64,000 nucleotides of DNA from Mayamaea pseudoterrestris (Eukaryota; Bacillariophyta; Bacillariophyceae; Sellaphorales; Sellaphoraceae), in the NCBI GenBank assembly GCA_027923505.1, contig BROI01000002.1, positions 1,860,001 through 1,924,000 of the forward strand, written 5' to 3'. A program made the position numbers and the translations under genes. The notes beneath the pieces are model-generated. The model was not told where the DNA came from. It saw only the letters and a program-made list of their open reading frames with translations, and searched no databases. Shown one piece after another: positions 1 through 64,000 of this stretch (the stretch's first letter is position 1; each line of letters opens with the position of its first letter).

Positions 1-2
1 AT

Positions 3-119
3 CGCGAGTTTGAAGCTCAAATGGCTTACTACTACGAGTCCATTGAAATCATGCAGCCGACTGGCTGCCGGAATTTGAACACTGCAGTGAAAATTCTTGT
101 CGCAAAGGAACGCATGTAG
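3..119 (+). CDS. C-terminal end of an unidentified protein (partial)
   Basis: An open frame enters from the left edge and runs 38 codons to a TAG at 117-119. It reads REFEAQMAYYYESIEIMQPT and ends in AVKILVAKERM. The mix of residues looks like ordinary protein rather than random translation. It would be the 3' end of a gene convergent with the mismatch-repair gene, whose stop lies at 270. I do not recognise the family. It could also be a chance frame, since only 38 codons are visible. Confidence 0.35.
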   Translation, partial: REFEAQMAYYYESIEIMQPTGCRNLNTAVKILVAKERM

Positions 120-269
120 AATGCCAGTAGCGACACACTGTACACTATTTTGAACAAAGATTGCGCTACTGATATTGTATGTGTAGTTTTATTAGTATTT
201 TCACAAGCCGTAAACGTGTCTGTATGCTCTAGTAGCGTAGTCTCAACATGCGGATGCATCCTCGTGACT

Positions 270-2285
270 TTAAAAGGCAGCATCAGCATCATCCTGACTC
301 ATCATGGTGGTCGCCGTGTCTCCAATGAGCTCTCGCGCCTTTTGATCGTCACCTCGCAATAGGCACTCCAGCGCCAAGACGTGACGCATGGTTGGCCGAC
401 CGTGTGGACAGTTCCATGGATGCTCGACATCCTGCAACCGCCTGACGATCCGGTCCATGTCCTTTTGCGAAAGCGCTTGACCTATCATGATACTTCCGCG
501 ACACGCACGACTTGCAAACATGGCAATCGCTTTTGGTAAGCGAACTATAACCTTTTCCGCTGGATCAATGCCTCTCGATCCACTAGTGTACCGGCGAACA
601 GCATTGTTGCCGTACAATCCATTTCCATCCGCTCCGGTTCCAGTTCCGGCTGCTCCATCGTGCGACGCTGACGACTCGTCGACGCCCAATATATGACAGA
701 GCGCGGATACATCCTCCTTTCCAAATTGAACAGCCTTGCGTCCGTCGGGTGCGCCACTGTGTGGAAGCGCCGTCAGTGACAATCGATGGCGCGGCTGCTT
801 GTCCCAATCCACCTTGAATCGAAACCCATTCTTCTCAAAAATCTCCATATTGTCCATAATGCATGACTCCTCGGCAGGCATAAGCTCCAGTGGCATTGGC
901 GAAATGAGGCGCTGCTCCGTAATGATCGTCTCGGCCATAAGCTTTTCGAAGTTGAACTTTTCATCGCATGCGTGCTGGTCCAAGATCCATAAATTGCAGT
1001 CCTGGCTCACGGCGAGTAGAAAGCCTAAATTGAATTGACCAATGACACGCATGGAGCTAAAATCTTCCTTTGAAAGACTGATAATGTCAGTCTGCACCTC
1101 TGGGTGATCAAGCGACACTGCCGTGTTCTCGTAGCGTAATCTACGATCACGTAATGCTAACCGTTCCCGACGCGACATCAAAACGGCGTCATCAGTCCCA
1201 GTAAACGCATCGAAAACAATTGATGAAGTCTCGCGCTGTGGATGATCTTGCGTCGGCAGTGCAGGTTGAGTGACATCATCGTCGTCATCGTCGCCATCTT
1301 CTTGTTCATCGTCATCGGCCGACGAGGGAGGGCTCCGGCAGCGATCCAGCGATACGCGACGTTGCTCTGCTTTCGCTTCATCCCCGCCATCGCCAGTTGT
1401 TACAGCCGTTCTATTTACAAGGTCAGACTGTGCCGTTGAATTCAAGGCAGACCTCCGCTGACGCTTGGAGTGTAAACCAGACATTGACGCATCGGAGTTA
1501 CGCTTTATTGTGAATTGTTCAACTTCTTCCAAAGACTGGACTGACACAGTCTGGGAGCTACTACGCATAGATGCGAATCCATAACGATCCAAGCCAGCCT
1601 GCGAACCTCCAAGTTCATGTGCGCCATTCCGATAACGATCAAACGAATTCGCCATCATACCAACACGCTCCACAGCCGTCTCACCTGATCTCTGCAGAAT
1701 TCCCGATCGCCTCGTCTCACTTGGAAGCATCCGTCTATGCAAACTTGATGGAGCTACAGAACCAATACGAATATCATCAAGCGCCTCGCCTCCCTTGTGG
1801 TCGTCAGCGTGTGGCGTAATATGAGCAATTCCAGTCAGACCACCACTGACAGCGTTGATTGCGGCTTCTTCAATTTCATCATCAAAAAACTCTTGCTCAT
1901 GAGCTGGTCGAAGAGCCAGCTTTGGAATGACCTCGTCGTCACTCGAGTCATCTGCATCGTCAGCCATTTCCGCCATGACCTCCTTCTTACGAGCTTCCTC
2001 TTGCTCTGGCGTGGACGTTGCTCGTCCATCATCGTATTGGTGCTGCAACCTCATTCGTCGCACGTCATTGACAAAGGCGTAACGGCGTGTGAAGCGACTT
2101 GGGCTTGATGTGTCGCCGAATACTTCCGCAACCTCGTCGTTCTCGTCATCGTCCGACTCGGTTTGCTCCGCCCCATCGTCATCGCCACGTCCACCATCAC
2201 TAGTCGTTGTAGCGCCACTCGAAGACCAGTGTATTGGTAGTAGCGGTCGCGATTGCTTCTTGATGCGTAAAGGCGTGTGGCATGG
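270..2285 (-). CDS. PMS1: PMS1/PMS2-type MutL homologue, C-terminal nuclease half only (5' end missing)
   Basis: MutL-alpha partner subunit of eukaryotic mismatch repair; the C-terminal half dimerises with MLH1 and carries the metal-dependent nicking endonuclease. The frame is open for 671 codons and the first ATG is at 2063. Numbering from that Met, residues 1-330 are low-complexity linker rich in Ser, Asp and Glu. Next comes a region with MRVIGQFNLGF and the nuclease motif DQHACDEKFNFE at about 362-373, matching DQHA-x2-E-x4-E. The ACR motif (SRACRGSIMIGQ) and the CPHGRP motif near 550 are also intact. The N-terminal GHKL ATPase and transducer domains, normally about 330 residues, are not upstream: the frame stops against a degraded retroelement and then satellite. 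Either the gene is truncated, or the missing exons lie beyond a very large intron, or the assembly joint is wrong. An acceptor-like CACATAG sits exactly at 2286-2292. The family call is firm; whether it is functional is open. Confidence 0.8.
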   Translation of the reverse strand, partial: PCHTPLRIKKQSRPLLPIHWSSSGATTTSDGGRGDDDGAEQTESDDDENDEVAEVFGDTSSPSRFTRRYAFVNDVRRMRLQHQYDDGRATSTPEQEEARKKEVMAEMADDADDSSDDEVIPKLALRPAHEQEFFDDEIEEAAINAVSGGLTGIAHITPHADDHKGGEALDDIRIGSVAPSSLHRRMLPSETRRSGILQRSGETAVERVGMMANSFDRYRNGAHELGGSQAGLDRYGFASMRSSSQTVSVQSLEEVEQFTIKRNSDASMSGLHSKRQRRSALNSTAQSDLVNRTAVTTGDGGDEAKAEQRRVSLDRCRSPPSSADDDEQEDGDDDDDDVTQPALPTQDHPQRETSSIVFDAFTGTDDAVLMSRRERLALRDRRLRYENTAVSLDHPEVQTDIISLSKEDFSSMRVIGQFNLGFLLAVSQDCNLWILDQHACDEKFNFEKLMAETIITEQRLISPMPLELMPAEESCIMDNMEIFEKNGFRFKVDWDKQPRHRLSLTALPHSGAPDGRKAVQFGKEDVSALCHILGVDESSASHDGAAGTGTGADGNGLYGNNAVRRYTSGSRGIDPAEKVIVRLPKAIAMFASRACRGSIMIGQALSQKDMDRIVRRLQDVEHPWNCPHGRPTMRHVLALECLLRGDDQKARELIGDTATTMMSQDDADAAF

Positions 2286-2289
2286 CTAT

Positions 2290-5200
2290 GTGCTCGAGAA
2301 AGAATTCTTGTAGATCTGCAAACATCACTTTTCAGTCGATGCAGCTCGTACAGTGGAGGATTGATGAACAGGACGCTTTGCAAGACATGGAATGGCGGTA
2401 GATCACTCGAAGTTGGCTGTGGGTGGAATATTTGTTTGAAATTCTTGGAGCAAAGGTTGGATACAAGTGCTCGAACTTCTTTAGTTCGTCTGCTGTAAGA
2501 AAGTCTTTTGGGTAGTCTCCTCGCCATTGCGAAAGCTTGTTGCTACAGTTCTTCTACACTTTCTTCTTCTTTCAATTCAATTGGAGGACTTGTTGTTGGA
2601 GTTGAATCTTTATCAGCGCTGCAAGTTGTGACGTTGTCGGTCTGTCATGTCGCGTCGTTGGCGTTTGTGATTGTTGGCTCAAGATTGGTGGTTTCAGTTG
2701 TGTCGCTGCTCGTTGTGACGTTATTGGTGCTGCGCGTGGCGTCGTAGCCGTGGTAGGGATCGTTGAGATTGTTTGCTTGCTCTTCAATTGATGGAGTGCA
2801 CTTGTTGCTCTGATTTACTTGACTTGTCTTGTTCATGGAATGGTAGACCCTTCCTGTCTTGCTTGCCGATTTGCTCCAAGTGTTTCAATGTTTTGAATTA
2901 AAGTGCTGAAGTGTCTCCGTTCTTGCTCGGTTGAGTCTTGCTTGTTGAAGGTCGTCTTCAAAGTCGTTCTTCTTCATCACTTGTGCTTGGGTCGCCGCCA
3001 TATGGATGCCCAACTGCGTCCATTAAGATTTGACGATGGAAGATTTAGGTTTGGCTTTGGCGACTCACTTGTTGTTGACGACTTTGTTAAAGGCACCAGT
3101 TTGACGGCTTGCTTCTTGTTGGTGGAGCTTGACGTTGGTCTTGTGCGTTTCGTTCGAGTTGTTGATGGAGCTGGAGGCTGCTCGATTGATGAATCATCTT
3201 CCGATGAATAGTCTTTAATCTGATGTGGCTGTAGACCGCGCCAATTGGTTTGTGGATATAAAGGCAACGGTGTTGGAGCTGAGGATTGCAGGGAGTGCTG
3301 GATAAGTTCCGTCAACTAAGTCGGCATGTATGAAGGCCGAAATCGCTCCTGAGTTTGTAGAAGGATAACGGGGCTTGAAGACGTTGCATGAGGAACGATC
3401 GTCGCGAAGTCAACTGAAGGGCTTCGGTGTACTGCTGCAAGTCCTTGTTCGAGTAATGGCGCTTGACGAGGCACTTGTTCACGCATGATGGTTGCGGGTG
3501 AGGCTCTTGACGATGGTTTTGATGCTCAAGTTGACGCGAGTTTGCTCTTGATGATCTCGACACGATAATCATTGTCTCTTGGTTGGTCTCTTGGCGCTCG
3601 TTGTTGCGATTCTGGCGATAACGGCGGTCTTCTTGTTGATCATCTTGAGGAAGACGACGATCTTGATGCTCGATTTGAATTGCGGGCAGCTCTCTTGGTC
3701 ACGTTCTAAACCCCGCTCTTGTTGCTCGTGCTTCTTCATCTTCCAATTGACGACGGCTTCGTGACAGAGCGGGTGTTCCATCCCGAGACGTGATGGGCGT
3801 TGGCTACCGTTCAAAGCAGTCGGCAGCGCGATGTCTGGTTGATGGCAAGGTAGCATTTGAATGATGGCGGTTCGCGTGTTGTTATAGTTGGTTTGTGGGC
3901 GTTCATTACGAGTTGGCGGCGCTTGATGCTGACGAGTGTTTTGTTGGCGTAAAAGTTTCTTGTTGCGGCGGTTCTGGTTGCGCTGCATATAGAACAATCT
4001 CGTTGACTCCCTTGTATTAAAGCTTCTTCATCTTCTGCTGCGTAAATCGTTTGGTAGATAGTCGACCTGGCGCCCTCCATTCGGTCTTGGTCAGGCGTTG
4101 CTTGGTCTTTGCTACTTTGCTCTGGCGAAGCAGTATTGAGGCGGCAGTTTGTACATGAGCGTAGCCATCAGGTCTTCTGCAAGAAGTGTTTGGTTGAACT
4201 TGATGGCTTGCGATTGCATGAGAGTCGATGAGGTCTTGAGAGTTTGCAGTTGGTCGTTCGAGCTTGAGATTTTGAATGCCCGTCGGTAAAGTGTTGGCGC
4301 CATGAACTTTGTCTGGAAAAACTTGATTTCCAATGCGTTGATAACCTTCCAAGCTTCGCCTCCTGGATACTCTGTTGATTCTGCTCCGACAAGATGGTCG
4401 TTCAACTCGGGGAATGGCGACAATGCGATGGAGAGCGTTTGCATGAGCGTTTATGCTTGCGTTCCGCTTGTTGGTTTCAAATGATTTGGATTTCGTCTGC
4501 TGTTGCGTTCGCTGCAGGATCAGTAATGACTTCATGTTGAGTAGCTGGTAAATGCTCGGGTCGACTGCCTCTTATAGGAGCGAAGCAGCCTGCAATTTTT
4601 TGCATGATTCTTGAACTGGTTGAACCATGATGGAAAGGCTTCGATGGTATTGGTTATCTTTGGCGTTTTTGTGGCGCATTCATAGTGATGTCTTCTTGTT
4701 GGTCGGTCATGGAGCGATTAGAATGAGTAGTAAAAGTTTTGGCTATTGGTTGGACGTTGATAGCTAACGTTGTTGTCGGCGAATGAAGATTGACGGTTTG
4801 GGGTAGCTAAACGTTGCTGACGTGGCCAATTGAGTTGCTGATGTGACGGAGTTTGAAAACGTGAACGAGCGTGGAACTGCTGAGCGTGTTGATCGCGACG
4901 ATGGACACGTTGTTGATTTGTCACTTGTCGATTTCGTTGAGCTTGTAAGTGCAGCTGTCGTTGTTGTTGATTAAGAAGATGATTTAAACGAGTTACTTGA
5001 GCTTGAAGACTGTTTATATCGCGTGTATGATGAGTTGTAGTGTTGCGCGTGTCGTTGATGCGAGGCTGGACTCGAAGGATTGGATTGGAGGTTCGGTTTT
5101 GCTGTCGGGTTGGCGTGACGCTTCGATTCGCTTGTTGTTGTCTTAAACGCTGCTGGTAAGGACGATTGCTGTTCGTTTCGTTGCGTCTTTGACTAACAGT

Positions 5201-6940
5201 GATTCGATTGCGTTGAAGATTGATCGAAGCTTGTTGCGTTGTTGATGCGCGCTCTTGACTTGCTTGTCGCTGTCTGTTTCGTTGTTGAAGAAGTGCTTGA
5301 CGACGGTCTGCAACGCTTTGAACTGTTGCGATGCGAGGTGCTTCTTGGTAAGTGCTTGAAACGTTCTGAGAGCGAAGAGTTTGTTGCTATGGTCTCGTGT
5401 CTTGGCGATGCGCTTGTCTAACTGGCGCTTGATTTGCTTCTTGTTGGCGAATTGAATTGATTGATCGGCAAGTATGCGTCATGCTTGTTGGCGATGTCTC
5501 TAATTGCTCGTTGACTGGCGATGAGTTGCTGCTTGGCGAGGGTACGTGTGTTTGCGTATTGGCGATGCACACAGAACAAGCGCACGTCGTCTCTGTGTTT
5601 ATATCTGGTACTTCAGAAAGTCTTTGCAAGTCTTGACGTCTGATTTCTTCGTCCTTTTGAAGCAGGAAACGAGTCTTCTTGAGGAAGTAAAGAGTTACTG
5701 GATGCGATAGGTCTTTTGCTTCGAATTCGTCTCGCTCGTTGCGCAAAGTGTCTTCTAGTAGAAGAATCTCCTTCTCTTCGGGCGTGAAAGGATTGTTCGG
5801 TCGGCAAAGATCAAGGCTCTTGTAAAAGTCTGCTCGCTTTTCGTCAAGGAAGATTAATGACTTTGGAGAAAAGATGAAGGCTTTGAGAAAGGGTACGTTG
5901 CTGTCGATGTAACTTGTTTGTCGCCCTGAGTTTGCGGTTGACGCGGCAACTTTTGCTAATCCGTCTTCTTTGAATTCTTCCGCAATGTGACTGTAAAACA
6001 CTTCATTGTTGGCAAGGTCTTTAAACTGATTGAAGCGCTGCTCACAAACTTGTTCCGGGTCGATTGGCTTTGATGAAGGCGGCGGTAGAATGCCTCGAAA
6101 GATCCAGGCGAAACGCTTGTCTTCTTCGTCCCAAGTCCAAGGGGTTGGAGGAGAGACGCGCGGGTCGTAACGATACCAGCCGTATCGAACGTTCGGGTGG
6201 TTGTAAACTGCTTTCTCTTCGTCAGAGGCGGGTCGTCCAGTTAAATGCCAGTCTTCGGGGTTGTTTGGTGAAAGGCGACGAAGGCTGTCGCGTGTGTTGG
6301 ACTCGGTTGGAATGCGCTCTCGTTCTTGATTGCTTGCAATTTGATCGGCGGCGGTAAGTCGGATTACTGGGCGGCCTTCTGGAGCGACCGATTGGAGACT
6401 TGAAGGGTTGAACTCGTGTAAAGTAATGTTGGTGAAGAGGACGACGACTTGTAGAAGGCGTCGTGAAGAATTAAAGACTTGGCGGCTTGTGTTGAAGCGG
6501 CGAAGGAAACTGTAAAGAAGGCGCGTGACTGGTGGAGTGAGAGGCGACTTGGAAAGAGTGCTCGGCAGACTAGGTAAAGTAGTTCTGCTCAACTGATGGA
6601 GACTTGAAATCTGCTCGACGACGTTGGCCTTGATCAAACGCTTGATCCGACTCGAGGTAAACTAAAAGATAAAGGCAAAAGGGTCGCTTGTAGACTTGCT
6701 CTTGCTCACTCAATACTCCGCTTGTTGCTGCAGAGCTTTGGAAATTCGAGGTTGACAGAAAGGGCTTGAAGAAATCCGCGTCCGGTTTTGTTCAATGCTT
6801 TGGAAACTTGGTAAAAAGATCTTGGTTCAATCGGCAAGTAATTACTTTGCTTGAGATCCAAGATGAAGGTCCGTACGGAAGTAGGGAGAAAAGACGGTTT
6901 AAACGCTAAAAGACTGGGGAAACTTTGAATCTATTGTTAG
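2290..6940 (-). mobile_element. Degraded Gag-bearing LTR-type retroelement, fossil
   Basis: Several partly open frames run on the minus strand. Around 5.4-6.6 kb is a 416-residue stretch of unknown family (contains NPEDWHLTGRPASDEEKAVY), followed to about 4.7 kb by a very Gln/Arg-rich tail. At 4.1-4.7 kb translations resemble copia-type Gag: FPSWFNQFKNHAKNCRLL and LLAEDLMATLMYKLPPQY. Further Gln/Arg/Ser-rich remnants continue to about 2.3 kb. No reverse transcriptase, integrase or terminal repeats were recognised, so the family is uncertain (copia-like Gag is the best guess). The element is clearly broken, with multiple breaks, and looks old. It lies between the truncated PMS gene and the satellite block in the same orientation as the PMS gene. 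Confidence 0.5.
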
Positions 6941-7379
6941 TAGATCCTCTAGAATGAGACGAAAGTGAAGCGGTCGATTTCGCATCCAAAAGTGGCTTCT
7001 CATTCATACGTATGTATATTGTCTACCGGTCGTGTCATTTTGTACTGGCCATCCCGTAGGCGGGATGGCTCTCGTCCGTCTACAGAATTGGCAGTATAGT
7101 CTTCACTGCTGGTAGTGTTTGCACGGCTTCGCTCTGTAGGGGCCAAACATTCGCTGTGTACGCCGGTTCCAGTATTCGATGTGCTTGTGGTAGTCTTTCT
7201 ACGGTTGTCAGTCGTGACTTCTTCGGGTACGGTGAAGTGTGTAGGGTTTGAGCCAGTGGCTGACTTTCTCGCCGTCGTTGGGGTGTGGTCGGGAACGGGA
7301 TCTTCCGTGTCTTGGTGCCGCTGAGACCGTGTCGATGTCCTTTTCAATGTTGCTTTGTTCGTCGGCCAAAACGGGGATC
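6941..7379. other. Non-coding or unassigned stretch before the satellite
   Basis: About 440 bp without a recognisable gene. A 130-codon minus frame at 7000-7392 is rich in Thr, Ser and Arg and overlaps the first satellite monomer. It resembles nothing I know and is probably chance or retroelement debris. Confidence 0.4.
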
Positions 7380-7830
7380 CCAGCATTGCCATCTACTGAG
7401 GGCCCAGCCAGGTAATGCATCTTGTAGCGCACCTGAATTAAGGATGTAAGCACCATTCTGGAATGATTAGGGCATACACATGGCTCTAGGTATGGGTGTT
7501 TGAAAGTCATGGCATCCTTTGGCTTAAACTGGTGACAAGTTGTCACCAATCCCATTGCAGTCTACCTAGGGACTAGTCAGGCAAAGCATCTTGTAGCGGA
7601 CTTACAATAAGGATGTTAGCACTATTCTGGCATGATTTGGGCATACATATTACTCTAGTATGGGTGTTTGAAAATCATGGAATCTGCTGGCTGAGACTGG
7701 TGACAAGTTGTCACCAAATACATTGCAGTCTCCAGGGGACCAGCCAGACAATGCATCTTGTAGAGCACTGGAAAAAAGGCTGCTGGCACCATCAGGCTAA
7801 ATTTGGTCACAGTATGGGCCTAATCATTGG
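7380..7830. repeat. Left-edge diverged monomers of the 169-bp family
   Basis: Two to three monomers keep the landmarks GTGACAAGTTGTCACC, CATCTTGTAGCG and CATTCTGG. They differ from the core at many sites (GCACCTGAATTAAGGATG, GGGCATACACATGGCTCTAG, AGTCTACC). These differences are shared with the right-edge monomers at 21.54-21.96 kb, so they probably preserve an older version of the repeat. Confidence 0.85.
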
Positions 7831-8414
7831 CACCATTCTGGTGTAATTTGGGCACGTACAGGGCTTGCTGTAGGGGCATTTGAATGTCAAGGCATCTGCG
7901 GGCTGAGACTGGTGACAAGTTGTCACCAAATACATTGCAGTCCCCTGAGACACCAGCCAGGCATACCATCTTGTAGCGCATCCCATATAATGATGTTGGC
8001 ACCATTCTGGTGGCATTTGGGTGTATACATGGCCTGCTGCAGGGGTGTTTGAATGTCAAGGCATCTGCGGGCTGAGACTGGTGACCAGTTGTCACCAAAT
8101 ACATTGCCATCCACTGAGACACCAGCCAGGCATACCATCTTGTAGCGCAGCCTCAATAATGATGTTGGCGCCATTCTGGTGTCTTTTGGGTGTATACATG
8201 GCCTGCTGTAGGGGTGTTTGAATGTCAAGGCTGTCTGGCGGAGACTGGTGACAAGTTGTCAACAAATACATTGCAGTCCCCTGAGACACAAGCCAGGCAT
8301 ACCATCTTGTAGCGCAGCCTATATAATGATGTTGGCACCATTCTGGTGTCATTTGGGTGTATACATGGCCTGCTGTAGGGGCATTTGAATGTCAAGGCAT
8401 CTGCGGGCTGAGAC

Positions 8415-8433
8415 TGGTGACAAGTTGTCACCA
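8415..8433. repeat. Representative 19-bp palindrome of the 169-bp monomer
   Basis: TGGTGACAA-G-TTGTCACCA: two 9-bp arms around one central base, perfectly complementary. It occurs once per monomer throughout the array, spaced 169 bp (next copy begins at 8584). It is also present in the diverged edge monomers. Occasional single mismatches occur, for example near 8082, 8255 and 18955. It could be a protein-binding box comparable in placement to a CENP-B box (no sequence likeness), or a hairpin. Confidence 0.9.
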
Positions 8434-11400
8434 AATACATTGCAGTCCCCTGAGACACCAGCCAGGCATACCATCTTGTAGCACAGCCTAAATAATCATG
8501 TTGGCACCATTCTGGTGTCATTTGGGTGTATACATGGCCTGCTGTAGGGGCGTTTGAATGTCAAGGCATCTGCGGGCTGAGACTGGTGACAAGTTGTCAC
8601 CAAATACATTGCAGTCCCCTGAGACACCAGCCAGGCATACCATCTTGTAGCACAGCCTGAATAATGATGTTGGCACCATTCTGGTGTCATTTGGGTGTAT
8701 ACATGGCCTGCTGTAGGGGCATTTGAATGTCAAGGCATCTGCGGGCTGAGACTGGTGACAAGTTGTCACCAAATACATTGCAGTCCCCTGAGTCAAAAAA
8801 CAGGCATACCATCTTGTAGCGCGGCCTAAATAATGATGTTGGCACCATTCTGGTGTCATTTGGGTGTATACATGGCCTGCTGTAGGGGCATTTGAATGTC
8901 AAGGCATCTGCGGGCTGAGACTGGTGACAAGTTGTCACCAAATACATTGCCGTCCCCTGAGACACCAGCCAGGCATACCATCTTGTAGCGCAGCCTGAAT
9001 AATGATGTTGGCACCATTCTGGTGTCATTTGGGTGTATACATGGCCTGCTGTAGGGGCGTTTGAATGTCAAGGCATCTGCGGGCTGAGACTGGTGACAAG
9101 TTGTCACCAAATACATTGCAGTCCCCTGAGACACCAGCCAGGCATACCATCTTGTAGCGCAGCCTAAATAATGATGTTGGCGCCATTCTGGTGTCATTTG
9201 GGTGTATACATGGCCTGCTGTTGGGGTGTTTAAATGTCAAGGCATCTGCCGGCTGAGATTGGTGACAAGTTGTCACCAAATACATTGCAGTCCCCTGAGA
9301 CACCAGCCAGGCATACCATCTTGTAGCGCAGCCTGAATAATGATGTTGGCGCCATTCTGGTGTCATTTGGGTGTATACATGGCCTGCTGTAGGGGCATTT
9401 GAATGTCAAGGCATCTGCGGGCTGAGACTGGTGACAAGTTGTCACCAAATACATTGCAGTCCCCTGAGACACCAGCCAGGCATACCATCTTGTAGCGCAG
9501 CCTGAATAATGATGTTGGCACCATTCTGGTGTCATTTGGGTGTATACATGGCCTGCTGTAGGGGCGTTTGAATGTCAAGGCATCTGCGGGCTGAGACTGG
9601 TGACAAGTTGTCACCAAATACATTGCCGTCCCCTGAGACACCAGCCAGGCATACCATCTTGTAGCGCAGCCTGAATAATGATGTTGGCGCCATTCTGGTG
9701 TCATTTGGGTGTATACATGGCCTGCTGTAGGGGTGTTTGAATGTCATGGCATCTGCGGGCTGAGACTGGTGACAAGTTGTCACCAAATACATTGCAGTCC
9801 CCTGAGACACCAGCCAGGCATACCATCTTGTAGCGCAGCCTAAATAATGATGTTGGCGCCATTCTGGTGTCATTTGGGTGTATACATGGCCTGCTGCAGG
9901 GGCGTTTGAATGTCAAGGCATCTGCGGGATGAGACTGGTGACAAGTTGTCACCAAATACATTGCAGTCCCCTGAGACACCAGCCAGGCATACCATCTTGT
10001 AGCGCAGCCTAAATAATGATGTTGGCGCCATTCTGGTGTCATTTGGGTGTATACATGGCCTGCTGTAGGGGCGTTTGAATGTCAAGGCATCTGCGGGCTG
10101 AGACTGGTGACAAGTTGTCACCAAATACATTGCAGTCCCCTGAGACACCAGCCAGGCATACCATCTTGTAGCGCAGCCTAAATAATGATGTTGGCGCCAT
10201 TCTGGTGTCATTTGGGTGTATACATGGCCTGCTGTAGGGGCATTTGAATGTCAAGGCATCTGCGGGCTGAGATTGGTGACAAGTTGTCACCAAATACATT
10301 GCAGTCCCCTGAGACACCAGCCAGGCATACCATCTTGTAGCGCAGCCTGAATAATGATGTTGGCACCATTCTGGTGTCATTTGGGTGTATACATGGCCTG
10401 CTGTAGGGGCATTTGAATGTCAAGGCATCTGCGGGCTGAGACTGGTGACAAGTTGTCACCAAATACATTGCCGTCCCCTGAGACACCAGCCAGGCATACC
10501 ATCTTGTAGCGCAGCCTGAATAATGATGTTGGCACCATTCTGGTGTCATTTGGGTGTATACATGGCCTGCTGTAGGGGCGTTTGAATGTCAAGGCATCTG
10601 CGGGCTGAGACTGGTGACAAGTTGTCACCAAATACATTGCCGTCCCCTGAGACACCAGCCAGGCATACCATCTTGTAGCGCAGCCTAAATAATGATGTTG
10701 GCACCATTCTGGTGTCATTTGGGTGTATACATGGCCTGCTGTAGGGGCATTTGAATGTCAAGGCATCTGCGGGCTGAGACTGGTGACAAGTTGTCACCAA
10801 ATACATTGCCAACCCCTGAGACACCAGCCAGGCATACCATCTTGTAGCGCAGCCTAAATAATGATGTTGGCGCCATTCTGGTGTCATTTGGGTGTATACA
10901 TGGCCTGCTGTAGGGGCATTTGAATGTCAAGGCATCTGCGGGCTGAGACTGGTGACAAGTTGTCACCAAATACATTGCCGTCCCCTGAGACACCAGCCAG
11001 GCATACCATCTTGTAGCGCAGCCTAAATAATGATGTTGGCGCCATTCTGGTGTCATTTGGGTGTATACATGGCCTGCTGTAGGGGCGTTTGAATGTCAAG
11101 GCATCTGCGGGATGAGACTGGTGACAAGTTGTCACCAAATACATTGCCGTCCCCTGAGACACCAGCCAGGCATACCATCTTGTAGCGCAGCCTAAATAAT
11201 GATGTTGGCACCATTCTGGTGTCATTTGGGTGTATACATGGCCTGCTGTAGGGGCGTTTGAATGTCAAGGCATCTGCGGGCTGAGACTGGTGACAAGTTG
11301 TCACCAAATACATTGCAGTCCCCTGAGACACAAGCCAGGCATACCATCTTGTAGCGCAGCCTAAATAATGATGTTGGCGCCATTCTGGTGTCATTTGGGT

Positions 11401-14400
11401 GTATACATGGCCTGCTGTAGGGGCATTTGAATGTCAAGGCATCTGCGGGCTGAGACTGGTGACAAGTTGTCACCAAATACATTGCCATCCCCTGAGACAC
11501 CAGCCAGGCATACCATCTTGTAGCGCAGCCTGAATAATGATGTTGGCGCCATTCTGGTGTCATTTGGGTGTATACATGGCCTGCTGTAGGGGCGTTTGAA
11601 TGTCAAGGCATCTGCGGGCTGAGACTGGTGACAAGTTGTCACTAAATACATTGCCATCCCCTGAGACACCAGCCAGGCATACCATCTTGTAGCGCAGCCT
11701 AAATAATGATGTTGGCACCATTCTGGTGTCATTTGGGTGTATACATGGCCTGCTGTATGCGTGTTTGAATGCCAAGGCATCTGCGGGCTGAGACTGGTGA
11801 CAAGTTGTCACCAAATACATTGCTGTCCCCTGAGACACCAGCCAGGCATACCATCTTGTAGCGCAGCCTAAATAATGATGTTGGCGCCATTCTGGTGTCA
11901 TTTGGGTGTATACATGGCCTGCTGTAGGGGCATTTGAATGTCAAGGCATCTGCGGGCTGAGACTGGTGACAAGTTGTCACCAAATACATTGCAGTCCCCT
12001 GAGACACCAGCCAGGCATACCATCTTGTAGCGCAGCCTAAATAATGATGTTGGCGCCATTCTGGTGTCATTTGGGTGTATACATGGCCTGCTGTAGGGGC
12101 ATTTGAATGTCAAGGCATCTGCGGGCTGAGACTGGTGACAAGTTGTCACCAAATACATTGCAGTCCCCTGAGACACCAGCCAGGCATACCATCTTGTAGC
12201 GCAGCCTAAATAATGATGTTGGCGCCATTCTGGTGTCATTTGGGTGTATACATGGCCTGCTGTAGGGGCATTTGAATGTCAAGGCATCTGCGGGCTGAGA
12301 TTGGTGACAAGTTGTCACCAAATACATTGCAGTCCCCTGAGACACCAGCCAGGCATACCATCTTGTAGCGCAGCCTAAATAATGATGTTGGCACCATTCT
12401 GGTGTCATTTGGGTGTATACATGGCCTGCTGTAGGGGCATTTGAATGTCAAGGCATCTGCGGGCTGAGACTGGTGACAAGTTGTCACCAAATACATTGCA
12501 GTCCCCTGAGACACAAGCCAGGCATACCATCTTGTAGCGCAGCCTGAATAATGATGTTGGCGCCATTCTGGTGTCATTTGGGTGTATACATGGCCTGCTG
12601 TAGGGGCATTTGAATGTCAAGGCATCTGCGGGCTGAGACTGGTGACAAGTTGTCACCAAATACATTGCCGTCCCCTGAGACACCAGCCAGGCATACCATC
12701 TTGTAGCGCAGCCTAAATAATGATGTTGGCGCCATTCTGGTGTCATTTGGGTGTATACATGGCCTGCTGTAGGGGTGTTTGAATGTCAAGGCATCTGCGG
12801 GCTGAGACTGGTGACAAGTTGTCACCAAATACATTGCAGTCCCCTGAGACACCAGCCAGGCATACCATCTTGTAGCGCAGCCTAAATAATGATGTTGGCG
12901 CCATTCTGGTGTCATTTGGGTGTATACATGGCCTGCTGTAGGGGCATTTGAATGTCAAGGCATCTGCGGGCTGAGACTGGTGACAAGTTGTCACCAAATA
13001 CATTGCCGTCCCCTGAGACACCAGCCAGGCATACCATCTTGTAGCGCAGCCTAAATAATGATGTTGGCGCCATTCTGGTGTCATTTGGGTGTATACATGG
13101 CCTGCTGTAGGGGCGTTTGAATGTCAAGGCATCTGCGGGCTGAGACTGGTGACAAGTTGTCACCAAATACATTGCAGTCCCCTGAGACACCAGCCAGGCA
13201 TACCATCTTGTAGCGCAGCCTAAATAATGATGTTGGCGCCATTCTGGTGTCATTTGGGTGTATACATGGCCTGCTGTAGGGGCATTTGAATGTCAAGGCA
13301 TCTGCGGGCTGAGACTGGTGACAAGTTGTCACCAAATACATTGCCATCCCCTGAGACACCAGCCAGGCATACCATCTTGTAGCGCAGCCTAAATAATGAT
13401 GTTGGCGCCATTCTGGTGTCATTTGGGTGTATACATGGCCTGCTGTAGGGGCATTTGAATGTCAAGGCATCTGCGGGCTGAGACTGGTGACAAGTTGTCA
13501 CCAAATACATTGCAGTCCCCTGAGACACCAGCCAGGCATACCATCTTGTAGCGCAGCCTAAATAATGATGTTGGCGCCATTCTGGTGTCATTTGGGTGTA
13601 TACATGGCCTGCTGCAGGGGCGTTTGAATGTCAAGGCATCTGCGGGCTGAGACTGGTGACAAGTTGTCACCAAATACATTGCCATCCCCTGAGACACCAG
13701 CCAGGCATACCATCTTGTAGCGCAGCCTAAATAATGATGTTGGCGCCATTCTGGTGTCATTTGGGTGTATACATGGCCTGCTGCAGGGGCGTTTGAATGT
13801 CAAGGCATCTGCGGACTGAGACTGGTGACAAGTTGTCACCAAATACATTGCCGTCCCCTGAGACACCAGCCAGGCATACCATCTTGTAGCGCAGCCTGAA
13901 TAATGATGTTGGCGCCATTCTGGTGTCATTTGGGTGTATACATGGCCTGCTGTAGGGGTGTTTGAATGTCAAGGCATCTGCGGGCTGAGACTGGTGACAA
14001 GTTGTCACCAAATACATTGCAGTCCCCTGAGACACCAGCCAGGCATACCATCTTGTAGCGCAGCCTAAATAATGATGTTGGCGCCATTCTGGTGTCATTT
14101 GGGTGTATACATGGCCTGCTGTAGGGGCATTTGAATGTCAAGGCATCTGCGGGCTGAGACTGGTGACAAGTTGTCACCAAATACATTGCCGTCCCCTGAG
14201 ACACCAGCCAGGCATACCATCTTGTAGCGCAGCCTAAATAATGATGTTGGCACCATTCTGGTGTCATTTGGGTGTATACATGGCCTGCTGTAGGGGCATT
14301 TGAATGTCAAGGCATCTGCGGGCTGAGACTGGTGACAAGTTGTCACCAAATACATTGCCGTCCCCTGAGACACCAGCCAGGCATACCATCTTGTAGCGCA

Positions 14401-16199
14401 GCCTAAATAATGATGTTGGCGCCATTCTGGTGTCATTTGGGTGTATACATGGCCTGCTGAAGGGGCGTTTGAATGTCAAGGCATCTGCGGGCTGAGACTG
14501 GTGACAAGTTGTCACCAAATACATTGCAGTCCCCTGAGACACCAGCCAGGCATACCATCTTGTAGCGCAGCCTAAATAATGATGTTGGCGCCATTCTGGT
14601 GTCATTTGGGTGTATACATGGCCTGCTGTAGGGGCATTTGAATGTCAAGGCATCTGCGGGCTGAGACTGGTGACAAGTTGTCACCAAATACATTGCCGTC
14701 CCCTGAGACACCAGCCAGGCATACCATCTTGTAGCGCAGCCTAAATAATGATGTTGGCGCCATTCTGGTGTCATTTGGGTGTATACATGGCCTGCTGTAG
14801 GGGCGTTTGAATGTCAAGGCATCTGCGGGCTGAGACTGGTGACAAGTTGTCACCAAATACATTGCCGTCCCCTGAGACACCAGCCAGGCATACCATCTTG
14901 TAGCGCAGCCTAAAAAATGATGTTGGCGCCATTCCGGTGTCATTTGGGTGCATACATGGCCTGCTGTAGGGGCATTTGAATGTCAAGGCATCTGCGGGCT
15001 GAGACTGGTGACAAGTTGTCACCAAATACATTGCAGTCCCCTGAGACACCAGCCAGGCATACCATCTTGTAGCACAGCCTATATAATGATGTTGGCACCA
15101 TTCTGGTGTCATTTGGGTGTATACATGGCCTGCTGTAGGGGCGTTTGAATGTCAAGGCATCTGCGGGCTGAGACTGGTGACAAGTTGTCACCAAATACAT
15201 TGCCATCCCCTGAGACACCAGCCAGGCATACCATCTTGTAGCGCAGCCTAAATAATGATGTTGGCGCCATTCTGGTGTCATTTGGGTGTATACATGGCCT
15301 GCTGTAGGGGCCTTTGAATGTCAAGGCATCTGCGGGATGAGACTGGTGACAAGTTGTCACCAAATACATTGCAGTCCCCTGAGACACCAGCCAGGCATAC
15401 CATCTTGTAGCGCAGCCTAAATAATGAGGTTGGCACCATTCTGGTGTCATATGGGTGTATACATGGCCTGCTGTAGGGGCGTTTGAATGTCAAGGCATCT
15501 GCGGGATGAGACTGGTGACAAGTTGTCAACAAATACATTGCAGTCCCCTGAGACACAAGCCAGGCATACCAACTTGTAGCGCAGCCTATATACTGATGTT
15601 GGCACCATTCTGGTGTCATTTGGGTGTATACATGGCCTGCTGTAGGGGCATTTGAATGTCATGGCATCTGCGGGATGAGACTGGTGACAAGTTGTCACCA
15701 AATACATTGCCGTCCCCTGAGACACCAGCCAGGCATACCATCTTGTAGCGCAGCCTAAATAATGATGTTGGCGCCATTCTGGTGTCATTTGGGTGTATAC
15801 ATGGCCTGCTGTAGGGGCGTTTGAATGTCAAGGCATCTGCGGGCTGAGACTGGTGACAAGTTGTCACCAAATACATTGCCGTCCCCTGAGACACCAGCCA
15901 GGCATACCATCTTGTAGCGCAGCCTAAATAATGATGTTGGCACCATTCTGGTGTCATTTGGGTGTATACATGGCCTGCTGTAGGGGCATTTGAATGTCAA
16001 GGCATCTGCGGGCTGAGACTGGTGACAAGTTGTCACCAAATACATTGCCATCCCCTGAGACACCAGCCAGGCATACCATCTTGTAGCGCAGCCTCAATAA
16101 TGATGTTGGCACCATTCTGGTGTCATTTGGGTGTATACATGGCCTGCTGTAGGGGCATTTGAATGTCAAGGCATCTGCGGGATGAGACTGGTGACAAGT

Positions 16200-16240
16200 T
16201 GTCACCAAATACATTGGGATGCCATGTCCCAATCTGAGAC
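16200..16240. repeat. Single monomer with a 10-bp net insertion forming a hairpin
   Basis: This is the only length change in a long indel-free run: the spacing here is 179 instead of 169. The segment between CAAATACATT and CTGAGACACC is replaced by a sequence with 7-bp arms ATTGGGA and TCCCAAT around TGCCATG. The inverted arms suggest templated repair. Confidence 0.85.
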
Positions 16241-17899
16241 ACCAGCCAGGCATACCATCTTGTAGCGCAGCCTAAATAATGATGTTGGCGCCATTCTGGT
16301 GTCATTTGGGTGTATACATGGCCTGCTGTAGGGGCATTTGAATGTCAAGGCATCTGCGGGATGAGACTGGTGACAAGTTGTCACCAAATACATTGCCATC
16401 CCCTGAGACACCAGCCAGGCATACCATCTTGTAGCGCAGCCTAAATAATGATGTTGGCGCCATTCTGGTGTCATTTGGGTGTATACATGGCCTGCTGCAG
16501 GGGCGTTTGAATGTCAAGGCATCTGCGGGATGAGACTGGTGACAAGTTGTCACCAAATACATTGCCGTCCCCTGAGACACCAGCCAGGCATACCATCTTG
16601 TAGCGCAGCCTAAAAAATGATGTTGGCGCCATTCTGGTGTCATTTGGGTGTATACATGGCCTGCTGTAGGGGCATTTGAATGTCAACGCATCGGCGGGGT
16701 GAGACTGGTGACAAGTTGTCACCAAATACATTGCAGTCCCCTGAGACACCAGCCAGGCATACCATCTTGTAGCGCAGCCTAAAAAATGAGGTTGGCACCA
16801 TTCTGGTGTCATATGGGTGTATACATGGCCTGCTGTAGGGGCATTTGAATGTCAAGGCATCCGCGGGCTGAGACTGGTGACAAGTTGTCACCAAAAACAT
16901 TGCCATCACCTGAGACACCAGCCAAGCCTACCATCTTGTAGCGCAGCCTGAATAATGGTGTTGGCACCATTCTGGTGTGATTTGGGTGTATACATGGCTT
17001 GCTGTAGGGGCGTTTGAATGTCACGGCATCTGCGGGCTGAGACTGGTGACAAGTTGTCACCAAATACATTGCCATCCCCTGAGACACCAGCCAAGCCTAC
17101 CATCTTGTAGCGCAGCCTAAAAAAAGATGTTGGCACCATTCTGGTGTAATTTGGGTGTACTACAGGGCCTGCTGGTAGGGGCGTTTGAATGTCACGGCAT
17201 CTGCGGGCTGAGACTGGTGACAAGTTGTCACCAAATACATTGCCACCCCTGAGACACCAGCCAGGCATACCATCTTGTAGCGCAGCCTGAATAATGATGT
17301 TGGCACCATTCTGGGCATTTGGGTGTACCTACATGGCATGCTGTAGGGGCATTTGAATGTCACGGCATCTGCAGGCTGAGACTGGTGACAAGTTGTCACC
17401 AAATACATTGCCAACCCCTGAGACACCAGCCAAGCCTACCATCTTGTAGCGCATCCTAATGAATGATGTTGGCACCATTCTGGTGTATTTTGGGTACCTA
17501 CAGGGCTTGCTGTAGGGGTGTTTGAATGTCACGGCATCTGCGGGCTGAGACTGGTGACAAGTTGTCACCAAATACATTGCCAACCCCTGAGACACCAGCC
17601 AAGCCTACCATGATGTAGCACAGCCTAAAATGATGTTGGCACCATTCTGGTGTATTTTGGGCACCTACAGGGCTTGCTGTAGGGGCGTTTGAATGTCACG
17701 GCATCCGCGGGCTGAGACTGGTGACAAGTTGTCACCAAATACATTGCCATTCCCTAAGACACCAACCAAGCCTACCCTCTTGTAGCGCAGCCTAAATAAT
17801 GATGTTGGCACCATTCTGGTGTCATTTGGGTGTATACATGGCCTGCTGTAGGGGCATTTGAATGTCAAGGCATCTGCGGGCTGAGACTGGTGACAAGTT

Positions 17900-18298
17900 G
17901 TACCATACTTGCGTGACACAGTTGTCAATGGCCACCTAATGTTTTGCTGATCATTGGCATGGGGCATTGTAGTGGTTGTCCATAATTTGGGGTGTTGGCC
18001 ACACCCATTTGATGTGTAGGCCTCCAGGCAGACCGTTTTCACCATGTCAGCCATCCGTGTCAATGGCACACCCTGGACATGTTTTGCGACTCATTCTGGT
18101 GTCATGTTGGGTGTTCATGGCCATGCTGTAGGGGCATTTCAATGTCAAGGCATCTGCATGGTGAGATTTGGTGACAGGTTGGCCACACCATTTGTAGACC
18201 AGTCCATGCTGTAGGCCTCCAGGCAGTCCGTTTTGCACCATGTCAGACCATCCTCATGTCAATGGCACACCCTGGACATGTTTGGCATGACTCATTGG
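17900..18298. repeat. Chimeric island: third repeat type with about 195-bp spacing inside the array
   Basis: Two copies of a block beginning GTAGGCCTCCAGGCAG (at 18016 and 18211) also share CACCATGTCAG and AATGGCACACCCTGGACATG. Between them lies a diverged 169-type segment (CATTCTGGTGTCATGTTGGG, GCTGTAGGGGCATTTCAATG). The palindrome is lost there (GGTGACAGGTTGGCCACACC). Ordinary core monomers resume at about 18299. Confidence 0.85.
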
Positions 18299-20121
18299 TA
18301 CATTGCCATCCCCTGAGACACCAGCCAGGCATACCATCTTGTAGCGCAGCCTAAATAATGATGTTGGCGCCATTCTGGTGTCATTTGGGTGTATCCATGG
18401 CCTGCTGTAGGGGCATTTGAATGTCAAGGCATCTGCGGGATGAGACTGGTGACAAGTTGTCACCAAATACATTGCAGTCCCCTGAGACACCAGCCAGGCA
18501 TACCATCTTGTAGCGCAGCCTAAATAATGATGTTGGCGCCATTCTGGTGTCATTTGGGTGTATACATGGCCTGCTGCAGGGGCGTTTGAATGTCAAGGCA
18601 TCTGCGGGATGAGACTGGTGACAAGTTGTCACCAAATACATTGCAGTCCCCTGAGACACAAGCCAGGCATACCATCTTGTAGCGCGGCCTAAATAATGAT
18701 GTTGGCACCATTCTGGTGTCATTTGGGTGTATACATGGCCTGCTGTAGGGGCATTTGAATGTCATGGCATCTGCGGGCTGAGATTGGTGACAAGTTGTCA
18801 CCAAATACATTGCAGTCCCCTGAGACACCAGCCAGGCATATCATCTTGTAGTGCGGCCTAAATAATGATGTTGGCACCATTCTGGTGTCATTTGGGTGTA
18901 TACATGGCCTGCTGTAGGGGTGTTTGAATGTCAAGGCATCTGCGGGATGAGACTGGTGACAAGGTGTCACCAAATACATTGCAGTCCCCTGAGACACAAG
19001 CCAGGCATACCATCTTGTAGCGCGGCCTGAATAATGATGTTGGCACCATTCTGGTGTCATTTGGGTGTATACATGGCCTGCTGTAGGGGCATTTGAATGT
19101 CATGGCATCTGCGGGCTGAGATTGGTGACAAGTTGTCACCAAATACATTGCAGTCCCCTGAGACACCAGCCAGGCATACCATCTTGTAGCGCAGCCTGAA
19201 TAATGAGGTTGGCACCATTCTGGTGTCATTTGGGTGTATACATGGCCTGCTGTAGGGGCATTTGAATGTCAAGGAATCTGCGGGCGGAGACTGGTGACAA
19301 GTTGTCACCAAATACATTGCCATCCCCTGAGACACCAGCCAGGCATACCATCTTGTAGCGCAGCCGGAATAATGATGTTGGCACCGTTCTGGTGTCATTG
19401 GGGTGTATACATGGCCTGCTGTAGGTGTGTTTAAATGTCAAGGCATCTGCGGGCTGAGACTGGTGACAAGTTGTCACCAGATACATTGCAGTCCCCTGAG
19501 TCAAAAGACAGGCGTACCATCTTGTATCGCAGCCTGAAAAATGATGTTGGCGCCATTCTGGTGTTATTTGGGTGTATACATGGCCTGCTGTAGGGGTGTT
19601 TGAATGTCAAGGCATCTGCAAGCTGAGACTGGTGACAAGTTGTCACCAAATACAATGCCATCCCCTGAGACACCAGCCAGGCTTACCATCTTGTAGCGCA
19701 GCCTATATTATGATGTTGGCATCATTCTGGTGTAAATTGGGCACCTACAGGGCTTGCTGTAGGGGCGTTTGAATGTCATGGCATCTGCGGGCTGAGACTG
19801 GTGACAAGTTGTCACCAAATACATGGCCATCCCCTGAAACTCCTGTCAGGCTTACAACCTTGTAGCGCAGCCTGAATAATGATGTTGGCACCATTCTGGT
19901 GTAATTTGGGCACCTACAGACGTGCTGTAGGAACATTTGAATGTCATGGCATCTGCGGGCTGTGACTGGTGACAAGTTGTCACCAAATACACTGCCATCA
20001 CCTGAGACACCAGCCAGGCATACCATCTTGTAGCACAGCCTGAATAATGATGTTGGCACCAGGTGGGCACCTACAGGGCTTGCTGTAGGGGTGTATGAAT
20101 GTCATGGCATCTTCGGGCTGA

Positions 20122-20146
20122 GACTGGTGAGAACTTCTCACCAGTC
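20122..20146. repeat. 25-bp palindrome variant with both arms changed
   Basis: Arms GACTGGTGAGAA and TTCTCACCAGTC around one C. Relative to the common monomer, GACAA became GAGAA and TTGTC became TTCTC, so pairing is kept. The right arm is also extended to match GACT. Confidence 0.9.
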
Positions 20147-20290
20147 ACATTGCCATCCCCTGAGACACCAGCCAAGCCTACCATCTTGTAGCGCAGCCTG
20201 AATAATGATGTTGGCACCATTCTGGTGTAATTTGGGCACCTACAGGGCTTGCTATAGGGGCATGTGAATGTCATGGCACCTGCGGGCTGA

Positions 20291-20315
20291 GACTGGTGAG
20301 AAGTTCTCACCAGTC
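20291..20315. repeat. Second 25-bp palindrome variant, 169 bp further on
   Basis: Same arms as the variant at 20122-20146, with G at the centre instead of C. It is the last 169-type monomer before the 345-bp repeats begin. Confidence 0.9.
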
Positions 20316-20330
20316 ACATTGCAGAGCCAA

Positions 20331-21535
20331 CTACTTGTTGGATCTGCCAGTGGTGCACCTCAAGTGGCAAGTCAGACTTGCAAAATGGCCTACGGACCCC
20401 ATCATACAACAGACATGGACTTTAACATTAAATGGGACTCATCGACTTGTCAATTTGGATGTGGAACCCACCACCATTTGATGGGACTCTGCACATTCAA
20501 CAAATGGTTGAATGTGCCAGCATTGCACCCTTTTTGGTGGCAGGGATCATCACTATTGCTAAACTGAGCCCTATGATTGCTTTCAATTCATGCTTGTTCT
20601 CATAATGGGCCAATCTTTGGTCAGTAGCACCTCAGTTTCCACCACCATATGTGCCATGGTGAGACTCGGCAGATCCAACAACTTGTTTGATCTGCCAGTG
20701 GTGCACCTCAAGTGGCAAGTCAGACTTGCAAAATGGCCTACGGACCCCACCATACAACAGACATGGACTTTATCATTAAATGGGACTAATCGACTTGTCA
20801 ATTTGGGTGTGGAACCCACCACCATGTGATGGGACTCCGTGCATTGAATGTGCAAACATTGCACCCTTTTTGGTGGCAGTACTCATCACCATTGCTGGCT
20901 GAGCCCTCTGATTGCTTTCAATTCATGCTTGTTCTCATGATGGGCCCAACAGTGATCAGTAGCACCTCAGTATCCACCACTATATGTGCCATGTTGCGAC
21001 TCAGCAGAGCCAACAACTTGTTGGATCTGTCAGCGATGCACCTCAAGTGGCAAGTCAAACTTGCAAAATAGCCTACGGACCCCAACATACAACAGACATG
21101 GAATTAACATTAAATGGGACTCATCGACTTGTCAATTTGGATGTGGAACCCGCCACCATGTGATGGGACTCTGCACACTCAACAACTGGTTGAATGTGCC
21201 AGCATTGCACCCTTTTTGGTGGTAGGGATTATCACCATTGCTGGCTGGGAGCATCACCATTGCTGGTTGAGCCCTCTGATTGCTTTCAATTCATGCTTGT
21301 TCTCATGATGAGCCAACGTTGGTTAGTGGCACCTCAGTATCCACCACCATATGTGCCATGGTGAGACTCAGCAGATCCAACACCTTTTTGGACCTGCAAG
21401 TGGCACACCTCAAGTGGCAAGTCAGTCTTCCAAAATAGCCTATAGAAATCATAAAACAACAGACATGGAATTTAACATTGAATTTGACTCATAGACTTGT
21501 CACTCTGGGTGTGGAACCATCACTATGCCCTAAGA
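20331..21535. repeat. Second satellite family, about 345-bp unit, roughly 3.5 copies
   Basis: Landmark TTGTTGGATCTGCCAGTGG and its variants begin near 20335, 20683, 21018 and 21385, giving spacings of about 348, 335 and 367 bp. Each unit also contains CACCTCAAGTGGCAAGTCAG, CAACAGACATGGA, ATTGCACCCTTTTTGGTGG and CACCATATGTGCCATG. Length changes come from small indels, including a local duplication of GAGCATCACCATTGCTGG near 21245. There is no clear similarity to the 169-bp unit, although the length is near a dimer. Confidence 0.9.
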
Positions 21536-21963
21536 CTAAGAATGCTAGCACCATCTTGGCTTGATTTGGGCATACACATGGCTACAGGTATGGGCATTTG
21601 AAAATCATGGCATCTGTGGGCTGAGACTGGTGACAAGTTGTCACCAATTGCATCGCAGTCTACCAAGGGTACCGCCAGGCAATGCATCATGTAGCGCACC
21701 TGAAATAAGGATGATGGCACCGTTCTGGCTTGATTTGAGCATACACATGGCTACAGGGATGGGCACTTGAAAATTATGGCATCTGTGGGCTGAGAAGGGG
21801 GACAAGTTGTCACCAATTGCATCGCAGTCTACCGAGGGTACCTCCAGGCAATGCATCATGTAGCGCACCTGAAATAAGGATGTTAGCACCGTTCTGGCTT
21901 GATTTGGGCATACTCGTGGCTACAGGTATGGGATTTGAAAATTATGGCATCTGCTAGCTGAAC
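21536..21963. repeat. Right-edge diverged monomers of the 169-bp family
   Basis: About 2.5 monomers with GCACCTGAAATAAGGATG, GGGCATACACATGGCTACAG and TTGTCACCAATTGCATCGCA. They match the left-edge monomers better than the core. The palindrome is intact near 21627-21645; a later copy has a damaged left arm (GGGGGACAAGTTGTCACC). Confidence 0.85.
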
Positions 21964-22163
21964 CTACCTGTAGTTAGCGAGAAAGCGTCAAAAGTGTGTG
22001 ACGTACTTTTTTTCGCTCGGTCACACCTCCATGACGATTTCGCTTGGCGATCGCGGTCGATGAGGAAAAGGTAGTCAACAATGTTTGTAATCAATTGTGA
22101 TCCAGGCTTGAACAAGACCGTTCCAATATAATCTACAGTTCGAAACTCCGATCGAAACGCACC

Positions 22164-22769
22164 ATGCCGACATACCGACGCCTCGCATTGGCTGTCGTCG
22201 CATCCGTTCTACTGCCTTACACTTGTAGCTTTTCCGTTCAGAACTTGCATGTCCATCAACAGCAATCTAGCATGACCCGATCAGGCTTTTTTCAGACTGT
22301 TGTAACTGCAGCTGCCTTGACAATCACAGCAACTCCATTGGTCGCCAATGCCGATGTCACGGCCAAGCTGGCATCGTCGACTGCCTTGCGCAAAGTCAAG
22401 AGCTGCCAAAACAAGCTTGCAACGCTTGAAACTGCAATATCGGAGACAGATTACTTGGCCGTTCGACAGTCGCTTCGTGAAGCTCCATGCAGTGACTTGC
22501 GCAAAAGCATGACCACTTTGGTCAAGGGTGCCGAGGATGGATCCAACGCGCAAGAGATTTCCGCCAAATACAAGACTTTTATATCAAGTCTAGAAACACT
22601 CGACGCCAAGGCTGGTTTGGGGTTGCGAGGACAGTCAATATCAGTGGAGGAAATGACCAAATACTATCAAGCAGTGTTGATCAATCTGCGCGAGTTTTTG
22701 GAGGCCGCGCAAGCAGCAGCCGAGGTTCCACTGCAGTACAATGATGATATTGCTACCGGCAGTCAATAG
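22164..22769 (+). CDS. Psb31/PsbQ-like extrinsic photosystem II protein, thylakoid lumen
   Basis: Predicted lumenal four-helix protein of the oxygen-evolving complex, 201 aa. Residues 1-22 are a signal peptide ending YTCSF, an ASAFAP-type junction with Phe, followed by a Ser/Gln-rich transit stretch. A second hydrophobic segment (VVTAAALTITATPLVANA) ends in an ANA site for thylakoidal processing. The mature part, from DVTAKL, is all helical, with the pattern LRKVKSCQNKL, DYLAVRQSLREAPCSDLRK, YKTFISSLETLDAKAGLGLR and YYQAVLINLREFLEAA. That order matches my memory of diatom Psb31. The two Cys (SCQ and PCS) may pair. The gene is intronless and starts about 200 bp past the satellite edge; its stop is 70 bp from the stop of the convergent sulfotransferase-like gene. 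Psb31 versus another PsbQ-fold protein is not settled. Confidence 0.65.
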   Translation: MPTYRRLALAVVASVLLPYTCSFSVQNLHVHQQQSSMTRSGFFQTVVTAAALTITATPLVANADVTAKLASSTALRKVKSCQNKLATLETAISETDYLAVRQSLREAPCSDLRKSMTTLVKGAEDGSNAQEISAKYKTFISSLETLDAKAGLGLRGQSISVEEMTKYYQAVLINLREFLEAAQAAAEVPLQYNDDIATGSQ

Positions 22770-22839
22770 TATTGGTATTACAAGGTTTATCTAAGAATGA
22801 ATTACATGGTAGAAGGCATAGCTAACGCACAAGTTATCG

Positions 22840-24006
22840 TTACGCTGTCGAAATAGAATCAAACTCCTGATCGGGATGGTAGCCAATGAGCGCCTCCGTC
22901 TCCCAATCCACATGCTTCTTCATGTATTCCACGTACTTGTAGGGAAGTTGTCGACGAGACAGTCTTTGCGGTCCACTTGCTATGCACTGCGCCTTGGTGC
23001 CAAGTATTCCTTCAATGTTTTCCACGAGCCTTTGCGTGCCGCGCAGTGCCATGTCTTCGTACTGGACGGCAAAAAAGGATGTAATAAACCGAAAGTGCTC
23101 AATCGATAGAAAGTTGCGAATCTTGTCTCGTCGAAGGTCCAAAATAGAGTCGTAGGGTTGCCCCGAGCCGTCGTTGCGCATTTCGTAGCAGGGAAACACT
23201 TCGCGATCTTTGTGGACACGAAGGGCGTCCACCTCCAAACATGGAATGACCTGGCTGGGTCGGAACTTGTATTGGCAGATTGTTTCATTTGATGACAAAT
23301 CAATATCAATGTCCTTGCCAAAGCGAGGCATTGTCCATGGCTTGGTGACGTACTCTTGCCATGTAAGATTGAAATGTTCGGGTGCATGGTAGCTATCTGT
23401 ATGCATGGCCTTTACCCATTGCAGGGGATGCCGGAATTGTGAAACTACGAGAGCCGTTTTTCCAATCTGATTCTCGCTATAATCACCGTCTTCCTCTGTT
23501 AGAAAAGAGAAGAGGGCATGGTATGAGAATGTGTTTAATCTTCAGGCAAAATGGCAGGTAGCCCAGCGCAACGCTTTATGCGACTCACGAAACCAGTGCT
23601 TCCACCTTGTCAAGCCTCGCCGTACTTGGGCCGTATGGTTAAAGCAATCAGACAAGTGCTGAGTGATCCATTTCGTTCCAGAGTGGCGCTCTCCCAAAAC
23701 GTGAATCGTTGGTTTCTTTTGTCGAAATATTGTCGGATGTTGCTGCTGCTGATCTGGATGTTGGTCCGTCGACGACAATGCTACATTGGTCGGCAACATG
23801 GAAACATCATTGGCAGCATCTGCTTTAACTGCATTCCAATCTTTCGTGAGCAGCGTTGATGAAATAGAGAGCGATCGTCCACCGACAACTTCTCGAATGG
23901 ACAAGCCGCAAAGCAGAGTTGCAATGGCGAGGGTGGCAAGGAGCCCTATTTCCGTCGCTGATTTCCGTCGCCGTCTGAACACTCCTTGTGAATGTAGCTG
24001 TACCAT
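22840..24006 (-). CDS. Sulfotransferase-like type II membrane protein A, two exons
   Basis: Exons 23589-24006 and 22840-23495; the intron (93 bp) has donor GTGAGT and acceptor CTAACAG. Splicing joins HWF with QEDGDYSENQIGKTALVVSQ in frame, giving 357 aa. A basic N-terminus (RRRRK) and one membrane span (GLLATLAIATLLCGL) suggest a Golgi type II protein. The lumenal domain opens with HVLGERHSGTKW, a P-loop like the 5'-phosphosulfate loop of sulfotransferases. VVSQFRHPLQWV follows, like the 3'-phosphate-binding arginine region. The family signature YEMRNDGSGQPYDSILDLRR and DKIRNFLSIEHF is shared with the next gene. Substrate is unknown. It could be another P-loop enzyme of the same fold. The paralogue at 24305-25487 lies in tandem 298 bp away. 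Confidence 0.65.
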
Positions 24007-24304
24007 TTTCGTCAGCTGATTTATAGTGCGAGGGTTTTGTTAGAAGGCAGGAAATCGTTGTGTTTTGCAATGGAGCATCAAGCCATGGTTGAGGTGCTGT
24101 CGGTCGACTTTTGGCGACGATTGAGTCACTGTGCGACTACTGCCACGACGCAATGCGAGCCTCCAGTATGGCGACGACCAATTCTCCAACAATTAATTAC
24201 AGGTAGAATACTTGTTCTCTTTACGTAAATGCAACATTTAATACATAGTAGATGATACTATGTGGCAGTTTTAACTCAAAGTCCAGGTGGAGAATTCACT
24301 AATG

Positions 24305-25487
24305 CTACTCAATTGCCGTTGTTACCGGTAGTTGCGGTCCATATCCAATCAACCGCTCAGCTTCCCAATCCACATGGTTCTGCATCCACTCCATATATTC
24401 GCGAGGCACTGGTCGAGATGAAAGGCTCTGCTGCGGCGCTGTCGGTTGACACTGCGCCTTGACTCCAAGTACTTTCTCCAACGTTTGGATCAACGATGCC
24501 GTTCCCTGTTGCACCATGTCTTCGTAACGCACACTTTCAAAGTGCTGAACGGATATAAAGTTAGCTATACTAAGAAAGTGGCGAATCTTGTCGGCTCGGA
24601 GCTGCAGTATATTGTCATATGGCTGACCTGAACCGTCGTTTCTAAGCTCATACAAGGAAGCAACCGGTCGAAAGCCGGTCACTCTAATGGTGGAATCTTC
24701 ATGGCACGGAATGGCTTGGAAGGGTCGAAACCTGTATTGGCAGGTTGGTTCGTCGAAATCTTGTGTACTGTTGTTTGCAAATGCATATAGCTCTCGATCT
24801 CGTCCATATCGCTCCATGGTCCAAGGCTGTGTGACAAAATCCTTCCACGTCAAATTGAAATGGTTTGGCGCATGGTACGGCTGTCAAAAGTGAGCAGCGA
24901 GGAGAGTACCCAAACAGTGAGACGATACATACAAACGCGAGTCTTCTCTTTAGCAAAGTAACGCGTCATGACGTACATTGATGCGCATGGCTTCGACCCA
25001 TTGATGAACGTCTCGAAACTGAGCAACGACAATCGAGCTTCGACTTGCGTATGCTCCATTCTCCTCTGCAACAAAGACAAACGATGAGTGAGAGAGTTAT
25101 TCCGTAACATCTCTAGTTTTCAATATCCATTCTCATTAACATACGAAACCAGTGCTTCCATCGACTGAGTGCGCTGACCACTCTGACTCGTGTTTTATTG
25201 TTGGCAAAGCATTCCGTCAAATGAGCCGTCATCCACTTGGTTCCGGAATGCCGCTCCCCGAGCAAGTGAATCGTTGTCATTGGCTTGAGTTTTGGCTTGC
25301 TATTGAGTTGGCGTAGACTGTTGTTGTTACTATTGGTTTCAATGATCAAGCCGAGACGACGATTGTTGTTGCAAATGACGGCTCCAGTGAAAAAGAACAG
25401 AACTGCAATGGCTCTTGTCGTGCTATTGCAATTAACATAGCGAGTCTGATGGGCTGATTGTTTTGATTTTATTGACCGAGACGACAT
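24305..25487 (-). CDS. Sulfotransferase-like type II membrane protein B, three exons
   Basis: Exons 25145-25487, 24977-25065 and 24305-24880, giving 335 aa. Introns of 79 bp (donor GTATGT, acceptor TTGCAG) and 96 bp (donor GTACGT, acceptor TGACAG). The start at 25487 (MSSRSIK) is chosen because it puts the single membrane span (AIAVLFFFTGAVIC) near the N-terminus as in paralogue A; the frame itself is open further. Key motifs: HLLGERHSGTKWMTAHL, VVAQFRDVHQWVEAM and YELRNDGSGQPYDNILQLRA, then DKIRHFLSI. Intron 1 is at the same codon and phase as in A. Intron 2, after AMRIN, is absent from A. The gene is divergent from SEC24, with 193 bp between the ATGs. Confidence 0.65.
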
Positions 25488-25680
25488 TGTATGCAGCTGC
25501 TTTCTGTTCCATAATCGCCATGGTCGTTGGTCGAGTTGTCGTCGACAACGGATTCCTCGGGCGTCGTAGCGGTTTTGGAGTCTTGGTGAGACACGTACAT
25601 GACGTCGTTCCACCAATCGCAGCGAGAGGCTCGTCTGCCATGGCACAATCAAGCTGCTTTGTTTCGACCAAAGCATCGTC

Positions 25681-28600
25681 ATGGTCAACTTTCCGCCTCC
25701 TCCACCTCCTCCTCCACCAGCAGGGAGGCCTTCTGGTAGCAGGGAAAGCGTACCGTCGCACGCGCCCGCGCCGTTTCCATATCAATCGCACCAACAGAAT
25801 CCAGATTCGTCGACTGCTTCGTTCGCCCCTCCTCCACCACCTTTGCCTCCGACGAGTACCTTTTCGGCTCCACCCCAGGCTCAACAATATGCAAGTTATC
25901 CTCAAGGAAGCATGGGAAATGGAGAAATTTTGAATTCCAGACCAGTCTTCCCTCCGCCGCCGCCTCCAAGGCCTGTTCCAAACGCAGCTGGATCACTGGT
26001 TCATCCGCCTCCGACTACTCATTCAGCTCCGCCAAATGCGCCTTTATACCCAGCGACGCAGCAATCAACGTACCAAAATACGATGCAGCAATCTACATCT
26101 ATGAATTATGCCATGCCGCCATCGAACTTCGCGCCTCCAGCCGCAGCAATGCAAATGCAAACTCCGATTCATCCGCCTCTGCAGCACGCATATGCGCCTC
26201 CTCCGCCTCCAGGAATATACAATCAGCAGCCGCAGCAGCATCAACCATCACACTTGATGCCTCCAGCTCCTCCGCTTGCTCCTTCTCAGGCAAGACCCAT
26301 TGCTCCTCCAGCGCATGCAGCCAGTTACCAGCCGGCAGCTGTTGCCGCTCGCTTGGACCCTTCCCACATGCCCCGACCGCCACTTTGCACCTTTCCGCAG
26401 AATGATGGTCCGCAGCAGTCGCTACCAATATACTATCCTCGCGCGGCTGCAACAGACATGCAGTCGAATCCAGTCCCACCCGACGCAAGTACGCGCTTCG
26501 CTGCACTCGATGACGGCAATGCCAGTCCCAATTTGATGCGATGCACCACCTACGCCTTTCCGAAAGACCGAAGCGTGTGGCATGCCACCGGCGACTTGCC
26601 GCTGGGAATATTGTGCACGCCACTAGGTGTACATTCGGATGACTTCATGCCGCGGCCGCGACGAACCATTCATGGCAGTGACGAAGATTGGCAGGACGTG
26701 GAGCGCGTTCCAGTGGTGGCGTGCGCCAATGGTAACTTGCCGCCGCGCTGTAAGCACTGCAGCGCCTATCTGAATCCATTCTTTGGGCAAAATGGGAAAT
26801 GCAACTTTTGTGGAACACGCAATAATCAATTGTTAAATGTCATGAATGGTTCCTTGTCCATGCAGCTTGGAACAATGGAGTACATTGTCGAGGGACCGTA
26901 CGTGACGCGCGAGCAACCGGTGCAAGCAGCGGTGCATGTATATGCACTCGATGTGACTTGTCCACATGTTTTGGAATATGTTAGCATATTGCGCCAGGTT
27001 GGTTGTGAATTGCATCGACACTGGACGAGGCAGCAGCAGCAGTCACAAGAGTTGCAACCAAGGATTGGAGTGTGTTTAGTGTCGTCCGTTGGTATAATGC
27101 TGCGGAGTACAGATGGCAAGTTAAATGTCATTATTCCGGACGTGACGGAGAACCCGTTTGCTCCGTGGCCGCTTTACGACTGGTCTTTCGACGTATCAGC
27201 CAAGGAAGGTCTAGATGCATGGACAACCTTCTGTGACGAGCAGTTGGAGGGCGACGTTCGGGGGCTAAAAGAGCGAGCCAAGGGAAAAAATGCTCAAGGC
27301 ATGGATAACTTTGAGCTATCATGTGGAGGAGCAGGATTGGCGTTTCTGGCAGATGCATTGAAGGATAGCGGTGGGCGTGGCACACTCGTTTCGTGGAGGC
27401 GGCCAAACTTTGGCGTCGGATCTATACCTCATCGAAGCAGCAAGGCACGAGGTAAGCTTCGGGCGGAAGATGATGACGTTCCGTCGACACCGCTGCAAGT
27501 GCAGTCGACGTTTCGCAGTTCTCAAGATGAAGCTGCTGCTACATTTTACCAACGTTTGGCAAAAAGCTGCGTCAAGAATCGCGTTTCGCTCGACATTGTC
27601 ATGCATAGGGATCCCCTTTTGCAGCACCCATTCATGGACCTTGCCACGCTGGGAGAGCTATGTCGCGTCACGTCGGGCAAGCTCGCCTGGATTGACGTCA
27701 GCACCTGGAAGACACAACTATATGAAGAGCTTGTGCGTCAAATTTACAGCTTTTCCGGATGGGATGTTGTCTTCAAGCTGCGCTGTTCGGACGGTCTCCA
27801 AATTAAGTCCTTGATCTGTTCACCGGGAACTGTTGTCGAGGAATTGGTCGGCTCGCCAGAGGTGGAGCTCACGACGCTTTCGTCCACGACATGTTTGGCG
27901 ATCGAGCTTGACCATCGCATCGGAGGCGTACGAAAGGATCAGCCATTCGTCTTTTTCCAATCGGCGACACTTTACACGACAATGAGTGGTCAACGACGCG
28001 TTCGTGTTTCGACGCTTGCTGTACGAACTGCTACTACGGCAAAGGAAGTGTTTCGAAGCGTTGACTTTTCTACTGTATCGTCCGTTCTCCTTCGACGAGT
28101 TGTCGCAAACCTTCGTCGGATGGAAGGAAGCGAAGATGTATCACTCCGAGCGCAGACTCGCGACGCAATCTACATTCAATGCGTACATATGCTTGCCGCC
28201 TACCGCAAAGAGACGGGATCAATGAATGATCAACTTTTGCTACCGAGCCGAATGCAAACGTTACCGCTGTTTCTCATGGCTTTGCTAAAAAGTTTAATGC
28301 TTCGGCCAGGTGTTCCTGTTCGTATGGAAGGTGCTGGCTCGCCTCTTCTACTACGACCATCTGCTGACGAGCGTTCCGTTTTTCAGTTCCATAGCGCCAC
28401 TACAATCCCAGCATTTTGCCTGCAGCTGCTTTACCCTCGTATCTTTGCAATTGACGACGCTGCACTGGAAGGTTACGGAGATTGGTGTGCGTCTGAAGCG
28501 TCTGCTGAATTCAATGGTTTCGTTCGGCTACCACCGCCACTCTATCCGAGTCTCGAAGTGCTTCAAGACGAATGCTTGTATCTGATTGATGGCGGTTTAA

Positions 28601-28923
28601 AGATGTATCTTGTTGTTGGTAAAGACGTTGCACCCGAAGTCAAGGAGCAGGTTCATAAATGCGCTCTTGGCGAGTGGAATCCTCGTGCGCAGAACTTGTT
28701 GTGGCAACTGCGTGCGTTCAACTCTATCGGTCGGGGCTCCGAGTCCGAACTTCGTCCTACGTATGCTACAGTATCCATTGTATTTCAACAAGGCAATCAT
28801 CAGAATCCGCTGGAGATGGCAGTGATGGATCTCATGTTGGACGATGCGATCGGAGGGCAACGGGACTATAACGATTTCCTCATTGCGTTACAGAACAGCA
28901 TTCGCACTTATAAAATATCCTGA
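25681..28923 (+). CDS. SEC24: COPII coat cargo-adaptor subunit SEC24
   Basis: Inner-coat subunit that binds cargo and pairs with SEC23 during budding from the ER. Single exon, 1080 aa, the usual length. Residues 1 to about 330 are Pro/Gln-rich and disordered, beginning MVNFPPPPPPPPPAG. The zinc finger has Cys at 357, 360, 374 and 377 (CKHCSAYLNPFFGQNGKCNF then CG). The trunk vWA-like domain follows (YVTREQPVQAAVHVYALDVT). Then come the beta-sandwich, helical and gelsolin-like regions, ending with ALQNSIRTYKIS. The start is the first ATG of the frame and directly precedes the proline run. The gene is divergent from sulfotransferase-like B and tandem with the peroxidase-like gene downstream. 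No unusual features. Confidence 0.93.
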   Translation: MVNFPPPPPPPPPAGRPSGSRESVPSHAPAPFPYQSHQQNPDSSTASFAPPPPPLPPTSTFSAPPQAQQYASYPQGSMGNGEILNSRPVFPPPPPPRPVPNAAGSLVHPPPTTHSAPPNAPLYPATQQSTYQNTMQQSTSMNYAMPPSNFAPPAAAMQMQTPIHPPLQHAYAPPPPPGIYNQQPQQHQPSHLMPPAPPLAPSQARPIAPPAHAASYQPAAVAARLDPSHMPRPPLCTFPQNDGPQQSLPIYYPRAAATDMQSNPVPPDASTRFAALDDGNASPNLMRCTTYAFPKDRSVWHATGDLPLGILCTPLGVHSDDFMPRPRRTIHGSDEDWQDVERVPVVACANGNLPPRCKHCSAYLNPFFGQNGKCNFCGTRNNQLLNVMNGSLSMQLGTMEYIVEGPYVTREQPVQAAVHVYALDVTCPHVLEYVSILRQVGCELHRHWTRQQQQSQELQPRIGVCLVSSVGIMLRSTDGKLNVIIPDVTENPFAPWPLYDWSFDVSAKEGLDAWTTFCDEQLEGDVRGLKERAKGKNAQGMDNFELSCGGAGLAFLADALKDSGGRGTLVSWRRPNFGVGSIPHRSSKARGKLRAEDDDVPSTPLQVQSTFRSSQDEAAATFYQRLAKSCVKNRVSLDIVMHRDPLLQHPFMDLATLGELCRVTSGKLAWIDVSTWKTQLYEELVRQIYSFSGWDVVFKLRCSDGLQIKSLICSPGTVVEELVGSPEVELTTLSSTTCLAIELDHRIGGVRKDQPFVFFQSATLYTTMSGQRRVRVSTLAVRTATTAKEVFRSVDFSTVSSVLLRRVVANLRRMEGSEDVSLRAQTRDAIYIQCVHMLAAYRKETGSMNDQLLLPSRMQTLPLFLMALLKSLMLRPGVPVRMEGAGSPLLLRPSADERSVFQFHSATTIPAFCLQLLYPRIFAIDDAALEGYGDWCASEASAEFNGFVRLPPPLYPSLEVLQDECLYLIDGGLKMYLVVGKDVAPEVKEQVHKCALGEWNPRAQNLLWQLRAFNSIGRGSESELRPTYATVSIVFQQGNHQNPLEMAVMDLMLDDAIGGQRDYNDFLIALQNSIRTYKIS

Positions 28924-29427
28924 TACAAATCTTACTGTTATCGTGTTTCTAAAATATTCTATTAGATCAGCAGCAGTCTCGTGGCCACCGGAAGAGGCGG
29001 CAGGGCCACAAGAAAAAGCACCGACTCAACAGATCCAAGAGATAGAATCATCCGAGCGATATTTCTTCTAGATGAAGGTCTGACATTTGATTTACTTAAA
29101 CAGGGTGATATACCGGCGCCATGCGCCATGCCATGGTCAATCTGAAGAATGCACGGCGAGCAAAAAAGCGTGACGAATATCGTAGCGGTTCTGAATTAAC
29201 GTCAAGCGGTTATGAAAAGCTGTCACATTATTTGCGTACGTCACTCGACGAAAATCAGCTGCGCGGCAGATCTTGACGATGGCGGCTCATCGCGTCAATC
29301 CATCGGATCTTTTTCCATCCATCTCTCTGCGCTGTTCAGATCCTTCTTATTAACGACAGAACGACGAGCTGCACATACCTGCATGCGCCAATTGCTCAAA
29401 AATATAATTAGCAAACGACGACAAATC
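28924..29427. other. Intergenic, 504 bp, between SEC24 and the peroxidase-like gene
   Basis: Nothing recognisable. A frame open from 29212 joins the downstream gene, but the real start there is taken to be 29428, where the signal peptide begins. A short self-similar patch GGCGCCATGCGCCATGCCAT occurs near 29116. Confidence 0.5.
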
Positions 29428-30711
29428 ATGAAGCTCGCTCTTCCAATTTCGACATTACTATGCTGTCATACTTTTGCCTCAGCCTTCCAAGCAACTACAA
29501 CACGACGACAAGCGACAACATCATCTAGCCGTTCGGCTCTATTCGTGGATCGTCGACAATTTGGGAAAGCTTTGCTAACAGGAGGCGCTTCCATCATTGC
29601 TGGCTCGTCACTGTTACTTCCAACCACCCCAGCGAATGCACAAGTCTTTTTCGATCCCGCTCAATACGGCGATCAAGAGCTCCGAGTCGGCGCGGTCGAC
29701 AGTGTGCGCGAGAGCGTTCGACGCGCCATTCTCCGCAACCCAAAGCTGGCGCCATCCTTCTATCAGCTTGCTGTATTGGATGCACTCTCATTCAACGCGC
29801 AAACACAAGAGTATGGACCAGATGGGAGTGTACTGAAACTAGTATTTTCCAGCAAGGAGACGGACGAATACACCAAGAACCTACAAGAGGCGAGTCTGGC
29901 ACTATTGGATGCCGAAAAGGCATTGCGAAAAAAGACTGCCATTAGTTTGGCCGACGCCATTGCCATTGGAGGTGCCGAAGCAATCGAGTCCATCGGCGGA
30001 CCCGTTTTGACGGTTCAACTGGGCCGGGCGGATACGCCAAAGAATGGTCGCGTCACGGACTTGCCGCTCGATTTGATGTCGGGCAAGCGGTCCAATGCAG
30101 AGATTGCAGCTGCGTTCAAGAGCGCCGGCATGACGGAGCGAGAAATGACAGCACTTTTGACGGCATTCATGACGCTGGAGCGAGTGGAAAAGTCGCGAAC
30201 GACGGAGGACTGGAAGCAGAGTGCCAAACCAAAGTTCCGGGAACCTGGCAAGATTGGACGCATGTCAGACTTCAAGAGACTGACGGATGAAGACATTGCG
30301 CAAGCGGAGCTTGATGCAGAGCTGGAGGATCCGGACGATGGATGGTACATTGCGGATAGCTTTGGAACTCGCGACGATAGATTTGGTGACAGAATTGGCA
30401 AGGATGAAATTAGCGAAAAGACTTTCAACAAGTATGTCATTGAATTCAATGACTCTTTGCGGAAAAAAGGTGGCGATGAGCCAACATCTTTTGGCTGGGT
30501 TGGAGTTTTGTTATCCGATTCAAACTTGCCGACGGTTCAAACCTGGGTTCAAAAGTATGATGGCTCCAATCTGAGCTACATCAAAGACCTGTCGGTTTCA
30601 TACAACTCGTTGACGCAGCTTGGTGCTGTCTACACTGGAGGAAAGTATGAAAATCTGCTCAAAAACAAACCACGGAAGAGTCTGAACGACGACGACTTAA
30701 AGCTGTTTTGA
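29428..30711 (+). CDS. Thylakoid-lumen ascorbate-peroxidase-like protein (TL29/APX4 type), probably non-catalytic
   Basis: 427 aa from the ATG at 29428, chosen because it begins a signal peptide with a clear plastid junction (TFASAF then QATTT). A second targeting segment has a twin-arginine motif (VDRRQFGKALL) and ends with a PANA site, pointing to Tat export into the lumen. The mature protein has the class I haem-peroxidase framework: ISLADAIAIGGAEAIESIGG and VQLGRADTP, then LLSDSNLPTVQTWVQKYDG near the end. The distal helix reads FYQLAVLDALSF where active enzymes have R-L-x-[WF]-H-D. The proximal helix reads MTALLTAFMTL where active enzymes have SGAHT. Both ligand histidines and the distal Arg are therefore missing, as in plant TL29, which binds no haem. 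Role unknown. Intronless. Confidence 0.75.
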   Translation: MKLALPISTLLCCHTFASAFQATTTRRQATTSSSRSALFVDRRQFGKALLTGGASIIAGSSLLLPTTPANAQVFFDPAQYGDQELRVGAVDSVRESVRRAILRNPKLAPSFYQLAVLDALSFNAQTQEYGPDGSVLKLVFSSKETDEYTKNLQEASLALLDAEKALRKKTAISLADAIAIGGAEAIESIGGPVLTVQLGRADTPKNGRVTDLPLDLMSGKRSNAEIAAAFKSAGMTEREMTALLTAFMTLERVEKSRTTEDWKQSAKPKFREPGKIGRMSDFKRLTDEDIAQAELDAELEDPDDGWYIADSFGTRDDRFGDRIGKDEISEKTFNKYVIEFNDSLRKKGGDEPTSFGWVGVLLSDSNLPTVQTWVQKYDGSNLSYIKDLSVSYNSLTQLGAVYTGGKYENLLKNKPRKSLNDDDLKLF

Positions 30712-30904
30712 AGGAGATGGTTTAAGTTAATGAACATTCTATTTCATACTGAGTAGAAGCTAGCTAGCAATATGAATTTTGTTAAATGAAACTTTCGATT
30801 ACTATTTTTACTATGCCTTACAGCGGCGTTCCTGCCAAGAGAAACCCGCATGGTGGACGTGAGTGAACTGAGCTGCGCTTTTGTGCCATCGACGAATTGC
30901 GCGC

Positions 30905-32855
30905 TTAATAATTTTCTTTTGAGACACCAAATGAATAAGTAACAGGCGAGTCCGGGAACAGTGTTTTGGAAATGCCGAACGAAAATCCATTTGTGTTGCA
31001 CTCGGGGGCAATGTTCTGATCCGGAGCATCATCTTTGGAGACGCAGTACTTGTCAAGCAGACCAACCGCCATCTCGTAGATTTCATTGTTTGGATGGCTC
31101 TGCAAGTCTTCCAACAGGTGTAGCCCCTCGCGATCGGCAAAGCGCCCCAAGTACTTGATGTTGTTGTGAAACAGCGTATCCAGCGTCTTCAACACTTGGG
31201 TGAGCAGCGCAATATCCGTGCGGGGCAAGAGAACGTCGACAAAGACCTCCATAGCTTGATTAACTTCAATCAATAGACGAATCTGTTTGTCATTTCCTCT
31301 TTCGACGACGTTGCACAGGGCGTAGGCTGCTTCCTTTTTAACTTCATGTGAAGCGTTAAGCGCCATGTCGACGACTTTCTTGAAGACTCCGCAGTATCGC
31401 TCCTGATCAAAGATCATCTGCACCTGCTCTACAGAGCCAGCAGCAATGTTAGACAGAGTCCAGCAAGCGTCCTTTTGGATTTGCTTCTATGAGGGATTAG
31501 GTGAAAAGTAATGTGGTCAGCCAATACTTTGTAAAGGTCCTCACAACTCGCAACACCTTCCACTTACGCTGTTATAGTTCAAAAGGGAAAGCATATGACG
31601 CAAGTATCCAGCATTGAGGATGTGCTGCGTCTGCTCGTCCGTGCCGCGAGTCAAGCTCCCAATGGCACGCACCGTCGGCAAGAGCAATGCTTTTAGGGGT
31701 GCGCGCGCAACAATGCGAACCAACAGAGGAACGGCGCCCGCATCAATTAATGCTTGAATTCCCACGTCATGCTCGGCAACATACGAAATGGCCCAGATAA
31801 AATCAATGCTGAGCTTATCAGCTTTAGAGCGTTCATCATCACAAGCTAGGTCCAATCGTGAGAGAGCATTGATCAAGGGCCGAATGAACGGCTGAATGGA
31901 ACCAAAGTCGCGGCTGGAGCGACACAAGCTAGACATGGCCCAAGCAACATTTCGCATGTGTTCCACCGAGCGATAATTTTCTAGGTTTGCAATGCTATAG
32001 AGCAACGAACGAGTTTTAGTGAGCAATGTGTCAATGTGGAGGCATGCTCTTGTGAAAGGATCGGCGAAGCAAACTCAAACAACTTACAGTCCATATACCA
32101 CCTCGGGCATTTGCAAAAGTCCCTCGCGATATTCCGGCTTGTCACCCGCAATGTTTCCCAAGCACCAAGCAGCCTGCAAGCTAACTGATGTATCTTCATG
32201 GCCCAAGTTCTTGGCAAGACAGTGAACCGCCCCGGGCTGTTTGACCACGACGGACGCAAGCTTGGTATCTGTAATGTTCGTCAAGGTCCACTCGGCTTCA
32301 AAGACGATGTCTGCATGTTTCGTCATGCTCAAGAAGCGTACCAGATGCGGAACAATATCCATCTTCACCATCTGCACGACAAGGTCGACGGGAGGATGTT
32401 TGGGACGACAAAGGAGGCGGCGGACACTGCGAACTGCTTCCAAAACCAAAGTTGTGTTGTCTTGACTTGCCACCATGACCTCGCGCGCTTTCTTGAGAAT
32501 GTAAATATCTTCCTCCATAGAAGGCTGCTGTGTCGACTCGTCAATTGTCATGGCCGTATCGTTTGTCAACGTATAATTCATGGACATGTCGCTTGCCAAA
32601 CGCCGGGCCTTGAGCATTTGCTCCTTCTTGTTTTTGCGGAGTCGGATGGTCGTCTCCTCGCGGCCACGACGAAGCGCAGTAACAACATCTTTTTTGCTGA
32701 CTGCGAGAGTTATGTCAAGACAGGAGGGTGGTTAGAAAGTGATTGTTTTCGTCGAGACTTTGACGCGTCGTTCAAGCCGACCGTCCATTGTCCATTCGCT
32801 TTCGCTCACTCGTTCACTCGCATCGAAACTCACCGGACTTCATTTTCGAGCTCAT
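30905..32855 (-). CDS. Importin subunit alpha, four exons
   Basis: Nuclear-import adaptor that binds classical NLS cargo and importin beta. Exons 32834-32855, 32088-32700, 31568-31994 and 30905-31486 (introns 133, 93 and 81 bp; donors GTGAGT, GTAAGT, GTAAGT), giving 547 aa. The first exon codes only seven full residues (MSSKMKS). Exon 2 opens with the IBB domain (ALRRGREETTIRLRKNKKEQ). Armadillo repeats follow, with the usual Trp/Asn ladder: FEAEWTLTNI, LQAAWCLGNIAGD, RNVAWAMSSLC, DFIWAISYVAEH and KDACWTLSNIAAG. The exon 3 acceptor at CTATAG is preferred over an upstream AAG because it gives the normal spacing between repeats. The C-terminus has an Asn-rich acidic tail. Divergent from GAPDH. 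Confidence 0.93.
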
Positions 32856-34555
<1,700 letters not shown>

Positions 34556-35226
34556 AGATGCTGTTGTCTTGACAGTGGATTGCCAGTTGAGATGAATTGC
34601 AAGTGCGAGGCGTTCATTTATCACGTTTATTAAGGAGTTATCAATAGATACGAGGTTATTGTGTGCTGACTGCGGTTAGTAGAATTGACAACGCTATGGT
34701 GTCCGATAAAGTACTTGCAAAGTAGTAGGTAGGGGAACGTTGAGCTGTGGCGAAAGCAAACGTCGTACTGGTACTGTCATTCTTTTGTCGATCGCCATCC
34801 GCCTACCGGTAGGTACATCTCGCAGTCAATTTAGAGCCATCTAGCGAACCATCAAGATGATACCTACGAGCGATATTCATCGATTGAACAGCGCACGAGG
34901 ATTGACAGATGCTACGGAAACTCTGCTTTCGTTTGTCGGTGAGGAAAACGTCCATCAGCGTAGCGTGTGGATTTTTGCGTCCCTCTCGTCTGGTCGCCGG
35001 ACCCAGCCTCGCCACTTCAAGCAGCTTGCTTTCTGCGCAACAGACCTTTCGGAAATGCTGTTTATTGCATGAACTTAAGAAGTGTATCCTGTCTTCATTG
35101 GCGGGAGTCAGCTTCAACGGCGACGGAATGAAAGAACGCCCAATTCCCACCTACCCTTGTGGACATCGGCTTCAGTCGTGCCGTTGTATATCGAACTCTT
35201 CTACGACGTCAGAAACGACGTCCGAT
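34556..35226. other. Intergenic and possible leader between GAPDH and the Crinkler-like gene
   Basis: The plus frame of the next gene is open from an ATG at 34909, adding 106 residues (Arg/Ser/Leu-rich) that look like untranslated leader. A plastid or mitochondrial targeting leader cannot be excluded. Nothing else is seen. Confidence 0.4.
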
Positions 35227-37137
35227 ATGTCGAAAACGATTTTTATTGGAGTCGATGATGAAAAAGTCATGCGCACGAGAGTTTCAGGCCAGAAATCACT
35301 CGATAACATCCTCATCAAGGCTGTGGGTTCGGCCCATGGAGGCATGGCCTTTCTGGTCGACGAAGATCACCGTATGGTTCGAAATTATAAGGCACTCGTC
35401 GAATCTGCAATTTACACGATCGAGTCGCTTCCGCCGCCGTCCGATGTGTTTCCTGTAGTTCCAGTTCACGCGATCAAGCCGGAAAAATATGTCTGTCCGG
35501 AGGGCTTTCTTGAGTCGCTTTTTAGTCAAGTAAGCCGACATCTTGAAGGCGACGAACGCGTTCCTCCAATGGCTCTCGTCGGATGCAGCCGCAGCGGCAA
35601 GACGGCGTTGCTCGAAGAAATTGCGACTCGACTGCCGGATTACCTTGCGGCTCATGGTAGCGAGCCCGTTGCGATTATTATGATCACTTTCAATGACTAT
35701 TCACCAGTGTCACTTATCGATCATGAAGGTGCGCTGCAGGCGCTTGGTCGGCGACTTTTATTTTCGATCAACGTCAAGGAAACGGAACGGAACCAAGCGT
35801 TTAATTACTACGTCAAGGCATACGACACATTTCGTCGCAAAAATTACGTCATTGCTCTAGACGATATCATGGAGTGGCTCGACGGATTTCGAGTTATTCT
35901 ACTCATTGACGAGCTCAATAATTTAGATTTGAAGCATTCTGGCGACCAGTCAGAAGTCGGAGATTTCCTTCGAGCATACTTCCTTGACGACACAGGTCGA
36001 TATCTTGTCCTCACGTCTCATGAGCTGGGAAGCGTGGACTCATTCGCGGACATCATCGATACTTCGAAAGGAAGCAGTCGCGACGTGATTGTGCAGCATT
36101 TGCCACTAGCTTTGAACCTCGAAGATGTTGTGCTGTACTTGAATCCTGATTTGAGGGGACCGCTGGAAGCCTTGTACTATGGCTTGCTACCAGGACTTAT
36201 CTTTGATCAGGGCCAACGCGTGAAAGTATATCGGAAGCACAAGGCAGCAATCAATACTTTCGAACTGCGGTCATCTGAGGACAAGCGGAGATGCATCACT
36301 CGAATCCTCGCGAGCTTCTTTACCGGTAAAGAGAATGATGTGCCATTAGAGCTACGTAAACTTGTGACGACAAGACCTGATTTAGACGTTGCGGGCAGAG
36401 AAGTTGTCAAGATCAGTTGGGTGCCTTTCAACCTTCAATTTGTGTTGGCAATGAGTACGCTTGACGAGAGGAACTGGTTCGACGAAGGCTTGCACAGCTT
36501 GAACCAGTTGTGCAATCATTTGAAAACGACCAAGGAATCATCAGGGAAAGGCTACGAGTATTTGTTTGCTATTGCCTACCTAGCACGCTGCATTGCAGGG
36601 CTTCCGTTCGACAACCTCTTGCCAAGGGAGTGGTTCATGGATAGTGGGCTAGAAGTAGAGTTTAACCCCTACCGTCAGGAAGTCGGAGGATTTTTGGAAG
36701 ATTGTTGCGACTGGGACCAGTTAGAAAAGGGTATTGATTATAGTGGTCCGCAGCCCAAATTAGCCGTATTTCTCCCGACGAACCCTCGCTTTGAAAGATT
36801 TGACATTGTCGCTTTGCTGATAACAAATGGTAGAATTTCTGATCGGCGGGCATTTCAGGTCCAACAGGCAACTCATAATCCCTCACATGAACCATGGCCA
36901 GGCTTTGAGCACACCAGTTTTCTTGTTAAAGGCGATAGTCCGCAACGAAGCCATACGAACGCAAAGGGATGGAATGTTGTGGGCGACGATGATCTTGAAC
37001 GATTCTTTGGCGAGTCGGGTAAACATTGGACGCCGAAAGTATGGCGTCATCTGACGGCAACGTATGTAAAGGCTCGGAACCAGCGAGCTGAAGAGGAGGA
37101 GCGAGCGAAAAAGCTCTTCACAAGCGACGAAAGCTGA
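35227..37137 (+). CDS. Crinkler-like protein: ubiquitin-like header, P-loop NTPase, nuclease-like C-terminus
   Basis: 636 aa from the ATG at 35227 (MSKTIFIGVDDEKV), chosen because a compact beta-rich header starts there; the frame is open from 34909. Residues 1-75 resemble the ubiquitin-like header of CRN/Crinkler proteins (IFIGVDDEKV, MAFLVDEDHRMVRNYKALVE). The P-loop GCSRSGKT is at 119-126, followed by IIMITFNDYSP. Walker B is RVILLIDELNN with Asp228 and Glu229. A late FDIVALLI (Asp526) with FQVQQ (544-547) resembles the spaced acidic and QxQ residues of restriction-nuclease-fold tails in Crinkler-RHS proteins. In oomycetes such proteins can be effectors; in a free-living alga the role is unknown and may be endogenous or mobile-element linked. 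Single exon. Confidence 0.6.
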   Translation: MSKTIFIGVDDEKVMRTRVSGQKSLDNILIKAVGSAHGGMAFLVDEDHRMVRNYKALVESAIYTIESLPPPSDVFPVVPVHAIKPEKYVCPEGFLESLFSQVSRHLEGDERVPPMALVGCSRSGKTALLEEIATRLPDYLAAHGSEPVAIIMITFNDYSPVSLIDHEGALQALGRRLLFSINVKETERNQAFNYYVKAYDTFRRKNYVIALDDIMEWLDGFRVILLIDELNNLDLKHSGDQSEVGDFLRAYFLDDTGRYLVLTSHELGSVDSFADIIDTSKGSSRDVIVQHLPLALNLEDVVLYLNPDLRGPLEALYYGLLPGLIFDQGQRVKVYRKHKAAINTFELRSSEDKRRCITRILASFFTGKENDVPLELRKLVTTRPDLDVAGREVVKISWVPFNLQFVLAMSTLDERNWFDEGLHSLNQLCNHLKTTKESSGKGYEYLFAIAYLARCIAGLPFDNLLPREWFMDSGLEVEFNPYRQEVGGFLEDCCDWDQLEKGIDYSGPQPKLAVFLPTNPRFERFDIVALLITNGRISDRRAFQVQQATHNPSHEPWPGFEHTSFLVKGDSPQRSHTNAKGWNVVGDDDLERFFGESGKHWTPKVWRHLTATYVKARNQRAEEEERAKKLFTSDES

Positions 37138-37688
37138 CGCGAAGAACAATTAATTGTTGCAGCTGCATGATGGAAGGTAGCTGCAAGCATCGCATAAAGT
37201 ATTCAGTATTGAGAAAAGAATGCCACCATGAGATGGATTAATTAGAATCTAAATATTAAATGTCTATTTCCTGTCAATAGATCCTCGCACAAGGAGAGCC
37301 ATACTTTCATTACGGCCTTTGGCAAATCACTTCAGTTCCACGAACTCGGACTATTATTAGCTTCTACCTTCCATTTCGCCTTGCCACTGAAAACGCGGAG
37401 CAATTGTCAACAGAGCGACGTATCTGCAGAACTGAACCGTTGGGACCGACTTGTGGTGACATGTGCCGTTTCTTCCCGGTTGCGACTGTCGCTTGAGTCG
37501 GGTGCATATGCGGTTAAGCGGGACCATAAAAGAGACTTAAGACGGCGCTGAGTGGAAAGCGACCAGTTGCGAGCGTTGTTGCCAGGGTTTGGTGATTAAA
37601 GGCAGTCGCATTTTACATAAATAGCTCGGCAGACATCAAAATGAAAGCATGTTGCCCAATTGAATTCAACTTTAGGCTCGTCCTATAG
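37138..37688. other. Intergenic, 551 bp, convergent Crinkler-like / LRR genes
   Basis: Between two convergent stops. No coding potential, repeat or RNA gene recognised. It is the longest gene-free gap in the 22-58 kb segment apart from the one upstream of the Crinkler-like gene. Confidence 0.5.
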
Positions 37689-39263
37689 CTACACGCCGGT
37701 CCGAATGCCCGCAGGTTGCGCTGACCGAGAACCAAACACAAAGAGGTTCTCGCGCAGGAGGACAAAGACGCAATATGCGTCATCATTCACTTGTTCTATT
37801 ATTCGAACAACCTTGCACAGATTTCCAGGGTCATGCTCCAATCCGCCGCGGCCGCTGCAATTGAGCCTGAGCAACGTGTTCATCTCCGTCAGCATGTCCG
37901 AGTCCCAGGTGTTTTGATGTCGGTTCATAATTGCCGAAAGGTGAATGTTCTTCATCGTGTAATTGGATCTAAGCGCACCAAGTAAAGCGGGAAATGCAAA
38001 TGGTGGATCCTTATGTAGACCTACCACACAGTCCAACTCGATTGTCTCCAGGTTGGGGTTAGTTCGTACGCACTCAGCCAGTGCTTCGTCCATACTGATT
38101 GTAAAGTCATGAACTGAAAGCTTTAATACCTGTAAGTGACGGCATTGGATCGCTGCTTGAGCCACTCTCAAAGAGACGTCCTGCCCAAAAAAATTCATAA
38201 TATCTAATTCATAAAGGTGGTGCATTGTTGGAAGACCCTGGACGAAATTAGTCAAAAAGGTCTCTCTGGTGTCAACAAACTCCGGCAGACTGTCATTCGG
38301 GTCAGTCTCTACAGTGTCGTCCAACAGCACAACGTCATCCATTGGATTATAAAACTCAACTGACCCAAGGCACAACTTTCGAAGTGTCGATCCTGTCAGT
38401 GCTTGCGCCACTTCCCTCACATCCGATGGAGCAACACATATTATGATTGAAGCCAGCTCAAGGCCTTGCACTGTCATGTTGGTGATTGCATCAAGAAACA
38501 CTTGGAACGATCCTTCATGGTCTGTTAGGTTGATGCCTTCAATCTTTAAGTCAATCGGACGGTTCATAGTGAGCGTTCCAGCAAGTGCTTGCGCTTGCTC
38601 GGGCTGCATGACGACCATGGTATAGATTCCTGCAGCAGCATCAATGACGACTCTTTCAAGCAGAGGCATGGTTTCCAGCGCAGGCAATATAATCGAAAAA
38701 ACGCGAGGATGCATAAGTAGGTTTACTTTCCGAATGGATGGATGGTTTGAAAGTCCTCGGGCGAGTGCTCGAATTCTTGGAATGTGAAATTCAGCCATAT
38801 AGTACTTTTCCCAAACATTAATCGAAACAATTTTCGACAAGAATCGAATGACGTCGTCAAACATGAATCGCGGATCAGGGAAGTCGCCTATTTTAATTGT
38901 CGCTGAAACCATTGTGGGTATCTCACCAATGCATTTGAAAAGCTGGTTCCAGCGGCCACGTGCCTTTTTGCGTCGACGTCTTTGTCGAAGCAGCCTCCGT
39001 CGACCCGGATGCGCTGGACGAATATCTTTACCATCAAGACAAACGGCATCCAATGGCGTCACTGACAGAGCAGACAAGAGCTTGTTTATGTCATCATCTC
39101 CAAGTCTTGAGTATTGCTTGACAAAAGCATTGTCAATGACAAGTTCGACTTTTGCGTCAAGAGGCTTCTGGTGATGCTGCTTGCTGTCCACGATTCGCGG
39201 AATATCTGTGTCGATAAATTCCTGCAGATTTTTCTCTAGCGACCATCGAAATGTAGATATCAT
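37689..39263 (-). CDS. Leucine-rich-repeat (RNI-like) protein of unknown function
   Basis: 524 aa, single exon. From about residue 170 there are irregular repeats of the ribonuclease-inhibitor type: IRKVNLLMHPRVFSIILPAL, LRKLCLGSVEF, LQVLKLSVHDFTI, LETIELDCVVGL and MKNIHLSAIMNR. Their spacing of about 26-32 residues fits helix-turn-strand units. The N-terminal 100 residues include a strongly basic run (RRRLLRQRRRRKKARGR) that could be a nuclear signal. No kinase, F-box or membrane span is seen. Such orphan LRR proteins are common in algal stramenopiles. Divergent from the prolyl hydroxylase gene, with 265 bp between the starts. Confidence 0.55.
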   Translation of the reverse strand: MISTFRWSLEKNLQEFIDTDIPRIVDSKQHHQKPLDAKVELVIDNAFVKQYSRLGDDDINKLLSALSVTPLDAVCLDGKDIRPAHPGRRRLLRQRRRRKKARGRWNQLFKCIGEIPTMVSATIKIGDFPDPRFMFDDVIRFLSKIVSINVWEKYYMAEFHIPRIRALARGLSNHPSIRKVNLLMHPRVFSIILPALETMPLLERVVIDAAAGIYTMVVMQPEQAQALAGTLTMNRPIDLKIEGINLTDHEGSFQVFLDAITNMTVQGLELASIIICVAPSDVREVAQALTGSTLRKLCLGSVEFYNPMDDVVLLDDTVETDPNDSLPEFVDTRETFLTNFVQGLPTMHHLYELDIMNFFGQDVSLRVAQAAIQCRHLQVLKLSVHDFTISMDEALAECVRTNPNLETIELDCVVGLHKDPPFAFPALLGALRSNYTMKNIHLSAIMNRHQNTWDSDMLTEMNTLLRLNCSGRGGLEHDPGNLCKVVRIIEQVNDDAYCVFVLLRENLFVFGSRSAQPAGIRTGV

Positions 39264-39528
39264 TGTTCGTGTTCAAGATAGTGCGTATAGATGATGTAGC
39301 AGCAAGGAGATTTGGGAGTGGGAAACGAAGTTTTGGCGGTGAAGCGTGAAGCGAAAAAGATCCTGTCGCAGCGCGATCTAGCTGTCGCGCTGCGACAGAA
39401 GATGAGCTGGGGCGCGCACGCTCCAACATCCCCATGACATCATGCTCCACCATGACGCTCTGCTACTGGGCCTACTATATGAATGAAACTAAAGTGGACG
39501 TCAGACTAGTGGATAGTCATCTTCTGAC

Positions 39529-40698
39529 ATGAAGCTTGCAAATTTAGTCGGATGCGCCGCAGCAATTTTGGCATTTGAAGCGCCTTTGACATTTGCATCG
39601 TCCACTGCCCTCATTTTTTCATCATCGGCATGTGCATTTGCTGGAGGCTTTGGGTCTATGAAACAGACTTCAAATGCAAAATCAAAGCAGAGGAAACGCA
39701 AAAGTGATTTGGAAGACTTAGCTCCGCTTCCTGTGGCGCCCATAATAAATCAACATGACGTCGGAAACAACGAGCTTCAACTCGACAAATGGGGACTTCC
39801 TCCGCCGACAGAGGCAGACATCTTTCCGCCATTGCCCCACGACACGGAGCTCATTCCAGTTTCCAAAGACGACTATACATTGATGGAGATTCAACGAGTC
39901 TTGGACGGATACATTCCTCTCAACTTGGATCGGTTTGACGCAAATGGAGTGGAGAAACAGACATGGATGAGTGAAGCGCCCATGAAAGTTCGACTCCTCC
40001 ATCAATCCCCTCCTGTACTCGCTATAGACAATTTTCTGACTTTCGAAGAATGCTTGGACATTGAGCGAGTTGCATGGCCGTCGAAAAAAGATACGCAAGT
40101 TGATGGCGAAGAACCACGACGACGGCCCGTCCAAGTCACGTCGCAAACCTTTCAAGGCGCCATCTCGCGACGGACATCAACCTCATGGTTTTGTTTCTTT
40201 TCCCAACTTCCACAACTATTGACCAAGATGCAGTATATGCTTGGCTTGACACTTGAACACATGGAGGAGCCACAAATTGTTCGCTACGAGACTGGCCAAG
40301 AGTTTAGTTGGCACTACGACGAGGTTCCAAGTACGCTGCTAAACAATGGCGGCCAGCGATTAGCCACACTATTGGTATACTTGAATACACTACCCGAACA
40401 TGCTGGTGGTGGAACCGTCTTTCGGGACTTGCGCGATGCCAATGGCGAAACACTTTGCGTGCAACCAATTCAAGGAACGGCCTTGCTCTTTTTTCCAGCC
40501 GACGCCAACGGCCGACCCGACGATCGAACCTTGCACAAGGGCGACGTTGTTGCCAAGGGATTTGAAAAGCGCATTGTTCAAGTTTGGACGCATGAGGAAA
40601 CGTTTGCGGCGCGCCTGCCGCCTGGCAATCTCCAGGCGGATGCACGAGAAAGCGTGAACGAGATGGCACGACGACTAGGCTACATTCAAAACAAATAA
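39529..40698 (+). CDS. Prolyl 4-hydroxylase-like 2-oxoglutarate/Fe(II) dioxygenase with signal peptide
   Basis: 389 aa, single exon. The catalytic P4Hc domain spans about residues 165-365, starting VLAIDNFLTFEECLDIE. Iron ligands are His262 and Asp264 (WHYDE) and His336 (LHKGD). Lys347 (FEKRIVQVW) fits the 2-oxoglutarate carboxylate position. ERYETG-like IVRYETGQEF precedes the first ligand and GGGTVFRDL follows it. The N-terminus is hydrophobic and ends SSACAFAGGFG, which looks like the ASAFAP motif of plastid-targeted proteins; ER retention would be the family's usual site. Likely substrate is peptidyl proline. The segment SRRTSTSWF matches the domain start in plant and animal enzymes. Tandem with the helicase gene, 126 bp upstream of it. 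Confidence 0.85.
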   Translation: MKLANLVGCAAAILAFEAPLTFASSTALIFSSSACAFAGGFGSMKQTSNAKSKQRKRKSDLEDLAPLPVAPIINQHDVGNNELQLDKWGLPPPTEADIFPPLPHDTELIPVSKDDYTLMEIQRVLDGYIPLNLDRFDANGVEKQTWMSEAPMKVRLLHQSPPVLAIDNFLTFEECLDIERVAWPSKKDTQVDGEEPRRRPVQVTSQTFQGAISRRTSTSWFCFFSQLPQLLTKMQYMLGLTLEHMEEPQIVRYETGQEFSWHYDEVPSTLLNNGGQRLATLLVYLNTLPEHAGGGTVFRDLRDANGETLCVQPIQGTALLFFPADANGRPDDRTLHKGDVVAKGFEKRIVQVWTHEETFAARLPPGNLQADARESVNEMARRLGYIQNK

Positions 40699-40824
40699 CA
40701 GTATTTGGATGATTACAATAACAATGTAAGTCTTCAAACTGCAAGAATAGCAAATCACGCGGCGTCCCGATAGCATTCAAGAACCGATGCGACACAAATA
40801 AATCAGAAACGGCGCAGCAACCGC

Positions 40825-43800
40825 GTGAATTACACCATGGCGAAAGCGTCCGCCCTCCTCGCCAATCGTACCATGCCAGCTAACCCAACGACTCGCCAAG
40901 CTGATGATGAGCATCCTCTCGTTCAGACGCTCAAGCTTATTGATCCGTTCTTGATATTTTTGACAAGGAAGAGTGGACACGTTGCCATTCCAATTTCCAG
41001 CCTTGCCAAGGCGCTGCCGGCAACCGTCCTGACTCCAGAGTTGCTTCAAAATGTACAAGCACTGGCTCATATTGGTGTCATGAGGTTCCATGGAAGAAGT
41101 GACAGTGACTTGACATGGAGCGATTCGACGACGCAGTTGGGCTTTCCGCCGCCAGCGGATTCGGTCGAGGAAACGGCACAAATGAAGGAGTTGCGTCACA
41201 GTTTTGGCAGTCTACATGGAAGCACCAAGATTGGATCCAAGCGACGAATCAAGGCTCTTTTGCGCGTTTTGGAGCAGCAACGAAAAATACAGAGAGATGA
41301 GAATAGTGAGAAGAGTTGCAACGCGGTGATGAACGCCTCTGATGCAACTGTTGATTCGGCTGCTGCAGCCATTGCTACAATCACCCCTGTCAAGACATGC
41401 GACGATACTGTAATGCAGCGACGCAACAATTCACATGATGAAATAGAACCTTTGCCTAGTGACGAGGCTATCCAAGCGCAGCAGGATTTGGAACGTTTGC
41501 TTGGCTTCAAGTTAGGAGACAATGAGGCAGCAAGTTCGCTCGATGCGGCGACGACGAGCAGCCCCATTCCAACCTGCATTCTCGATAGACAAGTCTCCTA
41601 CGCGGGGACTCATCCAGCGCAGAATTCTATATACCAAGACTTGTCAGCGTCAACACTGGAGCAAATCCCGCAGGCACTACTACAAGCCTTTGGCTTGGCA
41701 ATAACCACGCAGCAATTGGCAACATCAACAACTACTCGACGACTCTACCGGCATCAAGCGCTTGCAGTTGAGGCTGCGCTGGCAGAAACACATTGTACAG
41801 TTAGCACTGGCACGGGGAGTGGCAAAAGCATGTGCTTTTTGCTGCCCGTCTTGACGGCAGCCTACCAAGCTGATCGAGTTTCATTCATACTGTATCCAAC
41901 CAAGGCACTGGCACAAGACCAATTGACGCAGTTGCAAGATTTACTACAAAAAGACTCTAGTCTAGGCGCTCGCATTCGTCCAGCCACCTTGGATGGAGAC
42001 ACGCCGCACTCGACGCGCACGCTCATTGCGGATTCCTGCAATGTCATTCTCACAAACCCCGACACGCTGCACGCTTCGATTCTTCCAAATTGGCGACATT
42101 TATATTCCAAGCTCTTGTCTCGACTAGCCTATGTTGCATTGGACGAGGCCCACTTGTACGAGGGAATATTTGGTGCGCATGTAACCATGATACTAAGTAG
42201 ATTGCTCCGAGTGTCCGTGGCAGCGGCCAACCACAATGGCCTTCCACCGACGCTCCCAACCTTTATCGCTACCTCGGCGACCATGCCGTGGCCCGAGGAA
42301 CTGTTTCGGCGTCTATGTCCGATTGCGCATGATGCGCCGGTTCTTGTTCTAACGTCCGAGCAGGACGGTAGTCCTCGGGCGGCCAAACATTTTTTGCTTT
42401 GGAATCCACCTTTGCTGCAACTTTCGGATCGTTCATCGACGGGGCAAGTTGCAAAGTTGTTGCACAAGGGCGATTTACCACCAGCAAGTGCTGAAACTTG
42501 TGACAATCTTGGTCGAAAGCGAAAGCGTGCACCTGCTGCAGCATTGGAGAGATATGACATGGAACGTTTGCGTCGGTTGGATGCAGCTGACCAGCCATCT
42601 GTTGGTTGCGATCGCACGGTCGAGCGAAATGTACACCGTCGTCACGCTGCAGAGGAGACGGCGTTGCTACTCGCCAAGGCGTTGGTGACCGGCGTCCGAT
42701 GTATTACTTTTTGTCGGACGCGCAACCTTGTGGAATGGGTGTACGAACGAACTGTCGCTGCCCTGAAACTATCATCATCAACGGCTCATTTAGTCCACCA
42801 ACTTGAATCGTACCGAGGCGGCTACAGCAAACAGGAGCGTCGAATAATAGAACAGAAATTATTTCGAGGGGAGTTGCTTGGTGTGGTCGGCACAAATGCG
42901 CTCGAACTCGGAGTGGACATTGGTGGAATTAACTTGACCTTGCATTGCGGATATCCGTCGTCGTATGCGAGTCTTCTGCAGCAGGCCGGACGGGCTGGGC
43001 GAGATAAGAACGCTATTGATGTTCCGTCGTGCAGCGTTGTCATTTGTTTTGACTCCCCAGTGGAGCAGCACTTATGGCGGCATCCTGAATCGCTTCTTGG
43101 TCGGGGTTTGTCGCCCAGCTGCTCCATTCCCATCACATCTGACCTGGTCCAGTCGCATTTGCTTTGTGCCTCTGAAGAGTTTCCTCTTACGAAGGAGCAC
43201 CCCATCTCCGTAATCTTGGGAGAAAAGGAGATTAATTGTTTGCTTGACAGGCAACTCTTCGGAAGAGAAGTTTTCGATGAAGCTTTTGATGAATTATTGT
43301 CCGCTCGAGGATTAGTTGACACACAAATAAACATACCCGACGGATCTTCTGTTTCTGCCTACCAGGCACATTTCTCGCGTCGCAAACCCTGGGCGAGCGT
43401 TTCGATCCGAGCCATTGAGCCTGTGAACTACTCCCTTGTAAATCTCGCACACCCTGGCCAGGGCGACAGGATGGATGCAATCCATGACGAAGGCGCAGTA
43501 ATGGACACAATCCCCTATTCGCGTGTGTTCTACTACAGTCACCCTGGCGCTATCATACTGCACCGAGGGACGCGGTTCAAAATAATTGCCATGTCAAGCC
43601 CACCGCCGATCTGCGAAACTAAAACAAGTCAGCGATCGAACCTCTTTTTAGCTGCCTTTGCGCGTCCTACGAATGCAGCATATTTCACCAGGCCATTAAG
43701 CAATTTGCGCATTACCGTTGTCAAAACCCTTCACCGAATTGAAATGTCGTCGGCGACACCACCGTCGGGCACTTCCGGTATTAATGTCGGCGATGAAAGG

Positions 43801-44665
43801 AATGGCATTGCTGCAACTGAGATTCATTCAAAGATGGCACATCTTGACGACTCTTCAGCAGACGTATTGTCTTTTGCTGGTTGTGGCACCATTACCGTGA
43901 AACGAAGAATTCGCGGTTACTCAAAGTTGTCCTTAGTGACCAGGACAGAACTTGCACGATCCGAGTTGTCGTTACCGGAGTTCGAGTACGTTCTTGCTGA
44001 AGCCAACATATCAAAGGACTCGACAAAACCTAACAATATCTTTCACCCTCAGGTATGACACGTTTGGTGTTTGGCTAGACGTTGACAGGGACTTCTTGCT
44101 TCCCAAACTAGGCGAAATCGAATTTGGTGCTGGTGTGCATGCGCTTTCTCATGCGATCTTAGCTGTTGCTCCTATTTACCTACTCGGTATCGTGCGACAG
44201 GACCTTGAATGCGATCATTCCTTTTACGCGCCAAGACGGATCATGCTGTTTGATGAACGAGCAGGAGGCTCTGGAGCGTGCCAACGGCTTTGGAACGTGA
44301 TTTTTCAACCGAATAGCGTGATAGATGCTGCGGTCGACCTCCTTGAGGAATGCCGCACTTGTTCCTCAGATAAATCATACGATGGTGGCTGCCCAGCTTG
44401 CCTCCAATCATCAAAGTGTCTCAACTTTAACTTACGTTTGTCGCGTAACGCGGGAGCAAGCATTGGGCGGCATTTGCTCTCTCGCATACGGCAAGTATCC
44501 ACCGGACTGGCAAGGGACGATCAAGCAGTCATCGCGACAAATGCGGCAAAAGAATTGTCGCCGCGGCGTCTGGCACGCGAAAGGGGTATCCGCAAAGCGA
44601 AGGAAATGCGCGCCGCGCAAGAACGACAATTTGTCGTTGGTCGACCATCGTGGCCACTGGGGTAG
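40825..44665 (+). CDS. HRQ1: HRQ1/MrfA-type DEAH-box DNA helicase with DUF1998 zinc region, two exons
   Basis: ATP-dependent 3'-5' helicase of the Hrq1 family, linked to crosslink repair. Exons 40825-43985 and 44053-44665; the 67-bp intron has donor GTACGT and acceptor CCCTCAG. It joins LPEFE with YDTFGVWLDVD, giving 1257 aa. Walker A is STGTGSGKS at 327-335. The DEAH box is at about 440, in the family-specific context DEAHLYEGIFGAHV. Motif III is ATSATM. Motifs V and VI are TNALELGVDIGG and QQAGRAGR. Exon 2 carries FDERAGGSGACQRLW and the Cys cluster CRTCSSDKSYDGGCPACLQS, the zinc-binding C-terminal signature. Residues 1-300 are poorly conserved. A frame continuing past the donor stops soon after, so splicing is needed. 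Confidence 0.88.
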
Positions 44666-44793
44666 GCGGCTGCAAATTTGCTAATTGGTGTGGTTTCATT
44701 TTGCTACAAGGCGACAGGTAAAAGGTAGTCTTTATACATATTTACTCGCAACGAAAAAGCCGGAGAACTACACGCCTCGTCGCTACCCGGTGT

Positions 44794-47752
44794 TTAAGGG
44801 AAGGCTTCCGAATATTTCGTGATTGTCTCTCCAAGTGAAACGAACGACTCGGCCGTGCCACCTCTCAATCCGCTTTCAATTTGTCGCGCAATCATCGGTG
44901 GACCGTTGGGAAACTCTGCTTCGACACTGCAAGTCATTTTTACACTATTTCCACCCAAATTCTCGAATAGCAACATAGTCCAGCTAAAGAAAGTGCCACC
45001 AAACGGAACATCCGGTGTATGTGCTTTGGTAAATGAAATTAGATGAGCGAGAGCCTGTGTTGTGTATGTATTGAACGCAAATAAACAGCAGCGACTTACT
45101 CTTCTTCTTTATAGCGAAGCAATTGTCGTTATATGCAGCAATAAACACCGTGTCATAGGCCATGTTGGCCGAAACGAATGCGGACTTGGGCATGAGGTAC
45201 TGTTGTTCTTTGCTGACGCCAACGAAATCATCAGGTTTTACGTCATCAGGTAGTATCACCTTGCCAATATGATCGCTGTAACGTTCCCAAGGGTTAATTG
45301 TAATGTTTTCGTATTTGCCCTCGGCCTTCATCATAACATCAAGCGTAAACTTTGACTCGTCGCTGAGTAAAGCCCACCGGAGCCGACGGAAGCCAACGGG
45401 CAGCTCCACCTCCAAACTTATGTATTTTAAATTCTCTGGCAGCTTAAAACCTTCAGGGATCGGCGGAGCTGGCTCCTTATCTGTCTTAATAGTAGGACCT
45501 AAATAGTTCCCTAAAATCAAACCCACTTCTTGTGCTTCCGTTTCTTGACGCTTCTTCTTGAGCTCACGACCGCCCGCTCGTATTTCGCGAAGAGCTTGAA
45601 GCATAAACGACGCCTGACTGTTCGCTTGGAGCACGCGAATCTCCATCTCCATTCCCTTTTGTTCCACGTAGAAGAAAATCTCGTCGGTTACACTGGAAAG
45701 GATGAACATGCGAATCGTTGTCGCTAGCGGCGAGTGATATGCTAACCAACAGATTGGCACGGAAATGATCCAGTGAAAATAATAGAGCAGCGAAAGGACA
45801 CGAGTCAAAACGTCAAACCAAGTCAGACTCATTAGACGTCGAAAATAACTGTACCAAGTGTGCCAAAACCATTCTTTTGCTTTCACTTCCTCGTTTCGCA
45901 ACAGTTCCTCGGTCTTCCACCGCTTCAAACGGTTCGCCACATCAACCACATTTGCCTTCATTAAACGTTGCCAGTCAATGGCAAGAATGTTCACCGCCAA
46001 TACAAAATACCCACCAACGCGATATTCAATCTCCGTTTCAATCGCTACCCCACGTCGCTTGAGGCGAGGCGTCAGTAATCGATATAAGTCATTGGATAGT
46101 TGAATGGCAATTCGACGCGGCGTAAAATCACTCGCCAACGCCAAACCCGCCAGCTTGACCATGTTCACATGTGCATAGACACGAAACCGTTGAAACTTGC
46201 TGATTGCTTCATCCACCTCTCCTTCCGGCCGTTCCCATTTTTCCTTTGCCAAACGTTCAAGCTCACGCTTAACAACCTGGACGCTGTTTTTGACCATGAC
46301 ATTAACGTAAAGCGTATTCTCACTGTGGGTCATGGCATGAACATCCTTATCGTTGCCTGCATTAATCTTGTTGTACTGATCGGTCATGCCTCGCGTATTG
46401 TCACCCTGCTTCATAATTTGATATGCGTCCAGCAATTTATTGTGCACCTTGTCGCGAACAGTGTCTCCTTCAGACCGAAACCGATTGTAAGGATTCTTGC
46501 GACGCACAATCGCTCGGAGCGCCAAGTCGTCGTAGTAAGCCTTGTCGCGAGAAAGCAATGCGAGGTTGCGTTCCGCCTTCAACTCTGCATTTGTCAACAG
46601 CAACGACTGCGCCCTCTGGCAAACGCTCACCAAAGCTTCGTCAGCCGGCAATGAATAGTCTTCCATGCCTGCAGAGCCAAGCAAGGCGTTGTAGTCGCCA
46701 TCTTCGTCGACGCAAAACTCGTTGAAGCGAACCTCCTGCTGCGCACGCTGCTTGGACGGCGGTGTCATTGGCACTGCTGCATCCATGACGGATTCGCCAT
46801 GGTCGATCTCCCACGGTTCCTTGGAAACAGCGTCGTCATCGATCATTAAAGGGTTGCGATTTTTTGCTGCAGCCGGTAGATGTAATGGCGGCGCCGATGA
46901 GAGTCGTCGTTGTTCAGGCTGCTTATTGTCAGCTGAAAATGATTCATCCTCGGTGAACAACCGCTGACGCGTCGACTTGAAGCGGTTGCGAGTCTCGCTT
47001 CTTACTGAGCCATCCATCGACAAGTTTTCGTTTCTGTCGATTGCTGCATTTCCATTCAATCCATCTTCGCCAAGAACGCTAACACAAACGGCCTGTACGT
47101 GCCATTCCTCGTGCTTGTCACAGGCTTCGTATGTGGCAAACGCCTTGCCGCAGACTCCGCACATCCATGCTTCGGAAGCATTTTCATTAACTGTTGAAGA
47201 TGCAATTGAACCATTCTCCTTCCTGTTTCGTCTCCTTCTCCATAATTTCCGTTTGCTTCTGGATTCTGTCGGCGCTGCATTCGTAGTAGCTACAGTTGAC
47301 GTTCCATTGTAATTGCTTCTCGCACTCGTTGTAGCTCCATATGCACCAGCCCTATTCGCCGCTGCGTCGCTATCAATATGCGCTTCCATTGTCAAGATGC
47401 TTCCAACATCATCCGACATTAACGTAAAGTCAGAGTCTCGCGTGTTTCGTCGCTCCCTAGATTCAGATTGTCCCATGCGAACGCCTCGCATGACGGCTCG
47501 TTCATTGCTGAAATCGGTCCGACTCGAAGCGATACTATCGCCATCATCAATATTACTTTCGTCGATAAACCTGGAAGCATCCTTTGCAAAATTCGATGTT
47601 TTGGCTTCCTGCAAAAGTCGCTGCGAAAGCTGCTGGGAGGATTGTCGTGCCAGTTGAATCGTTCGGTCGTCGCCGATTCGTTTCGAGGCGCGCCGACGCA
47701 TGGAATCTTGGTAGCGACTGTCATTGTCATGCAGTGAATGGGAGCTGAACAT
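44794..47752 (-). CDS. C2H2 zinc-finger / VASt-like lipid-transfer membrane protein, two exons
   Basis: Exons 45100-47752 and 44794-45023; the 76-bp intron has donor GTAAGT and acceptor ACCAAAG. It joins FAIKKK with THTPDVPFGGTFFSWTMLLF, giving 960 aa. Residues 1-190 are low complexity. A single C2H2 finger follows (MCGVCGKAFATYEACDKHEE then WHV). The middle is coiled and helical. Hydrophobic stretches (VLSLLYYFHWIISVPICWLA) suggest membrane attachment. The C-terminal 190 residues resemble a VASt/START-like fold: FTLDVMMKAEGKYENITINP, then the split motif TPDVPFGG. VASt proteins act in sterol transfer at membrane contacts. The combination with a zinc finger is unusual. Confidence is moderate for VASt, lower for function. 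Confidence 0.6.
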
Positions 47753-48113
47753 GCCGCTTGTCTCTATTCAGAAGCAAACTGTGAGTTGCGGCTCGCATCA
47801 TGGTGGAGGCGATCTTCCTTTGTCGACGAAAAGGTCATCCATCGCAGCGTTAGTCAACCATCGTGTACCGTTGCGACTGACAGTGTAGTCGTACTTGTCA
47901 ACCTTTCTGGTTGTACCATAGCATCCTTCGAAAGCAAAGGTTTTCCTCCATTCAGTACTGAGATGCCAGCTGACATTGAAACTACAAATAATAGATAAAA
48001 TGATACGATAAATATACTATGTAGCTAGAGGGGAGCAGCAGCTATGACTCCATGCACGCTAATCAGTCCCCAACTCTGCTCGTGCCAAACTATCCATAAA
48101 TCCATCTATGCCT
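47753..48113. other. Intergenic, 361 bp, upstream of the C2H2/VASt gene
   Basis: Contains an AT-rich tract (GATAAAATGATACGATAAAT) near 47994 that could serve as a core promoter or a 3' end for the neighbouring VWA gene. No gene is seen. Confidence 0.4.
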
Positions 48114-49544
48114 TTACCCCATGGCAGCGATTTGCTGCTTGAACTGCTTGACAGCAGGAATCTGCGACGCAATCGAAGCTCGTCGAAACTCGTCATAGTT
48201 CCACTGCATGGATTTCTTCAAGTTGTCGCTTGGCCCTTCAATCTGGCGGGCACGCTGCGCCTTGACAAACTCGTTGAAGTATTGGCGATATGACTCCTCG
48301 TTTAACTGAACACCCAGAATGTTGTCCAAGGTAGTCTTGGTGAAGGGAACTGACTCATCCATTGCATCCAAATCCTCTGGGTTCATCGCTGCGACCAACT
48401 GGCAAATGAGATGAAAGCCGCGAGTATACGGCAGCGCCGCTCCCTGATCACGCATCACCTCGGCCGCCTCATCGGCAAAGTCGTCCGATTCCGAGCAGTA
48501 TGGAGCAACCTCTTCAGCGTCCTTCATCCATTCCACCTCCTGATCCTCATTCGTGCAGCTCAAAAACGTCATGGGGTTCTCGGCTGGATTCTGGCGGTTC
48601 TTGAGAATGTTAATAATCTCTCGCTTGGCCATTTCACCGCCATTCGGTGTTCCATCTCCAAAAAAGTAGCGGGCAATGCTAGCGCCTTGGCCTCGAATGA
48701 ACGAGTCCTGCAACTTCTCCAAGGCTGGCGTTGTTCCCATGGGTCCACGCGCAAACACGGCATCAACCTGCTGATAGGCATCCGCCAGGAACGTGTGAGG
48801 ATCGCGGCCTTGACGCGTCAAGGAAATGCGATCCTTGCGATTCAGAAACTCAATGCCAATCTGGTTGAAAGGTACATATGCAAGAATCTCCAGCATTTCC
48901 TTGAGACGCTCCTTGGCTTCCATCCAGCGAGTGTTTGGCTTGCGCGTCACCTTGTCAATGGTATCTGACAAGCACTGCATGGAGCCCGAATCGTCAATGA
49001 TGAATTCGAGTGACTGAAACTCGGATAGCATCATGAGTTTATTCATGAGGCCAATGGGAACTTCGTACTTGCCAAGCACGGCACCTAGCTCATCCACCAT
49101 GGTGTCGGCTGTCACTGCAAGACCGAGATGAAGAGGATACAACGTTAGTTTAAGAACAATCGTGAGCATAATACTGCATCTGCCTTTCATCAATCGTGTG
49201 GATCGCATGCCCTATATAAATAGCCTTGTGCCATTTCAGCCACCCACTGCCACAATGCTTCAATGATACTTGTAAAACTTACTTCCAGCAGCTAAACTAA
49301 TCTCAGGCTCTTGCATCATTTCAATTGTTGCATTCGTAGACTCGGAGAGAGGCGTCTCCATGCCCAAGTCTGAATTGAATTGCGCGTAATCATCCATGCT
49401 TGACACCACCGGAAGCGCCGCATCGGGACGAGCCACCGTCGTTGATGGAACTCCGCCCGCCTGAGCATCCTGAAACCTCTTGTATTCGGGATTAAGCTTC
49501 ATCACGCCACCGACTTTGATGTATTTCTTCGGAGCAGACGACAT
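48114..49544 (-). CDS. VWA-domain protein, two exons, function unknown
   Basis: Exons 49283-49544 and 48114-49114; the 168-bp intron has donor GTAAGT and acceptor CTTGCAG, giving 420 aa. The start at 49544 (MSSAPKKYIKVGG) is chosen over an upstream in-frame ATG at 49613 because the conserved-looking text begins here. Exon 1 is otherwise disordered. The von Willebrand A domain starts near residue 120: SLEFIIDDSGSM holds the DxSxS metal site (Asp128, Ser130, Ser132). GPMGTTPAL supplies the later Thr and FGDGTPNGG the Asp of the motif. The C-terminal 120 residues are helical (LDNILGVQLNEESYRQYFNE). No signal peptide, so probably cytosolic. Ligand unknown. Confidence 0.65.
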
Positions 49545-49866
49545 GGTAAGGTAAATAGGAGTTGTAGTCTTGAAGGAAGGGTTGGTTTCGTTTTGGATTG
49601 TGCGTGACGGCACGAGTCGAAGGCGCCTGCCGTTTCGCGGAAGATCTTCCGAATTCGATGAGTCATCAATGAGTACCGTTACGAGTGTCGTACAACCACT
49701 CGACCGTTTCGGCGGCGACGAATGACCATGACGAACAACATCGCGGCCACAAACACGACGCGTAATAACTGCGGAGCAATCATTGGAAAGGAAGACCTCT
49801 ACAAGCTGTAAAGCATAGTTAGAACTGAAGTTCCTGCTGCACTGATATCAGTACTGTACTGTCAAT
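49545..49866. promoter_or_regulatory. Shared 322-bp intergenic region, VWA protein / Sed5
   Basis: The two start codons face away from each other. No distinctive motif noticed beyond AT-rich patches near 49810-49860. The assignment rests on orientation only. Confidence 0.35.
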
Positions 49867-51207
49867 ATGAGTACAATGACCATGAGCCCAAGCGCTCCAA
49901 CATCCATGTCAGCTGCAACATCATCATTTTACTACCCATCCATTTCTAGATCCGACGAATTACTTTCATGCGCCAAGACTGTAGTCAAAATGGCGCAGCG
50001 ACAGCATGCCAACAATACGCAGTCCATGCAGGATGCAGCATCAGACTCTAGTGCATGGTGGTCTCACTACAACCCGACGCACATGCATTTGCACCAGGTG
50101 GAACACTCTGCGCCCACGTCATCCATTCTTGAAGACTGCCTTGCCCTTCTCCGCACCATGGAGGGTGAACTGAAGCAGCTTGAACTCTTGGTGAGACGCC
50201 GCGGCCATACCAACGACCCGACGGAGGAAATTACCCGCGCCGTGCAGCGACTTGAAGCGGACGCCAAGCAAGTGTCACAGCTGATGCGCACCATGGTACC
50301 ACCAACGGCTCGCGGACAGTGTCGCAAGCATTGGGAAGTCTTGCAGCAATGGTTTCAGTCAGTGGCGCAAAAGCAGAGTGAGCGACTCAAGGAAATTCTC
50401 AAAGTCAGAAGCAAGGTGCTGGAGGAGCAGCAGCAACGGCGGAAGCGGTTTCAAGCGTCATCAAGTTCGAACAGTAGCACCAAGGCTGCCTATCAGGACA
50501 ATCCACTCTTTCAAATACAAAAAGTCAAGCCGCCTGCTAATGGAGCTTTGAATACAGCTGCTACAAATGGACAAGTGTCGGCTGCGACGTCAAAGGCAGT
50601 GCAAGCGCCATCTACTGGACAGAATGGAAGTAACGTTACAAAGCTACCCCGACAAAATACTAATCACCAACCTCCATTGACGGCAGGAGGATACTATGCA
50701 GCCTCTTCAAGCAGCAACAACGCTACCAGTCTATACAATAGCGCATCTGCGGCTGGTTATGGCGGAGCGGCAGCAGCGTCCACAACCTACTACAGCGCTG
50801 GCAGCCACACCACTGGCATGCGACAACGCCGCGTCACTCCATCCTTTTCACATCACGACAATCATCAGCAGCACAATCAGCAAGACGCTCAAACCCAGTT
50901 TCTCATTCAGCAGCAGCAGGAGGAGCGCGCCACGCAGCAGCGACTACAGGAAGCTCGACACGCGGAGCGATCCTTGGCCGAGCTGGGCACATTGTTTGGT
51001 AAAATGAGTTCCTTGATTAGTCAGCAGTCGGAGGTTTTGGAAAATATTGAGGATGACGTTGAAGCGGCGTGCATTGACGTTGCGGCAGGGCATGCGGAAA
51101 TTACGACACTGTATTCGATCAAACGGGGGAATCGAGCGTTGATTCTAAAGGTGTTTGGTTTGCTGATTTTCTTTATCATTTTCATGCGACTTTACGCTAA
51201 AAAGTAA
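49867..51207 (+). CDS. SED5: Golgi Qa-SNARE, Sed5/syntaxin-5 family
   Basis: Tail-anchored SNARE for fusion of ER-derived vesicles at the Golgi. 446 aa, single exon, longer than usual because of a 170-residue low-complexity Ser/Gln/Asn/Ala insert. The N-terminal region contains an Habc-like helical part ending SERLKEILKVRSKVLEEQQQ, like the conserved EVLxxRTENLK of Sed5. The SNARE helix is ERSLAELGTLFGKMSSLISQ then QSEVLENIEDDVEAA, with the zero-layer Gln in SQQSE. The last 25 residues are a membrane anchor (VFGLLIFFIIFMRLYAKK). SEC24 in the same segment acts one step earlier. Convergent with the next gene, 119 bp between the stops. Confidence 0.8.
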   Translation: MSTMTMSPSAPTSMSAATSSFYYPSISRSDELLSCAKTVVKMAQRQHANNTQSMQDAASDSSAWWSHYNPTHMHLHQVEHSAPTSSILEDCLALLRTMEGELKQLELLVRRRGHTNDPTEEITRAVQRLEADAKQVSQLMRTMVPPTARGQCRKHWEVLQQWFQSVAQKQSERLKEILKVRSKVLEEQQQRRKRFQASSSSNSSTKAAYQDNPLFQIQKVKPPANGALNTAATNGQVSAATSKAVQAPSTGQNGSNVTKLPRQNTNHQPPLTAGGYYAASSSSNNATSLYNSASAAGYGGAAAASTTYYSAGSHTTGMRQRRVTPSFSHHDNHQQHNQQDAQTQFLIQQQQEERATQQRLQEARHAERSLAELGTLFGKMSSLISQQSEVLENIEDDVEAACIDVAAGHAEITTLYSIKRGNRALILKVFGLLIFFIIFMRLYAKK

Positions 51208-51326
51208 GATACTGGAGTATAACTCTTAAAGTTTTTGCGAAACTGGAATAACACTGTAAACGTTTTTATAGACCAATTTCGAAATCGTATCGTACATATG
51301 AGTGCAAAGGGAAGCCCATGCCCGCG

Positions 51327-52685
51327 TCATTTGCTAATAACATCGCTCGTAGAAACGGTTGCATCTGGCTTGCTCTTTTCGATCCAGTAGTCTAGCATCT
51401 CGCCGAGTGCCGTTTGGAAAACGCGGCCCGGCGATTTGGCAAGCTCTGTCAAGAGGCGTATCTGAATGACTTCAAGTATCATGTCAATCGGTTGATAGAC
51501 GGCCGGAAAGGCAGGATTTTCCGCGTCCTTGCAGGACAAGGGTGGACACAATTCTGCTGCTCGAAACACTACTTGTTTCAAATAGATTGGTTTGCCCCAA
51601 CACGTCAGCAACGAGGAATGATCCTCCACGCCATTTCCATCTTCGACTACCTTGCTCATACCTCCAGCACCTTCCTGAAAGTGGTAAATATTATCGCGCG
51701 TAAATATGCGAGCATCCTGCACAACAATCCTTCCGACTCGACCATATACAATCTTTTCCTTTGCCAGCTTGCGTCGATGTGGCTGCACCACTTGATGCAA
51801 CTGCCGCTCCTTTTCAACAAACTGCTTGGAAACATCCCGCACGATCTTGATACCTTCCTGCATGACTTCTGACTTGTTGCTCGACTTTTGGAGAGCCTTG
51901 AGATGAGTGGTAATGGAAAGTCGCGATTCGTAGAGGGCGTCCTGAAAGGTTCCCTTCTTTGCGGCTCGTCCAAGCGCGCGAAGCATGCCGTCCACTAGTT
52001 TTTGGGCCTTGTCTTGGTTTTCTCCAGTGCTACTATCATGGCTAGTAACGCTGTCGGCTGAGTTCGATGGAGGATGCTGTTGGGCATCCACAAAGTGATC
52101 AGATTGCTGCTGCGTCAATAACTCCTTGCGCTGCCGCTCGCCTCCATTATTACTGCTACTACCAGCATCACTTGTCCCCACAGCCCCAGCAACGTAATCT
52201 GGAATTTGTACATGAGGATCCAGCAAATAAAAGTTGAAGAGTTCCTGCTTGCGCTCGACAAAGACTTGAACATCCGCCAGCTCCACGCTGTAAATGTCGA
52301 GCGGAATCTCCTCAAAGCCCATGAGCCAAAAGCGAATCAAAATGGCCAAGACATTGGATTCAACGTGAGCCTTTCCTATGCGAGCAAGTACTGGAGATTC
52401 CCACTGCCATGTCTCGCGTCGGGGCGAATGAATAATGACTTCATTGATCCAAGCGTGGCCACGCAGTATATCAAACTGAACGGATCCAATTGTGACGGGA
52501 GTATGGTTGAGAATCTTGGAGGCTTCCGACTCGAGAATATATTGTATAAAGCGATGAATCCAGCCAAAGTAGTAGGCCATGGAGAGGAAAAGTGCGATAC
52601 CAAGGAGTGCTTGACTTATGTAAATGATGACGAGCGAGCTCGCTTGAAAGAGCAAAACTGCTGGTTTTAGAATGATTGACACCAT
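51327..52685 (-). CDS. Membrane protein with AsmA/bridge-like N-terminal region, function unknown
   Basis: 452 aa, single exon. One or two hydrophobic segments at the N-terminus (VIIYISQALLGIALFLSMAY), then a beta-rich stretch: VTIGSVQFDILRGHAWINEV, then FEEIPLDIYSVELADVQVFV. This resembles the repeating beta-groove start of AsmA/VPS13-like bridge proteins. The middle (residues 165-235) is Ser/Gln-rich and disordered, followed by a long helix and a second beta-rich part (VYGRVGRIVVQDARIFTRDN). The C-terminus is helical. If the resemblance is real it could sit at a membrane contact and handle lipids; I hold this loosely. Divergent from the metacaspase. Confidence 0.5.
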   Translation of the reverse strand: MVSIILKPAVLLFQASSLVIIYISQALLGIALFLSMAYYFGWIHRFIQYILESEASKILNHTPVTIGSVQFDILRGHAWINEVIIHSPRRETWQWESPVLARIGKAHVESNVLAILIRFWLMGFEEIPLDIYSVELADVQVFVERKQELFNFYLLDPHVQIPDYVAGAVGTSDAGSSSNNGGERQRKELLTQQQSDHFVDAQQHPPSNSADSVTSHDSSTGENQDKAQKLVDGMLRALGRAAKKGTFQDALYESRLSITTHLKALQKSSNKSEVMQEGIKIVRDVSKQFVEKERQLHQVVQPHRRKLAKEKIVYGRVGRIVVQDARIFTRDNIYHFQEGAGGMSKVVEDGNGVEDHSSLLTCWGKPIYLKQVVFRAAELCPPLSCKDAENPAFPAVYQPIDMILEVIQIRLLTELAKSPGRVFQTALGEMLDYWIEKSKPDATVSTSDVISK

Positions 52686-53020
52686 GATTTTGTATCCTGC
52701 GTCTCCAATAGGCGCTACAGAAGAGTCATGAAGGGCTAGTGCTCTAACAAGGGATCTGCTACTGAATCGTTGAAGAATTTTGTTGGATCAATGAGGGTGA
52801 CATGTCCATGGCCGAATTGCTCGAGCATCACGACGACGTCGCATCCATGTCGGATCGGTTTTCATTCAACGGATCGAACGGTCTTGATGCGGCGCGCCAG
52901 CCCGCCGCGCCCGGAAGTTGCCGACGACACACAATCGTCAAACCTTTTGTTCTTCAAGACCTTTCCATCCTTGTTGACTATCTCTCCTTCATTACATCTA
53001 CAACTACTAGTACTATTAAA
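52686..53020. other. Intergenic, 335 bp, between the AsmA/bridge-like protein and the metacaspase
   Basis: The plus frame is open from an ATG at 52802, which would add 73 residues to the metacaspase. That text (Ser/Thr-rich, LSFITSTTTSTIK) looks like leader, but a targeting extension is possible. Confidence 0.4.
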
Positions 53021-53935
53021 ATGCCATCTTCATTTGACGAAAAAATCCGCCAGGCAATTCCCGCCGAATTTCACATGATTTCCGGATCTCACGACAAGCA
53101 AACCAGTGCCGACGTTTCCAATGTTGGACAGTTTCGTCTGCCGGATCCAGCCGGTCGGGCGGGAGGAGCCTGCACGTCAGCCTTGTTAAAAGTCTTGTAT
53201 CGGGATGGCATGGGGACCTATGTGGAGACGTTACGTAAAATGAGACAAGTCTTGGTGAGAGACATGGGCTTTTCGCAGGTGCCGCAGCTGACGAGTAGTC
53301 GCATGATTGATGTCAACAAGCCCATGCATATTGTTCCGCCGCAGTGTTCGCACGGACGACGACGAGCTGTACTGATTGGAATCAATTATACAGGACAGCA
53401 AGGCCAGCTATCTGGATGTCACCATGATGCTATGAACATCAAGAAATATCTAATTGACGTTCAAAAGTTCAACGAATCGGAGATGCTCATTCTCATGGAC
53501 GACGGCAAACACCACTCTCCCACGAAGCGCAACATTGAGGATGCCTTTCGACGCATTACAGAATACAGTCAAGCGGGAGACGTTGTGTTTGTGCATTACT
53601 CTGGTCACGGAGGACGCGTTCGCGACTACAGTGGCGATGAGGAGGATGGCTATGACGAAACACTCATTCCAGTTGACTTTAAAACGGCTGGGCAAATTAT
53701 TGATGATGACATTTTAAAAATGTTGGTTAAACCAATGCGCGCTGGTGTTCATGTGACAGTGCTCATGGACTGTTGCCACAGTGGAACGGTCTTGGATCTG
53801 CCGTATCGATTCTCGGCGGATGACTCGCAGATGCATGTCGACCAAGGCTTTAAAATGCAAAGCTTGGGAATGGGTGCGCAAGTGGCGATTGGATGCTGTC
53901 TGTTCATGTTGCTAGAGTCCTTGCTGGATGGATAG
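53021..53935 (+). CDS. Type III metacaspase (p10 before p20)
   Basis: Cysteine protease of clan CD, specific for Arg or Lys and usually Ca2+-dependent. 304 aa from the ATG at 53021. The p10-like segment comes first: AEFHMISGSHDKQTSADVSN, then a Gly/Ala-rich loop and VPQLTSSR, normally found at the C-terminus of type I and II enzymes. The p20 segment follows: RRAVLIGINYTG, catalytic His196 in VHYSGHGG, the DEEDGYDETLIPVD loop, and catalytic Cys252 in DCCHSGT. The C-terminus is short and hydrophobic (VAIGCCLFMLLESLL). This order defines type III metacaspases, reported from algae with secondary or tertiary plastids. The upstream frame is open from 52802. Two adjacent Cys (251, 252) at the active site is a variation on the common DSCHSG or DACHSG. 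Confidence 0.9.
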   Translation: MPSSFDEKIRQAIPAEFHMISGSHDKQTSADVSNVGQFRLPDPAGRAGGACTSALLKVLYRDGMGTYVETLRKMRQVLVRDMGFSQVPQLTSSRMIDVNKPMHIVPPQCSHGRRRAVLIGINYTGQQGQLSGCHHDAMNIKKYLIDVQKFNESEMLILMDDGKHHSPTKRNIEDAFRRITEYSQAGDVVFVHYSGHGGRVRDYSGDEEDGYDETLIPVDFKTAGQIIDDDILKMLVKPMRAGVHVTVLMDCCHSGTVLDLPYRFSADDSQMHVDQGFKMQSLGMGAQVAIGCCLFMLLESLLDG

Positions 53936-54123
53936 GTATTGCGAAGTGCTTGAACTGCTGGAGGAGGACAATAGCATATTGTATTTTGTTACTAATGTAG
54001 CATAGCTGCCAGTAGAAATGTTGTAGTCCATGATGCGCGATGCCTAAACAAAAACAATTTAACTAGCGCATAATCAAAACTTTCATGTTGGCAATCAGAT
54101 ACTTTCAAAATACTTTTATATAG

Positions 54124-56553
54124 CTAATGCCTTGTCGTTTGAGACTGCAAATTCGATAGTGCGCGACGAAAGCGAGATGATGAATGTTCATCCCACCACT
54201 TTTTGAATGCCGCAACAGTCACGCGACCTTGTCCACTGGCGTCCATTTCTGCAATAACCTTTTCAACCTCATTATCGGACAGGTCAAGACCTAGTCGATG
54301 AACAACTTGTGATACGCCCTGCCTGTCTATAAAGCCATCCCCGTTCAGGTCAAGTGCGGTGAACAACGATTCAGGCGAGTCAACAACCGCATCGGTAATA
54401 TTCACCGAATTTGTCAGCGCAGCAGACAAGTGGCCTCCATACGACGCAATGTATCCTTCTGCCGCTGCTACTTGCTTCTGCTTCACCTGGTCCGTCCAGC
54501 CAAGCTCATGAGCCATGATATCCGCCACGCGCGGAACCGCTTCCAATGCAGCCTTTTGATTCAAAAACGCCAATCTCGTGCGCCGACTCAGTACATCTTC
54601 AATCGTGCAAGCATATTCGCGGCATGCGAAAGTAACCTCAGCGCTGACATATGGAAAGCCTTGGATGAGACGCTCACTAGCACTGTGTTTATCGGAATGC
54701 CCAGTAGCGTTACCGAGCTCACATACTTCAACAGCGCGCGCCCCATAGGTTCGTACCAAGTGCTCTGCAACATCCTCATCTAAACCATACTTCTGTATCA
54801 GATCCACCGTCAGATGATCTGAAAAACCGTCACCTCCGTGTAGCTTAATATTTAACGTTAAGCACTTTGGACCATGCTGGCCAACGACTCGATCCGTCAC
54901 TTCCTCCGCCATTAGTCGCCAGGTCGTCCACTTGCCTCCAGCAACAAACATTACTCCCGACGTTGGATTCTCCGAAATAATATGATCCCGACTGACAGGA
55001 GCGCCGGGTGCTGCATTTGGGTCGACTGCCAGTGGCCGCCATCCTCGCCATGAGCTCAATACGTCGGATCGTTTCATCTTGAGATCGGGACTCAAATATT
55101 TTTGACATTCGTTGAGTAGCCACTCAATTTCGTCCTCTGGCGCACTCGGTAGTGTCTCGGCGCGGTTCTTCTTGTCGGTCGTTCCTACCAATGTATGCCC
55201 TTGCCAGGGCAGCATAAACAGAAAACGCCCATCGCTGGTATTCATATCAAGCAAACCCAAATCCTTTGGCATGAAATAGCCCGGTAGTACAATGTGTGTT
55301 CCAGACGCTCCTTGGACAGCCTCCTTGACTTGATGCTGTTGTTCATCGTCAACCTCCATCTTTCGCAAACCATCCGTAAATGGTCCACCCGCCAGTACAA
55401 TTTTGTTGGCATAAACATTCCAAGTTTTACCAGTCGTTCGATCCATCACCTTGGCGCCAATGACAATGCCATTTTCGTTGCGAATGAAATCAATCGCCTC
55501 CACGTAATTGGCAATGGCGGCACCTCGCTGCGCCGCCGTCATGGCAATGGCCAAGTTGGTACGTGCGTCATTGTGCTGGGCCTCGTAAAAAACGGCGCAA
55601 TATTTAATGTGCTTCTCGTCAATGCCAAGCTGCGGAAAGACTTGCTTGGCGCGCGACTTGCTCAACATGTAGGATGGTGGACAGGAAAAGCTGGAGAGTG
55701 CGTCGTAGAATTTAAAGACCAGTGGTGCCAAGAAAGGAATAAATCCAAAGAGCTTATTGTCCATGGGTGGAGGCGATACATACCAAGCATCAAAGGGAAC
55801 GACAATCGGTATCCAGTTGGTCAAGTGTTTCTGCTGCTCCACCATGTAGCGACGCTCCTGATGGCAGTGCTTGACCATGCGGAGCTCCTCGGTGAAGTCA
55901 ATAATGGTTTGACGTGGATTCGTAATCAAGTTCACACTCAGCAAGGCACTCGTCGCCGTTCCCAAATACTTGAGTCCCGCCCAAATGAGTTTGGTGCTTC
56001 GTGAACTTGTTTCCGAAGCAAAGTCACCTCGCTCAATGCAGGCAACGCGTAGGTTGCGCGTGGCAGCGTCAAGGGCAATCCCCGCGCCAGTGGCTCCACC
56101 GCCAATCACCAACACGTCGAATGGAGCTGCAGCAGCAGAATCGGACGCTTGACTAGAATGATCCTTGTCATTGTCACTAGAAGCATCATTCGCATCAATA
56201 GATTCATTCGCATTCTGCTGGAGCCGACGAATCTGTTCAGCTCGACTTGGAATTCCTTTCGGCCCAGGCACTTGCTTTTGCGAGTCACCATCATCATCAT
56301 TCACTACACTGGTCCATCTCAGACCAGCGTCTCGAGCCGCAGAATTCAATGACCGATGACGATGATTGCTGTTAAAGCTTGCCTCTTGCTCCTGTCGTGA
56401 CGACGACGCAAAGGATCGGCGTCGCGGAACGACCGATCGACGAGCCGTTGACCAAGAATTCATCTTGGCGCTGGAGACGCAGGAGCGTCGAATGGTAGAC
56501 GCGGATCGTAACATTGCTTGATAAAGAGGGTATAGGACAGATTCTTGTTGCAA
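54124..56553 (-). CDS. GPD2: Mitochondrial FAD-dependent glycerol-3-phosphate dehydrogenase with EF-hands
   Basis: Oxidises glycerol 3-phosphate to dihydroxyacetone phosphate at the inner mitochondrial membrane and passes electrons to ubiquinone. 809 aa, single exon. The N-terminus is Arg/Ser-rich without acids (from MLRSASTIRRSCVSSAK at 56514), a mitochondrial presequence; the ATG at 56553 is the alternative start. The FAD-binding motif VIGGGATGAGIALDAATRNL begins near residue 147, followed by the family signature ETSSRSTKLIWAGLKYL. Later signatures are GHTLVGTTDKK and SWRGWRPL. The C-terminus has one canonical EF-hand (DLNGDGFIDRQG) and a degenerate second (DASGQGRVTVAAF), as in animal GPD2, implying Ca2+ control. 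An extra 60-residue acidic/Ser linker precedes the FAD domain. Confidence 0.92.
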   Translation of the reverse strand: MQQESVLYPLYQAMLRSASTIRRSCVSSAKMNSWSTARRSVVPRRRSFASSSRQEQEASFNSNHRHRSLNSAARDAGLRWTSVVNDDDGDSQKQVPGPKGIPSRAEQIRRLQQNANESIDANDASSDNDKDHSSQASDSAAAAPFDVLVIGGGATGAGIALDAATRNLRVACIERGDFASETSSRSTKLIWAGLKYLGTATSALLSVNLITNPRQTIIDFTEELRMVKHCHQERRYMVEQQKHLTNWIPIVVPFDAWYVSPPPMDNKLFGFIPFLAPLVFKFYDALSSFSCPPSYMLSKSRAKQVFPQLGIDEKHIKYCAVFYEAQHNDARTNLAIAMTAAQRGAAIANYVEAIDFIRNENGIVIGAKVMDRTTGKTWNVYANKIVLAGGPFTDGLRKMEVDDEQQHQVKEAVQGASGTHIVLPGYFMPKDLGLLDMNTSDGRFLFMLPWQGHTLVGTTDKKNRAETLPSAPEDEIEWLLNECQKYLSPDLKMKRSDVLSSWRGWRPLAVDPNAAPGAPVSRDHIISENPTSGVMFVAGGKWTTWRLMAEEVTDRVVGQHGPKCLTLNIKLHGGDGFSDHLTVDLIQKYGLDEDVAEHLVRTYGARAVEVCELGNATGHSDKHSASERLIQGFPYVSAEVTFACREYACTIEDVLSRRTRLAFLNQKAALEAVPRVADIMAHELGWTDQVKQKQVAAAEGYIASYGGHLSAALTNSVNITDAVVDSPESLFTALDLNGDGFIDRQGVSQVVHRLGLDLSDNEVEKVIAEMDASGQGRVTVAAFKKWWDEHSSSRFRRALSNLQSQTTRH

Positions 56554-56821
56554 ATATACGACGGGATCGCTTTCGTCGTCGATGATAATCGTTGAATGGG
56601 TGATGGTTGCCTTTCGATTGATGTGTTTTGCAGTTTCGCGATGTCACGCGTTGGGATGACGCTCCCACGACTGACTTGGTCGCGAACGAGTCACAAACAG
56701 TAACGATGCGACATAGGGTGACGCATCACAACCAATCGGAGCGCTCGCGAACGCAATCGCGATCCACAGACACGAAACATCATCAACCAGCAGCAGCATC
56801 ATTCATTCTTGTCGCTCTACC

Positions 56822-57784
56822 ATGATGAAGCCGATAACAACCATCGGCATTAGCATATGCATCGGCTCATTGCTCGCCAGCAGTGCAGCAGCTTTCACTA
56901 CCAGTAGAATACAGCAGCTTGGCTATACATGCCATCGCCATCATGCGCAGCCGTCGCTTCTAGTCCGACCAATGGTTCTTTCGACGCCATCTGCCAGCAC
57001 CTCTACCACTGTTCGAGACGACGAAACGATCACTAACGAAGGAGAGGACCAGGAATGCGTCATTAGTACATCACCCGCCTCTGTCTTTGGAAGTCCCATT
57101 GACCAATCCACCAAGGATTTTAACTTTAACTTGGTCAAAACACTCAAATCATTTCTATTCGACAATATTTTCCAAGGAACATCCGTCCAACGCGCCTACG
57201 CTCGCTTCTACGCACTCGAAACGATTGCCCGCATGCCATACTTTTCCTATCTGTCGGTCCTGCACTTGTTTGAAACGCTTGGTTTGTGGCGACGAGCCGA
57301 TTACTTAAAGATACACTTTTCGCAATCGTGGAACGAGCTGCACCACTTGCTCATCATGGAGGAGCTTGGCGGAAACGCACAATGGAAGGATCGATTCGTG
57401 GCGCAGCATATTGCCTTCTTTTACTACTGGATCGTTGTCAGTTTGTACCTGCTGAATCCGACGAACGCCTACAACTTGAACCAAGCCGTCGAGGAGGAAG
57501 CCTTTGCAACGTACGACGCCTTTCTCAAGCAAAACGCCGACTATTTGAAGCAACAGCCAGCGCCGAGCCAGGCTGTCAAGTATTATAGTGGCGAGGACTT
57601 TTACTTGTTTGACGCCATGCATCACGGAGCATCGAGCAATATGGGTAGTGATAGTGGAGGTGCTGCCACGGGTAGAAGGCCCGACGTCAAGACCTTGTAC
57701 GATTGCTTTGCCGCCATTCGTGACGATGAGGCCGAGCACGTCAAAACCATGGCGCATTTACAAAAGGACGACAGTGAGTGCTAG
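56822..57784 (+). CDS. PTOX: Plastid terminal oxidase (PTOX), plastoquinol oxidase
   Basis: Di-iron oxidase of the alternative-oxidase family that passes electrons from plastoquinol to oxygen (chlororespiration, carotenoid desaturation). 320 aa, single exon. A signal peptide ends SSAAAF then TTSR, the ASAFAP-type plastid junction. The core matches PTOX rather than mitochondrial AOX: RFYALETIARMPYFSYLSVL, WRRADYLKIHFSQSWNELHH, LLIMEELGGNAQW and PAPSQAVKYYSGEDFYLFD. Iron ligands fit the Glu and His of LETIA, NELHHLLIMEE, the Glu-rich EEEAFATYD and RDDEAEHVKT. The family's short C-terminal insert is present in altered form (HHGASSNMGSDSGG). Divergent from the glycerol-3-phosphate dehydrogenase, with a CCAAT at about 56731 between them. 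Confidence 0.92.
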   Translation: MMKPITTIGISICIGSLLASSAAAFTTSRIQQLGYTCHRHHAQPSLLVRPMVLSTPSASTSTTVRDDETITNEGEDQECVISTSPASVFGSPIDQSTKDFNFNLVKTLKSFLFDNIFQGTSVQRAYARFYALETIARMPYFSYLSVLHLFETLGLWRRADYLKIHFSQSWNELHHLLIMEELGGNAQWKDRFVAQHIAFFYYWIVVSLYLLNPTNAYNLNQAVEEEAFATYDAFLKQNADYLKQQPAPSQAVKYYSGEDFYLFDAMHHGASSNMGSDSGGAATGRRPDVKTLYDCFAAIRDDEAEHVKTMAHLQKDDSEC

Positions 57785-57960
57785 AATATGTACAAGTAGT
57801 TTATCATGCTTAGAGTTACACACAATGTGTAGATTCATTTTCCACACTACGCTTCGCTCAGACATACACCTCCGAGCGTAAAAGCCATTTGCGAGTCTGG
57901 GCTTTCGCATCTCCAATCTATCATCCAAAGGATGAAATAGAGTCGTTGATGCCAAAAATG

Positions 57961-58764
57961 CTAGAGGATTTCGAGGTTGTCATAGGTCACCTGCAACGAC
58001 TCGTCGCCACTATCCGATTTCATATCAAGCTGATCCTTCCTGAGCTTCTCAACTACTTTTTGAAGCAACAAAGAATCCTTTGGACTGGCCATGACATACT
58101 CCGATGGCTTGTCGCCAAGGCAGCGCAGACAAAACGGAGAAGGACGTTTGTCAGAGTAAAAATGAATATTCTTTGCTAATATAAAAAGCATGTTGCCATT
58201 CACATCAATCGATATACTTAAGATATCAGCAAATGGAAACAAATATCCTAGTCCTGAAAATTGAAAGAGAAAAGTAAAATCGAATGAGAGATGAGAGGGG
58301 CAGCAAGCAGTTGGCAAGTGGGACGCCATGACGACTAAGAACTTACGATCTTCATCGAAGTGCACTACCCCTTCAGCGCTGATAGCAGTATGAGGAAGGG
58401 TGCTTCGGCATTTCTTGATGATTTCACTGATAAAGCCCGACCCCGAAATGATAATCAAGAAGCCTGTTAACGCGCTGATCAGCAGAGACAAGAGGATGCC
58501 AGCAGCATACATGACGACAGCGCCAACGAGCAAAAAGTTCATAACTTTTCGCTTGACAAAGTTGAAGTGCTCTGCATCGTGATCAAATACAGCAATAATG
58601 CTGTGTTTGCTGTCGTTGAAGAACTCATCTTGCCAAACATGCGTTGCAAGTTCCGGAACAATCACTTGCGCTCGAGCAGCCGAAACTATGATTGTTACAT
58701 TCTCCTTCTTGCTGGTGTCATCGCCGTGAACTGGCACGAGGCAATTTATACTACTAGCTCCCAT
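57961..58764 (-). CDS. Small membrane protein of unknown function, two exons
   Basis: Exons 58347-58764 and 57961-58253; the 93-bp intron has donor GTAAGT and acceptor TTTTCAG, giving 236 aa. The intron is a multiple of three and has no stop, so the unspliced frame (267 aa) is also open. The N-terminal 75 residues are soluble. Two adjacent hydrophobic segments follow (FLLVGAVVMYAAGILLSLLI and LTGFLIIISGSGFI), probably a hairpin. The C-terminal half looks like a small beta domain on the cytosolic side (EGVVHFDEDR, ISIDVNGNMLFILAKNIHF). No family recognised. Its ATG lies 96 bp from the LTR of the copia element, which is inserted upstream in the same orientation. Confidence 0.6.
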   Translation of the reverse strand: MGASSINCLVPVHGDDTSKKENVTIIVSAARAQVIVPELATHVWQDEFFNDSKHSIIAVFDHDAEHFNFVKRKVMNFLLVGAVVMYAAGILLSLLISALTGFLIIISGSGFISEIIKKCRSTLPHTAISAEGVVHFDEDRKFLVVMASHLPTACCPSHLSFDFTFLFQFSGLGYLFPFADILSISIDVNGNMLFILAKNIHFYSDKRPSPFCLRCLGDKPSEYVMASPKDSLLLQKVVEKLRKDQLDMKSDSGDESLQVTYDNLEIL

Positions 58765-58860
58765 TGTTTAAGGATATTGTCCACGTTGACGTCTTGCCTT
58801 TTTACTTGTGATGTCGAAGAGGAGTAAAAACGACGAGAATAAGCTCGCTTTCTGCACATT

Positions 58861-58989
58861 TGTTGGATCTAGAATATATCTTGCGCGCCCTTGAAGCGAC
58901 ACTAATGATTAAGCAGAACAGAGTCAATAAAACCACTTTACTTATTTTCTCCAAGAAGTGATCGTCCTCGATCCACTCCTTCGGTTGCC
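58861..58989 (-). repeat. 3' LTR of the copia element (at least this extent)
   Basis: Begins TGTTGGATCTAG on the plus strand, so it ends CCAACA in element sense. Identical base for base to 63872-64000. It may extend a little past 58989, because the comparison ends with the window. The host base run ACATT lies just outside at 58856-58860 and would be one target-site duplicate. Confidence 0.9.
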
Positions 58990-61900
58990 GCTTACCGCGC
59001 TTACTTAAATGTGACCGTCTTCGTGACGTCACCGCTGCCGCTTCGGTTTGGGTTCTCATCCATGCTCAACACACTCCTTTGGGCCGAGTAGTACTTACTG
59101 CTCGAGGCCAGATTCATAACCAGGTTGCGGAGCTTGCCAAACTGGGCTCCCTGCAATGGTTTCGTGAAGAAATCCGCGACCATGTCTCCGGTCGGACAAT
59201 GCTCAATGTTGACTTCACCAGCTGCCACGCGATCTTTCACAAAGAAGTACCGAACATTCATGTGTCGCGTGCGCTTTGTACTTGAGCTTCTGCCATTCTT
59301 TTCCAACAGCATTGAACTCATATTGTCTTGATACAATTTCGTGTCTTTGACCCCGAAACCTTGCGCCTTCAGAAAATATCCTGTCCACAGCAACTGCGGT
59401 AGCACATCATGAACTCCCACAACTTCGCTCTCCGTCGAGCTTCTTGTTACCAACTTCTGTTTAGCCGACGTACTGTACACTGATCCTTGGCCAAGTGTCA
59501 TTGTTCCACCAGTGTGACCCTTCATGTCTGGGTGCACCGCGTACGACGCATCCACCCACCACTGGACTATCCCGACTGGTCCGCCTTCAGCGTCAACACC
59601 ATGTCCACGCTTCCGCGTAAATATTTAATCACTCTTGCAGCCTTCTTATAGTCGTCTTCGTCAGGCTGCTGCAGCCTCGTGCTCAAGAAAGAAATCGCTG
59701 TGCGAATATCCGGTCGCGCTCGCTGACTCAGATACAGACACTGCATCACAATCGTCACAAAATGCTGCTTCTTCGCTTCGCTCAACATGACAGGATTTTC
59801 CGATATCTGAAACAAGTGACTGGCTGCCGGAGTAGCTGCCGTTCCATCCATGTCGTCTGGCGCATGATGCAGGATGTTCTTCACATAGTCAACCATGTTG
59901 ATTGCTACTTCTCCAGGCTTAGTATAGTCCAATACCATGCCGAGGTAGTCGTGCACTTTTCCGCGTGACTTATTCATTGGAGTCTCCTTGCCAAACTCCT
60001 CATCCATCTGCGCGATGAACTCATCCACTACGCTCACGTCGACGTGCGAAATCTTCAAATCGTCCACGTGCCATCCCACGGTGATTTGCTTCCCATTGAC
60101 AATCTTGTTGCACACACACGGATCGTACGGGTTCTTCTCGAAGCCCCACTCAAGCAATTTTGCGGACAACTTCTCCCAGAATAGTCGCGCTGCTCGAAGC
60201 GTACCATAAAGCGCCATGAGTAATTCAACATACATGACTTTCTCGCCATTCTCCATTGTGACGCAAGGCTCGTACATCTCGCGATCAATTTCCAACAGTA
60301 GCTCCACCATCTTCCCAGTGAAACGAACGTGCACCAACTCATCCATTTCCGCTTGCATGAAAGCACCCGGTACATCAACCACAGCAACCTCGCGCCCTTC
60401 CATAGCGTCAATGATAGCTGTCAGAAAGATGGCCTCTGTCGCTATCGTTGGAGATGCTGCGTCTTCCTTTGCAGTGTATGCTCGTTGCTTGCGTCCATCC
60501 GCGCATCCGCGTCCCTTCACAGTCCCGCATCTCTTGCGCTTGAGAAACATCAAATACGCCAGAGCGTCCTTGCGCTGCTGCGGAGTCAGAGTGCATTGGG
60601 GGACTGCCTTCATGACGTGCCTGTCGTGTAGCTGCTGCATTTCCTTGCGCACTGCCTCCACTCCAGCATCGCCAAAAGCCTTTAAACCTTGTCGCATATT
60701 CATCTGTGCCGTGACGAGTGGCTCCGACACTTCCTCTGCAGCGTCGAGCGTGAACAAATGAGCGAACGAGCGAGGTTTGCGCGCACGCAGGCCATACCGA
60801 CCAGTGCGTGGGCCATAGCGCGCATCGAAATCCTCTTCGTCTGCAGCAGCTGGCACTCCTTCAATTTCGCCTTCATCGGGCACTCCTTCAATTTCGCCAT
60901 CATCCACGGCTGGCGCGTCGTCAAGTTCGCCGTCAATGGCCTCACCATCCTCGTCGTTCGGCACTCCTTCGATTGCGCCGTCAGCACCATCGTCGTCGTC
61001 GTCGTCGTCATCGGTCGCATTCACTCCTTCGCTTCCGCCGGCAGAGTCGTCGTCACCGCGAGAAGCGTCGTCATCATAATCAGAGTCATCATCATCCTCG
61101 GCGTCATCTTCGTGCCACATGACTGGCTCAGCAGCCTCCGCAACACGGTGGCGGTCCATGAACACGATGCCCGGATTGGCCTTCTGTTGACGAGCGAGAC
61201 GATGCACGCGCTCAATGACATCATCAGGCATGGGCAAAGGCGTAGCGTGCCCACGATTCAGAACTTTGCCCGAAGACAAACTGAGGAAATAAAACCCACC
61301 CTGCACATTACCAGTCGGGCGCAGAGCCAGCGCACCGATCGTGCGCGCCTGCATGTCATTGCTGTGCGACTCATGCGTTTGCACATACTGACCAAATTCA
61401 TACTTGCAATGCCGATTAAAGTCAACTGTCTGACCAGTCACAATAGTGCGTGGACTGAGATCCTTCGAAATGCCACGCTCGTTCGGAAACGCATTCAACC
61501 AAAACACGGCAGACTTCGTCATTTCGATAACCAAGCGTGCCGGCACGTGCTTAAATGGCAACGTGTTGTATGTCGCGCGCACCCGTTCTTTCACGACACG
61601 GATAAAACGTTCAATTTCGCCAACGTGTTCATCCTCAGATGTCGCATTGAGCGCCACTCCGAGATCAGCCAACGCGCCAAGCATTGGAGCGAACTCCCCA
61701 TCCATCAGAGCCGCGACGACACGGAACCCACCGCGTGCGTAAATCTTCAACACAGACTCGATTGCCTTCAACATAACCGGAAGCGTACGGTTTTGAATCA
61801 CCTCAACCGTAGCAAAACGAATGCTGCGGGAGAACGTCACCAACATAGGGACTTTGTTGATATACATGATGTCAGCACAAAGAGTAACGTCTCGATAGCG

Positions 61901-63857
61901 ACTCATGATAGCCGGTGGAAGCTGCTCAACAATCGCAGGCTTCACCAGATGCGACGCGCGACGCGTCGTCTTTCCTTTAACGAGACAACATCCGGTCCAA
62001 AGATGTGCTCAACAGCCAGGATGTCGGCCTTCGTCACAGGACAGTTCGGCAACTGATTGCTAGTAACGCTGCGCAGGTAATCCTTGAGGCTTGGCCGTCC
62101 AATTTTGAGTTGCAGTTCCTCAGCTCTAACAGCGCGTAAATAGTCATCATTGGTGTAGTTAGTACGGTTATCGTCTACCGTAGTCAACATCGCCACTCCA
62201 TCCTTGACATCGCTGCGCTTGCCCTTCGAAAAGCTCTCGCAAACATACAGCCCAGAGTCAGTCTCGACAAACTCGCTGCTTACCATCCGGCTTCTCCACA
62301 ACGAACATTGGACGATCCACGCCGTGCATGAGATACTCCACGGTAAACTTCTTGCGGACTTGCGCCAAACTCAAAATGTTCGCCAGTCCCTGCGGATACC
62401 ACCACACCGGACCATAGCCCTCCAGGTCGCCCATCATGTTCGTCCTTACTGTACCAGCGTTGCACTTGATCACCATCCACGTTGGCACCGGGCGAATGTT
62501 CGTCAGCATCTTGGCGTTGCAGAACAGATCCACTGTCGACTGATTGTCCAAGAGCACAGCCTTCTTCGAGATGTTCACCTTCGGCGGCTGCGCGAACATG
62601 TATCCGACCTCATCGTCGTCATCGCTTTCTTCCTCGCTACCCAGCGTGAAGTGCTGCGCCCCACTAGCCTCTGCAGCCGGCGCACTCTCCGTAGACTCCG
62701 TTCTCGTAGGACAGTCTCGCTGCACATGACCAACCTGTTGACAGGTCCAGCATCTGGGAGGGTCACGCGCTGTACCAGTCGTGTGAAACGCCACGCCCTC
62801 GTTCGTTGGCAACGTGGCTTCTCCATCCGCATGCTCACGACGCTGCATGATGTTGTATGCATCGTGGATCGTCAACGGGAAGTTGTCGTGCCCGTCGAGG
62901 TAGCAGTTGCGCAAGTGCTTGCAATACCCAGCGTATTCGCCCGTTGCGCCACGCACGAAAAGCATCGCAAGCTCGAGCTCTTCGGCGGCCTTGATATCCT
63001 CCTTGTTCGCCTTGTTACGATTGTCATCCTTGGCAATGTTCAACGCCACAATCTCGTTGTGCATCGTGACGCCAACCGCCTTCGCCACGTCTGCCAGCGT
63101 GACCATGCTTTCGTAATATTTCTGCAGGCTTTCGCGCGCTCCTTGAGTACGTCCGAACAACTCAGCTTGAATGTCCACGACTTGATCCACAAGTTTGCAG
63201 CGCCCTTCGTACGTATGCGAGATCTCCTTGATAATCGCCAGCAACTTAATTCCGTCCGTGTCCTCCTCGGCGTCTCGGAACTTGGCGTGCGACTTGACAC
63301 GATCCTTCATACGCTCCGTGCATTGTCCATGCAACACGGCGTAGAGACCAGCGAGGAAGTCGGAGTATACACGCACGCGCTCGACATGCTCTTTCTTGTC
63401 GGCCTTGTATTCCTCGAGCATTATGGACCAGTCCGAGTCCGTCGTGTCGGCATCCTTCGTTGGACGTGCAGGCTCGTCAGGAATCTCCAGTTCCACGTTG
63501 CGCATGCCCTTGAGCAGCTCCTTGGTATATTTCTTGTAGGAGCGCCCGACGAAAGTGATGATCTCGTTCGTCGTACGGATGAATCCATCGGGATCGCGCG
63601 AACCGTTATAGTCGTAGATGAATCCAGCGAGCGTCGGCTCGCTTCCTTGGAAATTTCCACTCGGCGCACGACTCGGTCCGTTGAGTCTGTTACCATTGCC
63701 TTGATTCCCGGAACGATTCCCAGCACGATTCCCACGACGATAATGACGGTTGCGTCGGTTTCCTTCGCTTGCTGGCGGAGCGGGAGGTGCACCTCCACCG
63801 CTCGACGCCGCTCCTGTCGTCGGAGTATTGCTCGTCGAAGACATGTCTTTTCACTCG

Positions 63858-63872
63858 CTTCTTGGAGAAAAT
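63858..63872 (-). other. Putative primer-binding site complementary to the element's own LTR
   Basis: On the minus strand ATTTTCTCCAAGAAG follows directly on the end of the 5' LTR, sharing its last base. It is the exact reverse complement of CTTCTTGGAGAAAAT in the LTR (63955-63969, and again 58944-58958). This position is where a primer-binding site must be. No match to the 3' end of a common tRNA is apparent. Confidence 0.55.
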
Positions 63873-64000
63873 GTTGGATCTAGAATATATCTTGCGCGCC
63901 CTTGAAGCGACACTAATGATTAAGCAGAACAGAGTCAATAAAACCACTTTACTTATTTTCTCCAAGAAGTGATCGTCCTCGATCCACTCCTTCGGTTGCC
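63872..64000 (-). repeat. 5' LTR of the copia element (truncated by the window)
   Basis: Matches 58861-58989 exactly. It joins the internal region after CCAACA on the minus strand; the Gag start codon is only 27 bp inside. Confidence 0.9.

Follow-up and report, generated by a model that had tools for sequence, protein, structure and literature searches.

The element at the right end of the window, the 64,000-nt stretch of the diatom Mayamaea pseudoterrestris analysed here, raises the question of what primes its reverse transcription. It is an LTR retrotransposon on the minus strand, with its 5' end at the right edge of the window. Both of its LTRs are 211 bp long and they are 100% identical, with TG...CA ends (beginning TGTTGAG, the last bases being CCAACA). 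The 5' LTR (63872-64082) runs off the window, which holds 129 of its bases (63872..64000); its outer end is at genome position C2:1924082, i.e., window position 64082. The 3' LTR (58861..59071) carries its own copy of the stretch proposed below as the primer (58945-58958). A 5-bp target-site duplication, AATGT, computed for the window copy only, flanks the element on both sides (58856..58860 beyond the 3' LTR). All these features are on the minus strand, as are the frames between the LTRs. The gag-type frame, taken from stop to stop (62258..63850), includes a CCHC zinc knuckle and matches PF00098 (E 9.7e-06). The pol frame, also taken from stop to stop (59567..62008), has an integrase-like region, recognised by eye, followed by a copia-type reverse transcriptase (PF07727 RVT_2, E 8.3e-17). 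The end of pol, an RNase H-like region also recognised by eye and without a Pfam match, lies in a separate frame in the window copy (59001..59624), and a candidate polypurine tract, CAAAGGAGTG, was found by eye immediately before the 3' LTR (59072..59081). The window copy is broken into three frames; several related copies have a long stop-free frame (up to 1682 aa).

The earlier note on this DNA had assigned the element to copia, and the match of its reverse transcriptase to RVT_2, above the Pfam cut-off, shows that this was right. This copia-type domain is the only Pfam match of the pol frame, in which no polymerase of the Ty3/gypsy type, that of the Tf1/sushi clade, was found. The TG...CA LTRs and the 5-bp target duplication are likewise those of a Ty1/copia element. 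Integrase-like acidic residues can be seen upstream of the reverse transcriptase in frame 59567-62008, where Pfam returned no integrase domain at a threshold of E 0.001. The search for a solved structure related to this reverse transcriptase returned none, its two weak matches being unrelated. Between the integrase and the reverse transcriptase, the coding region (60854-61054) contains the motif GAAGGAGTG, which is repeated in the LTR and has a similar form in the candidate polypurine tract. This recurrence makes extra plus-strand priming sites conceivable.

Directly after the 5' LTR, in the position of a primer-binding site, lies TTTTCTCCAAGAAG (63858..63871, minus strand), which is complementary to CTTCTTGGAGAAAA within the same LTR (63956..63969, minus strand; LTR positions 114-127). 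The earlier note had described 63858-63872 and 63955-63969 as exact 15-nt reverse complements, and both a reading of the reverse strand and a repeat scan bear this out; the scan lists the two arms as an inverted pair (I4) of 18 nt at 94%. The distance, put there at about 100 nt upstream in element sense, is 98 nt. The placement of the site just inside the 5' LTR holds for 14 nt (63871-63858) and fails for base 63872, which is the last base of the LTR. Hence, the binding site proper is 14 nt long, with zero gap to the LTR, and the 15th pair uses an LTR base.

An inverted repeat of this kind might have arisen by chance. For comparison, we took five further copia families from the same genome (F1, loci L084/L079; F2, L085/L080; F3, L086/L081; F5, L090/L089; F6, L091/L092), none of which has a junction-anchored match of 6 nt or more, their longest unanchored runs being 5-7 nt. 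Long inverted repeats do turn up in randomised sequences: with 200 shuffles per family and no anchoring, one shuffle of the F3 LTR gave 15 nt and one of the F6 LTR gave 13 nt. In a repeat with 3,000 shuffles, none reached 15 nt and the unanchored maximum over all six families was 14 (F6); the LTR of the window element itself reached at most 11 nt within the first 30 nt. Against chance stands the junction position, which was fixed beforehand, and where none of 20,000 mononucleotide shuffles of the LTR attained the observed 15 nt (maximum 13, in 2 shuffles), as does the conservation of the arrangement across copies. We thus reject a chance origin of the arms, the probability of which we consider vanishingly small.

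We searched the genome (30.6 Mb, 41 contigs) with a 161-nt query spanning the junction and found it at no fewer than 41 places, including at least 23 where the entire query matches at 100%, only the best candidates being scored. In 29 of the 30 loci that were cut out, the two arms are perfectly preserved at a distance of 98 nt. In the remaining locus (L030), the binding site is interrupted after its first 10 nt. The 5' flanks differ between copies. Many identical copies in different flanks indicate that the family spread recently with the self-complementary arrangement, and the window element is a young, recently active Ty1/copia retrotransposon. Relatives were sought in IMG/VR by reverse transcriptase, by gag and by an exact 20-nt junction pattern, and none was found.

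Conservation of the arms was assessed in an alignment of 59 pieces of at least 100 nt (33 distinct), in which indels were not counted as substitutions. The length limit excluded short pieces of rearranged 5' LTRs, among them all of L097 and parts of L096 and L110. Substitutions affect 0 of the 28 arm columns and 37 of the 227 columns elsewhere (hypergeometric P 0.009, if columns are independent). The first base past the pairing, the 15th after the LTR, varies between C and G. One copy (L083) has a diverged and shorter U5 between the arms (offset 78 instead of 98), with both arms intact. These observations fit selection on the arms. They amount to weak evidence because variation is generally low throughout LTR positions 89-153, and because there is no covariation: the aligned copies neither covary nor fail to, since they are without substitution at any arm position.

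A few copies have rearranged 5' LTRs. Three of them (L096, L097, L110) keep an intact binding site beside a 5' LTR without an intact arm, this LTR having an internal deletion or a foreign middle part, and two others (L117, L118) have 5' LTRs that are cut short, with a one-base insertion in the remaining part of the arm in L118. In L096, a deletion between two TAAGTAA repeats has taken 63 nt out of the LTR, and the flank of this copy, by eye, does not match that of the 3' LTR 4.9 kb away (L114). L097 has a normal 3' LTR (L115) and flanks, GGTTG, that match by eye. Both 3' LTRs found for rearranged copies (L114, L115) are of full length. We infer that the rearranged 5' LTRs reflect changes that occurred after or at insertion. 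Five further loci cut out in the search for missing LTRs (L116, L119, L120, L122, L126) have no match to the LTR of the window element, no LTR pair was found for a further copia match (L082/L087), and L093, which is repeat-rich and near a contig end, was left out.

Could a host RNA serve as the primer instead? The tRNA search drew on at least 48 listed places, and ARAGORN recognised tRNAs in 47 of the 48 loci. Four genes appear twice among its 51 entries because loci overlap; the distinct sequences number 44 and represent 36 anticodons. Trp, Tyr, Cys, Gly-GCC and Ile-TAT are among those absent from the set, which presumably misses about ten tRNA species when judged against the usual complement. 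Within these 44 sequences, no 3' end, half or internal segment matches the site above chance, in agreement with the self-priming proposed in the earlier note. When the 16 nt that begin at the start of the site are paired with these tRNAs, the best score is 11.0, a value equalled or exceeded by 170 of 200 shuffles. A tRNA 3' end was rejected as the primer because the site begins with TTTT and not with the required 5' TGG, so that such an end cannot fit, despite the missing species. Internal tRNA fragments were likewise tried as primers, with no above-chance match in the 44 distinct sequences. There is no ARAGORN tRNA gene within the window, and an Rfam search of the window gave no match.

The same test is able to detect a tRNA primer. 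For F2 and F3, it picks the 5' half of the initiator tRNA-Met, ending ...CATAACC(C), at scores reached by 2 and 1 of 200 shuffles, respectively. F2 is the weaker positive control, since in an earlier run with 60 shuffles its score of 13.5 was equalled by the best shuffle, while the score of 14 of F3 was unequalled. Judging from these matches, both families appear to use the initiator tRNA-Met 5' half as their primer. The copia element of Drosophila uses this half too. The sites of F1, F5 and F6 have no tRNA match above chance (158, 194 and 47 of 200 shuffles); that of F1 begins with GGTTAT, which resembles the complement of the initiator half, and diverges thereafter.

The site of the window element thus adjoins its 5' LTR and pairs with a stretch of that LTR, not with a tRNA of the (incomplete) set. 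A host RNA, either a tRNA fragment from outside this set or another small RNA, might still prime the element, with the LTR copy being a by-product or having another role. The limited number of anticodons and the tRNA-Met matches of two other copia families of the same genome speak for it. Against it are the results for the tested tRNAs, the missing TGG and the exact 15-nt match to the element's own LTR, which it leaves unexplained. Allowing one mismatch, the 14-mer of the arms occurs at 64+64 places in the genome, compared with 7+3 for a reversed control; among the 100 places listed, with 28 others unlisted, all are exact, and the 20 short stretches that were cut around such places all match the LTR or leader of the window element. 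We regard priming by a host RNA as unlikely.

Self-priming of the Tf1 type is, in our view, very likely the right explanation for the window element, as judged from its sequence. The arm position, the arm length, the lack of a match in the tested tRNAs and the positive control given by F2 and F3 support this reading, which was that of the earlier note, and the self-priming layout at the junction is real and probably functional. Transcription would start at or slightly before the LTR arm. The 5' end of the RNA would then fold back, and the arm would pair with TTTTCTCCAAGAAG, the pairing extending one base into the LTR. The RNase H encoded by the element would cut after the last A of ...GGAGAAAA, between 63956 and 63955, freeing a 3' end on a 14-nt RNA primer, CUUCUUGGAGAAAA. 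The extension of this end through U5 and R would give strong-stop DNA, which would jump to the 3' R as usual.

The predicted start of the RNA is the A of TCACTTC (63970..63970, minus strand). This heptamer precedes the arm, with its A one base before it, and fits YCAYTYY, an initiator defined in Phytophthora (PMC3599244). That study also reports that the diatom Thalassiosira pseudonana appeared to be without INR+FPR and FPR (PMC3599244). The motif therefore lends weak support to a start at 63970. The only TATA-like sequence seen, TTTAAG (LTR positions 63-68), is 50 nt upstream of the proposed start A. The usual spacing between a TATA box and the start is less than 50 nt. Self-priming would still be feasible if transcription began somewhat before 63970, by up to about 20 nt.

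The minimum-energy fold predicted for an RNA starting at 63970 includes 14 of the 15 pairs. Such a helix of 14 bp, with some 80 nt in its loop, could also be a structural stem of the RNA, involved in dimerisation, in packaging or in hiding the leader, and not a primer at all. The fold as a whole has an ordinary stability (z -1.19; 21 of 200 shuffles are as stable). A structural stem would not need an arm that starts exactly at the LTR end, where a primer must sit, and it would leave the element with no primer. We consider this reading very improbable and keep to self-priming.

The earlier note knew of no such arrangement in Ty1/copia and suggested that it might be undescribed. This was mistaken: Neumann et al. 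2019 predicted self-priming for the plant Ty1/copia lineage TAR, citing an earlier proposal for Houba and Osr-1 (PMC6317226). Their prediction relied on complementarity over 10 bp or more that begins 0-5 bp downstream of the 5' LTR (PMC6317226), and the window element has a complement of this length at this distance. Like the TAR elements as described there, it belongs to Ty1/copia, has a site complementary to its own 5' LTR and is predicted from sequence alone to prime itself. TAR is a plant lineage, compared here by description and not by tree, and the diatom host suggests an origin of self-priming independent of TAR.

Self-priming is known from fission yeast. In Tf1, the pairing involves the first 11 bases of the RNA, and RNase H cleaves it between bases 11 and 12 (PMC7175516). 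Tj1 is also self-primed and belongs to the Tf1/sushi group of Ty3/gypsy (PMC4600332). In this group (Tf1, Tf2, Tj1), as in our proposal for the window element, the site after the 5' LTR pairs with the RNA 5' end and not with a tRNA. The window element differs from Tf1 in being Ty1/copia by its reverse transcriptase, in having a complement of 14-15 nt and in being known only as a sequence. The CoDi elements are, like it, copia elements of diatoms (PMC2806351); a term search of the main text of that paper found no analysis of tRNA, primer-binding sites or self-priming. Self-priming in Ty1/copia has thus already been predicted, in plants, and we found no report of it in diatoms in the literature searched, which covered few of the subscription papers.

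A different solution has been described in fungi, where GalEa copia elements have a Conserved Hairpin Site in place of a tRNA-type binding site (PMC5445492). GalEa has a palindrome or hairpin at the junction and no complement was found in U5, whereas the window element has the complement and, by eye, no such palindrome. The GalEa arrangement, a junction palindrome with a second complementary block downstream and no U5 complement, is thus not that of the window element. It is of interest for F5 and F6, whose reverse transcriptases (26-29% identity) are the best matches once the family's own copies are set aside. Directly after their LTRs, these two families have 12-nt palindromes, AAGTAATTACTT and AAGTCGCGACTT, each followed by GCCG, with matched changes at the centres (in L090 just past the LTR at 6279-6822, reverse strand; L091:307-318). 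A genome scan for CAAAGTNNNNACTTGC found 26 places, with the centre AATT in 8, CGCG in 3 and a non-palindromic centre in 15, compared with 2+2 for the reversed-pattern control; the places checked as element junctions are F5, F6 and the window copy only. The resemblance of these palindromes to the palindromic part of the GalEa site, as described (PMC5445492), is a lead. Near the left end of the window, there is a second copia element with an F5-type LTR (6847-7385, minus strand; 96.7% identical over 544 nt) and a palindromic junction at 6834-6849 on the same strand (whole stretch 6834-7385).

These comparisons allow a wider reading, which we put forward tentatively, as a possibility with somewhat less than even chances. 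A diatom Ty1/copia clade may have dropped tRNA priming entirely: the family of the window element would self-prime independently of plants and fungi, its nearest relatives in this genome, F5 and F6, would rely on a palindrome that covaries and lies in the same position, and the initiator tRNA-Met half would be retained by copia families further removed. If this holds, a stramenopile lineage of Ty1/copia acquired self-priming outside the plants, and LTR elements change their primer more readily than their family labels imply. Several copia families with different priming sites in one diatom genome would then allow the switch to be compared side by side. Such elements will escape annotation pipelines in which a binding site of the tRNA type is required.

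The genome also contains silicon transporter genes and many light-harvesting proteins. One locus (G000 C1:2970661-2974680) has a single open frame of 1445 aa with three silicon transporter domains in tandem.
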